Assembly (NCBI GenBank): GCA_019912395.1 | Contig: JAIOIH010000042.1 | Coordinates: 1-64,000, forward strand | Reading direction: 5' to 3' | Source of the DNA: Flavobacteriales bacterium | GTDB lineage: Bacteria; Bacteroidota; Bacteroidia; Flavobacteriales_F; PHOS-HE28 | DNA: 64,000 nt | Part shown: one piece after another, positions 1 through 64,000 of the stretch | Numbering within the stretch: position 1 is the first letter of the stretch | Layout: every line of letters begins with the position of its first letter | The notes under the pieces: generated by a model | The model's database searches: none | The model's input: the letters and a program-made list of their open reading frames with translations, nothing else | Told to the model about the DNA's origin: nothing | Translations under genes and position numbers: made by a program

Positions 1-169
1 TATCCCTGGCAGGTTGCTCTCCAGCAGTGCCTGCTTCCGTTATCACCGGCACAGCAAAGATCGAGGAACGACCAAACCAACATCCCGGCGAAATGCCGAC
101 CTTTAACAATCCGCGTACCTGATCAGGGGAAGCTTACACACGCACGCGCCAGCACGCAGAAAGGGCCAA

Positions 170-268
170 ATGGAGAAGGTGGCTTCAGCCCACTTGAAGC
201 ACTTGCAACGCAACCCGGAAGAGGTCGTTGCCTTCTTCCAAAAAGAGTGCGTGAAATATGCCGCCTGA
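170..268 (+). other. Short ORF (32 aa, MEKVASAHLKHLQRNPEEVVAFFQKECVKYAA), possible gene remnant
   Basis: ATG at 170 to TGA at 266-268; coding-like composition but no recognised family. Confidence 0.15.
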
Positions 269-340
269 AATGTCAACACTTCAATGCCGACTCAATAACT
301 TATCAGATGATATATGGCTGAGATCTTGAATTCTCGATTG

Positions 341-498
341 CCCGCCCGCGCTTGCAGCGCAGGATGAAAACTCCATGCAGATCACGTAAAAAGAAATCCC
401 ATAACGAAAGTGCTGAGCTGTTCTCGGTAACAAAGGGGCATCCTATGGCGCTAAAAGCGCCGACCTCGCTTGGTTCCGCGCTGCAAGCGCTGACCGGG
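341..498. repeat. Imperfect inverted-repeat element (about 160 bp) with three small hairpins
   Basis: gcgcttgcagcgc (348-360) is the exact reverse complement of gcgctgcaagcgc (478-490); flanks also partly match; internal hairpin ggcgct-aaa-agcgcc (447-461). Confidence 0.5.
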
Positions 499-517
499 AC
501 TTTGAGGTATCCTGAGA

Positions 518-2479
518 TCACTCCATCTCCACCCAATCACCGCCCTGCTTGATCAATTCGATCAATTCATCCACCGCTTTTTCCGCTGGAACATTGCGCT
601 TCACGACTTCCTTTTCCTTGTACAAGGTGATCACGCCGGCACCCGTGCCCACGTAGCCGTAATCGGCGTCGGCCATCTCCCCGGGGCCGTTCACGATGCA
701 GCCCATGATGCCGATCTTGACACCTTTCAAATGGCTGGTGCGTGCGCGGATCTTGGCCGTGGTCTCCTGCAGGTCGAAGAGCGTGCGTCCGCAGCTCGGA
801 CAGCTGATGTACTCGGTCTTGCTGATGCGGGTACGCGTGGCTTGGAGGATGCCGAAAGCGGTGCGACAGACGAGGTCTTCCCGGCCACCTCCCGGCGTAT
901 GCCGGGACTCGTCAGCGATGAAGATGCCATCGCCCATGCCGTCCAGGAAGAGCGGACCGATATCCGTGCTGCTATGGAGCACCAGTTGCTCGCGGCTTAC
1001 GTCACCGTAGGCACGCCCGAGGATCACCGGCACCTCGCAATCCGCTTCCATCAATTCGAAGATCAGCCGACGCTGCTCGGCCATGCCGTGCGCGTTGTCG
1101 GTGTCGATCAACAGCACGGCCGTGGGATCATTCCGGAGCTTTTCGATCAAGGCGGCATCATGGTCCGGGAGCGTGGCATAGACCAGATTGAACTCGTCGT
1201 GCTGCTCCACCCCGGCGCGGTAGTCGTTGGTGGTGATGAAGGGATAGTGCCGTGGTTTGGCCCGGTCCTTCAACCACGTAGCATGGTCCTGAATGATGCC
1301 CAATGTGCCGGGTATGGCAAAGTCGATGCTGTTCTTGCCGATGAAGGCATAGTCGCAGGCTTGGTCCGCAAGGTTCCATTTGTCGTTCGGTACGCTGTAG
1401 CGGTAGCCCCAAGCGAAGAAGGAAGCAGGCGTGATCGCCGTCTTGTTGCTCATGTCGGCGATCACCACGGGGACATGGCGCGCACCGATGTTGAGCGTTT
1501 CCCGGGTCCGCCTTCGCGCATAGCTGAATGGATCGATCGGCACCTGCGCCACTGGCGGGATCGCAGCATGGTCCTTCCGCGGATAGCGCGCTACCAATTC
1601 CTCCGCCACAGGGATCTCCGCTTCGGGCTCCTCGGTCAGTGATACGCGGATGGTGTCGCCCAAGCCGTCCTCCAGCAGGGCGCCAATGCCCACGGCGCTT
1701 TTCACGCGGCCGTCCTCGCCATCGCCGGCCTCTGTAACGCCCAAGTGCAGCGGATAATCCCAGCCCAGCTCCATCATCTTGTGGACGAGCAGCCGGTAGG
1801 CCTGCACCATCACCTGGGTATTGCTGGCCTTCATGCTCAGCACGATATCGTGGTAATTCTCATCGCGGCAAATGCGAAGGAACTCGAAGGCGCTTTCCAC
1901 CATACCCAGCGGCGTGTCGCCGTAGCGGTTCAGGATGCGATCGCTGAGCGAACCATGGTTCGTGCCGATCCGCATGGCGGTGCCTTCCTCCTTGCAGATC
2001 TTCACCAAAGGCAGGAACCGTTTCCGGATGCGCTCCAGTTCGTCGTTGTATTGGGCATCGGTGTATTCCCGCACGTCGAACTTCTTCTTATCAGCGTAAT
2101 TGCCCGGGTTCACGCGGACCTTCTCCACGATGCGCGCGGCGATCTCCGCAGCGTTCGGCGTGAAGTGGATGTCGGCCACTAGCGGTGTGCGATAGCCCTT
2201 CGCGTGCAGCTGCTTTTTGATCTCCGCGAGGTTCTCCGCCTCGTTCTTGCTGGGGGCCGTGATGCGGACCAGTTCGCAGCCGGCATCGATCATTCGGATG
2301 CTCTGCGCCACCGTGCCCGCAGTGTCCATGGTGTCCGTGGTGGTCATGCTCTGCACCCGGATGGGGTTGGCGCCGCCGATGCCCACATCACCCACCATCA
2401 CGGTACGCGTGCGCCAGCGCTCGTAGCGCGTGAGCGAGGGGCAGTAGGTGGAGGGCGAGATCTTATTCAAGCTGGACAT
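518..2479 (-). CDS. ispG: 4-hydroxy-3-methylbut-2-enyl diphosphate synthase, large-insert form
   Basis: GIGGANPIRVQSMTTTDT N-terminus; C-terminal CPSCGRTLFDL and GCIVNGPGEMADADYGYVG; about 650 aa. Confidence 0.97.
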   Translation of the reverse strand: MSSLNKISPSTYCPSLTRYERWRTRTVMVGDVGIGGANPIRVQSMTTTDTMDTAGTVAQSIRMIDAGCELVRITAPSKNEAENLAEIKKQLHAKGYRTPLVADIHFTPNAAEIAARIVEKVRVNPGNYADKKKFDVREYTDAQYNDELERIRKRFLPLVKICKEEGTAMRIGTNHGSLSDRILNRYGDTPLGMVESAFEFLRICRDENYHDIVLSMKASNTQVMVQAYRLLVHKMMELGWDYPLHLGVTEAGDGEDGRVKSAVGIGALLEDGLGDTIRVSLTEEPEAEIPVAEELVARYPRKDHAAIPPVAQVPIDPFSYARRRTRETLNIGARHVPVVIADMSNKTAITPASFFAWGYRYSVPNDKWNLADQACDYAFIGKNSIDFAIPGTLGIIQDHATWLKDRAKPRHYPFITTNDYRAGVEQHDEFNLVYATLPDHDAALIEKLRNDPTAVLLIDTDNAHGMAEQRRLIFELMEADCEVPVILGRAYGDVSREQLVLHSSTDIGPLFLDGMGDGIFIADESRHTPGGGREDLVCRTAFGILQATRTRISKTEYISCPSCGRTLFDLQETTAKIRARTSHLKGVKIGIMGCIVNGPGEMADADYGYVGTGAGVITLYKEKEVVKRNVPAEKAVDELIELIKQGGDWVEME

Positions 2480-2522
2480 GGGGGCCACGAAAGTAAGAGG
2501 GGGTGTTCCCGTTCCGTACGTT

Positions 2523-3143
2523 TCACTGCGGCATCAGCTGATTCGGGGCGTCTTCCAAAGTGGGTGTGGTCAGTGTCCATCCGGCACTTTCCACAATGGA
2601 ACGCAATACGGGCAGCAGCTCCTCCCGCCGCATTTCGGCCGCTTCGAAAAGCCCGCTTTGTTCCACAGCTTGGCGCATCAGATCCTTGGCCTGCGCATTG
2701 ATCTTACTATGGTCCGAAGCAGTGAAGGATGTGAACGAACCCGCCTCCAGATCGAAATAGTCCACATCATGCTCCAGTGACAACAGTTGCGGCCGGCCCA
2801 TGGAAACAAGGCTCACCGTGTGGTCCGCATCGTTGAAGTCGAGCCTCAGACCCTCCAGGTCGTAGCCCACACTGGCCTTGCCTGTCACCCGCAGGATGGC
2901 CCATTTCTGGAACGGTTGGAACTTCTTCAGCCAGTCGAAGGGTGCTTCGGCGTTGCGGTAATTGTACAGCTCGCTGAACTCGCCTTCCACGGTGATCAGC
3001 TTCAGCACAGGACGAATGCGTTCGAGCAACACCGTGCTGGAGACATGTTCGTCCGACGCCGCAGGGCGATACGCCTCGCGGGTGATGAAGAACACCAATA
3101 GCGCGAGCGCCAGCATGGCCAACACGATCCCGATCCGTCTCAT
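2523..3143 (-). CDS. DUF4230-like protein with N-terminal transmembrane helix
   Basis: N-terminal hydrophobic segment then VEGEFSELYNYR...KFQPFQKWAILRVTGKASVGYDLEGL, typical of DUF4230. Confidence 0.75.
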   Translation of the reverse strand: MRRIGIVLAMLALALLVFFITREAYRPAASDEHVSSTVLLERIRPVLKLITVEGEFSELYNYRNAEAPFDWLKKFQPFQKWAILRVTGKASVGYDLEGLRLDFNDADHTVSLVSMGRPQLLSLEHDVDYFDLEAGSFTSFTASDHSKINAQAKDLMRQAVEQSGLFEAAEMRREELLPVLRSIVESAGWTLTTPTLEDAPNQLMPQ

Positions 3144-3373
3144 GGTGCAAAGGTCGGGGTTGGGCGAGCTTTCCTTTCCCCCTGTTGGTAGCCGACTCCT
3201 GCCACTTTCTCGGTCAAGCGATCATCCGTGCGGTTGGCGCTCGGCCGCTGCCGACCCCTTGACCTGCACCCACACTTCCGGCACGGATTTCGCGTTCATG
3301 GTCAACAGTCAACTGTGGACGATCCACGGCCGATATGCTCCCGCCCAGCGCCGCATCCCGGTAATTTTCGACC

Positions 3374-6058
3374 TTGCCCATGCTACGCCTGCTTCGCCGC
3401 TTCGTGCTGATCGCCATGGCCACCGTTGCCGTGGTCCTGCTGGCGTTGTCCTTGATCGCCTACTTCTTCCAGGATGAAGTGAAGGCCAAGCTGGTGGCGG
3501 AACTGAACACCCACCTCACAGCACCGCTGCACCAGAACGGCATCGAGCTCACATTGATCAAGCGCTTCCCGCAGGCCTCCCTGCGCATTCGCGATGCCTA
3601 CATGCAGGAGGTACGCACCGATGGAAAAGAGCCGGACACCCTGCTCTATGCCAAGGACCTCTACCTCGAATTCAGCTTGTTCTCCTTGTTCACCGGTGAC
3701 CATACCGTGCGCGAACTTCACGGCACGGGCGTGAAACTCTATCCGGGGCTGGATGCCACTGGCAATGGCAACTGGGAAGTGTGGAAAGCCGACACGAGTG
3801 CCACTGCTGGCGGGGGCGGCTCAGACATCGCCCTGCGCCGCGTGACCTTCGATGGGCTTGCCGGTCGCTTCCGCGATGACCGTTCCGCGCTGGACGTCGC
3901 CTTCAACAGCAACAAGCTCTCGCTAAGTGGTCGCTTCCGCGATGTCCGCTCCACGCTTACCACCAAGGGCGACCTCTGGTTGCGCCACTGGAACGACAAG
4001 GATGGAGTACTCCTCGCCGATCGCAAGGCCGTGGTGAACCTTTCCATGGTCTTCGGCAGCGAAACCAACGGATTCCACATTGAAAAGGGAGAATTGCTCT
4101 TTGGAAAGACCCCGTTGAACGTGACCATGTCCATCATGCCCGGAAAACCCGGTGACATGCTGGAATTGCGTGCCAATGGCTTTGGACTGGACCTCGCCAG
4201 CGTGGTGCAGTTGCTCCCGGAGAATTTGCGCAGGACCATGCGGCGGTATGGCATGGCCGGCACTGCAGACCTCGCCATACACTACGCCGGGCCGCTGGAA
4301 GCACCCGGACCTTCGCTCTCCATGGGCATGAAGTTGCGGGATGGCCGCTTTACGGAGCTCGCTTCGGGCACGGTATTCCGCAAGGTGCAAGGTGAATTTT
4401 CCGCCGACTTCACGCCAAAGTGGGCGCCGAGCAAGCTCTTGGTAAAGCATTTCTCCGCCAGCTCACCTTCCGGCCCGGTCGGTGGCACCATGGAACTCAC
4501 CGGACTGAAGAACGCCAAGCTCATCGCGGACTTTCATGCCGACCTCGGCCTCGCCGACCTCATCCGCTTCGTGGGCCTGGACACCTTGGAGCAGGTCACT
4601 GGCAACATGAAGGCCCAGGCCCACATACAAGGAAGGCTTCGCGATGTGGAGGATTTCAAGGCGGCGGACCTGCATGGCTTGGCCATCACCGGTAGCGTGA
4701 AGCTGAAGGATGCCAGCTTGAAGATGAAGGGCTTGCGGCATCGCGTCTCGGAGCTTAACGCCGAGCTGGCGCTGGAAGGAAACGATGCCTTGGTGCATGG
4801 GCTCCGCTTCGATCTGCAGGGCAATGCCATGGAACTTACCGGCAGGCTGCGCAACCTGATGCCCTATGCGCTCTTCAAGGATCAGCGGCTCACCATCGAA
4901 GCCAAGGGAAGTTCACCATCGATCGATCTGGCCTCCTTGCTGGAAAGTAAGCCAACTACGAAGCCATCCACCACAACCGCTAAAGCAGGAACTGCCTACG
5001 CATTCACCCTGCCGGCGCAGATCGACCTGGATCTCCAGGCTGCTATCGGAGAGCTGAAAATGGAAGAGTTCCATGCCAAGGATATCACCTGCAATCTGCG
5101 GATGGATGGCCAACGGCTCGCACTTGAGCCGCTCCGCTTCCGCACGGCGGAAGGCACCGTGAACGGAAGCCTGAAGCTGGATGCCCGGCCTTCCCCCGCC
5201 TACCCGATGGCCATCACGGCCGACCTCAAGGGCATCAATGTGACCACGTTGTTCGCGGAGTTCCGGAACTTCGGGCAGAGCTTCATCACCTCGGCACATG
5301 TAAAGGGCCATGGGGATGCGCAGCTCACGTTCACCGCACCCCTACGCCCGGATTTCAGCCTGGACCAGGACAAGCTGCATTGCGTGGCCGATATCACCCT
5401 GTTGAATGGCGAGCTCAACGGCCATGCCTCCCTGATGCAGGTGGCCGACTACCTGCACCAGAACAAGCTAACCGCCGCTTTCGTGGACACCGATGCCCTT
5501 CGGAAACAACTGAAGCACGTCACCTTCGCAAGGCTGGAGAACCGCATTGAGATCAAGGACCGCGCGGTACACCTGCCGCTGATGACGGTGAGCAGCTCGG
5601 TGATGGACCTTGAAGTGAGCGGCACCCATGGTTTCGATGGTGAAGTGGACGATCACCTGAACTTTCGCCTGGGCGACCTGTTCCGCACGGCACAAAGCGC
5701 GGGAGACGAGTTCGGACCGATCATTGACGATGGCACCGGCCTTCGGATCTTCCTGCACATGTACGGCACCACCGACAACCTTCAGTTCGCCAACGACGGA
5801 GCCATGGCCGCCGCGCGCCGCAAGGAGCGCATGAAAGAGGAGACCGCGCAGTTGAAGGGCATCCTCAAGGGTATCGTAACGGGCGACAAGACCGCTTCCG
5901 CCGCAACACCCGCACCGCAACAAGGCAAGGTCACCGTGGACTTCGGGGAACCAGCGGCCAGTCCACCTCCACCGGCACCCAAACCGAAAAAGGGCTTGGG
6001 CCGCCTCCTGCAGAAAGGTGAAAAGGATGAGCCTCCGGTGATCATCGGCTTGGAGTGA
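3374..6058 (+). CDS. AsmA-like outer membrane biogenesis / lipid transport protein
   Basis: N-terminal TM helix, LIKRFPQASLRIRDAYM, long beta-rich repeats, AsmA-like C-terminus. Confidence 0.8.
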   Translation: MPMLRLLRRFVLIAMATVAVVLLALSLIAYFFQDEVKAKLVAELNTHLTAPLHQNGIELTLIKRFPQASLRIRDAYMQEVRTDGKEPDTLLYAKDLYLEFSLFSLFTGDHTVRELHGTGVKLYPGLDATGNGNWEVWKADTSATAGGGGSDIALRRVTFDGLAGRFRDDRSALDVAFNSNKLSLSGRFRDVRSTLTTKGDLWLRHWNDKDGVLLADRKAVVNLSMVFGSETNGFHIEKGELLFGKTPLNVTMSIMPGKPGDMLELRANGFGLDLASVVQLLPENLRRTMRRYGMAGTADLAIHYAGPLEAPGPSLSMGMKLRDGRFTELASGTVFRKVQGEFSADFTPKWAPSKLLVKHFSASSPSGPVGGTMELTGLKNAKLIADFHADLGLADLIRFVGLDTLEQVTGNMKAQAHIQGRLRDVEDFKAADLHGLAITGSVKLKDASLKMKGLRHRVSELNAELALEGNDALVHGLRFDLQGNAMELTGRLRNLMPYALFKDQRLTIEAKGSSPSIDLASLLESKPTTKPSTTTAKAGTAYAFTLPAQIDLDLQAAIGELKMEEFHAKDITCNLRMDGQRLALEPLRFRTAEGTVNGSLKLDARPSPAYPMAITADLKGINVTTLFAEFRNFGQSFITSAHVKGHGDAQLTFTAPLRPDFSLDQDKLHCVADITLLNGELNGHASLMQVADYLHQNKLTAAFVDTDALRKQLKHVTFARLENRIEIKDRAVHLPLMTVSSSVMDLEVSGTHGFDGEVDDHLNFRLGDLFRTAQSAGDEFGPIIDDGTGLRIFLHMYGTTDNLQFANDGAMAAARRKERMKEETAQLKGILKGIVTGDKTASAATPAPQQGKVTVDFGEPAASPPPPAPKPKKGLGRLLQKGEKDEPPVIIGLE

Positions 6059-6069
6059 AGGTGTGTTGG

Positions 6070-6180
6070 ATAGAACGCTGATACCGCTGATAAAGCAGAT
6101 AAGCGCAGATCTGAAGGGCAACGGCTGCAATAAAACCCAATCAGCGACGATCCGCTCCATCTGCGTCATCTGCGTTCCAT
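6070..6180. repeat. Intergenic imperfect inverted repeat of CGCWGAT periodicity
   Basis: atagaacgctgataccgctgataaagcagataagcgcagat (6070-6110) vs aatcagcgacgatccgctccatctgcgtcatctgcgttccat (6139-6180). Confidence 0.7.
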
Positions 6181-6204
6181 AAACCCGAACTTGCACGCGG
6201 AATT

Positions 6205-7713
6205 ATGAACCTCTACTCCCGGAAACAACGCTGGAAACTCGTGCTCGCACTGGTGGCCATGACCATCGTGGGCGCCTCGCTGTGGTACAGCAGCCGGATC
6301 GTGAACAAGGTGCGGCAGGAAGAGCGTCGCAAGGTGGAGTTGTGGGCGGAGGCCGTCCGCAACCGTGCGCAATTGGTGAACTACACCGACTCCCTCTTCC
6401 ACCGGCTCCGCGAAGAGGAACGCAAGCGCGTGGAACTGTGGGCGGATGCGCAGGTCCATTTAGCCAGCGACGACGTGAACGACCTCAGCTTCTACCTCAA
6501 GGTGGTGAGCGACAACACCACCATCCCGGTGATCATCACCGATGAAAAGGGACGCCCCACGGCAAGTCACCGCAACTTGGATCCTCGAATCGCGGACAAC
6601 CCGGATTCCCTGCGTGCCGAGGTGCTGCGGATGGATGCCGTGCATGAGCCAATTCCCATCACCCTCTTCGGCGACCATAAACAATACTTGCACTACACTG
6701 ATTCTCGCATCGTCACTGAGCTTGCCCAAGTGATGGACAACATCATCCGCAGCTTCATAAGCGAGACCGTGATGAACACCGCAGCTGTACCGGTGATCTA
6801 CACGGACAGCACGCGCACGCAAGTGATCGAGCACAGCAACATCGATGCGGAGATCGTTGGGGACCCCGTGAAGCTGGCAAGCCGGATCAACGCGATGACC
6901 CAGGCCAATCAGCCCATCGAGGTCTCCTTGGCCGGGCGCGGCCGCAACTACATCTTCTACGAGGAAAGCCGCGTGATCACGCAGTTGCGCTACTTCCCGT
7001 ACGTGCAACTGATCATCATCGGACTGTTCCTGCTGGTGAGCTACGCGCTGTTCAGCCTCTTCCGCAATGCGGAGCAGAACCAGGTGTGGGTGGGCATGGC
7101 CAAGGAGACCGCGCACCAGCTCGGCACGCCGCTCAGCTCGTTGATGGCGTGGATGGAACTCCTGCATGAAGGTGGCGCCGATCCCGCTGCCGTCACGGAA
7201 ATGCGCAAGGACGTGGGACGCTTGGAGATGATCACCGAGCGCTTCAGCAAGATCGGCTCCACGCCCGACCTTGTACCTGAGAACATTGACCAAACGCTTC
7301 GGGACACGGTGCAATACCTCCGGCCGCGGCTACCTGCTCGCGTGAAGTTCGAAGTGGTTCCACCTGCTGATCCCGAGCTCACGGTCCCGTTGAACCGCGC
7401 GCTCTTCAGCTGGGTCCTGGAGAACTTGATCCGCAACGCTGTGGATGCCATGGAAGGGGAAGGCAGCATCACCATCACCACCGAGAAGGACGGCAATGAA
7501 GTGCATGTGGATGTGACCGATACAGGGAAAGGCATACCGAGCGCTCAGATGAAAACCGTGTTCCAACCGGGATTCACCACCAAGAAGCGCGGCTGGGGCC
7601 TGGGCCTATCGCTCACCAAGCGGATCATGGAAACCTACCACAAGGGCAAGATCTTCGTGAAGCGCTCAGCTATTGGCAAAGGGACGACGTTCAGGATCTC
7701 GTTGCGGGTGTGA
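6205..7713 (+). CDS. Membrane sensor histidine kinase with duplicated sensor module
   Basis: H-box AKETAHQLGTPLSSLMAWMELL, N-box NLIRNAVDAME, G-boxes DTGKGIP and KRGWGLGLSLTKRI; two TM segments. Confidence 0.95.
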   Translation: MNLYSRKQRWKLVLALVAMTIVGASLWYSSRIVNKVRQEERRKVELWAEAVRNRAQLVNYTDSLFHRLREEERKRVELWADAQVHLASDDVNDLSFYLKVVSDNTTIPVIITDEKGRPTASHRNLDPRIADNPDSLRAEVLRMDAVHEPIPITLFGDHKQYLHYTDSRIVTELAQVMDNIIRSFISETVMNTAAVPVIYTDSTRTQVIEHSNIDAEIVGDPVKLASRINAMTQANQPIEVSLAGRGRNYIFYEESRVITQLRYFPYVQLIIIGLFLLVSYALFSLFRNAEQNQVWVGMAKETAHQLGTPLSSLMAWMELLHEGGADPAAVTEMRKDVGRLEMITERFSKIGSTPDLVPENIDQTLRDTVQYLRPRLPARVKFEVVPPADPELTVPLNRALFSWVLENLIRNAVDAMEGEGSITITTEKDGNEVHVDVTDTGKGIPSAQMKTVFQPGFTTKKRGWGLGLSLTKRIMETYHKGKIFVKRSAIGKGTTFRISLRV

Positions 7714-7722
7714 GGGCATCAA

Positions 7723-7780
7723 GCACTCGCGACACGCGAGCGCTTGCTATCGCGGGCTGGCGCTCGCGTGTCGCGAGTGC
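7723..7780. repeat. REP-like pair (BIME-like), perfect 21-bp inverted repeat
   Basis: gcactcgcgacacgcgagcgc (7723-7743) and its exact reverse complement (7760-7780), 16-nt spacer; each arm contains CTCGCG-ACA-CGCGAG. Confidence 0.9.
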
Positions 7781-7802
7781 CAGCCCACCCCGGAATAGCC
7801 TG

Positions 7803-8342
7803 TCACGGATCGTACCCGTTCAATTTGAGCGGCTGTTCCGGGTGCGCGCTGCTGGGCAAATAATGTTCCGGTTCCGCAACAATGCCAGCAACCACAGGGT
7901 TATTATGGATGTAATTGACCTTCTGGTCAAAGACTGGTTGCGTATAGAGTTCAATCGGATGGTTGGTCTTCGCCCAGAACGCATACTCCCTGCTTTGGGC
8001 CGTAAGTTTTCCCTGTTCCCGGAAATAGGGCGAGAGCCAGTCCCTTCTGCTCTCGTCGGGATGCGTCTCGATCAAGTGGATGATCCGTTTCGCAGTGAAG
8101 CTTTTGAAGTCACGAATCCATTCGGCAAGGGTTCCGCCTTCCCTTTGCACGATCATGTGAACGTGATTTGACATGATCACATAAGCAAAGACCCGGAGTC
8201 CTTTGTTGCGTTGGCAATACTGAATGTTCTTGATCAGCTCATCTGCAAGCACTTTGCGTGTGAACACATCCACCCATCCGAGAACGGTGATGGTCACGAA
8301 ATAGGCTGCGCCTTGGACGTTCGCTTTTCGACGTTCAGACAT
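7803..8342 (-). CDS. REP-associated tyrosine transposase (RAYT, IS200-like Y1/HUH family)
   Basis: HUH motif SNHVHMIV; C-terminal VNYIHNNPVVAGIVAEPEHYLPSSA; start taken at MSERRK because the upstream ORF extension lies in a REP arm. Confidence 0.92.
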   Translation of the reverse strand: MSERRKANVQGAAYFVTITVLGWVDVFTRKVLADELIKNIQYCQRNKGLRVFAYVIMSNHVHMIVQREGGTLAEWIRDFKSFTAKRIIHLIETHPDESRRDWLSPYFREQGKLTAQSREYAFWAKTNHPIELYTQPVFDQKVNYIHNNPVVAGIVAEPEHYLPSSAHPEQPLKLNGYDP

Positions 8343-8367
8343 CGGATGAAGGTATGGGAATTGGGGT

Positions 8368-8469
8368 ACTCGCGACACGCGAGCGCTATCCAGAGGGAAG
8401 GCGAGTAATGCTTGACCAGGTTGATTTCATCCGACCTTTGCAGAGCGAGCGCTCACGAGCCGCGAGTGC
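8368..8469. repeat. REP-like arms upstream of the RAYT gene
   Basis: actcgcgacacgcgagcgc (8368-8386) and degenerate reverse-complement arm gcgctcacgagccgcgagtgc (8449-8469; 3 mismatches to the 7760-7780 arm). Confidence 0.85.
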
Positions 8470-8481
8470 ATCCTCTGTCCT

Positions 8482-9603
8482 TTGGCTGGCCTCTATTTCC
8501 ATATCCCGTTCTGTCGCAAGGCCTGCGTGTATTGCGACTTCCACTTCAGCACTTCATTGGCAACGAAGGATCGGGTGCTGGCGGCGATGGCGGCCGAACT
8601 CCGCTCGCGCATCGCTGAACTCAACGGCGCTGCATTGGGTTCCATCTATTTCGGCGGTGGCACACCCAGCTTACTTTCTCCGCAGGAGCTCCGCACCTTG
8701 CTTGAAGAAGCTCGTTCTCTTACCACTGTTGAATCCGATGCGGAGATCACTATTGAGGCCAATCCGGATGATATTTCGGAGGCAGTGCTGGCGGCGTGGC
8801 GCGACATCGGCATCACCCGCGTGAGCTTGGGCGTGCAGAGCTTCCGGGAAGAGCGGCTACAGTGGATGGGCCGTGCGCACAATGCGGCGCAATCACTCGA
8901 GGCGATCAAACAGGTTGCAGAGGCCGGTTTTGCCAGTTGGACCATCGACCTGATCTACGGGCTGCCGGGCATGGTGCTGGCGGAATGGGACGAACAGCTC
9001 ACCATCGCGCTGGACCATGGTCTGCCTCATCTTTCGGCCTACTGCCTCACGGTGGAATCGCGCACGGTCCTGCACAAGCAGGTGCAAACGGGGCGCATCG
9101 TTCCGGCGAATGATGAGGAGCAGGCCGCGCAGTTCGAACATGGGATCGCGCGGGTGGCGAAGGCCGGATTGGTGCAGTACGAGATCAGCAACTTCGGCAA
9201 GGAGGGCCATTTCGCGAAGCACAATACAAGCTACTGGCAGGGCGTGCCCTACCTCGGCATCGGACCTTCGGCCCATTCGTTCAATGGCGACCGGCGCCGC
9301 TGGAACGTGGCCAACAATGTGCGCTATGCCATGGGCGTGGAAAAGGGTGAGCGGTTCTGGGAGGAAGAAAACCTCACCCCGGTGCAACGCATCAATGAAC
9401 GCCTGTTCACCGGCCTGCGCACCATCTGGGGTGTGGAACTCTCGCAACTGGGCGAGGATTTCCGCACGATGAATGCCAAGGCCATTGAACGCTATCTTGC
9501 GCTGGATGAGATCGAGGTCCGCGACGGTCGTATGATCCTGACACCGAAAGGCAGGAACTTCGCCGACCGCATTGCTTCGGATCTCTTCATTCCCGGACCA
9601 TGA
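8482..9603 (+). CDS. hemW: Radical SAM heme chaperone HemW-like
   Basis: YFHIPFCRKACVYCDFHF; GGGTPSLL; TTG start. Confidence 0.95.
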   Translation: MAGLYFHIPFCRKACVYCDFHFSTSLATKDRVLAAMAAELRSRIAELNGAALGSIYFGGGTPSLLSPQELRTLLEEARSLTTVESDAEITIEANPDDISEAVLAAWRDIGITRVSLGVQSFREERLQWMGRAHNAAQSLEAIKQVAEAGFASWTIDLIYGLPGMVLAEWDEQLTIALDHGLPHLSAYCLTVESRTVLHKQVQTGRIVPANDEEQAAQFEHGIARVAKAGLVQYEISNFGKEGHFAKHNTSYWQGVPYLGIGPSAHSFNGDRRRWNVANNVRYAMGVEKGERFWEEENLTPVQRINERLFTGLRTIWGVELSQLGEDFRTMNAKAIERYLALDEIEVRDGRMILTPKGRNFADRIASDLFIPGP

Positions 9604-10361
9604 TCGCAGAGATCACCCACCAAGGTCGCACGTGGCGCATCGCGCTCAATGCCCCCATCGACCTGTCCATTCCCTTGGATGCGAAGAGCCCGGGTCCGCG
9701 CGCTTGGCACGTGGGTCCGCCCGCATTCACGCCGGTGCAGGCTGGCGAGAAGATCTATTCCGTGCAGGAAGGAGGACCGGTCAACTTCCGGGACGTGGCC
9801 TTCAACCCGCACGGCAACGGCACACATACCGAGAGCGTTGGCCACATCGCCCGGCTCGTGCATCCCGTGGGGAACATCTTCCAACGCTACTGGTTCACCG
9901 CGCAGCTGATCAGCGTACTGCCCGAGGAGCGGCGCACTGCGGAAGGCCTTGACCGGGTGGTCACCTTGGGGTTGCTACGAAGCACCGTGAACGATCGTGC
10001 TCCGGAGGCTTTGGTGATCCGCACATGGCCCAATGAGCCGGACAAGCTTACACGGCAATGGACCGGCACTAATCCGCCCTATATCGAGGCCGAGGCCTGC
10101 GCTTGGTTGCGCAGCATCGGTGTGAAACACCTTTTGTTGGACCTGCCGAGCGTGGACCGCGAGCGCGATGACGGAAAACTGGCGGCGCATCACGCGTTCT
10201 GGGACCATCCGCGCAGCACGGACCTCAGCCGCACGATCACGGAAATGATCTTCGTACCCAACGAGGTGAAGGACGGCGAGTACCTGTTGGAACTGCAGGT
10301 TCCGCACTTCATCAACGATGCAGCACCGAGCCGGCCCGTGCTATATGCCCCATTGACATGA
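9600..10361 (+). CDS. Cyclase family (kynurenine formamidase-like) protein
   Basis: NPHGNGTHTESVGHI motif; YIEAEACAWLRSIGVKHLLLDLPSVDRERDDGKLAAHHAFW. Confidence 0.88.
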   Translation: MIAEITHQGRTWRIALNAPIDLSIPLDAKSPGPRAWHVGPPAFTPVQAGEKIYSVQEGGPVNFRDVAFNPHGNGTHTESVGHIARLVHPVGNIFQRYWFTAQLISVLPEERRTAEGLDRVVTLGLLRSTVNDRAPEALVIRTWPNEPDKLTRQWTGTNPPYIEAEACAWLRSIGVKHLLLDLPSVDRERDDGKLAAHHAFWDHPRSTDLSRTITEMIFVPNEVKDGEYLLELQVPHFINDAAPSRPVLYAPLT

Positions 10362-10720
10362 ACATCGAAATATTCCGCGAGCTCTGCCTGGAAAAGCCCG
10401 GCACCACGGAAGAAACGCCCTTCGGACCGGATACATTGGTCTTCAAGGTGAAGGGCAAGATGTTCGCGCTCACGGACCTGAACTCCTTCGCCATGGTCAA
10501 CCTGAAGTGCGATCCGGAACGGGCCATTGAACTGCGCGAACATCATGAAGGCATCACGCCGGGCTGGCACATGAGCAAGGTCCATTGGAATTCCGTCGCC
10601 ACTGACGGCAGCGTGAAGGATGCCTTGATCCGTGAACTGCTGGACCACAGCTATGCGCTGGTGGTGGCCTCGCTGCCGAAAAAGGTGCAAGCGGAATTGG
10701 GGGATCCCGATCACCGATGA
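10358..10720 (+). CDS. MmcQ/YjbR family DNA-binding protein
   Basis: CLEKPGTTEETPFGPDTLVFKVKGKMFALTDL; NLKCDPERAIELRE. Confidence 0.92.
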   Translation: MNIEIFRELCLEKPGTTEETPFGPDTLVFKVKGKMFALTDLNSFAMVNLKCDPERAIELREHHEGITPGWHMSKVHWNSVATDGSVKDALIRELLDHSYALVVASLPKKVQAELGDPDHR

Positions 10721-10743
10721 TCCGTGCCCGGTATGCCGGATCA
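10718..10743 (+). terminator. Intergenic hairpin overlapping the MmcQ stop codon
   Basis: tgatccg...cggatca 7-bp stem with inner ccgg/ccgg; no U-tract. Confidence 0.35.
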
Positions 10744-10801
10744 ACCCTGACAAATAGTAGACCTCGTGGAGCGCAACGTGCAACCACAATAACTTCGCCG
10801 C

Positions 10802-11377
10802 ATGAAGGATAAAAGGAACATAGGCCGCCTGCTGCTGGGCTATTTCTTCCGCGGCTTGCTGCTTATCGTCCCTGTGGCAGTGATCGCCATAGTGGCTTTT
10901 GAAGCGCTGAGGTGGCTGGACCAGATCGTGCAAGTGGACATTCCCGGTCTGGGCGTTGTGATCGTGCTCACCAGCATCGTTCTCATCGGCTGGCTGGGTT
11001 CCACCTTCTTCTACCAGCGCATGGCGGAGATCTTCGAGGACATCCTGCGCCGCGTGCCATTCCTGAAGACCGTTTACGATGCGTTGAAGGATCTGATGGA
11101 AGGCCTTGTGGGCAGCAAGAAGAAGTTCGACCGGCCGGTATTGATCACGCCATTGGACGGTTCCGGACTGGGGCAGCTGGGGTTTCTCACACAGGAAGAC
11201 CTCCGCCACATTGGTGTTGGAGCGGACCATGTGGCGGTGTATGTCCCCTATAGTTTTGCTTGGAGCGGTCGCTTGTTCATTGTGCCCGTATCGTGCGTGA
11301 CACCGATCGATGCCAAGGCCGCCGAAGTGATGAAGTTCATCCTCAGCGGTGGCGTAACACGCGTTGATGAGGAATGA
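10802..11377 (+). CDS. DUF502 family membrane protein
   Basis: GYFFRGLLLIVPVAV; LGVVIVLTSIVLIGWLGSTFF; RRVPFLKTVYDALKDL; VYVPYSFAWSGRLFIVP. Confidence 0.93.
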   Translation: MKDKRNIGRLLLGYFFRGLLLIVPVAVIAIVAFEALRWLDQIVQVDIPGLGVVIVLTSIVLIGWLGSTFFYQRMAEIFEDILRRVPFLKTVYDALKDLMEGLVGSKKKFDRPVLITPLDGSGLGQLGFLTQEDLRHIGVGADHVAVYVPYSFAWSGRLFIVPVSCVTPIDAKAAEVMKFILSGGVTRVDEE

Positions 11378-12279
11378 AGGGGACCACCACAGCATCACGT
11401 GCATCGGGCGAGGCCATCCCGCTAGGGTTCGCCTTCGTTTTGGCATTGATCCCGTTCCTTCTCGGCGCGGTCAACCTCCACGCCCAATCGGTTCCGGGCG
11501 TCAGCGCGTACCAGTTCAGCAGCGGCGTGCATCCCACGTTGGATGCGACCTTCGAGAATGCAAGCGAGAGCGAGGTCACGACCTTCTGGCGGAACGAATT
11601 GAAGAGCATCAGCGCGAAGGTGACCAACAAGAAGGAATTGATCGGTGCAACCGCCCGCATTCCTTCGGCTTCCGCCGATACGATCAGGATCTTCATCGCT
11701 GTGGAAAAGCCCAAGGGAGCCCTGTTCGCCACCGCGCATATCGCATTCCTCACCACCAGTGGCTTCGTTGGCCCGGACTCACCGGAACGCGAATTGACAG
11801 GCTGCACGGAATGGGTACAGCAACGCACCGTGATCCTGCGGAGGCAACTGGCCCAAGCAGAGTTGGACCGGGCAACGCGTGTTCTGGAGAACCTGACACG
11901 CCAGCTCGACATGTTGAAGCGTGAGAACCAGCGTGCCGAGAACGGGATCCTGAAGGCACAACAGCGCGGCGAACAGGCCGAACGCGATAAACAGGAACTG
12001 GAAGGACAACTGAAAGGGCTGGCGGAGCCAGTGCGCGAGGCCGGGATCGATAGCACGGAGCAGGCCCAGTTGGAGAAGGATCGGTTAAGGGACCAGCGGA
12101 AAATGGTGAGCCGGGTCACCCGTGCGGTGAAGACCTCGCAAGCCATGGAGAAGAAGGTGGAGGACCTTCAATGGGCGATCAAGAAGAACGAGGAGGACCA
12201 GGTTGCGAAGCAGAACGAGGTGGACCGGCAGCAGCAGGTGGTGAACGACCTGCAGGAAAAGCTGCGGAACATTCGATGA
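11374..12279 (+). CDS. Secreted coiled-coil protein of unknown function
   Basis: N-terminal signal-like segment; C-terminal heptad-rich EK/Q coiled coil; ATGA overlap with upstream gene. Confidence 0.7.
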   Translation: MKGTTTASRASGEAIPLGFAFVLALIPFLLGAVNLHAQSVPGVSAYQFSSGVHPTLDATFENASESEVTTFWRNELKSISAKVTNKKELIGATARIPSASADTIRIFIAVEKPKGALFATAHIAFLTTSGFVGPDSPERELTGCTEWVQQRTVILRRQLAQAELDRATRVLENLTRQLDMLKRENQRAENGILKAQQRGEQAERDKQELEGQLKGLAEPVREAGIDSTEQAQLEKDRLRDQRKMVSRVTRAVKTSQAMEKKVEDLQWAIKKNEEDQVAKQNEVDRQQQVVNDLQEKLRNIR

Positions 12280-12298
12280 CCGGAGCCAAAGCAACAGC

Positions 12299-13246
12299 AT
12301 GTCCCAGCACGCCTCATCGGCAAGGGTAGCTCCGGACCCCAAGCTCCGTACCAATGCGCTGATCCTCCTGCACCTCACGGTGTTCATCTGGGGCTGGACG
12401 GGCATCCTGGGAAAGTGGATCGATCAGAGCGCGCTGCACATCGTCTACATCCGCTGCGCCATAGCCTGTGCGGGGCTGTTCGTGGTGGCCCTTTGGATGC
12501 GACGTTCCCTTTCGCCGCGCACGCCGGACCTGGGCCGATACATGTTCACCGGCCTGATCATCCTGGCGCATTGGATCACGTTTTACCTGGCGATCAAGCG
12601 GGGCAGTGCCTCGGTTGCCGTGGCTTGCCTGAGCACCAGCACCTTCTTCACGGCCATGATCACGCCCTTCTGGACCAAGCGCAGGATAAGCGGTTTTGAG
12701 CTGGGCCTGGGAGCGGTGATCATTGCTGCACTGCTGCTGATCTTCGGCCTGGAAACGGAGTACCGCGAAGGGATCATGTTGGGTACATTGAGCGCACTGC
12801 TCAGCGCCGTTTTCAATGTATTAAATGGTGAACTGGTGCAACGTGGGGACGCCATGCGCATCGGTTTTTACGAACTGTTGACCGCTCTGGTGGTGCTGGG
12901 GTTGTGGCTGGCTTGGGCAGGGGATCTGCCCATACCGATCTGGAAGATGTCCTCGAATGACCTTATCGGGCACTTGGTGCTTGGCCTGGTCTGTACCACG
13001 TTCGCCTTCACCGCCGGTATCCACGTCCTGAAACAGCTTACCCCGTTCACTGTGATCCTCACTGTGAACCTGGAGCCCGTGTACACCATCCTGATCGCGT
13101 TGATGATCTGGCCGGAAAGCGAACGGATGCATCCGGGCTCCTATATCGGCATCGGATTGATCCTGGCCTGCATCTCCCTCAACGGATGGCGGCAACGCAG
13201 ACTGAATACCCGTGCGGTGAAACCGAAGCCATTGGCGCAGGGCTGA
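12299..13246 (+). CDS. EamA/DMT family transporter
   Basis: about 10 TM segments; FIWGWTGILGKW; PFTVILTVNLEPVYTILIALMIWPE. Confidence 0.92.
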   Translation: MSQHASSARVAPDPKLRTNALILLHLTVFIWGWTGILGKWIDQSALHIVYIRCAIACAGLFVVALWMRRSLSPRTPDLGRYMFTGLIILAHWITFYLAIKRGSASVAVACLSTSTFFTAMITPFWTKRRISGFELGLGAVIIAALLLIFGLETEYREGIMLGTLSALLSAVFNVLNGELVQRGDAMRIGFYELLTALVVLGLWLAWAGDLPIPIWKMSSNDLIGHLVLGLVCTTFAFTAGIHVLKQLTPFTVILTVNLEPVYTILIALMIWPESERMHPGSYIGIGLILACISLNGWRQRRLNTRAVKPKPLAQG

Positions 13247-13251
13247 GGTTT

Positions 13252-13286
13252 GTTGAATGCTGAAAGGCGAAGGCTGAAAGTTGAAA
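13252..13286. repeat. GAATGCTGAAAGGCGAAGGCTGAAAGTTGAAA repeat remnant
   Basis: quasi-periodic (TTGAA/GCTGAAAG) units just after the EamA gene. Confidence 0.4.
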
Positions 13287-13315
13287 CGCTTCAATGGAGC
13301 TATCCCTTCGGAAAT

Positions 13316-13338
13316 GCCCCCGGGACTTGAGCGGGGGC
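13316..13338. terminator. Hairpin between convergent genes
   Basis: GCCCCCG (13316-13322) / CGGGGGC (13332-13338), 9-nt loop. Confidence 0.55.
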
Positions 13339-13340
13339 CC

Positions 13341-13376
13341 CAATCACTAGCCGCCATTCACCAGTCACTTTTCACC
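13341..13376. repeat. TCACTA/CCATTCACCA-type repeat, same family as those flanking the four-helix-bundle gene
   Basis: caatcactagccgccattcaccagtcac matches the reverse complement of the 60746-60778 repeat at 24/28 positions. Confidence 0.7.
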
Positions 13377-14828
13377 ATGGGGATCCAGGCTGATCTTCTC
13401 GTCCCCCGGCCGATGGTCCACGTAGTTCACGAAGAACTGGAGCATTTCATCCGTGGTGCGCATGTGTACCCCTACGGGCGCCTGCGCCATACGCGGAGGG
13501 TCGTAGGGATTGTTGCGATTGGCCCGTGTGTTGTCGAACACCGCCACCACATGGATCACCGAATTCCTCGGCACGTGCAACATGGTTGGGAACGTGTAGG
13601 CGTATTGCCAGCGGAAGTCCCATTCCTTGATCCGGACCAGCGGGATGGTATCACCGGAAGGGGTGAGCGCGAATGCCAGGAACGACTTGCCCAGCAAGTG
13701 CATGTGGGGATTGAGCGTGAGCACGCTGATGTCCGCCGGGATCCGCAGGCTGGTGCGGAAGGTGATCACCGTGTCCGGTGGGATCACCAGATCGGGGATC
13801 ACCGGGCTCATGCCGAGGGTGCCGAGCTGGAGTTCCTTCATCGGTCGCCCCGGTGGGGTGCTGCTGAACCAGAGGTTGAAGCGGGAGCGATCCATGGTAT
13901 CGCGCATGCTCGGTCCGTAGTGCAGCGTGTTCACCAGAAAGGCGCCCTTGCGTGGAATTCGATAGCCCCCGATGCCGGGCGGATAGATCGGCGGGGAAAG
14001 CCCCGGGAGGTAGTTCACCATGTTCGGTGTCATCAGCGGCCATGTCCCGTCATCGTTCTGAAGCAGCAGGTCACCATACGCATCCAGGCTCTGCGTGCTG
14101 TCCGCATCGATGTAGGCCGCCCCGGTATGGACATCCTGCTTGGCACCTTCGGCATAGGAGATCATCGCGCCGTTCATGTGGTGTACACCCTGCCTGTTGC
14201 CGGGTACGAATTCCACGACGCTCAGGAAGGTATCGCGCGGCAGCTCGAACGGGGCCTTGGCGATGATGAAACGGTCGCGATTGTCGCCGGGGATGTGGAA
14301 GGTATCGGGCAGCCACACCACGGCGTCCGGCTCCCGGTTCCCGGGATGAGTTCCGGACATGGTGGCATCCTTTGCCGTAGGCATTGGTGGAAGGTTTGTT
14401 GTGTCACCGATCGCGCTGCCTTGGTCCACCCATTTCGCGATCGTGGCGATCTGTCGTGCATTCAGCGCACGCTCTCCCAGAAAATGGCTGTACGCGGTAT
14501 CCGCGGGCCACGGTGGCATCCACCGGTTCACCACCATCTTGCGTATGGTCCTGGCCTTGCGCCGCATATCGGTGTAGCTCACCAAGGGGAACGGCCCCGC
14601 CTGCCCTTCACGATGGCAAGGCATGCAATTGGCGCGAATGATGGGTGCGACCTCCGCGAAGGTCACCGTGTCCGGCATGCCGGGTATCCGTATCTCATGA
14701 ACCGATCCCTCTCCGGTGCGGCCTGTATCCGTACATGCCGTGAAACACGCGATCAGCGCGCCGAAGAACAGGAGGGGTGACCATGGTTCGAGCAGCCGGC
14801 AGGTGTTGCTCCGCATCACTCCTCGCAT
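13365..14828 (-). CDS. Lipoprotein with cytochrome-c-like domain and copper type II ascorbate-dependent monooxygenase-like (PHM-like) domain
   Basis: lipobox-like ACFTAC; heme motif CMPCH; PWPADTAYSHFLGERALNARQIATIAKWVDQGS; HHMNGAMISY; LNPHMHLLGKSF. Confidence 0.8.
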   Translation of the reverse strand: MRGVMRSNTCRLLEPWSPLLFFGALIACFTACTDTGRTGEGSVHEIRIPGMPDTVTFAEVAPIIRANCMPCHREGQAGPFPLVSYTDMRRKARTIRKMVVNRWMPPWPADTAYSHFLGERALNARQIATIAKWVDQGSAIGDTTNLPPMPTAKDATMSGTHPGNREPDAVVWLPDTFHIPGDNRDRFIIAKAPFELPRDTFLSVVEFVPGNRQGVHHMNGAMISYAEGAKQDVHTGAAYIDADSTQSLDAYGDLLLQNDDGTWPLMTPNMVNYLPGLSPPIYPPGIGGYRIPRKGAFLVNTLHYGPSMRDTMDRSRFNLWFSSTPPGRPMKELQLGTLGMSPVIPDLVIPPDTVITFRTSLRIPADISVLTLNPHMHLLGKSFLAFALTPSGDTIPLVRIKEWDFRWQYAYTFPTMLHVPRNSVIHVVAVFDNTRANRNNPYDPPRMAQAPVGVHMRTTDEMLQFFVNYVDHRPGDEKISLDPHGEK

Positions 14829-15415
14829 TCAACAATGCACCCCACGGCCACAACTTCCTGCTGCGGTTCTCCTGTGGTCAGGAAAGCCTCGATCGCATGG
14901 GCCAAATGGTGCTGTTGGGCCTGGTATTTCTTTTGTCCTTGGCGCACGGCCCGGTCATCCACCGCACCCCGATAGACCACTGTACCGTTCGCATCGGTCA
15001 GGAAGCATTCCGGCGTCACCCGCGCCTGCAATGCGAGAGAGAGCTTGCATTGATCATCCATCACTTGCGGGAACTCGAAACCCGCATCGGCGGAGAACGG
15101 GAGCACTTCCTCCAACTGCATGAAATGCCCCGGATACAGGCCCACCACATTCACACCTTGCCCGGCATACTTGGCCGCGATAGCACTGATGGTATGGGTA
15201 TACATCTGGCAGAACGGGCATTCCGGGTCCAAGGTGATGAACACGGTTCCGGCGGTGCCCATCATCTCCTTCATCGTGAGCTTTTCCCCATGGATCGTGG
15301 TCCATGCCGAACCCGCCAAGGGCGCTACGGTGGCTGGTGGCGGGGTACAGCCCGTCATCACCAGGGTTCCAATTACCAAGCCCGTCAGGCCCTGTGCGAT
15401 CCGGTGAACGAACAT
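14816..15415 (-). CDS. Redoxin/thioredoxin-fold lipoprotein
   Basis: lipobox VMTGC; LDPECPFCQMYTH; YRGAVDDR; 13-nt overlap with downstream gene. Confidence 0.82.
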   Translation of the reverse strand: MFVHRIAQGLTGLVIGTLVMTGCTPPPATVAPLAGSAWTTIHGEKLTMKEMMGTAGTVFITLDPECPFCQMYTHTISAIAAKYAGQGVNVVGLYPGHFMQLEEVLPFSADAGFEFPQVMDDQCKLSLALQARVTPECFLTDANGTVVYRGAVDDRAVRQGQKKYQAQQHHLAHAIEAFLTTGEPQQEVVAVGCIVECEE

Positions 15416-15482
15416 GGCACAAAGCTATGTGCCACCCATGGAGGATGAACGGCTTTACCGTTGATCAGCGCGGAAACCCGGC

Positions 15483-16712
15483 TCACTCACTCCCCTGGGA
15501 CAGACGCGTCCTGCGCCCACCCCGCTCGTTCCGGGTACTCTTCGGCGCGTCCTTCATCTGCTTAAGCCAAGTAACCTCCTTCTCGGTAAGGTGGCGCCAA
15601 TGTCCGCGTCCGATATCCTTCTTGGTCAATCCGGCGAACATCACGCGGTCCAGCTTCACCACCTCGGCACCGAGGGCTTGGAACATGCGCCGCACGATGC
15701 GGTTGCGGCCCATGTGGATCAACAGGCCCACCTCTCGCTTGGAGGCCCCCACAAAGCTGGCCTCATCGGCACTGGCGGGGCCGTCATCCAGTTGTATGCC
15801 CTCCACCAGCTTGTGCAGCTCGTCCACGGTCAGGGAGCGATCGAGGGTTGCATGGTAGAGCTTCTGCGCTCCATGGCTGGGATGCGTGAGCTTCTTGGCC
15901 AGGTCGCCATCATTGGTGAGGAGCAATACGCCGGTGGTGTGGCGGTCCAACCGCCCCACCGGGTAGAGGCGCTCGGGACCTGCCTTGGCGATCAATGACA
16001 TCACCGTGTGGCGGTCCTGCGGATCGTCGGTGGTGGTGATGGTATCCTTGGGCTTGTTCAGCAGCACGTAGCGCTTCTGTTCCACGCTCAACTTTTGCCC
16101 GCCGAAGTGGATGACATCCTCCGGCTTCACCTTGGTGCCCAGTTCGGTCACCACCTTACCGTTCACGGTGACCGCTCCGCTGGTGATCAGCACATCGGCT
16201 TCGCGACGGCTGCCCACACCGGCTTGGGCGAGGTATTTGTTCAAGCGGATCAGGCCCTCGTTGGCGGGGTTCGGCAGGCTGAAGCGGTTGCTGCGCTCTC
16301 CCCGGCGGAAGGGGCGGCGTGTCAACGGATCGCCCTCACGGAAGGTGCGCTCATCGCGGCTCTGCGTCTTCCACGGCTTTGTCGGCTTGCCGGTACCGGA
16401 ACCCCGAGGTGCAGCAGCGCGTTCGTCCCTGCGCGGTCCCCGCGAGGAGCCTGGACGCTCCTCCCTTCCTGGGCCTTTGGGGCCAGCGGCCCGGCGCGGG
16501 CCGGTTCCTCTGCCCTCGCCTGAGGCAGGGCGATCATCACGATCGCGGGCTGGTCGGGCCGTCCCTTTGCCTCGACCCCGTGCCGGTTCGTCATCCTCTC
16601 CTTTTCTCGGAGGACGGTTTCCGGGCCTGCGTGTTCCTTTCGGGCCGGGCCCCTTGCTTCCTCGTGAGGGGCGTTCACCTCGCGGGGAACGGTCGTTCGT
16701 GCGCTTGCTCAT
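15483..16712 (-). CDS. Pseudouridine synthase (RluB/RsuA family) with long R/G/P-rich N-terminal extension
   Basis: S4 domain LNKYLAQAGVGSRREADVLI; PVGRLDRHTTGVLLLTNDGDLAKKLTHP; start MSKRTNDRSPRG overlaps yraN stop (ATGA). Confidence 0.94.
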   Translation of the reverse strand: MSKRTNDRSPRGERPSRGSKGPGPKGTRRPGNRPPRKGEDDEPARGRGKGTARPARDRDDRPASGEGRGTGPRRAAGPKGPGREERPGSSRGPRRDERAAAPRGSGTGKPTKPWKTQSRDERTFREGDPLTRRPFRRGERSNRFSLPNPANEGLIRLNKYLAQAGVGSRREADVLITSGAVTVNGKVVTELGTKVKPEDVIHFGGQKLSVEQKRYVLLNKPKDTITTTDDPQDRHTVMSLIAKAGPERLYPVGRLDRHTTGVLLLTNDGDLAKKLTHPSHGAQKLYHATLDRSLTVDELHKLVEGIQLDDGPASADEASFVGASKREVGLLIHMGRNRIVRRMFQALGAEVVKLDRVMFAGLTKKDIGRGHWRHLTEKEVTWLKQMKDAPKSTRNERGGRRTRLSQGSE

Positions 16713-17080
16713 AACGTGGGGTAAAATGCGTCGGGGATGTGCAGGACCTCGGGTCCTGCCGGCGTATGCGTAATGCTGACCACGTCGAAGCGCAGTTCCA
16801 GGTCCTCGGGAATGCTGTGTACCAGTTCGGTGGCGGCGCGCATCAGGTTGCGGCGCTTGGCCGTGCCCACGGCCAGTTCGGGTTCGCCCCAGCGTGCCGT
16901 GTTGCGGGTCTTCACTTCCACCACCACCAAAAAGCGGCCATCGCGGGCCACGATGTCGATCTCGTCTCGGCCATGGCGCCAGTTTCGGTGCAGTATGGAA
17001 AAGCCCTTGGCTTCCAGCCACTGGCACGCCAACTGCTCGCCCTGTTCTCCGGTCCTATTGTGTTGAGCCATGGAAACCAA
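16709..17080 (-). CDS. YraN family endonuclease-like protein (UPF0102)
   Basis: GEQLACQWLEAKGFSILHRNWRHGRDEIDIVARDGRFLVVVEVKTR. Confidence 0.95.
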   Translation of the reverse strand: MVSMAQHNRTGEQGEQLACQWLEAKGFSILHRNWRHGRDEIDIVARDGRFLVVVEVKTRNTARWGEPELAVGTAKRRNLMRAATELVHSIPEDLELRFDVVSITHTPAGPEVLHIPDAFYPTL

Positions 17081-17175
17081 CGTTCATTTGTGCGTAACCC
17101 GTGATCGTCCCCACCCGTTGGAAGGGTCAAAGTTCATCATCTTTCGCCATCAGCCACCGTTTGAAAATTAAACCC

Positions 17176-17817
17176 ATGCAGAGATCGTTCCGCTCATTTG
17201 CCCTTGTTGGCAGCATGCTCGCCGCCGCAGCGGCTCTCCAAGCCCAAAGTTTCGAAGGCACCATCGAGTTCACCAAGACCACCGGACCTGTGGTCACCAA
17301 CTACAAGTACTACGTCAAAGGTGATCATGTAAGGATCGAGGAGCTCAGCTCCCGGGGCAATGTGCAGGGCATCATGCTGGTGGACAACCACGATAACACG
17401 GTGACCGCGCTGAGCCCCGACCGCAAGCTGTACATGGACGTGCCCAACATGCGCCTGCCCAAGGAGATCAAGGTGGATGTGAAGAAGACCGGTGAAATGA
17501 AGGACATGGCCGGTTACAAGTGCGAGAAATGGGTGGTGAAGAGCCCGTCCGAGGACCGGATCCTCACCTACTGGGTGGCACAGGATGCCTTCGATTTCTT
17601 CATTCCCATGCTGAAAACGCTCAATCGCAAGGATGAACAGGCCCTGTTCTTCCTGAAGATAGATGGTGCCAAGGGGGTCTTCCCCATGTTGGGCATGGAG
17701 CAAAAGATGGACGGCAGCGAGATCAGCCTCCTGGAAGTGACGAAGGTGGCCCGCGGTTCGCAGAAGTCCGACCTGTTCGAGATCCCAGCAGGGTTCACGA
17801 AATTCGAGCGGAACTAG
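17176..17817 (+). CDS. DUF4412-like secreted protein
   Basis: signal peptide MQRSFRSFALVGSMLAAAAALQAQ; MKDMAGYKCEKW; FEIPAGFTKF. Confidence 0.8.
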   Translation: MQRSFRSFALVGSMLAAAAALQAQSFEGTIEFTKTTGPVVTNYKYYVKGDHVRIEELSSRGNVQGIMLVDNHDNTVTALSPDRKLYMDVPNMRLPKEIKVDVKKTGEMKDMAGYKCEKWVVKSPSEDRILTYWVAQDAFDFFIPMLKTLNRKDEQALFFLKIDGAKGVFPMLGMEQKMDGSEISLLEVTKVARGSQKSDLFEIPAGFTKFERN

Positions 17818-17829
17818 AACAGCGACCGG

Positions 17830-18756
17830 TCAGGCCGGAGATCCACTGGCAAAGCTCAGCGTTGTACCCTCGGGGGTCACGCTGAGCTTTGTTCTTTGGC
17901 CCAAAATCAAGGCCCGGTTGTCGGTGATGTGGCCGGCCGGGAAATTGTAGCACACGGGATAGGACTTGCCCGCCACGGCCCGGGCGATGATGGCCTCCGC
18001 GGTATGGCCGAAGGGATCTGCGGGGTTCTTGTCGTGCATGTCGGTCATGGTGCCCACCACCAGCCCGGCCAGGTCGTTGAAAAGTCCGCCGAGCTTCAGG
18101 TTCATCACCATGCGGTCCGCATGGTAGAGCAGTTCGTCGAGGTCCTCGATGAAAAGGACCTTGCCCGTGGTATCCAGGTCGTAGGGAGTGCCCCGCAGGG
18201 CGTACAGGATGGAGACATTCCCCCCCACCAGCAGGCCTTCCCCGGAGCCCTGGCGGTCCAAGGGATGGGTTCCGGCCACCGGCCTGGTGATGGCCGCTGG
18301 CTGGCCGAACAGCGCGGCTTTCAATGTGGAGAGGGAGGCTTCGCTCTTGCCGGAGATGTTGAACGGCATCTGGGCGTGGAGGGAGCACACCCCCAGCCGG
18401 TGCAGGGCCGAATGCAGCACGGTGACATCGCTGAAGCCGACGATCCATTTCGGATGGTCCCGCAGGATGGACAGGTCCAATAATTCCAGAAGGTGAACGG
18501 TGCCATAGCCGCCGCGGGCGCACCAGATCGCCTTTACCTGATCATCCATCAAGGCCGATCGCAGGTCGTCGGCACGCTCCTGGGCCGTGCCGGCCTGTTG
18601 GAAGCACTTCCGCCCCACACCGGCCCCCAGCTTCACCTTCAGTTTCCAGCTTTCCGCAATGGCGATGCCCGCTTGGAGCTCTTCGGCAGTGATGGCGCGG
18701 GCCGTTGGAATAATGGCGATGGTATCGCCCGGACGAAGCGAAGGCGGCAGGATCAT
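17830..18756 (-). CDS. ldcA: LD-carboxypeptidase (peptidase S66)
   Basis: LRPGDTIAIIPTARAI; AIWCARGGYGTVHLLELLD; GFSDVTVLHSALH; VLFIEDLDE; VCYNFPAGHITDN. Confidence 0.95.
   Translation of the reverse strand: MILPPSLRPGDTIAIIPTARAITAEELQAGIAIAESWKLKVKLGAGVGRKCFQQAGTAQERADDLRSALMDDQVKAIWCARGGYGTVHLLELLDLSILRDHPKWIVGFSDVTVLHSALHRLGVCSLHAQMPFNISGKSEASLSTLKAALFGQPAAITRPVAGTHPLDRQGSGEGLLVGGNVSILYALRGTPYDLDTTGKVLFIEDLDELLYHADRMVMNLKLGGLFNDLAGLVVGTMTDMHDKNPADPFGHTAEAIIARAVAGKSYPVCYNFPAGHITDNRALILGQRTKLSVTPEGTTLSFASGSPA
17851..17890. terminator. Hairpin inside the 3' end of ldcA, just after the convergent DUF4412 gene
   Basis: AAAGCTCAGCG (17851-17861) / CGCTGAGCTTT (17880-17890), perfect 11-bp stem. 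Confidence 0.7.
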
Positions 18757-18784
18757 GGTGCGAAGGTCGCACATGCCAAGCAGT

Positions 18785-18840
18785 CTCTCGCGACACGCGA
18801 GCGACTGCCTCCGGGCGCAGTTGCCCGCGTGTCGTGAGTG
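18785..18840. repeat. REP-like inverted pair in ldcA/sigma divergent intergenic region
   Basis: ctctcgcgacacgcgagcga (18785-18804) and gcccgcgtgtcgtgagtg (18823-18840), same CTCGCG-ACA-CGCGAG core as at the RAYT locus. Confidence 0.85.
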
Positions 18841-18933
18841 GCTGCTTCACCATTTTCCGGACCTTTGGCTTACCTTCAACTCAGCCTGGGGCAACTTTCC
18901 GCCCCGGATCTGCATCATAGCGCAAGCAAGGCA

Positions 18934-19479
18934 ATGACTGATGAGCAAATGGTAGCCGGCTGCCTCAAGGGTGACCCGATCGCCCAAAAGGCGCTCTATC
19001 AGGCCCATGCGCGCAAAATGATGAGCATCTGCATGCGTTACGCACCCGATCGAGAACAGGCCCAGGACATCCTGCAGGACGGTTTCGTGAAGGTGTTCCA
19101 GAAAATGGACCATTTCCGGGGTGATGGCCCGCTGGGCGGTTGGATCGCACGCACGATGGTGAACACGGCCTTGGACCAGATCCGAAGGAACAAACCCTTT
19201 GAGCACAGCTTGGACCTTACCGAGGCCGAGCACCTCCACGCCACGGACAGCCAGGCCATCAGTGCCCTGAGCACCGATGAACTGATGGACTTGATCCAGG
19301 CGCTGCCACCGGGCTACCGCACAGTGTTCAACCTGTTCGCGATCGAGGGTTATCCGCACAAGGAGATCGGGGAGATGCTGGGGATCTCGGAGAACACCTC
19401 CAAGTCACAATTCATGAAGGCGCGGGCCTACCTGCGCAAATTGCTTCCGAAGGAAACGGCCAATATGTACGGTCATTGA
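18934..19479 (+). CDS. RNA polymerase sigma-70 factor, ECF type
   Basis: YAPDREQAQDILQDGFVKVFQKM (region 2); LPPGYRTVFNLFAIEGYPHKEIGEMLGISENTSKSQFMKARAYLRK (region 4). Confidence 0.96.
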   Translation: MTDEQMVAGCLKGDPIAQKALYQAHARKMMSICMRYAPDREQAQDILQDGFVKVFQKMDHFRGDGPLGGWIARTMVNTALDQIRRNKPFEHSLDLTEAEHLHATDSQAISALSTDELMDLIQALPPGYRTVFNLFAIEGYPHKEIGEMLGISENTSKSQFMKARAYLRKLLPKETANMYGH

Positions 19480-19481
19480 AC

Positions 19482-20558
19482 ATGGGCGATCAACTGACAG
19501 ACCTGCTCCGCGAGCGCTTCACCGGCCACGAGATGAACGTGCCTCCCGGCGCATGGGAACAGGTGAGCGGCCAACTGGCCGCGAATGCCAGCGGTGAAAG
19601 TCTCCGCGAAACCATGCAGGACAAGTTCAACGGGCACGAAGCCGACGTGGACCCATCCGCATGGACGAACATCAGCGGGCAGCTGATGCAGGGCACCGTA
19701 CCGGGAGCCTCCTTCAGCACCGGTTGGATCACAGCCGGTGTGGCCGCCGTGGCCATTACGGCCGGAGTGTTCCTGTGGAACCACAACAAGGCTGGGCCCG
19801 ATGTGCCCGCTGTGGAAAGAACCCACGTTGCGGTGGTGGCTTCCCCCGCTACGACGAACGAACCGGTTTCCGTAAACCCCGCACCCGTCCCGGAAACACC
19901 GGAAAAAAGAAAGGAGCTGGTGCAGCCAACACCGGAGAAGGCCGTGGTTCCCACTGCCCCGGTGAAGTCGGGATCGGTGGAAGCTGTGGAAACCACTCCC
20001 GAACCCAAGGCTGTGGAAAGATCCGAACCTGCAACTCCGAAGGCGTCCTCTTCCACGGCCGACCAAGAGACTCCGGTGGTGAAGCCCGCAGCCCCCTCCG
20101 AAGCACCTATTCCAAAGCAGGAAACCACCCCGGTGGAAGGCCCAGCGACGCACGGTACGGACATGGAAATGCCCAAGGTTACCGAAGGAGCTTCTAAGGA
20201 GGAAGCGACAGTAGCACCTCCCCCCGGCTCCACCAACAACGAACGATCCGAAGAGGATCCGTTCCGGAACGAGCATGCGAGCACGGTCCTGATCCCCAAC
20301 GTTTTCAGTCCGCAGGAGGATGGGGTGAACGACGTATTGAAGATCGTGGCCCGGGACTATGAGAAGGTGGATGTGCGGGTGTTCACGGCCAAGGGTGGTG
20401 CGCTCGTTTTCCGCTCCAATGATCTGGCCAACATGTGGGATGGTCGGCTTCCCAACGGCAACATCGCCGAGGAAGGCTACTACCGCTGCGTGGTCCTGCT
20501 TACCGACAAGGAGGGCCGCACGCGCATGGAAAGCGAAGTGGTACGACTATTCCGATGA
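19482..20558 (+). CDS. Putative anti-sigma-like membrane protein with gliding-motility (CHU_C-like) C-terminal domain
   Basis: starts 2 nt after the sigma stop; one central TM helix TGWITAGVAAVAITAGVFLW; P/T/E-rich linker; C-terminal IPNVFSPQEDGVNDVLKI...FTAKGGALVFRSNDLANMWDGRLPNG. Confidence 0.8.
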   Translation: MGDQLTDLLRERFTGHEMNVPPGAWEQVSGQLAANASGESLRETMQDKFNGHEADVDPSAWTNISGQLMQGTVPGASFSTGWITAGVAAVAITAGVFLWNHNKAGPDVPAVERTHVAVVASPATTNEPVSVNPAPVPETPEKRKELVQPTPEKAVVPTAPVKSGSVEAVETTPEPKAVERSEPATPKASSSTADQETPVVKPAAPSEAPIPKQETTPVEGPATHGTDMEMPKVTEGASKEEATVAPPPGSTNNERSEEDPFRNEHASTVLIPNVFSPQEDGVNDVLKIVARDYEKVDVRVFTAKGGALVFRSNDLANMWDGRLPNGNIAEEGYYRCVVLLTDKEGRTRMESEVVRLFR

Positions 20559-23509
20559 ATGAAATGAAGGTCCTTCGATACGTATCGCTGCTTTTCACCG
20601 TGGCATTTGCAACTTCATTGGTTGCACAGGACCCACCTGTGTTCAACAATGCAGCGGACTATGATGCTTGGAAAGCCCAGTTCATGACCCCCGGCCAGCC
20701 CGGACCCACGCATCCTTCCCAACAACCAGCAGAGGATGACAACTCCCGCGGAGGCGCTGCTACCTGCGATTGTTGGGTGACCCCGGATGCGAGTTATACC
20801 ACGATCAACAACAACACGGAATGGAACGCCAGTGGATGGGGCAACGGGGATGATGGCTCTTATGGACCGATCAACCTGCCGTTCGGCTTTTACCTCTATG
20901 GCCAAACCTTTACCGTTGCGTACATCAACATCAACGGTAGTGTTTCCTTCAATAATTACATCGGCACTTACAGTTCTTCCGCATTCCCGACCACCGGGCC
21001 GACCATGGTAGCCCCATTTTGGGCGGACGTGGACCTGCGCGGCGGCGGGGTCGGCCAGAACATCGTGCAATACAAGGTGACCCCCACGGCCATGTACGTG
21101 AATTGGACACGCGTGGGGTATTACAATCAACAAACGGACAAGTTGAACTCCTTCCAGGTGATCATCACCAATGGTACCGACCCCATCGTACCCAATGGAG
21201 CGAACGTTTCATTCTGCTACGGCACCATGGAATGGACCACGGGCAGTGCCTCCGGAGGCAGCAATGGGTTCGGAGGCACCCCCGCAACCGTGGGTGCCAA
21301 CAAGGGTGATGGCATCAATTATATACAGTTCGGACGGTTCGACCATGCCGGGATGGACTACAACGGACCTTTCGGAGCGCCGAGCGGAATCAGTTGGCTC
21401 TCGGACAAATACTTCACCTTCTCCACCTCGGTCACCACCGGCAATGTACCTCCCGTGGTCACCGGCCAATCGGTGTGCGACTCGCTCACCGTATGCACGG
21501 ACCAGACCACCCAGCTCAGCGTGGAATTCCTCTCCCCGGAACCCGACCAGATCACCGTACCTTCCTCCTACAGCAACACCTTGAGCAATTATACCGTGGT
21601 TGATTCCATCTCGGGGTTGAACGCCTCCATCACCACCCAGTTCACCCCCAGCATAGCGGATACCGGCTACCACGACGTGTACTTCGAGGGAGCTGATAAT
21701 GGCAGCCCTCCGCTCACGTCCACCCTGCACATCGTGGTCCATGTGCTTCCATCACCTCAACTGGTCTCCGACAGCTTGCTCGTCTGCGACAATGCCGTAC
21801 CGTTCGACATGCTCACCGTACTGGGTGGCAACGCACCGGCAGGTGGCGATTGGATCGCACCGGACGGCTCCAGCCACACCAACATCTTCATTCCCGGGGA
21901 GGACATGGATGGCGAATACACCTATGAAGTGGGCATCGGAACATCGTGCTCCGCCACGGGTGTCGCCACCATAACCAACGTACCCCACGCACACGCGGGT
22001 GGCGACACCGCATTGGCCTATTGCTCCTGGGATAACCCGGACAACCTCTTCCTGAAGATCCCTGATTCACCGCAAAGCGGGGGTGCGTGGATGGTTCCGG
22101 GGGGCACCGTCTTCACTGGAACGCTCGACCCCGCAACGGCCCAGCCGGGCATCTTCCAATACATCGTGGACGGTACGGCTCCTTGCCCCAACGACACGGC
22201 CTTCATCTCCGTGGCGATCCCGCAGGCCGTGGACGCGGGTGCGGACAGCTCCATTGTGCTCTGCGTGGATGCCGCCCCCTTCAGCATGCGGACCCGATTG
22301 GGCGGGACCCCGGACGCCACCGGGAAATGGACCGATGTGGCAGGCATTACGGTGCCCGACCTCTTCGACCCGGCCACCGGGGCTATCGGCTTGTACACCT
22401 ACACCGTGGCTGCCATACCCCCATGCCCGGACCAGAGCGCGATCCTTACGGTCAACGTGGACCCGCTACCGCAAGCTGGGCTGGACAGTTCCCTGGTGAT
22501 CTGTGCCAACGGGGGCAACACCCCGCTCTTCCCGTTGCTCGGCGGGAGCCCGGACACCGGCGGCCACTGGCTCGCTCCGGACAGCTCCCTGCTGGACAAC
22601 GGAATACTGGACCCCAGCCTGGAACATTCCGGTGATTACATGTATGTCACCATTGGTCCCGGTGCCTGCGCGCATCGTTCGGACACCGCCGTGGTAAACG
22701 TTCATATCGATCCGTTGCCGGTGATCTCCTTCACCGCCGAGCCGGACAGTGGCTGCAATCCCTTGGAAGTGACCTTCACCAATACCACGGACCCCATCTA
22801 CGTGGGCGGACCCTGCGTTTGGGACCTTGGTGACGGCACCGACACCGTGCATGCCTGCGGCACGTTCACCCACACCTACGCCGAGGCCGGATGGTATCAT
22901 GTGAAACTCAGGGTAACCACACCGCAAGGTTGCACGGACCAACTGATCGCGCCCGGCGCGGTACTGGTGGACCCCGCCCCGAAGGCCACGTTCACGTACA
23001 CTCCGGACCCGGGGATCGCCGGGAACAGCAGGCTGGTCTTCACGGCCACCGACCCCCATGCGGTGGACTTCCACTGGACCTTTCCCGATGGGTCGGCTCC
23101 GAGCGGGATGCAAACGGCATACACCTTCCCTGACAAGATCGCCGATGAATACCTCGTCTGCCTCTCCGTGGCCGATCGCTACGGTTGCGCGGATACCCTC
23201 TGCGACACCATTCCCATCCTGGTGGCTAACCTATGGGTACCCAAGGCATTTACTCCGGACGGCAACGGAGTGAACGACATCTTCCTGCCTGTAACCGCCG
23301 ACATGGCGCCGGAGGACTACCACCTGCGCATCTTTGACCGCTGGGGCCAGCTCTTGTTCGAAAGCACCGATCCGAACCGGGGTTGGGATGGAAGCGGCCT
23401 GCACGGCGGGCACACGGCCACCGGCATTTATGTTTGGCGATTGACGTTCAGGCCCCTTTATGCCGCTGATAAGATCGATCACTTCGGCACGGTCACGCTC
23501 CTGAAATGA
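20555..23509 (+). CDS. T9SS-type secreted adhesin: NIDO-like domain, PKD domain, gliding motility-associated C-terminal domain
   Basis: MVAPFWADVD NIDO hallmark; CVWDLGDGTDTVHACGTFTHTYAEAGWYHVKLRV PKD; LWVPKAFTPDGNGVNDIFLPV...IFDRWGQLLFES. Confidence 0.9.
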   Translation: MNEMKVLRYVSLLFTVAFATSLVAQDPPVFNNAADYDAWKAQFMTPGQPGPTHPSQQPAEDDNSRGGAATCDCWVTPDASYTTINNNTEWNASGWGNGDDGSYGPINLPFGFYLYGQTFTVAYININGSVSFNNYIGTYSSSAFPTTGPTMVAPFWADVDLRGGGVGQNIVQYKVTPTAMYVNWTRVGYYNQQTDKLNSFQVIITNGTDPIVPNGANVSFCYGTMEWTTGSASGGSNGFGGTPATVGANKGDGINYIQFGRFDHAGMDYNGPFGAPSGISWLSDKYFTFSTSVTTGNVPPVVTGQSVCDSLTVCTDQTTQLSVEFLSPEPDQITVPSSYSNTLSNYTVVDSISGLNASITTQFTPSIADTGYHDVYFEGADNGSPPLTSTLHIVVHVLPSPQLVSDSLLVCDNAVPFDMLTVLGGNAPAGGDWIAPDGSSHTNIFIPGEDMDGEYTYEVGIGTSCSATGVATITNVPHAHAGGDTALAYCSWDNPDNLFLKIPDSPQSGGAWMVPGGTVFTGTLDPATAQPGIFQYIVDGTAPCPNDTAFISVAIPQAVDAGADSSIVLCVDAAPFSMRTRLGGTPDATGKWTDVAGITVPDLFDPATGAIGLYTYTVAAIPPCPDQSAILTVNVDPLPQAGLDSSLVICANGGNTPLFPLLGGSPDTGGHWLAPDSSLLDNGILDPSLEHSGDYMYVTIGPGACAHRSDTAVVNVHIDPLPVISFTAEPDSGCNPLEVTFTNTTDPIYVGGPCVWDLGDGTDTVHACGTFTHTYAEAGWYHVKLRVTTPQGCTDQLIAPGAVLVDPAPKATFTYTPDPGIAGNSRLVFTATDPHAVDFHWTFPDGSAPSGMQTAYTFPDKIADEYLVCLSVADRYGCADTLCDTIPILVANLWVPKAFTPDGNGVNDIFLPVTADMAPEDYHLRIFDRWGQLLFESTDPNRGWDGSGLHGGHTATGIYVWRLTFRPLYAADKIDHFGTVTLLK

Positions 23510-23659
23510 TGCCAACCCCGAACACACACAACCCATTGACCTCCATTCGACCAAGATCGTGAAAGTTACCCGTTCCGGACACAAGATCTGTGCGCCGGGA
23601 TTATCTTGGCCAACCCATTTAGACGCAACCCTGCCATGGCTCCCCATCCCTACCCACCG

Positions 23660-25759
23660 ATGAAGACGATCTTGACGACCCTTTTACTGGCCAGTGCCAC
23701 GCTTGGATCCGTGCAGGCGCAAGGAGTGCAACTTTCAGTGGACGAGTACCAGGATATGAAGCTGCACGGTACGCTGCCTGCTGAATACAACGTGACCTAC
23801 TCCACCCTTCCTCCGCCCAAGGTGCAAGCGGTGAACCAAGCAAAGGGCGGTGGAGGTGGCACCGGTGGCAATTGCAATTGCTGGATCGATCCGGACGATA
23901 CGTACACGCTCGCCCTTCAACCGAATGATGACGGATCATCCGCGCAGATCACCCTGCCCTTTCAGTTCGATCTTTATGGGGACCTGTACAATACGTGCTA
24001 TGTGAACAACAACGGCAACGTTTCCTTCCAAACCGCCTTCGGCACGTATTCCTCCCAAGCCTTTCCGAACAGCAACTTCAAGATGGTAGCTCCCTTCTGG
24101 GCGGATGTGGATACCCGGAACGGTGGGGGTACCGTGATGTACAAGCTCACCCCGAACGCGCTTTATGTGAACTGGGTGGATGTGGGGTATTACAACCAGC
24201 AGACCGACAAGCTCAATTCATTCCAACTGATCATCAGCGACGGAACCAACACCGATGTGGGCCTCGGCAGTACGGTATCCTTCTGCTACCGGGAAATGGA
24301 ATGGACCACGGGCTCCGCTTCACAAGGCGTGAACGGCTTTGGTGGCGTACCGGCCACGGTGGGTGCCAACCGGGGGAACGGTATTGACTATATCCAGTTT
24401 GGCCGTTTCGATCATGCGGGCACCGATTACGACGGACCCTTCGGGGCGAATGATGGCATCAGTTGGTTGGACAACAAGAATTTCGTCTTCACCACTGCCG
24501 TGAGCACCCAGAACATTCCACCGATCGCCAGCGGCACCTCCCTCTGCGACACGGTGAACATTTGCGTGAACGAACTGGTGAACCTGGACGTGAACTTCCT
24601 TTCACCCGAACCGGACCAATTGACCACCGCGAGCTACTCCATCGTGCCACCGTTGAACGCGGTGATCACCGAAACGAACACCAGCCCTGCGAACACGGTC
24701 AACCTGAACCTCCAGTTCATTCCCTTGGTATCCGATACCGGCTACCACGTGATCACCTACACCGCCACCGATGACGGATTACCACCCTTGACATCCACGG
24801 TATCCGTGGTGTTCCGCGTCTTCTACACACCGGCCCCCCCCCCGGTGATCACGGGCGACACGATCGCCTGCGCAGGCCAAGGCGTACTGCTCACCGCCAC
24901 GGGTGGATATGAGCATTACGTATGGGCCAACGGTTTCAATGGCGAAACCGTGCTGGTAGGCCCAGGCACCTACTACGTGGAGGCCAGCACCGGTGCCTGC
25001 ATCCTGGTGTCCAACTCGATCGTGGTGCATGAAGCCCCCTCACCCAGCCCGGTGATCGACGGCGTTATGTTCAACTGCGGCGGTGACCCTGCCACGCTTT
25101 TCACCACGGAGACCTATGATGGCTATGCGTGGAGCAACGGCAGCCAAGACTCTACCATCAGCGTAGGTACGGGGACGTACAGCGTTACGGTGACCAACGA
25201 GTTCGGCTGCGAGGGCACCTCCGCCCCGGTGAACGTGCTGAGCGCGAACACGCCCACGGCCTTCTTCACCGGCGATCCCGGAGGTGATGTATTCCCCGGT
25301 ACCACGGTGATCTACACCGATCACTCCAACGGAAATGGCGGCAACATCGTGAACTGGTCGTGGAGCACGGACTCCCTGGGCGGCGGTTCCGGTACCGAGT
25401 TCACGCTGACCTTCGACACACCGGGCACCTATCCGATCACCCTCACGGTGACCACGGCGGACGGCTGTACGCACGCCTACACGTATACCCAGATCGTGAT
25501 CCCCACGGAGATCATCATCCCCAATGTGTTCAGTCCCAATGGCGATGGGCACAACGATGCCCTGGTGTTCGAGGGTGCGCAGTACTACCCGAACACGGCA
25601 CTTTCCGTGTTCAACCGCTGGGGCCAAGAGGTGTTCACCAGTACGAACTACAAGAACACTTGGCGTCCTTCCAAGGACACGCCGGACGGCACCTACTATT
25701 ACGTCCTGAAGCTCAACACGGGCAAGGAATTCACGGGCCACGTGACCTTGCTGCGCTGA
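23660..25759 (+). CDS. T9SS-type secreted adhesin, tandem paralog (NIDO-like, PKD, gliding motility C-terminal domain)
   Basis: MVAPFWADVDTRNGGGTVMYKLTPNALYVNW; IIPNVFSPNGDGHNDALVFEG...VFNRWGQEVFTS. Confidence 0.9.
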   Translation: MKTILTTLLLASATLGSVQAQGVQLSVDEYQDMKLHGTLPAEYNVTYSTLPPPKVQAVNQAKGGGGGTGGNCNCWIDPDDTYTLALQPNDDGSSAQITLPFQFDLYGDLYNTCYVNNNGNVSFQTAFGTYSSQAFPNSNFKMVAPFWADVDTRNGGGTVMYKLTPNALYVNWVDVGYYNQQTDKLNSFQLIISDGTNTDVGLGSTVSFCYREMEWTTGSASQGVNGFGGVPATVGANRGNGIDYIQFGRFDHAGTDYDGPFGANDGISWLDNKNFVFTTAVSTQNIPPIASGTSLCDTVNICVNELVNLDVNFLSPEPDQLTTASYSIVPPLNAVITETNTSPANTVNLNLQFIPLVSDTGYHVITYTATDDGLPPLTSTVSVVFRVFYTPAPPPVITGDTIACAGQGVLLTATGGYEHYVWANGFNGETVLVGPGTYYVEASTGACILVSNSIVVHEAPSPSPVIDGVMFNCGGDPATLFTTETYDGYAWSNGSQDSTISVGTGTYSVTVTNEFGCEGTSAPVNVLSANTPTAFFTGDPGGDVFPGTTVIYTDHSNGNGGNIVNWSWSTDSLGGGSGTEFTLTFDTPGTYPITLTVTTADGCTHAYTYTQIVIPTEIIIPNVFSPNGDGHNDALVFEGAQYYPNTALSVFNRWGQEVFTSTNYKNTWRPSKDTPDGTYYYVLKLNTGKEFTGHVTLLR

Positions 25760-25781
25760 GGCATCCCAGGCAAACCAAACG

Positions 25782-25810
25782 ACGGAAGCCCCGCTGGTCG
25801 GGGCTTCCGT
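25782..25810 (+). terminator. Strong hairpin terminator
   Basis: ACGGAAGCCCC-GCTGGTC-GGGGCTTCCGT, perfect 11-bp stem, 7-nt loop. Confidence 0.75.
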
Positions 25811-25826
25811 CCATCCGGACCCATCC

Positions 25827-26780
25827 ATGAAGGTCATCGACCACCTGCGCCAAAGCAAGCGCACCCTGTTCTCGTTCGAGGTGCTTCCCCCGTTGAAGGG
25901 CAAGGACATCCGTTCCATCTATGCCGGTATCGATCCGTTGATGGAGTTCAAGCCGAGCTTCGTGAACGTGACCTACCACCGCGAGGAGGTGATCTACAAG
26001 GAGCGCGGGCAGGGCCTGCTGCAAAAGATCCGCCTGCGGAAGCGCCCCGGCACGGTGGGCATTTGCGCCATGATCAAGGCCAAGTACGACGTGGATACCG
26101 TGCCTCACCTGATCTGTGGCGGCTTTAGTCGCGAGGATACCGAGGATGCCTTGATCGAGCTCAATTTCCTGGGCATCGATAACGTGCTCGCCCTGCGCGG
26201 CGACCCGATCAAGAGCGAGCCCCACTTCATCCCGGAACGGGACGGGCACATGTACGCCGAGCATCTGATCCACCAGATCGCCGGACTGAACCGGGGCAAA
26301 TACCTGTACGATGAAGAGCAGGAAGCAGCACCCACCAACCTCTGCATCGGTGCGGCGTGTTACCCCGAGAAACATGCCGAAGCCCTGAACTTGGCAACCG
26401 ATATCGCCTACCTGAAACGCAAGGTGGATGCCGGAGCCGACTATCTGGTGACGCAGATGTTCTTCGACAACACGCGGTATTTTGATTTTGTGGAACGCTG
26501 CCGGAAGGAAGGGATCACCGTTCCCATCATTCCCGGCCTCAAGCCATTGACCAATCTCCGGCACGTGTCCTTCATCCCGAAGACCTTCAAGATCGACCTG
26601 CCGGACGATTACGCCCTCGAGCTGGTGAAATGCACCACGGACGAGGCCGTGAAAGCATTGGGGATCGAGTGGACGGTGCAGCAGGCCAGGGAACTACAGG
26701 CGCGCAACGTGCCCAGCCTGCACTTTTATACCATGGGCCGGTCGGAGGCGGTGCGCGCCATTGCTTCCCAGTTGTACTAG
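25827..26780 (+). CDS. metF: Methylenetetrahydrofolate reductase
   Basis: FSFEVLPPLKG; VNVTYHREE; NVLALRGDP; DAGADYLVTQMFFDN; PIIPGLKPLTN. Confidence 0.97.
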   Translation: MKVIDHLRQSKRTLFSFEVLPPLKGKDIRSIYAGIDPLMEFKPSFVNVTYHREEVIYKERGQGLLQKIRLRKRPGTVGICAMIKAKYDVDTVPHLICGGFSREDTEDALIELNFLGIDNVLALRGDPIKSEPHFIPERDGHMYAEHLIHQIAGLNRGKYLYDEEQEAAPTNLCIGAACYPEKHAEALNLATDIAYLKRKVDAGADYLVTQMFFDNTRYFDFVERCRKEGITVPIIPGLKPLTNLRHVSFIPKTFKIDLPDDYALELVKCTTDEAVKALGIEWTVQQARELQARNVPSLHFYTMGRSEAVRAIASQLY

Positions 26781-26885
26781 GCATGGGATCCCAGAACGGA
26801 TCGCCGCTTCAATGGGCCGGGAGATCCGCCGATCCGAATTGCATTTCCACGCATTAGGTCAGCGCCACATTGTACCTTGCGTCCC

Positions 26886-28802
26886 ATGCGCTCCCTCCCT
26901 TTTGCAGCCTTGATCCTGGCCACCCTCCCGGTCCTCTCCCAGACCGACTACGACCCCGAGATCATCCAACAGATCGCCCGCAATGAACAGCATCGCCCGC
27001 TGTTGGATGCTGCCCGAAGCAGTGGACCCGCCACGCGCGGCTTCGACATGAAATACCTGCGCTGCGCGTGGGAGCTGGACCCAGCAGTCCGTTACATCAG
27101 CGGCTCGGTCACCTCGTGGTTCACCGCCACTACGGACCTGGACGAACTGCTCTTCGACCTGAGCGACAGCCTGATGGTGGATGCCGTCACCCGGAACGGC
27201 AGTGCGCTCTCCTTTACCCACGGCACCAACGACCAACTGGTGATCACCTTGCCGACCACCGTCCCTGCCGGCCAACTGGATTCCGTAACGGTGACCTACC
27301 ACGGGGTGCCGCCGAATACCGGCTTTGGGAGCTTCGAGACCGATACCCATGCGGGCGTGCCCGCGTTGTGGACGTTGAGCGAACCCTACGGTGCGAAGGA
27401 TTGGTGGCCGTGCAAGCAAGACCTCAATGACAAGATCGACTCCCTCGATACGTATGTCACTTCGCCCGACAGCTACCGCGTTGCCGGCAATGGCCTGTTG
27501 ATGGCCCCCGACACCTTGGGCGATCACATTACGTGGCATTGGCGGCATCGCCACCCGATCGCCCATTACCTCATCGCCACGGCGGTGACCAACTACCAGG
27601 TGGATGAGCAATACGCCCAGTTGAGCACGGACAGCCTGCTGATGCTGAGCTATGCCTACCCGGAGGACTTCAATTTGGTCTCCGGTGCAGCGACCTACCT
27701 GCTGCCGCGGATCACATTCTTCGACCAGCTCTTCGGGCCCTACCCGTTCGCCAACGAGAAATACGGTCACGCGCAATTCGGCTGGGGCGGCGGCATGGAG
27801 CACCAGACCATGAGCTTCATGGGTTCATTCCATCCCGAGATCATGGCCCATGAGCTGGCCCACCAGTGGTTCGGCGACAAGGTGACCTGCGGCAGCTGGG
27901 CCGATATCTGGCTGAACGAAGGATTCGCCACCTACCTCAGCGGCTTGGCCTACGAACACTTCTCCCCCAACTCCTGGAACATCTGGAAGCGGGACAAGAT
28001 CCTCAGCGTCACCAGCCAACCGGATGGAAGTGTGTTCTGCCCGGACACGAACAACATCGGGCGGCTGTTCAGCAGCAGGCTCACCTACAACAAGGGAGCG
28101 ATGGTGATCCACATGCTCCGCTGGGTTTGTGGGGATAGCGCATTCTACCAAGGCGTCCGCAATTATTTGGAGGACCCCGACCTGGCCTACGGCTCGGCCA
28201 CCACCGCCGATCTGCAAGCTCATTTGGAAGCCACTTCAGGACTGGACCTCACCGGCTTTTTGGCGGATTGGTTCACGGGTGAAGGCTATCCCTCTTACAC
28301 CACCATCTGGTCGCAGGATGCTGCCGGGGTGGTCACCGTCTCGCTTTCCCAGGTCACCTCTCACCCATCGGTGGACTTCTTCGAACTGCCCGTGCCCTTG
28401 CGCTTCAGCGCTGGCGGCATGGACAGCACGGTAGTATTGGACAACACCAGCAACGACCAGCTCTTCTACTTCCACCTGCCTTTCGCCGTGGATACGGTGG
28501 CCTTCGACCCGGATCGCTGGCTGATCAGCGCCCAGAACTTCACCACCTCCGTGGCGGACCTCGGTGCTGATCGTTCCGCCTTGGTCCTCTTCCCCAACCC
28601 CGCCAAGGACCGGATCACGTGGAACGTGCCTGCTTCGTTCCCAATGCTGAGCGCACGCGTGCTCGATGCGCTGGGCCGGGTGGTGATGAGCGCGAACCCC
28701 AGAGCCGGCAGCCTGGACATCTCGGAGCTTTCCCACGGCAGCTACCTGCTGGAATTGCGAGGGCCTTCGGGGCCGCTGCGGGCGCGCTTCGTCAAGGAGT
28801 GA
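26886..28802 (+). CDS. M1 family aminopeptidase with T9SS type A sorting domain
   Basis: GGGMEHQTMSF; HELAHQWFGDKVTCGSWADIWLNEGFATY; C-terminal LFPNPAKDRITWNV...GSYLLELRG. Confidence 0.95.
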   Translation: MRSLPFAALILATLPVLSQTDYDPEIIQQIARNEQHRPLLDAARSSGPATRGFDMKYLRCAWELDPAVRYISGSVTSWFTATTDLDELLFDLSDSLMVDAVTRNGSALSFTHGTNDQLVITLPTTVPAGQLDSVTVTYHGVPPNTGFGSFETDTHAGVPALWTLSEPYGAKDWWPCKQDLNDKIDSLDTYVTSPDSYRVAGNGLLMAPDTLGDHITWHWRHRHPIAHYLIATAVTNYQVDEQYAQLSTDSLLMLSYAYPEDFNLVSGAATYLLPRITFFDQLFGPYPFANEKYGHAQFGWGGGMEHQTMSFMGSFHPEIMAHELAHQWFGDKVTCGSWADIWLNEGFATYLSGLAYEHFSPNSWNIWKRDKILSVTSQPDGSVFCPDTNNIGRLFSSRLTYNKGAMVIHMLRWVCGDSAFYQGVRNYLEDPDLAYGSATTADLQAHLEATSGLDLTGFLADWFTGEGYPSYTTIWSQDAAGVVTVSLSQVTSHPSVDFFELPVPLRFSAGGMDSTVVLDNTSNDQLFYFHLPFAVDTVAFDPDRWLISAQNFTTSVADLGADRSALVLFPNPAKDRITWNVPASFPMLSARVLDALGRVVMSANPRAGSLDISELSHGSYLLELRGPSGPLRARFVKE

Positions 28803-29388
28803 TCAGCCCCGCCAACATGCGAGCAACGTACTTGCCGATCACATCGAACTCCACGTTCACCGGATCGCCGGGCATCAGCGATCGGAACGTGGTATGCGCG
28901 TAGGTGTAGGGGATCACTGCTACGCTGAAGGAAGATCCTTCGAGCGCCGCGATGGTGAGGCTCACGCCGTTCAGGCATACGGAACCCTTATCCACCAACA
29001 GCTCGCTTCTTTTTGGCAAGGCGAACGTGAACCACCAACTCCCGTCGCGCTCCTCCACTCCGGTACACGTCACCAGGGTGTCCACATGGCCTTGCACCAT
29101 GTGTCCATCGAGGCGGTCGCCGATGCGCAGGCTGCGCTCCAGGTTCACGCCATCCCCGGCCTTGAGCGCACCGAGATTGCTGCGTTGCCGGGTCTCTTCC
29201 ACGGCCGTTACGAGGAAGCGGTCATCCAGCACTTCCGTCACCGTGAGGCAGACGCCGTTGTGCGAAACGCTCTGGTCAACGCGCAGGTCCGGTGCCATGC
29301 GCGCTTTGATAACAAGATCGGTGTTGCTGCCAGCAGTGTTCACTTCCACCACCTCGCCCACTTCCTCCACGATACCGGTGAACATCAA
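28792..29388 (-). CDS. ribE: Riboflavin synthase alpha subunit
   Basis: MFTGIVEEVGEV; VSHNGVCLTVTEV; DGHMVQGHVDT; FDVIGKYVARML. Confidence 0.97.
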   Translation of the reverse strand: MMFTGIVEEVGEVVEVNTAGSNTDLVIKARMAPDLRVDQSVSHNGVCLTVTEVLDDRFLVTAVEETRQRSNLGALKAGDGVNLERSLRIGDRLDGHMVQGHVDTLVTCTGVEERDGSWWFTFALPKRSELLVDKGSVCLNGVSLTIAALEGSSFSVAVIPYTYAHTTFRSLMPGDPVNVEFDVIGKYVARMLAGLITP

Positions 29389-32039
29389 TTCTGCTGCGCG
29401 TGGTTGCCTCCGAGGAGGTGAACATAGCCTTTCAGCACTTCCGGCACGGTGCCTTCCAGCCGCTTGAAGAAGACCTTGCAGACGTAGAAGTACACGCCGT
29501 CCGGCACGGGCTCGCCCTCATTGTTCAAGGTGCCGTTCCACTTGATCTCGGGATCCTGCGTGGTGAAGATCACCTGTCCCCAACGATTGAAGACCTGCAG
29601 GTCGATCTCCTTCACGCCCCGGTAGGGGAAGGGGATGAAAAAGTCGTTCACACGATCGCTGTTCGGCGAAAAGACGTTCGGCAAGGTGTATTCCGGACAA
29701 TTGTCACCGCACACCTGGTTGCTGAAGTCGCTCTCGTTGCCCACGGTATCGATCGCGGTGACCACGTAACAGCCGGCCACCGAACTGCCATCGGTATGGT
29801 TGAAGGTGGTATCCTCCGCGCCGGTGATGGTATGGATCAGCTCCATGTCGCCACCCAAGCTGTCGGTGAAGTAGATGTTGTAGCGCCAGGTATCATTCGC
29901 GCAGCTGTTGTTGGGGTTGTTCCACGTGAGCGTGTTCAACGGGATCTCGCAATCGTTCACGATGGTAAGCGTGGGTGGGCACGGCGGCGTGAGATCCACG
30001 GGTACTGTACAGGTCTCTTGGCTGAAGTTGATCAGCGGCGAAATGATGGCCGGATCATCATACGCGCCGTAGGCCTTCACGTAGTAGCAGTACTCCTCGC
30101 CGTTCACCAGGCCGGTATCAACATATTCCGGCGTGGTGGTGCTTCCGATAAAGGTGAACACCCCGCCGATCTGCCGGTACACATCGAATTGCGTGTTGAT
30201 CCATGGCGTTGCATGCGTGATGTGCAGGGTGACCTGCTCGTCGTTGGGTTCGGGTACAAGGAACAGGCTGGACGCCGTATTGCTCGGTCCGACCAGCGTA
30301 TTGCCATTGTCGCCGTACAGATCCACGCGGTAGGCATGTCCGGTGGTACGGGTATCCAGTCCTTGATCCAAAAAGGTCGTGTCGGGATGGGCGAGGTACG
30401 GCGATGTGGAACTTGTATGGATCAACTGGTTGGCTGTGGAAAGGCCATCGCCACGGTAGAGCTTGAAGAGATACGGGCCGGGGAATTGCGCAGTGTCCAG
30501 ATCGAAGGCATTGCTCCAGCGTATGGTATCCTCCCCGGCGCTGTTGTCCGTTATGCCCACGCTCACGTGCGTCATGATGGGTACATCGCGCTGCAGCAGG
30601 TTGCAGAATTCCTCGCTGGCGTAGCTCTGGGCGCCATCCGCGAAGGTGGCCACCACCATGTAGCAATAGGTGATCCCGAAGGCCAGACCGGCATCGGTAT
30701 AGGACGTACTGTTCACTCCGGTTGTGCTCCCGATGTATTGGTAGCCCGTGTAGGCCGGAACGCCCGTCTCACAAGGCCCGTGTACAAAGCCGAAGGAACC
30801 CTGCCTGCGATAGATGCGATAGCCGTTGGCATTGGAGCATACGCTCGCGTCCCACGCCAGTTGCATCACACCACCGTCCGGCGTTGCCGTTGGGTTCTGC
30901 GGGGCCGGTGCCACCACGGTGATGAACATCGTTTCGTAATCCTGCAACTGCACCACGTTGTAATTGTCGCGTGCAGTGAAGACCACTTGGTAGGGCTGTT
31001 GCCTGACGTGGGAGCAGTTGGTATTCCACCCGAAGGTGCCAAAAACGATGTTCTGGGAAGGGGAGGAATTGAAGATCGCCGGAGAACTGGTTACTTGGAA
31101 CGGCCCTCCAAGGGCATCCAGCGTGATGGTCTGTCCGGCATCGGGGTCCGTGGCCTGCACGCTGAAGGTGAGCAAGGTGCCCGCCTCCACGCAGGTGTCG
31201 TTCACCTCCGCGATCACGGGCGGTCTGTTGTTGCATGGCCCCACGATCACCTGCATGTCGCGCTCCACCCAGCCGATGCTGACCCAATGCCCGTTGATCA
31301 GGCGCCATTCGCGCACGATGAAAGCGATGTTGTAGATCCCGGATTGTTGCGGGGCATCCCAAGTAATGGTGCCGGTAACGGGATCGATGGAATACTGGTT
31401 GTTCGCTCCGGGCATCACCTGGTTCGGGAACTGGTACCCGGGGATCGGATCGCCAAAGCCATCCCCGTTCAGGTCGCCCCCCAAGCAGACCACCGTTTCG
31501 AATGAAAGGCTGTCCCCATCGGTATCGTAGGCGCCCGGGTTATGCACCCATAGTTGGCCAAGGCAGGCGTTCTGGATGGGCGGATTGAGGAAACGGGGGC
31601 TGCAATTGTTGCCCGCCACGCTGATCACCAGCTGGGTCTGCACGCACATCGGCACGTTCACCGAGCCGGGAATGTTCACCACATCGGCCACGCGGTTGGG
31701 GTCGATGTACTGCAGGAGATAAACGCCCGGACCGGGATAGACGTGCTGGTGGATGTAGAGGTTCCGCTGGGTGCTGATCCCCGCCACAACTACCGGTGTT
31801 GCTGAATCCCTTTGTATGGTGTCCAACGGTGTTCCATCGCCCCAATCCAAGATGAACTCCGGCCGGTCCGCTTGGGAGTTGGGGTTGGTGTAGGTGATGA
31901 TGGTGACCTCGTAAGTCAAGCCGCTGTCACTGCCCACATGGCACACCAGAATTTCACCCGCTTCATTGTGGGTGGCACGTGCCGTAAAGGCAAGGGCCAG
32001 CAGGACGCATGCCACAAGAGCGCGGAGAAAGCCGTTCAT
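29385..32039 (-). CDS. T9SS-type secreted multidomain protein (Fn3-like repeats, gliding motility-associated C-terminal domain)
   Basis: signal peptide MNGFLRALVACVLLALAFTARA; YTLPNVFSPNSDRVNDFFIPFPYRGVKEIDLQVFNRWGQVIFTT. Confidence 0.9.
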   Translation of the reverse strand: MNGFLRALVACVLLALAFTARATHNEAGEILVCHVGSDSGLTYEVTIITYTNPNSQADRPEFILDWGDGTPLDTIQRDSATPVVVAGISTQRNLYIHQHVYPGPGVYLLQYIDPNRVADVVNIPGSVNVPMCVQTQLVISVAGNNCSPRFLNPPIQNACLGQLWVHNPGAYDTDGDSLSFETVVCLGGDLNGDGFGDPIPGYQFPNQVMPGANNQYSIDPVTGTITWDAPQQSGIYNIAFIVREWRLINGHWVSIGWVERDMQVIVGPCNNRPPVIAEVNDTCVEAGTLLTFSVQATDPDAGQTITLDALGGPFQVTSSPAIFNSSPSQNIVFGTFGWNTNCSHVRQQPYQVVFTARDNYNVVQLQDYETMFITVVAPAPQNPTATPDGGVMQLAWDASVCSNANGYRIYRRQGSFGFVHGPCETGVPAYTGYQYIGSTTGVNSTSYTDAGLAFGITYCYMVVATFADGAQSYASEEFCNLLQRDVPIMTHVSVGITDNSAGEDTIRWSNAFDLDTAQFPGPYLFKLYRGDGLSTANQLIHTSSTSPYLAHPDTTFLDQGLDTRTTGHAYRVDLYGDNGNTLVGPSNTASSLFLVPEPNDEQVTLHITHATPWINTQFDVYRQIGGVFTFIGSTTTPEYVDTGLVNGEEYCYYVKAYGAYDDPAIISPLINFSQETCTVPVDLTPPCPPTLTIVNDCEIPLNTLTWNNPNNSCANDTWRYNIYFTDSLGGDMELIHTITGAEDTTFNHTDGSSVAGCYVVTAIDTVGNESDFSNQVCGDNCPEYTLPNVFSPNSDRVNDFFIPFPYRGVKEIDLQVFNRWGQVIFTTQDPEIKWNGTLNNEGEPVPDGVYFYVCKVFFKRLEGTVPEVLKGYVHLLGGNHAQQN

Positions 32040-32243
32040 AGTTGCTACAAAGTACGTGAATTTCGGGGCTTGTAGTTGTGGCATTGGATACCGTTGCATG
32101 ATCGAGAGGTACCGTTGGCCGGTGCGTTCCGCTGGAATTGCGGGCTCCGCCCATCGCGATATGATCAAGGGACGGGCAGGTGCGCCACTTGGGGAAGTTA
32201 TCTTCGGCCTCTCTTTTGCCCACCACATAACCCGTTCAAGGCC

Positions 32244-33677
32244 ATGCTTCAGATCACCAAGACCACTCGTGTTTCCGGTGCCAAGGATCTCTTGGTGATC
32301 CTGACCGACAACGCCCAATTGCGGGGCATCGGCCTGGAGCGCAACGACCACCAATACCTTCTGGAACAGTTGAAGGACGAGCCGCTGATGGCCACCTGCG
32401 ACATCAGTGGCCGCCTGGTGATGGTACACCAAGTGCGCAAGGGGAGCACCTCCCAGCAATTGGAGCGCGCCCGACAGGCCGGCAACGCCATGGCCCTGAA
32501 GCTGATCGCGACCAAGCGGGAAGAGGCACAGGCAGTGAGCTTGCAGGGTGATCCCGCGCTCACCTTGGCCTTGCTTGAAGGCGCCACCTTGGGCGCATAT
32601 ACCTTCAACCGCCACAAAACGGGCGACCAGCCACGCACCTTGAAAAAGCTGGGGCTGATCGCTACGGAAGTGAAGGCCCCGGCCCTGCAGGAATTGCTGG
32701 ACGTATGCGAGGCCAACCTCACCGCCCGCGACCTGGTGAACGAACCCGTTTCGCACCTCAGCGCCGTGCAGCTTGGCCAAGCAGCGCAGAAGCTCGGGAA
32801 AAGTGCCGGCTTCACCACTAAGGTGATGAACAAGAAGCAGATAGAAGCTGAAAAGATGGGCGGCCTGCTCGCGGTGAACCAAGGCAGCATCGATCCGCCA
32901 GTGTTCATCGTAATGGAATGGAAGCCGAAAGGCGCGGTGAACAAGAAGCCGGTGGTGCTGGTGGGCAAAGGCGTGGTGTATGACACCGGTGGCCTCAGCC
33001 TGAAGCCCACGCCCAACAGCATGGACGCGATGAAATGCGACATGGCAGGCGCCGCCGCGGTGATCGGAGCGATCACCGCCGTGGCCAAGCGCAAGCTCCC
33101 CGTGCATGTGGTGGCCTTGGTGCCATCCACGGATAACCGCCCCGGTGGAAGGGCCTTCGCCCCCGGCGATGTACTGAAGATGCACAGCGGCCTCACCGTG
33201 GAAAACCTCAACTCCGACGCGGAAGGTCGCTTGATCCTGGCCGATGCGCTCAGCTACGGCGAACGCTACGATGCCGAGACCATCTTCACCATTGCCACCC
33301 TCACCGGGGCTGCATCCCGGGCCATCGGCACCTACGGCACCGTGACCATGGGCACCGCCACGGAACAGCAGTTCGCCCTGCTTCACGAGGCTGCCGACTC
33401 CACATATGAGCGCGTGGCCCGCATGCCTTTCTGGGATGAATACGGGGAGGAGATCAAGAGCGATATCGCCGATATGAAGAACATCGGCGGTCCGCTGGCA
33501 GGCCAGATCACCGCCGGGAAGTTCCTGGCGCGCTATACCACCAAACCCTTCATCCACCTCGACATCGCGGGTCCCTCTTTCCTGGACAAACGCGACCATT
33601 ACCGCACCAAGGGCGGCTCCGGAGTAGGGGTGCGCCTGTTGTTCGAATTCATCAAGCGCCGGGCATCGGCCAAGTGA
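32244..33677 (+). CDS. pepA: Leucyl aminopeptidase (M17)
   Basis: GKGVVYDTGGLSLKP; MKCDMAGAAAVIG; NSDAEGRLILADAL; HLDIAGPSF. Confidence 0.96.
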   Translation: MLQITKTTRVSGAKDLLVILTDNAQLRGIGLERNDHQYLLEQLKDEPLMATCDISGRLVMVHQVRKGSTSQQLERARQAGNAMALKLIATKREEAQAVSLQGDPALTLALLEGATLGAYTFNRHKTGDQPRTLKKLGLIATEVKAPALQELLDVCEANLTARDLVNEPVSHLSAVQLGQAAQKLGKSAGFTTKVMNKKQIEAEKMGGLLAVNQGSIDPPVFIVMEWKPKGAVNKKPVVLVGKGVVYDTGGLSLKPTPNSMDAMKCDMAGAAAVIGAITAVAKRKLPVHVVALVPSTDNRPGGRAFAPGDVLKMHSGLTVENLNSDAEGRLILADALSYGERYDAETIFTIATLTGAASRAIGTYGTVTMGTATEQQFALLHEAADSTYERVARMPFWDEYGEEIKSDIADMKNIGGPLAGQITAGKFLARYTTKPFIHLDIAGPSFLDKRDHYRTKGGSGVGVRLLFEFIKRRASAK

Positions 33678-33687
33678 CCACCTGACC

Positions 33688-34758
33688 ATGACCGAAGGAC
33701 CAGTGCGTGTGGGCATCAGTTGCGGAGACCTCAACGGTATCGGCCTTGAGGTGATCTTGAAAACCTTCGAGGACTCGCGGTTGTTGCAGGAGATCACCCC
33801 GGTGCTGTACTGCGGCGCCAAGGCTGTCAGCGTCCATCGCAAGTACATGGGCGGTGGTGAGCAAATGCAGGTGAACGGCATCGCGAACGCGCAGGATGCC
33901 ATACCGAAAAAATTGAACGTGGTGCATGTCTGGGAGGATGAAGCACCCATTGAGCCCGGCGTACCCTCGGGCACAGCGGCCAGCTATGCCATCCAGAGCC
34001 TGGAAGCCGCAGCCCAGGACCTGAGCGCCGGCAAGGTGGACGTGCTGGTGACCGCCCCCATCGACAAGCACAGCATGGAGCAGGCGGGCTTCGCTTTTCC
34101 CGGCCACACGGAATTCCTGGCCCACATGGCCGGCGGGGATGCCGAGGTGCTGATGCTCCTGGTGAGCGAGAACTTGCGCGTGGGCACCGTTACGGGGCAC
34201 ATCCCCCTGAAGGACGTGGCCAATGCCGTCACCACGGAACGGATCCTGATAAAGGCCCGCCTGATGCACCAAAGCCTGGAACGTGATTTTGGGATCAACG
34301 GCCCCAAGATCGCCATCCTGGGCCTCAACCCGCACGCCGGGGACAGCGGCACCCTTGGCAGCGAGGACAAGGAGCGCATCCTGCCCGCAGTGCGCAAGCT
34401 CAACGAGGAGGGTATCCTCGCCATGGGTCCATTTCCCGCTGACGGCTTCTTCGGAAGCGGCAGCTACACCCACTTCGATGGCGTGCTGGCCATGTACCAC
34501 GACCAGGGCCTCGCCCCGTTCAAGGCGCTCAGCTTCGGCCATGGGGTGAACTACACCGCCGGCCTGCCCATCGTACGCACCAGCCCCGACCACGGCACGG
34601 GCCTCGATATTGCGGGAAAGGGCGTCGCCGATGAGGGTTCGTTCCGCCATGCGGTATGGCTGGCCTGCGATATCCTGCGGAGTCGGGAAGCCTACAAGGC
34701 CATGACGGCCAACCCGTTGCAGCCACAGAAGCGGGAGAAGGAAAGGAAGCAGCGCTAG
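33688..34758 (+). CDS. pdxA: 4-hydroxythreonine-4-phosphate dehydrogenase
   Basis: GISCGDLNGIGLEVI; VTAPIDKHSMEQAGFAFPGHTEFLA; LGLNPHAGDSGTLG; YHDQGLAPFKAL; RTSPDHGTGLDIAGKG. Confidence 0.97.
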   Translation: MTEGPVRVGISCGDLNGIGLEVILKTFEDSRLLQEITPVLYCGAKAVSVHRKYMGGGEQMQVNGIANAQDAIPKKLNVVHVWEDEAPIEPGVPSGTAASYAIQSLEAAAQDLSAGKVDVLVTAPIDKHSMEQAGFAFPGHTEFLAHMAGGDAEVLMLLVSENLRVGTVTGHIPLKDVANAVTTERILIKARLMHQSLERDFGINGPKIAILGLNPHAGDSGTLGSEDKERILPAVRKLNEEGILAMGPFPADGFFGSGSYTHFDGVLAMYHDQGLAPFKALSFGHGVNYTAGLPIVRTSPDHGTGLDIAGKGVADEGSFRHAVWLACDILRSREAYKAMTANPLQPQKREKERKQR

Positions 34759-34839
34759 GCTGACGGAAGCCTGAAGGCCGGACGTTCCCCGCATCACGGG
34801 TATCCGTGGTCGCGCGTCTTCGAACAGCCCCACTATGGG

Positions 34840-34940
34840 AGGCACCCCCGCTACGTTCCGTGTGGGCTTCCGCTCGTTCGCGCCGATGCTCGCACACCGG
34901 GTTCGGCCGCATCGTGCCCGGGGTAGCGGGGCATCGGCCG
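34840..34940. other. Candidate structured intergenic region with nested inverted repeats
   Basis: CCCCGCTAC (34846-34854) / GTAGCGGGG (34923-34931); GCCGATGC / GCATCGGC; no recognisable coding. Confidence 0.3.
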
Positions 34941-34990
34941 TGGCACCCCATGAATGGGCCGGGCCAAATTGCGTCTTTCGAATTGGTGGT

Positions 34991-35024
34991 TTGATCGCAC
35001 ATACCCCGGATCTCCGTACATTTG
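34991..35024 (+). promoter_or_regulatory. Bacteroidota-type promoter (TTG ... TAnnTTTG)
   Basis: TTG 34991-34993, 23 nt, TACATTTG 35017-35024; 30 nt upstream of DUF177 ATG. Confidence 0.55.
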
Positions 35025-35054
35025 CCGGTCCTTTCCGGAAAAGGACCCTTCCCG

Positions 35055-35570
35055 ATGGAAGCGCTATCAGAACATACCATCGCCTTCAGCGGCTTGAAGG
35101 ACGGCACACACGAGTTTGACTTCGTGCTGGGGCCGGCCTTTTTCACCGCCACCGGCGTGGAGGAATTCCTGGGCGGGGAGGCGAGCATGCATGTGAGATT
35201 GGAGAAGAGCAGCCATCTGCTGGTAACGTTGATCCATGTGGACGGCCACATCAATATGCTGTGCGACCACTGCAACGCGCCGATGGAACAGCCGATCAAG
35301 GGCGACCAACGGCAGATCTTCAAGCTCTCCGCCGAGAACGAGACCGATGACGACGAGCTGGTGAGCATCGATCCGGGCGCGCATGAGATCAACCTGACGC
35401 ACTACATTTTCGAGTGCATCAGCCTGCACCTGCCCATTCGGCACGTCCATGCCCCCGGCCTGTGCGACCCTGAAGTGGAGGTTGCCCTGGAAAAGGTGCA
35501 AATACACCATGAACCCACACCGGACCCGCGCTGGGCCGTGTTGAACAAATTGAGGAACAAGACCGCTTGA
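35055..35570 (+). CDS. DUF177 / YceD family protein
   Basis: CDHCNAPMEQPIKGDQRQIF; upstream of rpmF as in conserved synteny. Confidence 0.93.
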   Translation: MEALSEHTIAFSGLKDGTHEFDFVLGPAFFTATGVEEFLGGEASMHVRLEKSSHLLVTLIHVDGHINMLCDHCNAPMEQPIKGDQRQIFKLSAENETDDDELVSIDPGAHEINLTHYIFECISLHLPIRHVHAPGLCDPEVEVALEKVQIHHEPTPDPRWAVLNKLRNKTA

Positions 35571-35592
35571 ACGCTTTCATAGCCCCTAGACC

Positions 35593-35784
35593 ATGCCAAA
35601 TCCGAAACGCCGACACTCGAAAACCCGCACTGCGAAGCGCCGCACGCACCAAGTGGCGGGCACACCCACGCTGAGCACCTGCGGCACCACTGGTGAGACG
35701 CATCTTCGCCACCGCGCCTACAAGGTGGGCGATGACCTGATGTACCGCGGGAAGGTGGTGGCCACCAAGGCTTCCGAAGAGTAA
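35593..35784 (+). CDS. rpmF: 50S ribosomal protein L32
   Basis: MPNPKRRHSKTRTAKRRTHQVAG...HLRHRAYKVGDDLMYRGKVV. Confidence 0.97.
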   Translation: MPNPKRRHSKTRTAKRRTHQVAGTPTLSTCGTTGETHLRHRAYKVGDDLMYRGKVVATKASEE

Positions 35785-35813
35785 ACCCGCACGTGACGTC
35801 CCCGGAACCTCGC

Positions 35814-36752
35814 ATGAGGATAGGTGTGGACATCATGGGCAGCGACCACGGTCCGCTGGTGCCCATTCGTGCCTCCGTGCAGGCCGTAAAGGAGCTGCCG
35901 GAGGAGGTACGCCTTGTGCTGATCGGTGATGAGCACACGATCCGCGAAGGTTTGAGCGCGGAGGGCGCTGATGCCGCCCGTTTCGATATCGTTCCCAGTC
36001 GGGACGATATCACCATGAGCGATCATGCCACCAAGGCCTTGGCAGCCAAGCCTGAGAGCAGTATCGCGATCGGCTTCCGGCTGCTGAAGCAGGGCGAACT
36101 GGACGCCTTCGCCAGCACGGGCAACACCGGTGCCATGCTGGTGGGCAGCGTAATGGTGATGAAACCCTCGCCCGGCGTGCTGCGCCCCTGCATCACCAGC
36201 ATCCTTCCCAAGGAGGACGGCAGTTTCGGCCTGCTGGTGGACGTGGGTGCCAATGCGGATTGCAAACCTGAGGTGCTTTTCCAGTTCGGCCTGCTCGGCT
36301 CGCTCTTCGCCAAGCACGTCTATGGGATCCCCCGCCCGAAGGTTGGCTTGTTGAGCATTGGTGAAGAGGAGAAGAAGGGCAATGCACTCACCCTTGCGGC
36401 CCACGCACTGATGAAAGGCACCGAGCGCTTCAACTTCATCGGCAATGTGGAGGGTCGCGATCTTTTCCATGACAAGGCGGACGTGGTGGTGTGCGACGGA
36501 TTCACGGGAAACGTGGTGTTGAAGGCCCTGGAGGGTTTCCATGAGCTGGTGAAGAACCGAGTTGGCAATGACCCCTTCCTGGAACGATTCGATTATCAGA
36601 ACTACGGCGGTACACCGGTGCTCGGAGTGGACGGATGCGTGATCATCGGGCACGGCATCAGCAACGCGCATACGGTGAAGAACATGGTGCTTTTCACCCG
36701 TAAAGTGGTGGAAAGCAAATTGCACCAGCATATCCACCAAGCGTTCCAGTGA
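35814..36752 (+). CDS. plsX: Phosphate acyltransferase PlsX
   Basis: IGVDIMGSDHGP; ASTGNTGAMLVGS; VDVGANADCKPEVL; VCDGFTGNVVLKALEG. Confidence 0.97.
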   Translation: MRIGVDIMGSDHGPLVPIRASVQAVKELPEEVRLVLIGDEHTIREGLSAEGADAARFDIVPSRDDITMSDHATKALAAKPESSIAIGFRLLKQGELDAFASTGNTGAMLVGSVMVMKPSPGVLRPCITSILPKEDGSFGLLVDVGANADCKPEVLFQFGLLGSLFAKHVYGIPRPKVGLLSIGEEEKKGNALTLAAHALMKGTERFNFIGNVEGRDLFHDKADVVVCDGFTGNVVLKALEGFHELVKNRVGNDPFLERFDYQNYGGTPVLGVDGCVIIGHGISNAHTVKNMVLFTRKVVESKLHQHIHQAFQ

Positions 36753-36802
36753 CCATCTTGCGCCATAAAGTCCCCGACTGAGGCAAAGCGGGCATCCCGA
36801 CC

Positions 36803-37795
36803 ATGAACACCACAGCCGCGATCACCGCCGTACACGGATACGTTCCCGAGTTCGTCCTGACCAATGCCATCCTGGAAACGATGGTGGATACCAACGACGC
36901 GTGGATCACCGAGCGCACCGGCATCAAGGAGCGCCGAATACTGAAAGGCAAGGACCAGGGGGTGAGCGTGATGGCCGTGGAGGCCGTGAAGGGCCTTTGC
37001 GCCAAACGCGGCATCGACCCCATGGAGATCGACCTGTTGATCTGCTGCACGGTGACCCCTGACATGCAATTCCCCGCCTCGGCGAACATCATCTGCGACA
37101 AGGCCGGGGCGAAGAACGCCTGGGGCTTCGACCTCAATGCCGCCTGTTCCGGTTTCCTCTATGGGCTGGTGACTGGATCGCAGTTCATTGAGACCGGTAA
37201 GTGCAGGAAGGTGGTGGTGGTGGGTGCGGACAAGATGAGCAGCATCATCGACTACACGGACCGGTCCACCTGCATCATATTCGGGGATGGCGGCGGGGCG
37301 GTGCTGCTGGAGCCGAACACCGAGGGACTGGGCGTGGTGGACAGCATTCTGCGGTCCGACGGCAGCGGTTGCGAGTTCCTTCATCAGAAGGCCGGCGGTT
37401 CCATGCGCCCGGCGAGCATCAGGACCGTGGAGGCCAAGGAGCATTTCGTACACCAGGAGGGCAAGGCGGTGTTCAAGTTCGCGGTGACCAACATGGCCGA
37501 TGTAAGCGCGGAGATCATGGAGCGGAACAAGCTCTCCAGCGACGATGTGGCCTGGCTGGTGCCGCACCAGGCGAACAAGCGCATCATCGACGCCACGGCC
37601 CATCGCATGGGGCTTGACGATAGCAAGGTGATGCTGAACATCCAGAAGTACGGCAACACCACCTCCGGCACCATTCCCCTCTGCCTGTGGGAGTGGGAGA
37701 GCCGATTGAAAAAGGGGGACAACCTGATCCTCTCCGCGTTCGGAGGGGGCTTTACTTGGGGTGCGATCTATCTCAAATGGGCCTACGGCTCCTGA
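36803..37795 (+). CDS. fabH: 3-oxoacyl-ACP synthase III
   Basis: [58 protein letters not shown]. Confidence 0.97.
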
Positions 37796-37841
37796 ACCAC
37801 CGACTTTTCTACCTTGGCCCTCCGAGGCCGGAACCCATTCC

Positions 37842-38327
37842 ATGGAACCCATGAACATCACCCAGATCCAGGACCTGATCAAATTCGTTGCGAAAAGCGG
37901 TGTAAGCGAGGTGGAGATCGAGCAGAAGGACTTCAAGATCACCATCAAGGCGGCCAGTAAGAAGGAGACTCCCGTGCAGGTGTACGCACAGCCGCAGTAC
38001 GCTCCTGCGCCTTTGCCTGCCCCTGCTCCGGCCCCGGCAGCCCAAGTGCCCGCCGCTGCTGCTCCCGCTCCTGCAGCGGACAGCAAGTACATCACCATCA
38101 AATCACCGATGATCGGCACCTTCTATCGCGCCGCCGGGCCGGGCAAGCCGATCTTCGTGAACGTGGGCGACGAGATCAAGCCGGGCAAGACCATTTGCAT
38201 CATCGAGGCCATGAAGCTCTTCAACGAGATCGAGAGCGAGGTGAGCGGCAAGATCGTAAAAGTGCTGGTGGACGATGCCAAGCCGGTGGAGTACGACCAG
38301 CCGTTGTTCCTGGTGGATCCCTCGTAG
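37842..38327 (+). CDS. accB: Acetyl-CoA carboxylase biotin carboxyl carrier protein
   Basis: IEAMKLFNEIESEVSGKIVKVLVDDAKPVEYDQPLFLVDP. Confidence 0.97.
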   Translation: MEPMNITQIQDLIKFVAKSGVSEVEIEQKDFKITIKAASKKETPVQVYAQPQYAPAPLPAPAPAPAAQVPAAAAPAPAADSKYITIKSPMIGTFYRAAGPGKPIFVNVGDEIKPGKTICIIEAMKLFNEIESEVSGKIVKVLVDDAKPVEYDQPLFLVDPS

Positions 38328-38450
38328 ACTTTCACCACAGAGGCACAGGGACACAGAGAAGAACATGAAGGTGGCGATCGCATACACGATGTCCACTTCC
38401 CCGCATTTTGCATTCTCCGCGCCACGGCGTCTCCGCGGCCAATTCTCTTC
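38328..38450. repeat. CACAGAGGCACAGGGACACAGAG-type intergenic inverted repeat between accB and accC
   Basis: actttcaccacagaggcacagggacacagagaa (38328-38360) vs imperfect reverse complement ttctccgcgccacggcgtctccgcggccaatt (38413-38444). Confidence 0.7.
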
Positions 38451-38456
38451 CTCCCC

Positions 38457-39800
38457 ATGTTCAAGAAGATCCTCATAGCCAACCGCGGCGAGATCGCTCT
38501 CCGGGTGATCCGTACCGCCCGCGAGATGGGCATCAAGACGGTGGCCGTGTACAGCACCGCCGACCGGGAGAGCCTGCACGTGCGCTTCGCGGACGAGGCC
38601 GTCTGCATCGGTCCCCCGCCCAGCAAGGACAGTTACCTGAACATGAGCCGCATCATTGCGGCGGCGGAGATCACCAATGCCGATGCCATCCATCCGGGAT
38701 ATGGCTTCCTCAGTGAGAACGCCAAGTTCAGCAGGATCTGCCAGGAACACGGCATCAAGTTCATCGGTGCGTTGCCCGAACAGATCGAGGCCATGGGCGA
38801 CAAGGCCACGGCCAAGAGCACCATGATCGCCGCCGGCGTGCCTTGCGTGCCCGGCACGGAGGGCTTGGTCACGGACCTCGATGTAGCGAAAAAGGAGGCC
38901 AAGAAGATCGGCTATCCGGTGATCCTGAAGGCCACTGCCGGTGGTGGTGGCAAGGGGATGCGCCTGGTATGGAAGGAGGAAGAGTTCGAGGAAGCCTTCG
39001 AGAAAGCCAGCCAAGAGGCAGGGGCCGCCTTCGGCAACGCCGGCATGTACATGGAGAAGTACATCCTGGAACCACGCCACATCGAGATCCAGATCGCGGG
39101 GGACCAGTACGGTACCTTCTGCCACATGAGCGAGCGCGACTGCAGCATCCAGCGCCGCCACCAAAAACTCGTGGAGGAGACGCCAAGTCCCTTCATGACC
39201 AAGGCACTGCGGAAGAAGATGGGCGAGGCCGCCATCAAGGCTGCGGCCAGCGTGAACTACGAGGGTGTGGGCACCGTGGAATTCCTGGTGGACAAGGACC
39301 GGAACTTCTACTTCATGGAGATGAACACGCGGATCCAGGTGGAGCACACCATCACCGAGGAGGTGATCGACTTCGACCTGGTGCGGGAGCAGATCAAGAT
39401 CGCATCCGGCATCCCCATCAGCGGACTCAACTACGAGCCCACGCGCCACAGCATCCAGTGCCGGATCAACGCGGAGGACCCCTTCAACGATTTCCGCCCC
39501 AGCCCGGGCAAGATCCAGAGCTATCACAGCCCAGGTGGCCACGGTGTGCGCATTGATACGCACGTTTATGCGGGCTACACCATCCCGCCGAACTACGACA
39601 GCATGATCGGCAAGCTGATCGTGAGCGCACAGACGCGCGAGGAGGCGTTGGCCAAGATGGAGCGTGCGCTGAGCGAATACGTGATCGAAGGCGTACACAC
39701 CAGCATTCCCTTTCATTTGCAGCTCCTGCGGAACGAGAAGTTCCGTGCCGGGGAGTACACCACGAAGTTCCTGGAGAATTTCGAGCTCAAGATTCCTTGA
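38457..39800 (+). CDS. accC: Acetyl-CoA carboxylase, biotin carboxylase subunit
   Basis: [61 protein letters not shown]. Confidence 0.98.
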
Positions 39801-39919
39801 GGACTGCGCATTGAACTACCGCCGGCCGGTACAGGGTGGTACCGAGCACTGTGGGTGAGCACGGCACGCTGCCCATTGATCTACCGCAAGACGCCCGATA
39901 CGCAATACCTTTCGCATTC

Positions 39920-40291
39920 ATGAAGTGGTACTCGAAGGTCCTGTTGGTCTTGTTCATCATCCTGCTGATCGCGGGCTGGTTCCGCTATTTCTGGGTGTTT
40001 GGTGAAGGGGCCAAGGCCGGACAATTGAACTATGTGGTCAAGAAGGGCATCCTCTTCAAGACCTACGAGGGCAAGCTGATCCAGACCGGCATCCGCGCAC
40101 AGGGTGCTTCCCTGAACTCATACGAGTTCGAATTCTCCGTCGGGAACAAGCGTATTGCGGAAGAGCTGATGGCCCGCAGCGGCGACCAGTTCACCCTGCA
40201 CTACAAGGAATACCTCGGTGCATTGCCCTGGCGCGGCCATACCGTGTACGTGGTGGACAGTATCATCTCCTCGGAAAAAGTGGAGCATTGA
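39920..40291 (+). CDS. Small membrane-anchored protein of unknown function
   Basis: N-terminal TM helix LLVLFIILLIAGWFRYFWVFGEG then conserved-looking soluble domain. Confidence 0.75.
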   Translation: MKWYSKVLLVLFIILLIAGWFRYFWVFGEGAKAGQLNYVVKKGILFKTYEGKLIQTGIRAQGASLNSYEFEFSVGNKRIAEELMARSGDQFTLHYKEYLGALPWRGHTVYVVDSIISSEKVEH

Positions 40292-40293
40292 AA

Positions 40294-40341
40294 CTGCCAG
40301 GGGCAGAGCGACGCATTCGTACTCGCGAAAAACGCGAGCGC
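40294..40341 (+). repeat. Two-hairpin REP-like element, copy A
   Basis: CTGCC-AGG-GGCAG (40294-40306), 17 nt, CGCG-AAAAA-CGCG inside ACTCGCGAAAAACGCGAGCGC (40321-40341). Confidence 0.75.
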
Positions 40342-40365
40342 GTGCTTCAGGATCTAAATTGCCGC

Positions 40366-42156
40366 ATGGGTCGCCGCTCATTTTACGCCGTGTTGCTCTG
40401 CTGTGCCACGTTGCTGGTGCTTCGCTCCTCTGCCCCCCCGCGCCAAGCGCTCACCTGGGATGTCTTCGGGTACTACCTCTATCTGCCGGCCACCTTCATC
40501 CATCACGACATTGCCTTGGAGGACCATGCTTGGTTGGACGAGGTGATGACCCGTTACGAGCCCTCCGCCACGCTCTATCAGCTGGTGGACGGTCCGGATG
40601 GCAAGCGCGTGATCAAGTACAGTGCGGGCATGGCGGTGTTGTACGCACCATTCTTCTTCATCGCACAAATAGCCGCTCCGTTGCTTGGATATCCAGCGGA
40701 TGGCTTCTCTCCTCCCTATCAGTTCATCATTGCCTTCGGATGCTTGCTCTATGCAATGTTGGGCCTGTTCGTCCTGCGCAGGGTGCTGCTGCATTTCTTC
40801 AGCGATACCTGGGCCGCGTTATTGATCGCACTGATCGTCCTCGGTACGAACTACCTGCAGCTCACCGCGTGGGACGGTACGCTGCTGACGCACACACCGC
40901 TTCTTCTGCTTTACGCATTGCTGCTGTGGGCCACGATCCAATGGCACGAAAAGCCCAGGCTTCGCAGTGCATTGCTCCTTGGTGCCACGGCCGGGTTGAT
41001 CACCCTCGTGCGGCCCTCGGAAGGCATCTGTGTCTTGATCCCCTTGCTCTGGCTTCCGGCAGGTGCCCATGGCTGGAAGCGAAAATGGGGGCTGTTGAGG
41101 TCCCATGTGGGCCATGTTGCATTGGCGGCATTGGCGTTCATCGCGGCGGCCTCTCCACAACTGTTCTATTGGCACGCCGTCACCGGTGACTGGATCTTCT
41201 ACTCCTACGTGAACCCGGGTGAAGGCTTTGACTTCCTGCCACCGCACATCACCGACTTTCTCTTCAGTTACCGCAAAGGCTGGCTCCTGTACACCCCGTT
41301 GATGCTCTTCGCCATTGCGGGCTTGCCCTTGTTGTGGCGGCATCATCGCGAAGCATTCTGGGCAATGCTCGTCTTTCTCCTCGTGGATCTCTGGGTGATC
41401 TCAGCGTGGAGCTGCTGGTGGTACGCCGGCGGTTCCTTCAGCTCACGCTCATTAGTGCCGGCCTATGTGGTCCTGGCCATCCCTCTGGGGCTCGCCCTGC
41501 AGTGGATCCATCAGCGAAAAGCGCTGCGATGGCCCACAGGCCTGCTGATCGGGTTGCTTGTCTTGCTCAACCTCTTCCAAACCTGGCAATGGCAACGGCG
41601 CATCCTGCCCAAGGACCGTATCACCAAGGGCTACTACTGGGCGATCTTCGGTCGAACCAGCATACCCGAAGGCGCGGAAAACCTGTTGATGGTGGAACGC
41701 TCCGCCGCTTCGGAGGAACACTTTACCGATGAGGCGCGGTACACCGGGCACGAGCTCTGCCATTACACCTTCGATGACCAACCGGACAGCCGTTTCAGCT
41801 TTACCGCCGAAGTGCCATGGACACCCGGGCCGGACGTGCCCTTTTCCCAGCTGACCAAGAAGGACCATGCTTGGCTGCGCGCCACTGCACGTCTTTGGGT
41901 AGGCGACAGCATCCCCGATGCGCCGCCACCGGTGATGGTAATGACCTTCCACCACGATGGCGAGACCTACCAGTACCGCACCTGCGAATGGAAGATCCCC
42001 CCGGGTACGAGAAATGCGTGGGTACCGATCACCATGGATTACCTCACGCCGGAGGTACGATCAACGAAGGACAACCTGAAGGTGTACATCTGGAACGAGC
42101 ACGGTGGCCCTTGGCACGTGGACGACCTGAAGGTGGAGGTTTGGGAACGGAAGTGA
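40366..42156 (+). CDS. Polytopic membrane protein, glycosyltransferase (PMT/GT-C)-like
   Basis: many TM segments; LTWDVFGYYLYLPATFIHHDIALEDHAW; PAYVVLAIPLGLALQWI; soluble C-terminal domain. Confidence 0.7.
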   Translation: MGRRSFYAVLLCCATLLVLRSSAPPRQALTWDVFGYYLYLPATFIHHDIALEDHAWLDEVMTRYEPSATLYQLVDGPDGKRVIKYSAGMAVLYAPFFFIAQIAAPLLGYPADGFSPPYQFIIAFGCLLYAMLGLFVLRRVLLHFFSDTWAALLIALIVLGTNYLQLTAWDGTLLTHTPLLLLYALLLWATIQWHEKPRLRSALLLGATAGLITLVRPSEGICVLIPLLWLPAGAHGWKRKWGLLRSHVGHVALAALAFIAAASPQLFYWHAVTGDWIFYSYVNPGEGFDFLPPHITDFLFSYRKGWLLYTPLMLFAIAGLPLLWRHHREAFWAMLVFLLVDLWVISAWSCWWYAGGSFSSRSLVPAYVVLAIPLGLALQWIHQRKALRWPTGLLIGLLVLLNLFQTWQWQRRILPKDRITKGYYWAIFGRTSIPEGAENLLMVERSAASEEHFTDEARYTGHELCHYTFDDQPDSRFSFTAEVPWTPGPDVPFSQLTKKDHAWLRATARLWVGDSIPDAPPPVMVMTFHHDGETYQYRTCEWKIPPGTRNAWVPITMDYLTPEVRSTKDNLKVYIWNEHGGPWHVDDLKVEVWERK

Positions 42157-42205
42157 GCTGCTCGCTTGCGTACGATGCTCTTGAGTGGCTGGGATCCACC
42201 GGAAC

Positions 42206-42303
42206 CCGCCAGGGGCGGACACATGCGAACGCACCCGCGAAAAACGCGCGCACGGGCCATGGGACATCCCTACGGCACTCCGGCTCGCGAAAAACGCAAG
42301 CGC
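42206..42303 (+). repeat. Two-hairpin REP-like element, copies B and C upstream of nuoA
   Basis: CCGCC-AGG-GGCGG (42206-42218), 17 nt, CGCGAAAAACGCG (42236-42248); second core CTCGCGAAAAACGCAAGCGC (42284-42303). Confidence 0.75.
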
Positions 42304-42308
42304 TTTCC

Positions 42309-42343
42309 TTGGTCAGGAACAACGTGCCCGGCCCTTACCTTTG
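42309..42343 (+). promoter_or_regulatory. Bacteroidota-type promoter for the nuo operon
   Basis: TTG 42309-42311, 24 nt, TACCTTTG 42336-42343; 48 nt upstream of nuoA. Confidence 0.5.
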
Positions 42344-42390
42344 CACGGTCCGCCGCGCACCCGTAGGTTCGCACGGAAATTGAACAATAC

Positions 42391-42753
42391 ATGGGCACCC
42401 CGCAGGACTTTCTCCCGGTGATCATCCAGGTGATCATCGCCGCAAGCTTTGTGGGCGTGGCTTTGGGCGCGGCTGCATGGATCGGACCGAAGCGCGGAGG
42501 CAAGCACAAGGAAGCCAGCTTCGAATGCGGCATCGAACAACAAGGCAATGCCCGCGCACCCTTCTCGGTGAAGTACTTCCTCATCGCCATTCTTTTTGTG
42601 CTCTTCGATGTGGAGATCATCTTCCTCTATCCCTGGGCGGTGAACTTCAAGGCACTGGGCTGGTTCGGCTTGATGGAGATGATGGTATTCCTGAGCTTTG
42701 TATTGGCGGGTTTCTTCTATGTGATCAAGAAGGGTGCCCTGAAGTGGGAATAA
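42391..42753 (+). CDS. nuoA: NADH-quinone oxidoreductase subunit A
   Basis: FECGIEQQGNARAPFSVKYFLIAILFVLFDVEIIFLYPWA. Confidence 0.98.
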   Translation: MGTPQDFLPVIIQVIIAASFVGVALGAAAWIGPKRGGKHKEASFECGIEQQGNARAPFSVKYFLIAILFVLFDVEIIFLYPWAVNFKALGWFGLMEMMVFLSFVLAGFFYVIKKGALKWE

Positions 42754-42799
42754 GGACGATGGCCCCATCTCCCGTACTCCCTTTCCTTCGTAGCGCAAA

Positions 42800-43381
42800 A
42801 TGAGCGAGAAAAAAGACCACCTGGCCCCCACCCAAAAACGGGAAAAGCCCACCATCGTGGAACCGCCTCCCGGAACCATGGGCACGGGCTTCTTCACCAC
42901 CAGCATGGACAAGGCCATCGGCCTGGCCCGCAAGAACAGCCTCTGGCCGTTGCCCTTCGCCACGAGCTGCTGCGGCATCGAGTTCATGAGCACCATGAGC
43001 TCGCACTACGACCTCAGCCGCTTCGGCATGGAGCGCCTCAGCTTCAGCCCGCGCCAAAGCGACCTGCTGATGGTGATGGGCACCATCGCCAAAAAGATGG
43101 GGCCGGTGCTCCGCGAGGTGTACACCCAGATGGCTGAACCGAAATGGGTGCTCAGCATGGGCGCGTGTGCCAGCAGCGGCGGCATATTCGACAGTTACAG
43201 CGTGCTCCAGGGCATCGACCGCGTGATCCCCGTGGACGTCTACATTCCCGGTTGCCCGCCCCGGCCCGAACAGGTGATCGACGGCATCCTGAAGATCCAG
43301 GAACTGGCCCAGAACGAAAGCCTGCGTCGCCGCTACAGCAAGGAATACGAAGACCTCCTCACCAAGTACAAGATCGACTGA
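42800..43381 (+). CDS. nuoB: NADH-quinone oxidoreductase subunit B
   Basis: SLWPLPFATSCCGIEFMST; SMGACASSGGIFDSYSVLQGIDRVIPVDVYIPGCPPRPEQVIDGI. Confidence 0.98.
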   Translation: MSEKKDHLAPTQKREKPTIVEPPPGTMGTGFFTTSMDKAIGLARKNSLWPLPFATSCCGIEFMSTMSSHYDLSRFGMERLSFSPRQSDLLMVMGTIAKKMGPVLREVYTQMAEPKWVLSMGACASSGGIFDSYSVLQGIDRVIPVDVYIPGCPPRPEQVIDGILKIQELAQNESLRRRYSKEYEDLLTKYKID

Positions 43382-43384
43382 GCC

Positions 43385-43897
43385 GTGCCAGCATTCACCA
43401 TCAACGCAGAACGCGATCAACTTGCGATCGACCGGCTCACCGAGCAGCTCGGCGCGGACGGCTTCACCCACGAGCGTTTGTACGATACGATGTGCTTCGT
43501 GGTGGCGAAGGAGAAGGTCCATGAGACCCTCGCCTTCCTCCGCAACGAGCTGGACTTCAACTTCCTCACCTCGATGTGCGGCATGCACTTCCCCGGACTG
43601 GAACTGGAGCTGGGGGCGGTGTACTTCCTGCACAGCATGCGCAACGGGCACCGCATCCGTGTGAAGACGCATGTATCCTTGAAGGAGGCTGAACTGCCCA
43701 CGGTCACCGACCTATGGCCCACCGCGAACTGGATGGAGCGTGAAACATGGGATTTCTTCGGGATCGATTTCGTCGGCCACCCGAACATGAAACGGATCTT
43801 GAACATGGAGGATTTCCCGGCGTTCCCCATGCGCAAGGATTACCCCTTGGAGGACCCCACGCGCGAGGACAAGAACGATACCTTTTTCGGACGATGA
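43385..43897 (+). CDS. nuoC: NADH-quinone oxidoreductase subunit C
   Basis: PTVTDLWPTANWMERETWDFFGIDFVGHPNMKRILNMEDFPAFPMRKDYPLEDP. Confidence 0.97.
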   Translation: MPAFTINAERDQLAIDRLTEQLGADGFTHERLYDTMCFVVAKEKVHETLAFLRNELDFNFLTSMCGMHFPGLELELGAVYFLHSMRNGHRIRVKTHVSLKEAELPTVTDLWPTANWMERETWDFFGIDFVGHPNMKRILNMEDFPAFPMRKDYPLEDPTREDKNDTFFGR

Positions 43898-45132
43898 GCG
43901 ATACCATGGCACGCCCCGATCTTTGGAAAGAGGATCATGTGGAAGGCAAAGGCCTGAACGAGCTCACCACGCTCAATCTCGGTCCCACCCACCCGGCCAC
44001 GCACGGTATATTCCAGAACGTGCTCACCTTGGACGGGGAGATCATCCTCGACACCGAGCAGACGATCGGCTACATCCACCGGGCTTTTGAAAAGATCGCC
44101 GAACGCCGGCCGTTCTACCAGATCACCACGCTCACCGACCGGATGAACTACTGCAGTGCGCCGATCAACAACTTCGGCTGGCTCATGGCGGTGGAGAAGC
44201 TGCTCGGCATCGACCTGCCCAAGCGCGTGGACTACATGCGCGTGATCATCATGGAGCTGTCGCGGATCACCGACCATATCATCTGCAACACCATCATCAG
44301 CCAGGACGCGGGGGCCACCACGCCCTTTCTCTACTATTACCAGTGGCGCGAACGCATCTACGAGATCTACGAGGAGATCTGCGGCGCGCGCCTTACCACC
44401 AACATGGGCCGCATCGGCGGGTTCGAGCGCAACTTCAGCGATCTCGCCTGGGAGCGTACCCGCGCCATCATCAAGGAACTGCCCGCCGCATTGGACGAGT
44501 TCGACAAGCTACTGGTGCGCAACCGGGTGTTCATGGACCGGTGCATCAACTGCGGCCCCATCAGCGCCGAGCGCGCCTTGGCATACGGTTTCACCGGGCC
44601 CAACCTGCGTGCGGCCGGTGTGGATTACGACGTGCGCGTGGCCGACCCCTACAGCAGTTACGAGGACTTTGATTTCAAGATCCCCGTCGGCAAGAGCGGC
44701 GATGTCTATGACCGCTTCACCGTGCGCCAGGAGGAGATGCGCCAGAGCATTTCCATTATCCGTCAAGCACTTGAAAAGATCGACAAGATCGCTGACAAGA
44801 CCACCTACCATGCCGATGTACCCGATTGGGTGCTGCCGCCGAAGCAGGAGGTCTACAACGACATGGAGGCCCTGATCTACCACTTCAAGATCGTGATGGG
44901 CGAGACGGAGATACCGGTAGGCGAGGTCTACCACTGCGTGGAAGGCGGCAACGGCGAGCTCGGCTTCTACATCGTCAGCGACGGGGGCCGCAACCCGTTC
45001 CGCGTCCATTTCCGCCGCCCCTGCTTCATCTATTACCAAGCCTTCCCGGAGATCATCAAAGGGGGCATGCTCAGCGACGCCATCCTTACCATGAGCAGCC
45101 TGAACGTGATCGCCGGTGAACTTGACGCCTGA
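43894..45132 (+). CDS. nuoD: NADH-quinone oxidoreductase subunit D
   Basis: NLGPTHPATHGIFQNVLTLDGE; IGYIHRAFEKIAERRPFYQ; ATG overlaps nuoC stop. Confidence 0.97.
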   Translation: MSDTMARPDLWKEDHVEGKGLNELTTLNLGPTHPATHGIFQNVLTLDGEIILDTEQTIGYIHRAFEKIAERRPFYQITTLTDRMNYCSAPINNFGWLMAVEKLLGIDLPKRVDYMRVIIMELSRITDHIICNTIISQDAGATTPFLYYYQWRERIYEIYEEICGARLTTNMGRIGGFERNFSDLAWERTRAIIKELPAALDEFDKLLVRNRVFMDRCINCGPISAERALAYGFTGPNLRAAGVDYDVRVADPYSSYEDFDFKIPVGKSGDVYDRFTVRQEEMRQSISIIRQALEKIDKIADKTTYHADVPDWVLPPKQEVYNDMEALIYHFKIVMGETEIPVGEVYHCVEGGNGELGFYIVSDGGRNPFRVHFRRPCFIYYQAFPEIIKGGMLSDAILTMSSLNVIAGELDA

Positions 45133-45689
45133 TGGAACACGCCACCAAACCACACACCACCACCGACGGTATCGCGCCTTTCGCGTTCAGCGAAGATGCC
45201 CTTTCGGAATGCCGCACGATACTGGGACGCTATCCTGCGGAATTCAGCAAGAGCGCGCTGATCCCGATCCTGCACATCGCGCAGGCGGAGAACGATGGCT
45301 GGCTCAGCGTACACGCGATGAACGCAGTGGCCGACCTGCTGAAGATCCAGTACATCGAGGTCTATGAGGTGGCCACCTTCTACAGCATGTTCAACCTGCA
45401 CCCCGTGGGCAAGCATGTGCTGGAAGTATGCCGGACGGTGCCCTGCATGTTGCGTGGCAGCGACGACATCATTGCGCACATCGGATCGCGCTTGGGCATC
45501 GAACCCGGCGGCACTACACCGGATGGCATGTTCACCCTGAAGGCCGTGGAATGCCTGGGCAGTTGCGGCACCGCGCCGATGCTGCAATGCGGAGCCAAAT
45601 ACCACGAGCACCTCACGATCGAGAAGGTGGACTCCTTGATCGAGAAGCTGCGTGGGGAACCCAAGCGCAACAATTACACAGACCGTTGA
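45132..45689 (+). CDS. nuoE: NADH-quinone oxidoreductase subunit E
   Basis: ILHIAQAENDGWLSVHAMNAVADLL; VCRTVPCMLRGSDDI; VECLGSCGTAPMLQCG. Confidence 0.97.
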   Translation: MEHATKPHTTTDGIAPFAFSEDALSECRTILGRYPAEFSKSALIPILHIAQAENDGWLSVHAMNAVADLLKIQYIEVYEVATFYSMFNLHPVGKHVLEVCRTVPCMLRGSDDIIAHIGSRLGIEPGGTTPDGMFTLKAVECLGSCGTAPMLQCGAKYHEHLTIEKVDSLIEKLRGEPKRNNYTDR

Positions 45690-47047
45690 TGGGACGACAG
45701 CTTCTGCTTGAGCATATTGACAAGCCCGGGATCCGTGGACTGGAGGCCTACCGCGCCAACGGCGGCTATCGCAGCGTGGAGAAGGCATTGAGGACGATGT
45801 CCCCTGAAGCTGTTTTGGAGGAAGTGAAGAAGAGCGGCCTGCGGGGTCGTGGCGGTGCGGGCTTCCCTGCGGGCATGAAGTGGAGCTTCCTCGCAAAGCC
45901 CGAGGGCGTACCCCGCTATTTGGTGGTGAACGCGGACGAGAGCGAGCCCGGCACCTTCAAGGACCGCTATCTCATGGAGCGCATCCCCCACCTGCTGATC
46001 GAGGGGATCATCCCGAGCTGCTTCGCCATGGGCGCGAACACCTCGTACATCTACATCCGCGGCGAGTACTTCCATATCGCGCGCATCCTGGAGCAGGCCA
46101 TTGCCGAAGCCTACGCTGCCGGCTGGCTCGGAAAGAACATCCTCGGCAGCGGCTTCGACCTTGATGTCTTCGTACACATGGGTGCCGGTGCGTACATCTG
46201 CGGGGAGGAAACGGCGCTGCTCGAAAGCCTTGAAGGCAAGCGCGGCAACCCGCGGATCAAGCCGCCATTCCCGGCGGTGAAGGGTCTGTGGCAGCGGCCC
46301 ACGGTGGTGAATAACGTGGAGACGATCTGCGCGGTGGTGCCCATCGTGAACGAGGGGGGAGAGGAGTACGCCAAGATCGGCGTCGGCCGGAGCACCGGCA
46401 CCAAGCTGATCAGCGCGGGCGGCCACGTGAACAGGCCCGGTGTGTATGAGATCGAACTGGGCATCCCCGTGGAAGAGTTCCTGATGAGCGATGAATACTG
46501 CGGTGGTGTCAGCGGCGGAAGACCCTTGAAGGCCTGCATCCCTGGAGGATCCTCCGTACCCATCCTGCCGGCTGAACTGCTTTTCCGCACGGCGAAGTTC
46601 GAGACGCGCCTGATGACCTACGAAAGCCTCAGCGACGGTGGCTTCCAGACCGGGAGCATGCTCGGCTCGGGCGGCTTCTACGTCTTCAACGACACGGCCT
46701 GCATCGTGCGCAGCACATGGAACCATTCGCGCTTCTACCACCACGAGAGCTGTGGCCAGTGCAGCCCCTGCCGCGAAGGCACCGGCTGGATGGAGAAGAT
46801 CCTCTACCGCTTCGAGCACGGCTTGGCGCGCACGGATGACATCGACCTGCTGTGGGATGTGCAGCGGCGCATCGAGGGCAACACCATCTGCCCCTTCGGC
46901 GATGCCGCCGCATGGCCCGTGGCCGCCTCCATCCGCCACTTCCGGCACGAGTTCGAGTACCACGCCACCCATCCCACCAAGGTGAAGGACCCCAAGCACT
47001 GCGAGAAGGAGCCGATCCCGGTGCCGGAACGGTCGTATGCGGGGTGA
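45689..47047 (+). CDS. nuoF: NADH-quinone oxidoreductase subunit F
   Basis: SGLRGRGGAGFPAGMKWSF; VNADESEPGTFKDR; GAGAYICGEETALLESLEGKRG; ESCGQCSPCREGTGWM. Confidence 0.98.
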   Translation: MGRQLLLEHIDKPGIRGLEAYRANGGYRSVEKALRTMSPEAVLEEVKKSGLRGRGGAGFPAGMKWSFLAKPEGVPRYLVVNADESEPGTFKDRYLMERIPHLLIEGIIPSCFAMGANTSYIYIRGEYFHIARILEQAIAEAYAAGWLGKNILGSGFDLDVFVHMGAGAYICGEETALLESLEGKRGNPRIKPPFPAVKGLWQRPTVVNNVETICAVVPIVNEGGEEYAKIGVGRSTGTKLISAGGHVNRPGVYEIELGIPVEEFLMSDEYCGGVSGGRPLKACIPGGSSVPILPAELLFRTAKFETRLMTYESLSDGGFQTGSMLGSGGFYVFNDTACIVRSTWNHSRFYHHESCGQCSPCREGTGWMEKILYRFEHGLARTDDIDLLWDVQRRIEGNTICPFGDAAAWPVAASIRHFRHEFEYHATHPTKVKDPKHCEKEPIPVPERSYAG

Positions 47048-47132
47048 TGATTTGTTTTACCGAAACGACCGCAACGGAATACAACGCCACGCCTGAAATT
47101 CATTGTGGGCGAGGAGAGGTCACCAATCCAGG

Positions 47133-47184
47133 GTATCGCAACGGCCAATACTTTTTTGAACGTTGCGCAACCGTTGCGGTATAC
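47133..47184. repeat. Inverted repeat downstream of nuoF
   Basis: GTATCGCAACGG (47133-47144) pairs with CCGTTGCGGTATAC (47171-47184) with a 2-nt bulge; loop holds TTTTTT. Confidence 0.5.
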
Positions 47185-47203
47185 CACCGGGTGCGCCTTT
47201 CCC

Positions 47204-49813
47204 TCAGAGCCTGTGCGCCAGCACCACCGACTTCCGGAACTTCTCCACATTCCCCGCCAGGTCATAGGCCTCCATGTAGATAACGTAGGGCCCGATGCGT
47301 GCAAGGTCGCTGCCTTCCATCATTCCATCCCAGGAAACTGAACCGCTGGTGCCGAGCAGCTCGTTGTTCATCAGCGTGCGCACTTCGCGGCCCGCGAGAT
47401 CGAAGACCTTCATGGTGCCCACAAAGCCCGGCTCATCTAATTCATAGGTGATGGTGAGCAGGTCCTGGTAACCGTCGTTGTCCGGAGAGAAGATAGCCGG
47501 ATCGATCGTGATCGCACCTTTGGCCTCGGGTGCGGGTGCGTACTGGGAGTTCTGGTAGCCCGGTGTGGCGAAGTTCACTGCTTCCGCAGCGCTGTGCCAG
47601 TTGCTGTTGTCGCTGGTGGGCCGGTCGGGGTCCACACGTTCGAGGCTCACGCCATCAACGCTCTTCAGCAGGGCGAACTGGAGGTCGTCGCTGTAGTTGA
47701 ACAAGTCGAGCGTATCGCCGGATGCGCCGAGGAACACCACCCTGCCACTGCCGTTGTTGAAGGTAGGCAATGACATCTGCAGCATCCGGTCCGCGCGGCC
47801 CAATGGATAGTTTGAAAGGACGTTGGCGGGATCGCTGGCGATGGCCACGTACTGACCGGGTAACAACAACCAGGCATCGGCAGTGATCAAGCGCTGGTCC
47901 GCATTGATGTTGGACAACTGCAGGCCGGCCAGGCTCACCACCTTCTGTGAACGATTGTAGAGCTCGATGAAATCACTGCCGCTTCCACGCGGGTCGTAGA
48001 GCACTTCATTGATCACCACGTCTCCCGCCTCAATGGGTTCCGGCAGCGCGAAGGTCGCCGTGTTCCCCCCTGCGATCAAATTACCCGGGCAGTCCCGCAC
48101 ATCGGTGATGGTGATCGTTTGCAGCTCTCCTGCCACCAGTTCTACGGCCAGCCTTATGCGCACCCTGTCAAGAGCAACGATCGACACGTTGGAAATACCG
48201 CTGGCCGGCTCGATGTTGTAGTCCCCGGAAAGCAATGTGCCTTGATCCATGTTTTCGCTGAAAAGCACGTCCACGGTGACGCTGTCGATCACGAACACCT
48301 GCGCGATCGTTGGGGGAATGGTATCCGTGAGAATGGCGAAGACACTGTTCTGGGTACCCGGTGTTCCACCGAGGGCTGCGTTGGAGGCTGTCCAATTGGC
48401 GGCGCTGGAGCAGGGCGTGAACGGGTCCATCCGCTCCAAGGTCCAACCGCCGTCGGCCTTGGCCGGATCGTGGTACCATGTATCCGAATATTGCACGGCA
48501 TCGATCGTCATCCCCGCCGCATTCCAGAGTTCCATGGGATCACCGCTATTGTTCAATGAAGGGAAGGATGGAACGCCCACCGCATTACCAAAACCACTGA
48601 ACAGCGGCGCATTCGTGGTCCCGGCAAGGATCACAAACCCGCCCGGAGGGATCTGTACCGCGGGCAATGTGCCGGTGGAGCTACCGTCGGTGATCTTCCA
48701 TCCGGTGAGGTCAAAGAACTGGTCCGTGGTGGTATTGAAGAGCTCCACGAACTCCGCGTTCGGCAGGCCCACCACCGGGTCCGGGTCGGCCATCAGTTCG
48801 TTGATGATGACGTCGCCGGGTTGCGCAACCCCGAAGACCGCATACGTGAAGTTCATGGTGCCGTTCGCAATGGCATTGCCCGCCAGGTCCTGCACGCCGT
48901 TCACGGTTACCGTATAGGTGGTGCCATTTGTCATGGGCGAGGCCAGTGCAAAATGTACCAGGGCGGGGTTCGTGCCGTCCAAAGCGGCGGTGGCAACACT
49001 GTTGGACGGACTGAGCGCGTAGTTGCCGACTGCTTCCGCGGAAGCCTGGTCCACCGGCTCATCGAAGAGCAGGTCCACATGCTGGTCGTCCGTGGCAGTG
49101 GCCGAAACGATGACGGGTGGTGTGGTGTCCAGGATGATCGGGCCGGCGGAGAAGTCATCGAAGAAGTGGTTGTTCACCACTGTGGACGCAGTGCTTTGGG
49201 TAATGCGCACACCGAAGTAGCTGCTGGTGGTAATGCTGCCGTCAGTCGCCACGCCCGCATTGGTGTACGCACCGGTGGCGCCGTCATCGTAGAACAGGAT
49301 CCACTGGTCCGAGGCATCACGCGTCACCTTAATGCGGAAAGGATTGTCGGTGCTGCTGTTTATGATCCCGTCCGGGCTGGCCACGAGCAGGTTGGCAGTT
49401 CCCCCGGTCATCTTGTTCAGCACCACATGGTCAGCGGTCTCCCCGATGCGCACGAAATATCCGTTGGCGGGCGTGCTAAGGTCCTGCACATCGCTCATCA
49501 GATACACGTCCACATAATTTACGCCTGAGGTGGAAAACTTGAGATTCACGAAGAACTCCCACTGTGCGTTCGCGGCAAGTGTGGATGGAGTGCTCAGATA
49601 GTACGTAGTGGCAGCCGCAAGCGTACCGGTGTTCGAACGAAGCTGCCCGGCATCCACGGTGAAGAGCGCATCATCGCCGCTCCACGCGGGATCGGTGGTG
49701 AAGTCGCCATCGCTGAAATCATCCGAGAACTGGGCTTGCGTGGATAGGCCGATGAGAAGCGCGGCAACCAAGGGTTGCAAAGGGCGAAGGGCGTGGAGCA
49801 TGGGGCGTGTCAA
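47204..49813 (-). CDS. Secreted protein with lamin-tail (LTD) domains, Ig-like domains and FlgD-like C-terminal domain
   Basis: GDVIINELMADPDPVVGLPNAEFVELFNTT; GDVVINEVLYDPRGSGSDFIELYNRS; FSPDNDGYQDLLTITYEL...VFDLAGREVRTL. Confidence 0.88.
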   Translation of the reverse strand: MTRPMLHALRPLQPLVAALLIGLSTQAQFSDDFSDGDFTTDPAWSGDDALFTVDAGQLRSNTGTLAAATTYYLSTPSTLAANAQWEFFVNLKFSTSGVNYVDVYLMSDVQDLSTPANGYFVRIGETADHVVLNKMTGGTANLLVASPDGIINSSTDNPFRIKVTRDASDQWILFYDDGATGAYTNAGVATDGSITTSSYFGVRITQSTASTVVNNHFFDDFSAGPIILDTTPPVIVSATATDDQHVDLLFDEPVDQASAEAVGNYALSPSNSVATAALDGTNPALVHFALASPMTNGTTYTVTVNGVQDLAGNAIANGTMNFTYAVFGVAQPGDVIINELMADPDPVVGLPNAEFVELFNTTTDQFFDLTGWKITDGSSTGTLPAVQIPPGGFVILAGTTNAPLFSGFGNAVGVPSFPSLNNSGDPMELWNAAGMTIDAVQYSDTWYHDPAKADGGWTLERMDPFTPCSSAANWTASNAALGGTPGTQNSVFAILTDTIPPTIAQVFVIDSVTVDVLFSENMDQGTLLSGDYNIEPASGISNVSIVALDRVRIRLAVELVAGELQTITITDVRDCPGNLIAGGNTATFALPEPIEAGDVVINEVLYDPRGSGSDFIELYNRSQKVVSLAGLQLSNINADQRLITADAWLLLPGQYVAIASDPANVLSNYPLGRADRMLQMSLPTFNNGSGRVVFLGASGDTLDLFNYSDDLQFALLKSVDGVSLERVDPDRPTSDNSNWHSAAEAVNFATPGYQNSQYAPAPEAKGAITIDPAIFSPDNDGYQDLLTITYELDEPGFVGTMKVFDLAGREVRTLMNNELLGTSGSVSWDGMMEGSDLARIGPYVIYMEAYDLAGNVEKFRKSVVLAHRL

Positions 49814-49860
49814 GGAAGGAAAGGTAGTAGTTTTGTAAGGCTGACAAAGTAATTGCGGAA

Positions 49861-50877
49861 ATGAAGGTTGCGGTAGTGGGTGCCACCGGCATGGTGGGCG
49901 GGGTGATGTTGAAGGTGCTGGAGGAGCGCATGGGACACTTGTTGGACACCGTGCTTCCCGTGGCCAGCGCAGAAAGCATCGGCAAGCTGGTGCGCTTCAA
50001 CGGACGTGATATTCCCGTGATCGGCATGGCTGATGCAGTACAGGCCAAACCTGACCTGGCGTTGTTCTCAGCCGGGGGTGGCACCTCCCTGGAATGGGCC
50101 CCGAAGTTCGCGGACGCGGGCACCATCGTGATCGACAACAGCAGCGCCTGGCGAATGGACGAAAGCAAGCTGCTCATCGTACCGGAGATCAACGGCGCCC
50201 TAGTGGATGCTGCGGACTTCTCCAAGGGAGGTATCATTGCCAACCCCAACTGCAGCACCATTCAATTGGTGATGGCCCTCGCCCCGCTGCACGCCCGCTT
50301 TACGGTACAGCGGGTGGTGGTGAGCACCTATCAGAGCGTTACCGGCACCGGCATGAAGGCCGTGCAGCAGCTGGAGAATGAACGCCAAGGCCGCGAAGGG
50401 GAGCGCGCGTATCCCTTCCGGATCGAAGGCAACGTATTGGCACGGTGCGACGAGTTCCTGGACAACGGCTACACCAAGGAGGAAATGAAACTGACCTGGG
50501 AGACCAAGAAGATCCTCGACCCGGCCATCCAGGTCACCGCCACAGCCGTCCGCGTACCGGTGACCGGTGGCCATAGTGAAGCGGTGAACGTGCAATTCGC
50601 GAACGATTTCACCATGGCCGAAATACGCATGCTGTTGGGTGAAGCTCCCGGAATTGAAGTGGTGGATTCCCCGGAGATGGATGCCTACCCCATGCCTTTG
50701 CATGCCCATGGCAAGGACGCGGTATTCGTGGGGCGACTGCGCCGTGATGAGAGCCAGGCCAACACGCTGAACATGTGGGTGGTGGCGGACAACCTGCGGA
50801 AAGGAGCAGCCACCAATGCCGTCCAGATCGCGGAGCTGCTGGTCCGGAAGAGCATCCAGCAGGCCCAACAAGCATGA
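49861..50877 (+). CDS. asd: Aspartate-semialdehyde dehydrogenase
   Basis: VAVVGATGMVGGVMLKVLEER; NPNCSTIQLVMALAPL; STYQSVTGTGMKAVQQL; RVPVTGGHSEAVNVQF. Confidence 0.97.
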   Translation: MKVAVVGATGMVGGVMLKVLEERMGHLLDTVLPVASAESIGKLVRFNGRDIPVIGMADAVQAKPDLALFSAGGGTSLEWAPKFADAGTIVIDNSSAWRMDESKLLIVPEINGALVDAADFSKGGIIANPNCSTIQLVMALAPLHARFTVQRVVVSTYQSVTGTGMKAVQQLENERQGREGERAYPFRIEGNVLARCDEFLDNGYTKEEMKLTWETKKILDPAIQVTATAVRVPVTGGHSEAVNVQFANDFTMAEIRMLLGEAPGIEVVDSPEMDAYPMPLHAHGKDAVFVGRLRRDESQANTLNMWVVADNLRKGAATNAVQIAELLVRKSIQQAQQA

Positions 50878-50915
50878 TCGCCGACCGTTCCCTTTACGGC
50901 CCACATCATTCCCGT

Positions 50916-51752
50916 ATGAAGATCCACTTACCCGTATTCCTGGTCTGCGCTGTTGCCTTCACCACCATACAGGCCCAAACGGTCCATTCCATTTCCATCG
51001 GCTTCGGGCCGAACATTATCGATCAGCCAGATCTACTAAAAAGCGATGTGCTCCAATTGGTCCCGTTGGACCCGGAAAGCGTGGCGGACTATTCGATGGT
51101 TCCGTGGGACCAGCAGCAGGAAACCTTCTGCTTCGTGATGTCCATTGGCCTCTTGCCTTTCAGCAAGGAAGACCGTCGCGGCCCTGAGCTCCGTCTGGGT
51201 TTTATACACGCCGGTTGGAATGAACGGCAAGCCATTTTGCAGCATTCGATACGCACGCCGTACGATACCCTCGTCTCTACGGCCACCGGCGAACAGTTCC
51301 TTGTGGATTCCGTTCATGGGAGCACCTATTTCATCAGCACCAAGGCGGAACGGATCGGTCTGGATGCCTCTCTGGCCTGGAGTACTACCGGAAGATGGAG
51401 CCTGTACGTTGGGGTCGGCGTAATGGGAGGTCCCAGCTTCAATGCCAGGACCTATGTGGATTTGGAGCATTACAACGGTGTTGGTGCAGCCGAGGGGCCC
51501 TACGCCTATTCCCCGCAAGGAGGCGTCCGAAAAAGCAGCTACGAGACCTTCAAGGGCGGAAACGGCTGGTGGACTGCGGCCTACTTCCCCTTCGGGATCG
51601 ACTTCACCCTATCGCGGAAACATCCCTTTTGGAAGCAAATGCACCTTTCCTATGAACTGCGGCCCCAACTGCTCATTCAGGGAAGCCCTGAACTGGACAA
51701 CACGGTGGGAACAGGTCTTCTGGCCAACTTCGGCATCCGGTTAACCTTATAG
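50916..51752 (+). CDS. Secreted / putative outer-membrane beta-barrel protein of unknown function
   Basis: signal peptide MKIHLPVFLVCAVAFTTIQAQ; alternating beta strands ending FGIRLTL. Confidence 0.6.
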   Translation: MKIHLPVFLVCAVAFTTIQAQTVHSISIGFGPNIIDQPDLLKSDVLQLVPLDPESVADYSMVPWDQQQETFCFVMSIGLLPFSKEDRRGPELRLGFIHAGWNERQAILQHSIRTPYDTLVSTATGEQFLVDSVHGSTYFISTKAERIGLDASLAWSTTGRWSLYVGVGVMGGPSFNARTYVDLEHYNGVGAAEGPYAYSPQGGVRKSSYETFKGGNGWWTAAYFPFGIDFTLSRKHPFWKQMHLSYELRPQLLIQGSPELDNTVGTGLLANFGIRLTL

Positions 51753-52439
51753 TCCACCGGACTGCTCACCCGGCGTTTCCGTTAACGGCTGACCGGGCCC
51801 GGCTTCCGGTGATGCGGTTACTTCCGCACGGCGGGACCGCCTGTCCTCATGTCGTTGCACCAGGATCAGCGATACAATGCCCACGCTGATGGCGGCATCC
51901 GCAATGTTGAACACGGGCCGGAAGAACTCATATTCTTCGCCGCCCCAAATGGGAAGCCATTGTGGGAAGCGCCCATGGAGCACCGGAAAGTAGAACATGT
52001 CAACTACTGCTCCATGCAAGAAAGGGGCATAACCTCCCTCTGGCGGGAACAGCACGGCCTTCCGGAACGGTGTGCTGGCATCGAAGATGAGCCCGTAGCA
52101 TGCGCTGTCGATGATATTGCCCAAGGCCCCTGCGAACACCAGTGCCAAGCTTACGGTCATGGGGGAGCTCCGTTTATCCTTTACGGCTTTCCAAAGCAGG
52201 TACCCAATGCCCACCAGCGCCACCATCCGGAAAATGGTGAGCGCCATTTTTCCGGCTTCTCCACCGAATTCGAGGCCGAAGGCCATGCCTTTGTTCTCCA
52301 CGAACTGGAGATAGGCCCAATCATGTCCTTCCCCGAACAGCGGGATGGACTCCCCGAGGAAGAACCCGGTTTTCACCCAGAACTTCAGGGCTTGGTCGGC
52401 CACGAGGACCGCCAGTATGATCAGGATGGAGCGCTTCAC
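51747..52439 (-). CDS. lspA: Lipoprotein signal peptidase
   Basis: VADQALKFWVKT; FVENKGMAFGLEF; GALGNIIDSACYGLIFD; VFNIADAAISVGI. Confidence 0.95.
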   Translation of the reverse strand: MKRSILIILAVLVADQALKFWVKTGFFLGESIPLFGEGHDWAYLQFVENKGMAFGLEFGGEAGKMALTIFRMVALVGIGYLLWKAVKDKRSSPMTVSLALVFAGALGNIIDSACYGLIFDASTPFRKAVLFPPEGGYAPFLHGAVVDMFYFPVLHGRFPQWLPIWGGEEYEFFRPVFNIADAAISVGIVSLILVQRHEDRRSRRAEVTASPEAGPGQPLTETPGEQSGGL

Positions 52440-52458
52440 CGAAGGGACGGGGCCGTGG

Positions 52459-53469
52459 TCAGTTGCTCATTTGCTGCTTGGCCTCGATGCTCAGTGTAGC
52501 ATGGGGTACCAAGCGCAAACGCTCCTTGCTGATAAGCTTACCGGTGACGCGGCAGATGCCGTAGGTCTTGTTCCGAATGCGCAGCAGGGCATCCTCCAAG
52601 TGCTTGATGAACTTCTCCTGGCGACCGGCGAGCTGTGCGGTTTCTTCCCGACCAAGGGTCTCGCTGCCGTCCTCGATCATCTTGAACGACGGGCTGGTGT
52701 CCTCCGTGCCGTTATTGTCCGTGTTGGCCAAGGTTTGCTTCAGCAGGTCGTAGTCCTTGCGGGCTTCCTCCAACTTGGCGTTGATGATACCGCGGAACTC
52801 ATCCAGTTCCTGGTCGGTGTAGCGGTCCTTGTCTCCGGCCTCCAGGGTGCTCACCTGCTTCTTCACCATGGGCGTTACGCGGGGCATGCTGGGTCCCACG
52901 CCTTGGGTGACCAATGGCTTCGCCGGTGCCTTGGGTTCCGGTACCCGCTTGGCGCGCTTCCGCGCCTTCGGCTTGGGGGCCGGGGTGGCCTTGGTAGCAG
53001 GCTTTGCAGTAGCAGCCTTTTTGACCGGGGCAGCCACCGGCTTTGCGGCAGCTTTCTTCACTGGTTTTGCAGCGGGCTTGGTGGCCGGTTTCTTCGCCAC
53101 CACCTTCTTGGTCGGCTTCGCGATGGCTTTCCCAACGGATTTGGCAGCGACCTTCTTCACCGGTTTTGCAACCGACTTGGTAGCCGCTTTCTTGGCCACA
53201 ACCTTCTTGGTTGCGGGCTTCACTGTCGTCTTCTTCACGATCTTGGTTGCTTTCTTCGCCACTTTCGGGGCTGGTTTGGCCTTTCTGGCCGGGGCGGCCT
53301 TTTTCACGGCGGCCTTCTTGGCCGGTGCAGGCTTTTTCACGGCAGCCTTCTTGGCCACCGCTTTCTTGATCGGGGCCTTTGCAACGGCTTTTTTCACGCT
53401 CGCTTTCTTCACGGGCTTCTTGGCAGCCGCCTTGGGGGCTGGTTTGGAAGTGGGCTTTTTCTTCGCCAT
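52459..53469 (-). CDS. TraR/DksA family protein with long histone H1-like K/A/P-rich N-terminal extension
   Basis: C-terminal YTDQELDEFRGIINAKLEEARKDYDLLK...YGICRVTGKLISKERLRLVPHATLSIEAKQ; about 190 residues of AKKP/KKAA repeats; start MAKKKPTSK. Confidence 0.9.
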   Translation of the reverse strand: MAKKKPTSKPAPKAAAKKPVKKASVKKAVAKAPIKKAVAKKAAVKKPAPAKKAAVKKAAPARKAKPAPKVAKKATKIVKKTTVKPATKKVVAKKAATKSVAKPVKKVAAKSVGKAIAKPTKKVVAKKPATKPAAKPVKKAAAKPVAAPVKKAATAKPATKATPAPKPKARKRAKRVPEPKAPAKPLVTQGVGPSMPRVTPMVKKQVSTLEAGDKDRYTDQELDEFRGIINAKLEEARKDYDLLKQTLANTDNNGTEDTSPSFKMIEDGSETLGREETAQLAGRQEKFIKHLEDALLRIRNKTYGICRVTGKLISKERLRLVPHATLSIEAKQQMSN

Positions 53470-53517
53470 TGCAGGACCCTTTTTGAATTGGTCCGCGAAT
53501 ATAGTCAATTTTCAGGC

Positions 53518-56500
53518 TCACTGAACCGCTTTGGCCAAGGCCAGCAAGCACTTCCCTGCCCCTTCCAGTTCCACTTCCACGGGTGTGCCGAAAGCGGGGT
53601 CCAATTCCGACACAAGTAACTGGTTCTCAGGGGTCAGCGCCAGTGTTTCCGCAAGAATGTGTGCGGCATGTGCCTTCACCGCAAGCTCAAACGATCCTCC
53701 GCCATTGCGCTGAATGTGCAATTGGATCCGGTCCGTCACTTCCAATCCGCTTTCTTTCCGGAGGGTTTGGATACGGCTCACCAGTTCCCGGGCCATGCCT
53801 TCCTGGAGCAATTCATCGTCCAGCTCGATATCAACGGCTACGGTGAGCCCGCCCTCACTGGCCACGCTCAGGCCAGGCACGTCCTCAGCGGAAATGTCCA
53901 CTTCCTCCAAGAGGATCTCCAGCGGTTCACCATCGATATCCAACAAAATTCGGCCCTCTCGTTCCAGTTCAGCAATGCGTTCCTGATCAAAGCCATTGAT
54001 GGCGGAAGCAGCAGCTTTCATACGCTTTCCAAGGCGCGCACCGAGCTTCTTGAAATCGGGCTTGATCCTCTTGGTAAGCTTGCTCTCGCTAGGGTCGAGC
54101 ATCACCAATTCCTTCACGTTCACCTCGCTGAGCATCAGGTTGCGGATGGCATCGAGGTCGCTGCGCATGGCCTCTCCAAGCACAGGGACCATCATCTTGC
54201 GCAGCGGCTGGCGCACGCGATGGCCCTCCTTCTTCCGGATCGAAAGCACCAATGACGTCAGCCTTTGTGCCAATGCCGTGCGCTTTTCCAGCACGGTGTC
54301 GATCAAGGCCGTATCCGCCTTCGGCCAATCGCTGAGATGGACACTTTTACCGGTCAGGTCGCGATAGAGCCGGTCGCTGAAGAACGGCGCGACGGGTGCA
54401 CTGAGCATGGCCACCACTTCGAGGCAGCGGTGCAGCGTTTGGAAGGCCGCCAATTTGTCCGTGCCCCGAGCGGAGCCGAGGGGCTCGCCTTTCCAGAATC
54501 GGCGACGGTTCAGTCGGACGTACCAGTTGCTGAGGTCCTCCACCACGAAATCCTGGATAACGCGAGCAGCCTGGGTGGGCTCATAGCTGTCGTAGGCCTC
54601 CTGCACCTCTACGAGAAGGCTGTTCAAGCGGGAGAGCACCCAGCGGTCCATTTCGGTGCGGGCATCACCCCCGCCTTTGTCAGTTCGAGCGCAGTCGAGA
54701 ACGACAAGGGCGGGGTCGAAGCTGTCGATGTTGGCGTAGAGCGCGAAGAAGCCGTAGGTGTTGAAGAGCGCGCGGAAGAATTTGCGCTGCACCTCGGTGA
54801 TGCCCTCGGCATCGAACTTCAGGTTGTCCCAGGGTTGTGCATTGCTGATCATGTACCAGCGCACGGCATCCGCTCCGTACTTGTCCAGCGTGGTGAACGG
54901 GTCCACGGCATTGCCGAGGCGCTTGCTCATCTTCTGGCCGTTCTTGTCCAGTACCAAGCCATTGCTCACTACGGCCTTGTACGACACCTGGTCGAACACC
55001 AGCGTGCTGATGGCGTGCATGGTGTAGAACCAGCCGCGCGTTTGGTCCACGCCCTCGGCGATGAAGTCCGCCGGATAGCTCACATCGAAGGGCGCGTTGA
55101 AGGGACGTGGATCGCCCGACTTCAACTTCTGGTAGTCCAAGCCCCATTGCGCGTAGGGCATGCTGCCACTGTCGAACCACACGTCGATGAGGTCGCTCTC
55201 GCGCTTCATCGGCTTGCCGCCGGGGCTTACGAGCGTGATACGGTCCACGTAGGGTTTGTGCAGATCGATGGCATCGTATTGCACGGCGGAAGGGTTTTCG
55301 GGATCGAAATCCTTTAGCGGGTCCTCGGTCATCACGCCCGCTTTGATCGCCCGGGCGATCTCCGTTTTCAACTGCGCCAATGTGCCGACGCAGAGCTCCT
55401 CGTCGCCGTCCGCAGTGCGCCAGATGGGCAGCGGAATACCCCAGTAGCGGCTGCGGCTGAGGTTCCAGTCCTGCAGGTTCTCCAGCCAGTTGCCGAAGCG
55501 GCCCGTGCCGGTGCTTTCCGGCTTCCAGGTGATGGTCTTGTTCAGCTCCACCATGCGCTCCTTCTTGGCGGTGCTGCGCACGAACCAACTGTCCAACGGA
55601 TAGTAGAGAATGGGCTTATCGGTCCTCCAGCAATGCGGGTAATTGTGCTCGTACTTCTCCACCTTGAAGGCGCGGCCCCTCTCCTTCAGGAGGATGGCAA
55701 GTTCCACGTCCACGCTCTTCTCCGGCGCGGTGCCATCGGGGTAGTATTCATTCTTGACGTACTTCCCGGCGAAGGCGCCCATCTCCTTGGTGAATCGGCC
55801 TTGCATGTCCACCAGCGTGAGCGATCCGATGCCGTGCTGACGGGCCACGCGCATGTCGTCCGCGCCAAAGCTGGGGGCGGTGTGTACCACGCCAGTGCCG
55901 TCCTCTGTGGTCACGAAATCGCCGCCGATCACCTTGAAGGCGTCGCCATCATCGGGTTGCGCGAAATCCAGCAGTTGCTCGTAGCGGATGCCTTCCAACT
56001 GGTGGCCATGGAACTCACCGTCGAGCCTCCAAGGAATGTTCTTCCCGTCACGCTTGTAATCGTCGAAGGATCCGTCCGACGAATGTCGGACCTTGTTCTT
56101 CTCGTTGAAGTAGGCCCCCAGTCTCGTCTTCGCCAGCACTACGGTGTTGGGTTCGTGCGTGTAGGGGTTGAAGGTCTTGATCCGCACATATTCCAGCTTC
56201 GGACCGACGGTGAGGGCGGTATTGCTGGGAAGCGTCCACGGCGTGGTGGTCCATGCGAGGATGAACACGTCCCCAAAAGCATCGGTGAACAGGAACTCGC
56301 TGTTCTCATCCTGCTTCACCTTGAACATCGCCACCGCTGTGGTGTCCTTCATCGGCTTGTAGGTGCCGGGTTGGTTGAGCTCGTGGCTGCTGAGGCCCGT
56401 GCCGGCCGCAGGCGAGAACGGTTGGATGGTGTATCCCTTGTAGATGAGGTCCCGCTCGTGCAGCTGCTTCAGCAACCACCACACGCTTTCGATGTAGGAG

Positions 56501-56970
56501 GTCTTGTAGGTCACGTACGGGTGCTCCATGTCGAGCCAGAACCCGATGCGCTTGGTGAGGTCGTTCCATACGTCGGTGTAGCGCATTACCGCCTCTTTGC
56601 ACTTACGATTGTAGTCCTCCACGGAGATGCTCTTGCCGATGTCCTCCTTGGTGATGCCGAGCTCCTTTTCCACCCCGAGTTCCACGGGTAGCCCGTGCGT
56701 GTCCCAGCCGGCCTTGCGGTCCACTCGTCTACCCTGCTGCGTTTGGAAGCGGCAGAAGATGTCCTTGATCGTGCGGGCCATCACGTGGTGGATGCCCGGC
56801 AGGCCGTTGGCGCTGGGAGGCCCTTCGTAGAACACGAAAGGTGGCGCGTCCTTGCGCAGCTCCAGGCTCTGGCCGAAGGTGTCCTCGGCCTCCCACTGCT
56901 TCAGGATATCCGCCGCTACTTGCGGTAGGTCCAACTCATCGTACTGCGGGAAACGCTTGTCCATGGCCAT
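53518..56970 (-). CDS. ileS: Isoleucyl-tRNA synthetase
   Basis: YEGPPSANGLPGIHHVMART (HIGH region); KMSKRLGNAVDPF (KMSKS); GWDTHGLPVE. Confidence 0.98.
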   Translation of the reverse strand: MAMDKRFPQYDELDLPQVAADILKQWEAEDTFGQSLELRKDAPPFVFYEGPPSANGLPGIHHVMARTIKDIFCRFQTQQGRRVDRKAGWDTHGLPVELGVEKELGITKEDIGKSISVEDYNRKCKEAVMRYTDVWNDLTKRIGFWLDMEHPYVTYKTSYIESVWWLLKQLHERDLIYKGYTIQPFSPAAGTGLSSHELNQPGTYKPMKDTTAVAMFKVKQDENSEFLFTDAFGDVFILAWTTTPWTLPSNTALTVGPKLEYVRIKTFNPYTHEPNTVVLAKTRLGAYFNEKNKVRHSSDGSFDDYKRDGKNIPWRLDGEFHGHQLEGIRYEQLLDFAQPDDGDAFKVIGGDFVTTEDGTGVVHTAPSFGADDMRVARQHGIGSLTLVDMQGRFTKEMGAFAGKYVKNEYYPDGTAPEKSVDVELAILLKERGRAFKVEKYEHNYPHCWRTDKPILYYPLDSWFVRSTAKKERMVELNKTITWKPESTGTGRFGNWLENLQDWNLSRSRYWGIPLPIWRTADGDEELCVGTLAQLKTEIARAIKAGVMTEDPLKDFDPENPSAVQYDAIDLHKPYVDRITLVSPGGKPMKRESDLIDVWFDSGSMPYAQWGLDYQKLKSGDPRPFNAPFDVSYPADFIAEGVDQTRGWFYTMHAISTLVFDQVSYKAVVSNGLVLDKNGQKMSKRLGNAVDPFTTLDKYGADAVRWYMISNAQPWDNLKFDAEGITEVQRKFFRALFNTYGFFALYANIDSFDPALVVLDCARTDKGGGDARTEMDRWVLSRLNSLLVEVQEAYDSYEPTQAARVIQDFVVEDLSNWYVRLNRRRFWKGEPLGSARGTDKLAAFQTLHRCLEVVAMLSAPVAPFFSDRLYRDLTGKSVHLSDWPKADTALIDTVLEKRTALAQRLTSLVLSIRKKEGHRVRQPLRKMMVPVLGEAMRSDLDAIRNLMLSEVNVKELVMLDPSESKLTKRIKPDFKKLGARLGKRMKAAASAINGFDQERIAELEREGRILLDIDGEPLEILLEEVDISAEDVPGLSVASEGGLTVAVDIELDDELLQEGMARELVSRIQTLRKESGLEVTDRIQLHIQRNGGGSFELAVKAHAAHILAETLALTPENQLLVSELDPAFGTPVEVELEGAGKCLLALAKAVQ

Positions 56971-57018
56971 TTTTGAAGGGTGGCAAAGATAACCAGCCAC
57001 ACCCGCTGCTCACTCCAT

Positions 57019-57696
57019 TCACCGGTACTGCCGGAAGATCCCTGTATCAAAAGGGGTCCACCAACATGCCTTCTGGCCGCAGGCTTTCAGCGCATCGTTC
57101 GTCCAGGTATTGCAGGTGCGAAAGAGGTTGTAGCGGCCCACGCCGTCATAAAAGGCATCCGTCAAGCCATAATTCGCATGGGTGCCGATATGGATGGTCC
57201 TTCCCCCGGCATCGTAGGCGAAGCCCTTTTGGAGGTAGGCGACCAAGCGGGCATATTGCTCCGCGCTTAGTGTGATGCGCTTGCACTGGTCGCCTTCCGT
57301 GAGTTGCTGGTGGAAAGTGGCATGCATGGCGGAAGTGCCCAGTCCGCATACCGCGTTGAATGCCACCCGGAGCGTGAGATCGCCCCAAGTGGGTGTCTCG
57401 AGATAGAAGCCCTTGTCGCCCCAGCCGAAGCCGACCCACGCAGCGGAACTGTCCTGCCCGATCGTATTGCGGTACGGCACGAGCTTGCTCCAATCCATCT
57501 GTTCCGTTCGCACGGGGACCACAATGTCCGTGTGGACACCGTTCGAGAGGATGTAGGCGGTGACAGCGTTCGCTCCCGCCTGCTCCGCAGCGACCGGGAT
57601 GCGTGAAAGAACGAAAGCCGCCAAGAAGTAGAGTGCGGTGAGTGCGATGAATGCGCCGAGCACCCGGCCTGCGGTTCGGAGAGCCTGTTTCAACAT
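57019..57696 (-). CDS. TIGR02117/DUF2459 family protein
   Basis: ILSNGVHTDIVVPVRTEQMDWSKLVP; VGFGWGDKGFYLETPTWGDLTL; YNLFRTCNTWTNDALKACGQK. Confidence 0.92.
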   Translation of the reverse strand: MLKQALRTAGRVLGAFIALTALYFLAAFVLSRIPVAAEQAGANAVTAYILSNGVHTDIVVPVRTEQMDWSKLVPYRNTIGQDSSAAWVGFGWGDKGFYLETPTWGDLTLRVAFNAVCGLGTSAMHATFHQQLTEGDQCKRITLSAEQYARLVAYLQKGFAYDAGGRTIHIGTHANYGLTDAFYDGVGRYNLFRTCNTWTNDALKACGQKACWWTPFDTGIFRQYR

Positions 57697-57880
57697 GAAG
57701 GAGGCCGAATGTAGTCCTCTGGTTCACGAGCCAAGGAGACCCTGGCGCGTGATCCACAATGATCCGCGCCGTACATCTTGAAGGCTTGGGTCATAGCGGC
57801 ATGTCCGGCACTTTCCAATGAAGAACCATTCCGGATAACCGGTATCCTAGAGGCCGTTTTCAGCCCTCCTTCCCCGCACC

Positions 57881-57888
57881 TACTTTTG
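57881..57888 (+). promoter_or_regulatory. Putative -7 element TACTTTTG of the sdh operon
   Basis: matches TAnnTTTG, 42 nt upstream of the sdhC ATG; no clear -33 TTG. Confidence 0.35.
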
Positions 57889-57930
57889 CGGCGGACCAAT
57901 CGGCGGCATTCATCCCGCCAAACACACCGC

Positions 57931-58620
57931 ATGGCACGACAAGGACTCTTCGGCTCCTCCCTGATCAAGAAGTACTGGATGGCCCTGACGGGCCTTTTCC
58001 TTATCGGCTTCCTGGTCGCTCACGCTACGATCAACGCCATGATCTTCTTCAATGATGGCGGCATCACCTTCAACGAGTGGGCGCATTTCATGGGCACCAA
58101 CCTGATCATCCGCACCGTGGAACTCGTTCTGTTCGCGGGCTTGATCCTGCACGTAGTGGACGGCTTGATGCTGTGGAGACAGAACCGCGCGGCCCGTCCG
58201 GTGGACTACGCCTTCGCCAAGCACAACGCGAACAGCAAGTGGTATTCGCGCAGCATGGGCATCCTTGGAACGCTGATCCTCTTGTTCCTCATTGTCCACC
58301 TGTGGCATTTCTGGGTACCCAGCCGCAACATTGTGGGTAGTCTTGAACCCTACGGATCGGATGCTGCCGGTCGCGAGAATCTCTTCGCCCTGATGGTGCA
58401 GGTCTTCTCCAATCCCGCAGTGGTAGTGGTCTATGTACTGGGCTGCTTCTCACTGTTCTGGCACCTGCTTCACGGGTTCAAGAGCGCGTTCCAGTCCTTG
58501 GGGCTCAATCACCGCAAATACAATGGCTTCATCGCATTCTGCGGTGCTGCCTTTTCCATCATCGTTCCTGTGCTCTTCGCCGCCATGCCCGTGAGCATGT
58601 ATCTAGGCTGGATCAAATGA
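57931..58620 (+). CDS. sdhC: Succinate dehydrogenase / fumarate reductase cytochrome b subunit
   Basis: SSLIKKYWMALTGLFLIGFLVAHATINAMIFF; five TM; upstream of sdhA. Confidence 0.96.
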   Translation: MARQGLFGSSLIKKYWMALTGLFLIGFLVAHATINAMIFFNDGGITFNEWAHFMGTNLIIRTVELVLFAGLILHVVDGLMLWRQNRAARPVDYAFAKHNANSKWYSRSMGILGTLILLFLIVHLWHFWVPSRNIVGSLEPYGSDAAGRENLFALMVQVFSNPAVVVVYVLGCFSLFWHLLHGFKSAFQSLGLNHRKYNGFIAFCGAAFSIIVPVLFAAMPVSMYLGWIK

Positions 58621-58650
58621 CAATGGATAACTCCCGGAGATACCTCTTCT

Positions 58651-58729
58651 GTTACGGGTTGGCGTGTTCCGCGTTACGAGTTGCACCCGCACAACCCAAC
58701 CCGAAACCCGCCAACTCGTAACCCGCAAC
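58651..58729. repeat. GTTACGGGTTG/CGTTACGAGTTGC-type inverted repeat between sdhC and sdhA
   Basis: gttacgggttggcgtgttccgcgttacgagttgc (58651-58684) vs acaacccaacccgaaacccgccaactcgtaacccgcaac (58691-58729). Confidence 0.75.
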
Positions 58730-58742
58730 ACATTTTACACTC

Positions 58743-60746
58743 ATGAGCATCCTCGACGCCAAAGTCCCCGCCGGTCCGATCGAAAGGAAATGGAGCGAGC
58801 ACAAGGACCACATCCGTTTGGTGAACCCGGCCAACAAACGCAGCATCGACATCATCGTCGTGGGCACCGGGCTCGCAGGCGCATCCGCAGCAGCTTCGCT
58901 GGCGGAGATGGGCTACAACGTGAAGTCCTTCTGCTACCAGGACAGTTCGCGTCGCGCACACAGCATTGCCGCACAGGGCGGCATCAACGCCGCGAAGAAC
59001 TATCCGAATGACGGCGACTCCGTATATCGCTTGTTCTATGATACGCTGAAAGGCGGCGACTACCGCTCGCGTGAAGCGAACACTTGGCGCTTGGCCGAGG
59101 TCAGTGCCAGCATCATCGATCAGTGCGTGGCGCAAGGTGTGCCTTTCGCTCGTGACTACGGTGGACTGCTGGACAACCGCTCCTTCGGTGGCGCACAGGT
59201 GAGCCGCACCTTCTATGCTCGCGGACAAACGGGACAACAGTTGCTCCTCGGTGCGTACAGCGCCCTGATGCGCCAAGTGGGCAAGGGCAAGGTGAAGATG
59301 TACGACCGGCACGAGATGCTGGACCTGGTGGTGGTGGAAGGCAAGGCGCGCGGCATCATCGCCCGTAACCTCGTGACCGGCGAACTGGAACGCCATGGTG
59401 CGCATGCCGTGCTGCTCTGCACGGGCGGATACGGGAACGTGTTCTTCCTCAGCACCAACGCCATGGGCAGCAACGTCACCGCCGCTTGGAAGGCCCACAA
59501 GCGCGGCGCCTACATGGCCAATCCGTGCTACACGCAGATCCACCCCACCTGCATTCCCGTGAGCGGTGACCACCAGAGCAAGCTCACACTGATGAGCGAG
59601 AGCCTCCGCAACGACGGCCGCATCTGGGTGCCGAAGAAATTGGAGGATGCCAAGGCGATCCAGGAAGGCAAGAAAAAAGGAAGCGACATCGCCGAGGATG
59701 ACCGCGACTACTACCTCGAGCGCCGCTACCCCAGCTTCGGCAATCTCGTACCGCGCGACGTGGCCAGCCGCGCCGCCAAGGAGCGCTGCGATGCCGGCTT
59801 CGGCGTGAACAGGACCGGCGAGGCCGTCTACCTGGACTTCGCTTCCGCGATCGAGCGTTACGGCAAGATGGAGGCGAACGTCCACCACGTCGAGAACCCA
59901 TCACCAGAGAAGATCCGCGAGCTGGGCATGAAGGTGGTGAGCGAGAAATACGGCAACCTCTTCGACATGTACGAAAACATCGTGGGTGAAAACCCCTACG
60001 TGCACGCCATGAAGATCTACCCTGCGGTCCACTACACCATGGGCGGCCTGTGGGTGGACTACAACCTGCAGAGCACCGTGCCCGGCATGTATGTGCTCGG
60101 TGAGGCCAACTTCAGCGACCACGGCGCGAACCGACTCGGCGCATCGGCCTTGATGCAAGGCTTGGCGGACGGCTACTTCATTCTGCCCTACACCATCGCT
60201 GATTACGTCGCATCGGATATCCGCACGGGCCCGATCAAGACCGACACCGCTGAATTCGTGGAAGCCGAGAAGTCCGTGCGTGAGCGCATCGATAAATTCT
60301 TCAACACCAAGGGCTCCGAACCGGTGGACCACTTCCACAAGCGCCTCGGCAAGGTGATGTGGGAGAAGTGCGGCATGGCACGCAACGCGAAAGGACTGCA
60401 GGAGGGCATCGAGGAGATCCGCAAGATCCGCGATGATTTCTGGGCCAACGTCCGCGTACCTGGCAAGCCGAACGAGCTGAACCAAGAGCTTGAAAAAGCC
60501 GGTCGCGTAGCCGACTTCCTGGAGTTGGGCGAGCTGATGTGCAAGGATGCATTGAACCGCAACGAAAGCTGCGGCGGCCACTTCCGGGAGGAATACCAGA
60601 CCGAAGAGGGCGAAGCCCTACGCGACGATGAGAACTTCGCTTACGTAGCTGCGTGGGAGTGGACCGGCGAACCGGGCAAGGACGTGATGCACAAGGAGGA
60701 GTTGAAGTTCGAGGCGTTGAAATTGTCGCAGAGGAGTTACAAGTAG
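58743..60746 (+). CDS. sdhA: Succinate dehydrogenase / fumarate reductase flavoprotein subunit
   Basis: [93 protein letters not shown]. Confidence 0.98.
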
Positions 60747-60778
60747 TGATTGGTGAATGGTGATTAGTGATTGGTGAA
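60746..60778 (-). repeat. GTGATTGGTGAATGGTGATTAGTGATTGGTGAA repeat, left flank of four-helix-bundle gene
   Basis: begins on the last base of the sdhA stop codon; inverted relative to 61389-61420. Confidence 0.8.
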
Positions 60779-60818
60779 ATGCCGTTGAGGCGACAAACAC
60801 AGATCAAAGCACTGATAG

Positions 60819-61286
60819 ATGAGCCAGGAACGATTGGATATTTTCAATGACCTCTGCACGGCGGAAGACCCTGCGGAGGGGTATGGCACTATCACCAATT
60901 ACCGTGACCTTGTCATTTGGCAACGCTCCATGGATGTCACTGTGGCCGTGTATGAGTTCACCGCGCAACTGCCTATTGACGAACGCTTCAATTTGATCAG
61001 TCAGGTGCGCAGGGCTTCCACATCGATGCCCTCGAACATCGCGGAAGGATGGGGGCGCGGAACCAGTAGCGACCGTCAATTCCTCAGCTACCTGCGGATC
61101 ACACGCGGATCACTCTATGAACTCGAAACGCAGATCGAATTGTCCAAGCGGCTCTTCCCACAGCAACATTTGGATACAGCACCTCTCACTTCAGAGCTAA
61201 CGATCATCGCAAAGATGCTATCCAAAATGATGGCGAAGATCGAAGCACGATACGAACAATTACGAAAAGACCGTGGCCAGCGATAG
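60819..61286 (+). CDS. Four helix bundle protein (23S rRNA intervening-sequence protein family)
   Basis: ITNYRDLVIWQRSMDVTVAVYEFTAQLPIDERFNLISQVRRASTSMPSNIAEGWGRGTSSDRQFLSYLRITRGSLYELETQIELSKRL. Confidence 0.95.
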   Translation: MSQERLDIFNDLCTAEDPAEGYGTITNYRDLVIWQRSMDVTVAVYEFTAQLPIDERFNLISQVRRASTSMPSNIAEGWGRGTSSDRQFLSYLRITRGSLYELETQIELSKRLFPQQHLDTAPLTSELTIIAKMLSKMMAKIEARYEQLRKDRGQR

Positions 61287-61388
61287 GTGCTTGAGCACTA
61301 TTCAACGATCAACAGCAACAGATCACCACCGCGTGAAATCCTCCGATACTCACACCCTCGCACGCGCCACAGCTGCTGATCGGACCGT

Positions 61389-61420
61389 CCAATCACCAAT
61401 CACCAGCTACAAATCACCAT
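61389..61420 (+). repeat. CCAATCACCAATCACCAGCTACAAATCACCAT repeat, right flank of four-helix-bundle gene
   Basis: ends 4 nt before the sdhB ATG; inverted relative to 60746-60778. Confidence 0.8.
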
Positions 61421-61424
61421 TACC

Positions 61425-62174
61425 ATGAAACTCACACTCAAGATCTGGAGGCAGGCTGGCCCGGACGCCAAAGGCGCCATGGTGGATTACCCCGTCAGCG
61501 ACGTCTCCGAGGACATGTCCTTCCTCGAAATGCTCGACGTGCTCAACGATAAGCTGGTGCGCGAAGGACAGCAGCCCATTGCGTTCGACCATGACTGCCG
61601 TGAAGGCATCTGCGGAGCCTGCAGTCTGTTCATCGATGGGCGTCCACACGGCCCAAGCCGCCACATCACCACCTGCCAGTTGCACATGCGCAAGTTCAAG
61701 GACGGCGATGTGATCCATGTGGAGCCATGGCGCGCCGGAGCCTTCCCGGTGATCAAGGACCTTGTAGTGGACCGCGGCGCGTTCGACCGCATACAGGCTG
61801 CTGGCGGCTTCGTGAGCGTGAACACCATGGGCAATCTGGTGGATGCCAACGCCCAGCCCATCCCCAAGCTGGACTCTGATAAGGCTTTTGATGCGGCGGC
61901 CTGCATCGGCTGCGGGGCATGCGTGGCTGCCTGTCCGAACAGTTCGGCCATGCTCTTCGTGGCCGCCAAGGTGAGCCAGTACGCCCTGCTGCCCCAAGGC
62001 CGCCCCGAAGCAAAGACGCGCGCCCTGAACATGGTGGAGCAAATGGACACCGAAGGCTTTGGCAACTGCACAAACATCGGTGCGTGCGAGATCGAGTGCC
62101 CGAAGGACATCTCGCTGGAGAACATCGCACGGTTGAACCGGGAGTACTTGGGGGCGGAGTTGTCGAAGGAGTGA
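61425..62174 (+). CDS. sdhB: Succinate dehydrogenase / fumarate reductase iron-sulfur subunit
   Basis: [57 protein letters not shown]. Confidence 0.98.
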
Positions 62175-62311
62175 TCCGATCTGCTGATGTTTCGAGCAGC
62201 AACCGGAACTACTGAGGAGCCAACCTCCTATTCACGCCCGCTTTGGCCACCAACCCCTCGATCGGTTACCATGCTCATGCACCGTTCGCTTCATAGCTTC
62301 GGCCCATGCCC

Positions 62312-63454
62312 ATGGAACTCCACAGCAAGCTCCCGCAAGTAGGTACCACGATCTTTTCCGTGATGAGCAAGCTGGCGCAGGAGTGTGGCGCCATCAACCT
62401 CAGCCAAGGTTTTCCGGATTTCCCGATCGATGAGACGCTGGGCGAGTTGGTGCATACCGCCATCAAAGCGGGGCACAACCAGTATGCTCCGATGCCCGGT
62501 ATCATGCCCTTGCGCGAGGCCATCGCGGCGAAGGCGGAAGCGCTCTACGGCTTTGCCTATGATCCGGAGCAAGAGGTGACCGTGACCGCTGGTGCCACCC
62601 AAGGCATCTTCACCATTGTGGCGGCAGTGGTGCGGCCGGGCGATGAGGTGATCATCATCGATCCCGCATACGACTGCTATGCGCCGAGCGTCGAACTCTT
62701 CGGGGGAACTCCGGTGCATGTGCCGCTCGATGCCAATATGCGCTTCGATGCTGAAGCGGTGAAAAATGCCATTACGCCGCGCACACGATTACTCATGATC
62801 AACACGCCGCACAACCCCAGTGGCGGGATCCTGCGGGATGCGGACATGCGCGCCATCGCGGACCTGCTGCGCGGCACGGACATTCTTTTGCTGAGCGATG
62901 AGGTCTACGAGCATATCGTGTTCGACGGTGAGAAACATGCTTCTTCCATCCGCTATCCGGAATTGCGTGAACGCGCGTTCATCGTGTTGAGCTTCGGGAA
63001 GGTGTTCCACATCACCGGCTGGAAAACGGGCTATGTGCTGGCCCCGAAGGCGCTGATGACCGAGTTCCGAAAAGTGCATCAGTTCAACGTGTTCAGTGTA
63101 AACACCCCGGCGCAATATGCGTTGGCGGAATACCTGAAGGACCCATTACACTACGAACAACTTCCCACATTCTTTCAAGCCAAGCGAGACCGTTTCCTCA
63201 TCGGTCTTCGGGCTTCGCTATTCGAGCCATTGCCGTGCGAGGGCAGCTATTTCCAACTGGCGGACTACAGCAAGGTCAGCGATGAGCCCGACCTCGCTTT
63301 CGCGAAGCGTTTGGCCACTGAGCACGGCGTGGCTGCGATACCTTTAAGCCCCTTCTACAAGGATCCGCCTTCGGGCCAGCGCCTGCTCCGGTTCTGCTTC
63401 GCGAAGCAGGACGAAACATTGGACAACGCCATTGAAAAACTATGCGCGATCTAA
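62312..63454 (+). CDS. PLP-dependent methionine/kynurenine-type aminotransferase (class I/II)
   Basis: AINLSQGFPDFPIDE; NQYAPMPGIMPLREAIA; NTPHNPSGGIL; SFGKVFHITGWKTGY. Confidence 0.95.
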   Translation: MELHSKLPQVGTTIFSVMSKLAQECGAINLSQGFPDFPIDETLGELVHTAIKAGHNQYAPMPGIMPLREAIAAKAEALYGFAYDPEQEVTVTAGATQGIFTIVAAVVRPGDEVIIIDPAYDCYAPSVELFGGTPVHVPLDANMRFDAEAVKNAITPRTRLLMINTPHNPSGGILRDADMRAIADLLRGTDILLLSDEVYEHIVFDGEKHASSIRYPELRERAFIVLSFGKVFHITGWKTGYVLAPKALMTEFRKVHQFNVFSVNTPAQYALAEYLKDPLHYEQLPTFFQAKRDRFLIGLRASLFEPLPCEGSYFQLADYSKVSDEPDLAFAKRLATEHGVAAIPLSPFYKDPPSGQRLLRFCFAKQDETLDNAIEKLCAI

Positions 63455-64000
63455 GGACGACATTGGTGCAGAGCATGCTCCATTGGGAGGATGCAGCGGC
63501 CAACCGCACACTGTTTTCCGGGAAGCTCGACGGATTGAGAGGCAAAACGGACCTGATCGTTCTACCCGAGATGTTCACAACCGGCTTCACGATGAACACC
63601 GCCTTGGCCGAGACGATGGACGGCCCGACAGTGCACTGGATGAAGGTGCAAGCAGCGAGTACGGATGCCGCGATCTATGGCAGTGTGATCATCTCGGAAG
63701 GCGGCAATGTCTTCAATCGCGGCCTCTTCATCACACCTGGCGGCAACGTGACGCACTATGACAAGCGACACCTGTTCCGCTTCGCGAACGAGACGGACCA
63801 CTTCACCGCCGGCAAGGAACGCGTAGTGGTGGAATGGCGCGGATGGCGCGTGCTGTTGCAGATCTGCTTTGACCTGCGCTTCCCCGTTTTTGCCCGCAAC
63901 CGTGGGGATTATGACGCTGTACTCTACGTGGCCAACTGGCCCGAAGCACGGAGCTTTGCGTGGAGCCAACTGCTGATCGCACGTGCCATCGAGAACCAGT
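63442..64000 (+). CDS. Omega-amidase / nitrilase superfamily (YafV-like), truncated by window end
   Basis: catalytic triad context LPEMFTTGF, YDKRHLFRF, QICFDLRFPVF; open to the window edge; not in supplied ORF track. Confidence 0.92.
   Translation, partial: MRDLRTTLVQSMLHWEDAAANRTLFSGKLDGLRGKTDLIVLPEMFTTGFTMNTALAETMDGPTVHWMKVQAASTDAAIYGSVIISEGGNVFNRGLFITPGGNVTHYDKRHLFRFANETDHFTAGKERVVVEWRGWRVLLQICFDLRFPVFARNRGDYDAVLYVANWPEARSFAWSQLLIARAIENQ

Follow-up and report, generated by a model that had tools for sequence, protein, structure and literature searches.

A putative Dma-like anti-sigma factor with a CHU_C cap, encoded between an ECF sigma gene and tandem NIDO adhesins in Flavobacteriales

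The dual-membrane (Dma) anti-sigma factors, whose genes lie beside ECF21 sigma genes, start with an anti-sigma domain, which is followed by a helix, a disordered tether, and a beta-barrel at the C-terminus; two of them, Dma1 and Dma2, hold their sigma factors inactive (PMC13088901). From the side of type IX secretion (T9SS), PorA of Porphyromonas gingivalis provides a precedent for a cargo-tagged protein acting upstream of an ECF sigma factor (PMC7712824). The locus described here combines elements of both. It lies in a window of 64,000 nucleotides from a Flavobacteriales bacterium (positions 1 to 64,000 of contig JAIOIH010000042.1, assembly GCA_019912395.1); coordinates refer to this window, and all features are on the + strand. 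We know of no answer to the question of how Bacteroidota match giant adhesin production to export, and, to our knowledge, no signal sensed by Dma-type anti-sigma factors is known.

The locus and its membrane protein

Four genes are arranged head to tail. The first encodes an ECF sigma factor of 181 aa (18934 to 19479; Pfam Sigma70_r2, 62.7 bits; Sigma70_r4_2, 58.7 bits) and is conserved beside the gene of its partner, a proposed membrane anti-sigma factor of 358 aa with a CHU_C cap (19482 to 20558). They are followed by two paralogous adhesins of 984 aa (20555 to 23509) and 699 aa (23660 to 25759), each of which has a signal peptide and Pfam NIDO, PKD, and CHU_C domains, the last with an NRWG motif. 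The first-pass annotation had described this layout from the letters alone, and it is borne out in its particulars: the partner ATG at 19482 comes 2 nt after the sigma stop (19477 to 19479), the start of adhesin 1 overlaps the partner stop in the ATGA at 20555 to 20558, the second adhesin begins at 23660, and the partner is indeed a membrane protein with one transmembrane (TM) helix and a C-terminal CHU_C domain. Apart from these two adhesins, no NIDO protein was found in the whole genome; they score 37 and 53 bits against the NCBI type B sorting model TIGR04131 (cut-off 35).

The partner begins with a conserved cytoplasmic part of 79 residues that precedes its internal helix. In the alignment, residues 1 to 70 consist of two copies of the motif LFRERFxGHExxVdPgxWxxIsxQL, each of which AlphaFold2 (AF2) folds into one helical hairpin of about 33 aa; copy 1 (residues 1 to 34; 19482 to 19583) has predicted helices at residues 3 to 13 and 24 to 34, and copy 2 (residues 38 to 70; 19593 to 19691) at 38 to 49 and 58 to 68. 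Two or three copies are found in this genus (three in six orthologues), and a single one elsewhere in the class, where the motif reads NIEELFKxxFENFEAxVdPsVWxNIQ. The class-wide motif and both repeats are homologous (profile scores 56 to 90, shuffled columns at most 15); for copy 2 the score is 89.7 against copy 1 and 62.6 against the class-wide motif, with shuffles no higher than 15. We propose that this hairpin is the sigma-binding module. Pfam returned no recognized anti-sigma domain of the RseA or zinc type for residues 1 to 79, and for the whole partner no domain besides CHU_C; a FecR type was rejected because the FecR domain is missing. A model of the pair was made from the in-frame stretch of a relative (L042), whose stop was read as Gly across a 3-nt gap so that both proteins could be folded as one tethered chain, a device that carries no claim of readthrough; the alignment kept five sigma rows only, and the AF2 model (pTM 0.37) is too poor to show an interface.

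The TM helix (residues 80 to 98; 19719 to 19775) stands out with a hydropathy of 1.74 over 19 residues (next best, 0.52), and one such helix is present in all orthologues listed. The N-terminus has no signal peptide, and the first hydrophobic stretch occurs only at residue 80. Behind the helix, a P/T/E/A-rich tether of low predicted order (19776 to 20285; pLDDT mostly 45 to 60) leads to the cap; among the 23 orthologues in which it was measured, its length stays at 165 ± 8 aa while its sequence drifts, as expected for a spacer. The positive-inside charges flanking the helix are uninformative for topology; the likely periplasmic position of the cap is therefore argued from the missing signal peptide and from the barrel-capped relatives considered below.

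Within the genus, 29 further genomes encode orthologues of the partner, at about 30 to 50% identity (one ends at a contig edge), and the near relatives with named records are Flavobacteriales and Bacteroidetes MAGs. The first-pass annotation had suggested a survey of sigma genes beside TM-CHU_C proteins, and the pairing proved to be strict: all 29 genus orthologues have the sigma gene directly upstream. At the level of the class, 395 genomes were searched with the protein of the cultured Salibacter halophilus and 30 loci were inspected. A TM-CHU_C protein is encoded in 28 of them (Salibacter included), and an ECF sigma gene lies upstream in every one of the 28, at spacings of -20 to +48 nt, and chance adjacency of the two genes was rejected on this count. 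In the other two loci, L162 and L167, only the PKD/CHU_C part matched, and no sigma gene is adjacent.

Genus loci mostly have one to three adhesins after the pair and then MTHFR. In one relative (L046) all four genes overlap, adhesin 2 overlapping adhesin 1 by 4 nt, and in some members the adhesin is replaced by a CUB/P-domain/PKD/CHU_C protein; the regulator pair is constant while the cargo type varies among genus members. The Salibacter halophilus pair, whose partner has one motif copy and one PKD domain ahead of CHU_C, has no adhesin behind it. A second pair is found in the window's own genome (L116), its partner ending in two PKD domains and CHU_C, with a giant adhesin-like frame following. 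Like the tandem-repeat cytoplasmic part, the NRWG-less CHU_C domain, and the ECF promoter at 18890 to 18918, this second pair had been absent from the first-pass annotation.

The CHU_C cap and its barrel-capped relatives

The cap (20289 to 20516; residues 270 to 345 by Pfam) is predicted by AF2 with pLDDT values of 94 to 98. It matches Pfam CHU_C at 46.4 bits (cut-off 27) and reaches 24.8 bits against TIGR04131, below the cut-off of 35. The NRWG motif is absent from all 56 anti-sigma caps (29 of the genus, 26 of the class, and 1 paralogue), whereas 37 of the 41 other CHU_C domains of this genome contain it. In a type B domain of F. johnsoniae each of five conserved motifs was needed for secretion (PMC12618676), and NRWG may or may not be among them. 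Judged by its sequence, the cap differs from an ordinary secretion signal. When the partner model was compared with the PDB, only general Ig/PKD-like matches were obtained; in sequence the partner is weakly similar to the C-terminus of the Aureispira grappling hook protein, and many members have PKD domains added to the cap.

Some relatives carry a different outer end. The partners in two loci, L390 and L391, follow the Dma plan, with an OMP_b-brl_2 barrel above the cut-off, and their N-termini match the CHU_C-type hairpin motif with scores of 47.5 and 36.6 (shuffles, below 4). For the barrel-capped L122 family of the window's own genome, the hairpin homology is in register, yet it is barely above shuffles and is missed by a simple position matrix; homology was accepted for L390/L391 only. 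In the sigma tree, which has several long branches and is unsure in its details, the L390/L391 sigma factors fall into one group with the CHU_C-linked ones (92/87), and all sigma factors paired with helix-tether proteins separate from the genome's other ECF sigma factors (100/99).

Because the hairpin motif is also present on barrel-capped proteins, the partner appears to be a Dma-like anti-sigma factor in which CHU_C stands in place of the barrel. We conclude from these sequences that a cap exchange took place between barrel and CHU_C, which may have run in either direction; relatives with barrel caps and with short caps likewise suggest that the outer end is exchangeable. A beta-barrel must end up in the outer membrane, and this location favors a shared plan in which the C-terminus points outward. 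The first-pass annotation had regarded the architecture as unfamiliar. This may hold for the CHU_C-capped form: the literature searched (the 2024 PNAS Dma paper, which may mention such members, was outside its scope) contains no link of a CHU_C or gliding C-terminal domain to an anti-sigma factor; the plan itself, with a beta-barrel, is that of Dma (PMC13088901).

The same annotation had proposed that the CHU_C domain reports on T9SS substrate load, which is plausible and fits a cargo-like fold without NRWG and predicted targets that are T9SS cargo. Speculatively, the cap might dock on a type IX shuttle or on the translocon and yet stay unexported; its occupancy would then report the secretion state and set adhesin expression, an idea that we put forward tentatively. 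In one form, the cap would be a cargo mimic on a leash that occupies the shuttle or translocon, and its displacement by real cargo, or its stable docking when cargo is scarce, would alter sigma release; in this detail the idea is doubtful. Shuttle docking is nevertheless the most economical suggestion, because the outer part of the relatives is an outer-membrane barrel and here it is an NRWG-less cargo tag, with cargo as the predicted targets. The genome encodes 13 PorP/SprF-type shuttles, none of them in this locus.

A serious possibility, though short of a probable one, is that the anti-sigma factor is real and its cap senses a cue outside T9SS (for instance a ligand in the periplasm or outer membrane, damage to the envelope, or contact with a surface), with CHU_C being no more than a recruited Ig-like domain. 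The loss of NRWG in all caps and the score below the sorting cut-off would agree with this, and so would the general Ig/PKD-like fold, the PKD domains added in many members, and the exchangeable outer end of the barrel-capped and short-capped relatives; it fits less well with a cap that is specifically of the CHU_C type class-wide and with predicted targets enriched for T9SS cargo.

As to the sign of the partner's action, repression is favored by analogy, because Dma1 and Dma2 repress. Some membrane anti-sigma factors, such as FecR, show pro-sigma activity, and the sign is not readable from sequence; the partner could thus activate or chaperone the sigma factor, and its loss would then silence the operon. 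We consider this unlikely, given that the partner has no FecR domain and that Dma1 and Dma2, which share its plan, keep their sigma factors inactive (PMC13088901).

Promoter and predicted targets

A predicted ECF promoter of the operon lies at 18890 to 18918, where the -35 element GCAAC (18891 to 18895) is followed, 16 bases after GCAACY, by the -10 element CATC (18913 to 18916). Of the regions preceding the sigma gene, 28 of 29 in the genus and 22 of 28 in the class contain the pattern GCAACY-N16-CATC, and the spacing is 16 throughout (mean for shuffles, 0.025 hits); in L059 the promoter has a near match, GCAACG. The match at 18891 to 18916 is the only one in the window. Across the window's own genome, matches to the loose pattern are about as numerous as expected from background (59 versus 53), and the regulon there may therefore consist of the operon alone.

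Sites away from the sigma gene are found in other genomes. In L063, adhesin 1 has been relocated upstream of the sigma gene and has its own promoter copy about 36 nt before its start; in other families, perfect sites located away from sigma operons stand before genes that encode signal peptides and, in the complete ones, CHU_C tails. A stricter pattern yielded roughly 120 sites in the 395 genomes, compared with about 11 for the reversed pattern. Among 60 sites from site-rich families, which were picked by us after the first examples had been seen, 23 are followed by a first gene with a T9SS tail; of the other genes in these regions, 21 of 218 have one (Fisher p = 7e-7). For sigma genes in first position the corresponding figures are 7 of 60 and 1 of 218, one of the seven (L382) being a weak match that resembles a housekeeping sigma. 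Comparator families contributed 20 sites, with no T9SS tails and with 2 sites before sigma genes, which indicates that promoters of this type serve more than cargo control.

The first-pass annotation had proposed an anti-sigma-like partner and control of the adhesins by the sigma/partner pair. Both are well supported by the class-wide pairing, the shared N-terminal module, and the shared promoter; on this sequence-based evidence the partner likely acts as an anti-sigma factor, with the sigma factor controlling the operon and its adhesins. That the pair and the adhesins are neighbors with no regulatory link, as the Salibacter pair with no adhesins behind it and the varying adhesin type might suggest, is improbable in view of the overlapping genes, the single conserved promoter ahead of the operon, the moved adhesin with its own promoter copy, and the enrichment of sites before cargo genes elsewhere. 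Least credible of all, and rejected, is the reading of the partner as a T9SS type B adhesin that is exported in the ordinary way and has the sigma gene as a mere neighbor: Pfam CHU_C is present and true type B adhesins adjoin, but the partner has no signal peptide, its helix is internal and preceded by a conserved stretch of 79 cytoplasmic residues, its TIGR04131 score is below the cut-off, NRWG is absent in 56 of 56 caps, and the sigma pairing is 28 of 28 class-wide.

Proposed circuit and comparison with known systems

In the anti-sigma circuit that we propose, the cytoplasmic helical hairpins, two copies here, would keep the sigma factor bound at the inner membrane. The protein would cross this membrane once, through its single helix, and the disordered tether of about 165 residues would reach into the periplasm, presenting at its far end a CHU_C domain, a type seen on type IX cargo, where Dma carries an outer-membrane beta-barrel. 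Once released, the sigma factor would transcribe its own operon (sigma factor, anti-sigma factor, and adhesins) from GCAACY-N16-CATC, and in other genomes it may also drive unlinked type IX cargo genes. If the cap does act as a cargo mimic, cells would gauge export capacity and adjust the transcription of type IX cargo through one envelope-spanning protein. A Dma-like family with a modified cargo tag as its outer part, an identifiable promoter, and cargo targets amounts to a testable circuit, also in the cultured Salibacter halophilus, and its recurrence in many related families makes the matching of adhesin production to export testable. In genome annotations such proteins probably go under the name of CHU_C or gliding-associated C-terminal domain proteins alone, so that a role in regulation would be overlooked.

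Type B cargo (CHU_C/TIGR04131) and its PorP/SprF shuttles resemble the partner in the CHU_C fold and the N-terminal FSPxxDGVND signature of its cap (PMC12618676). Unlike such cargo, the partner has neither a signal peptide nor NRWG, remains below the TIGR04131 cut-off, is anchored behind a membrane helix, and has no shuttle gene in its locus. The PorA/PorXY-SigP system of P. gingivalis is likewise linked to T9SS and has an ECF sigma factor that acts downstream of a cargo-tagged protein (PMC7712824). PorA, however, is located at the surface, carries a type A domain, and acts via a two-component system, whereas here the tag and the proposed anti-sigma part reside in one protein and cargo makes up the predicted targets. 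SM6 ECF promoters of Flavobacterium psychrophilum are similar in the ECF-type control of T9SS-related genes and in having a sigma/anti-sigma operon among the targets, but they have a CGT -10 box and drive machinery genes (e.g., gldN and porU), compared with a CATC -10 element and cargo genes in our case (PMC9723704).

Closest are the Dma factors, with which the partner shares a gene beside an ECF sigma gene, a proposed cytoplasmic anti-sigma part, one helix, a long disordered tether, and an outer C-terminal cap. This likeness to Dma1 and Dma2 is one of described architecture, the N-terminal sequences having been compared with those of the L390/L391 barrel proteins. The partner differs from Dma in that its cap is CHU_C and not a C-terminal beta-barrel, and in that the anti-sigma motif is duplicated in this genus; and while Dma regulates vesiculation and PULs, the predicted targets here are T9SS adhesins.

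Genes beside the adhesins and other CHU_C proteins of the genome

The two adhesins are followed on the same strand, after a gap of 67 nt, by an MTHFR gene (window 25827-26780), and this order, adhesins then MTHFR, is kept in nearly all genus members whose sequence reaches far enough. The minus strand of the window carries a very large frame (29385-33974) with a canonical C-terminal CHU_C domain containing NRWG, the motif typical of other CHU_C domains in this genome; it represents an additional type IX cargo gene near the sigma/adhesin locus.

A second sigma/TM-PKD-PKD-CHU_C pair is found in the same genome (L116, contig 19, about 149-155 kb; L116:4423-6501), and its CHU_C cap lacks NRWG. Downstream of the pair lies an adhesin-like frame (L116:7170 onward) that exceeds 1200 residues, and the site ahead of the sigma gene has GCAACC with CGTC as its mate, instead of CATC. 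NRWG is also missing from a CHU_C domain in a 203-aa frame on contig 49 (L229, 1369-1581), which has no listed sigma gene nearby.

Hairpin motif copies and promoter sites at other genes

The cytoplasmic hairpin motif occurs twice in the window's partner, three times in six orthologues (L050, L051, L052, L054, L058, and L067), and once class-wide. Predicted promoter sites of the type that precedes the window's sigma gene are also located at other genes. In family f51 (L382), GCAACC-N16-CATC lies about 100 nt upstream of an apparent housekeeping sigma gene, and in family f23 (L389, L392, and L394) the promoter precedes the gene for a secreted protein that is conserved and about 430 aa long; in genomes G056 and G134, the f23 site is about 2 kb away from a sigma/barrel-capped pair (L390, L391).

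Partners with other C-terminal ends

At loci L402 and L417, the partner encoded behind a sigma gene with the window's promoter type is short, at about 260 aa, and anchored by a helix; it contains the hairpin motif and has neither a barrel nor a CHU_C domain. The window's genome harbors two more sigma genes (L114 and L122, contigs 83 and 74), each followed by a helix-tether protein that ends in an outer-membrane beta-barrel, with a weak match to OMP_b-brl_2. The N termini of these two partners show weak similarity to the CHU_C-type motif, and their overall organization is shared with Dma, in which an anti-sigma part, a helix, and a disordered tether precede a C-terminal outer-membrane beta-barrel.
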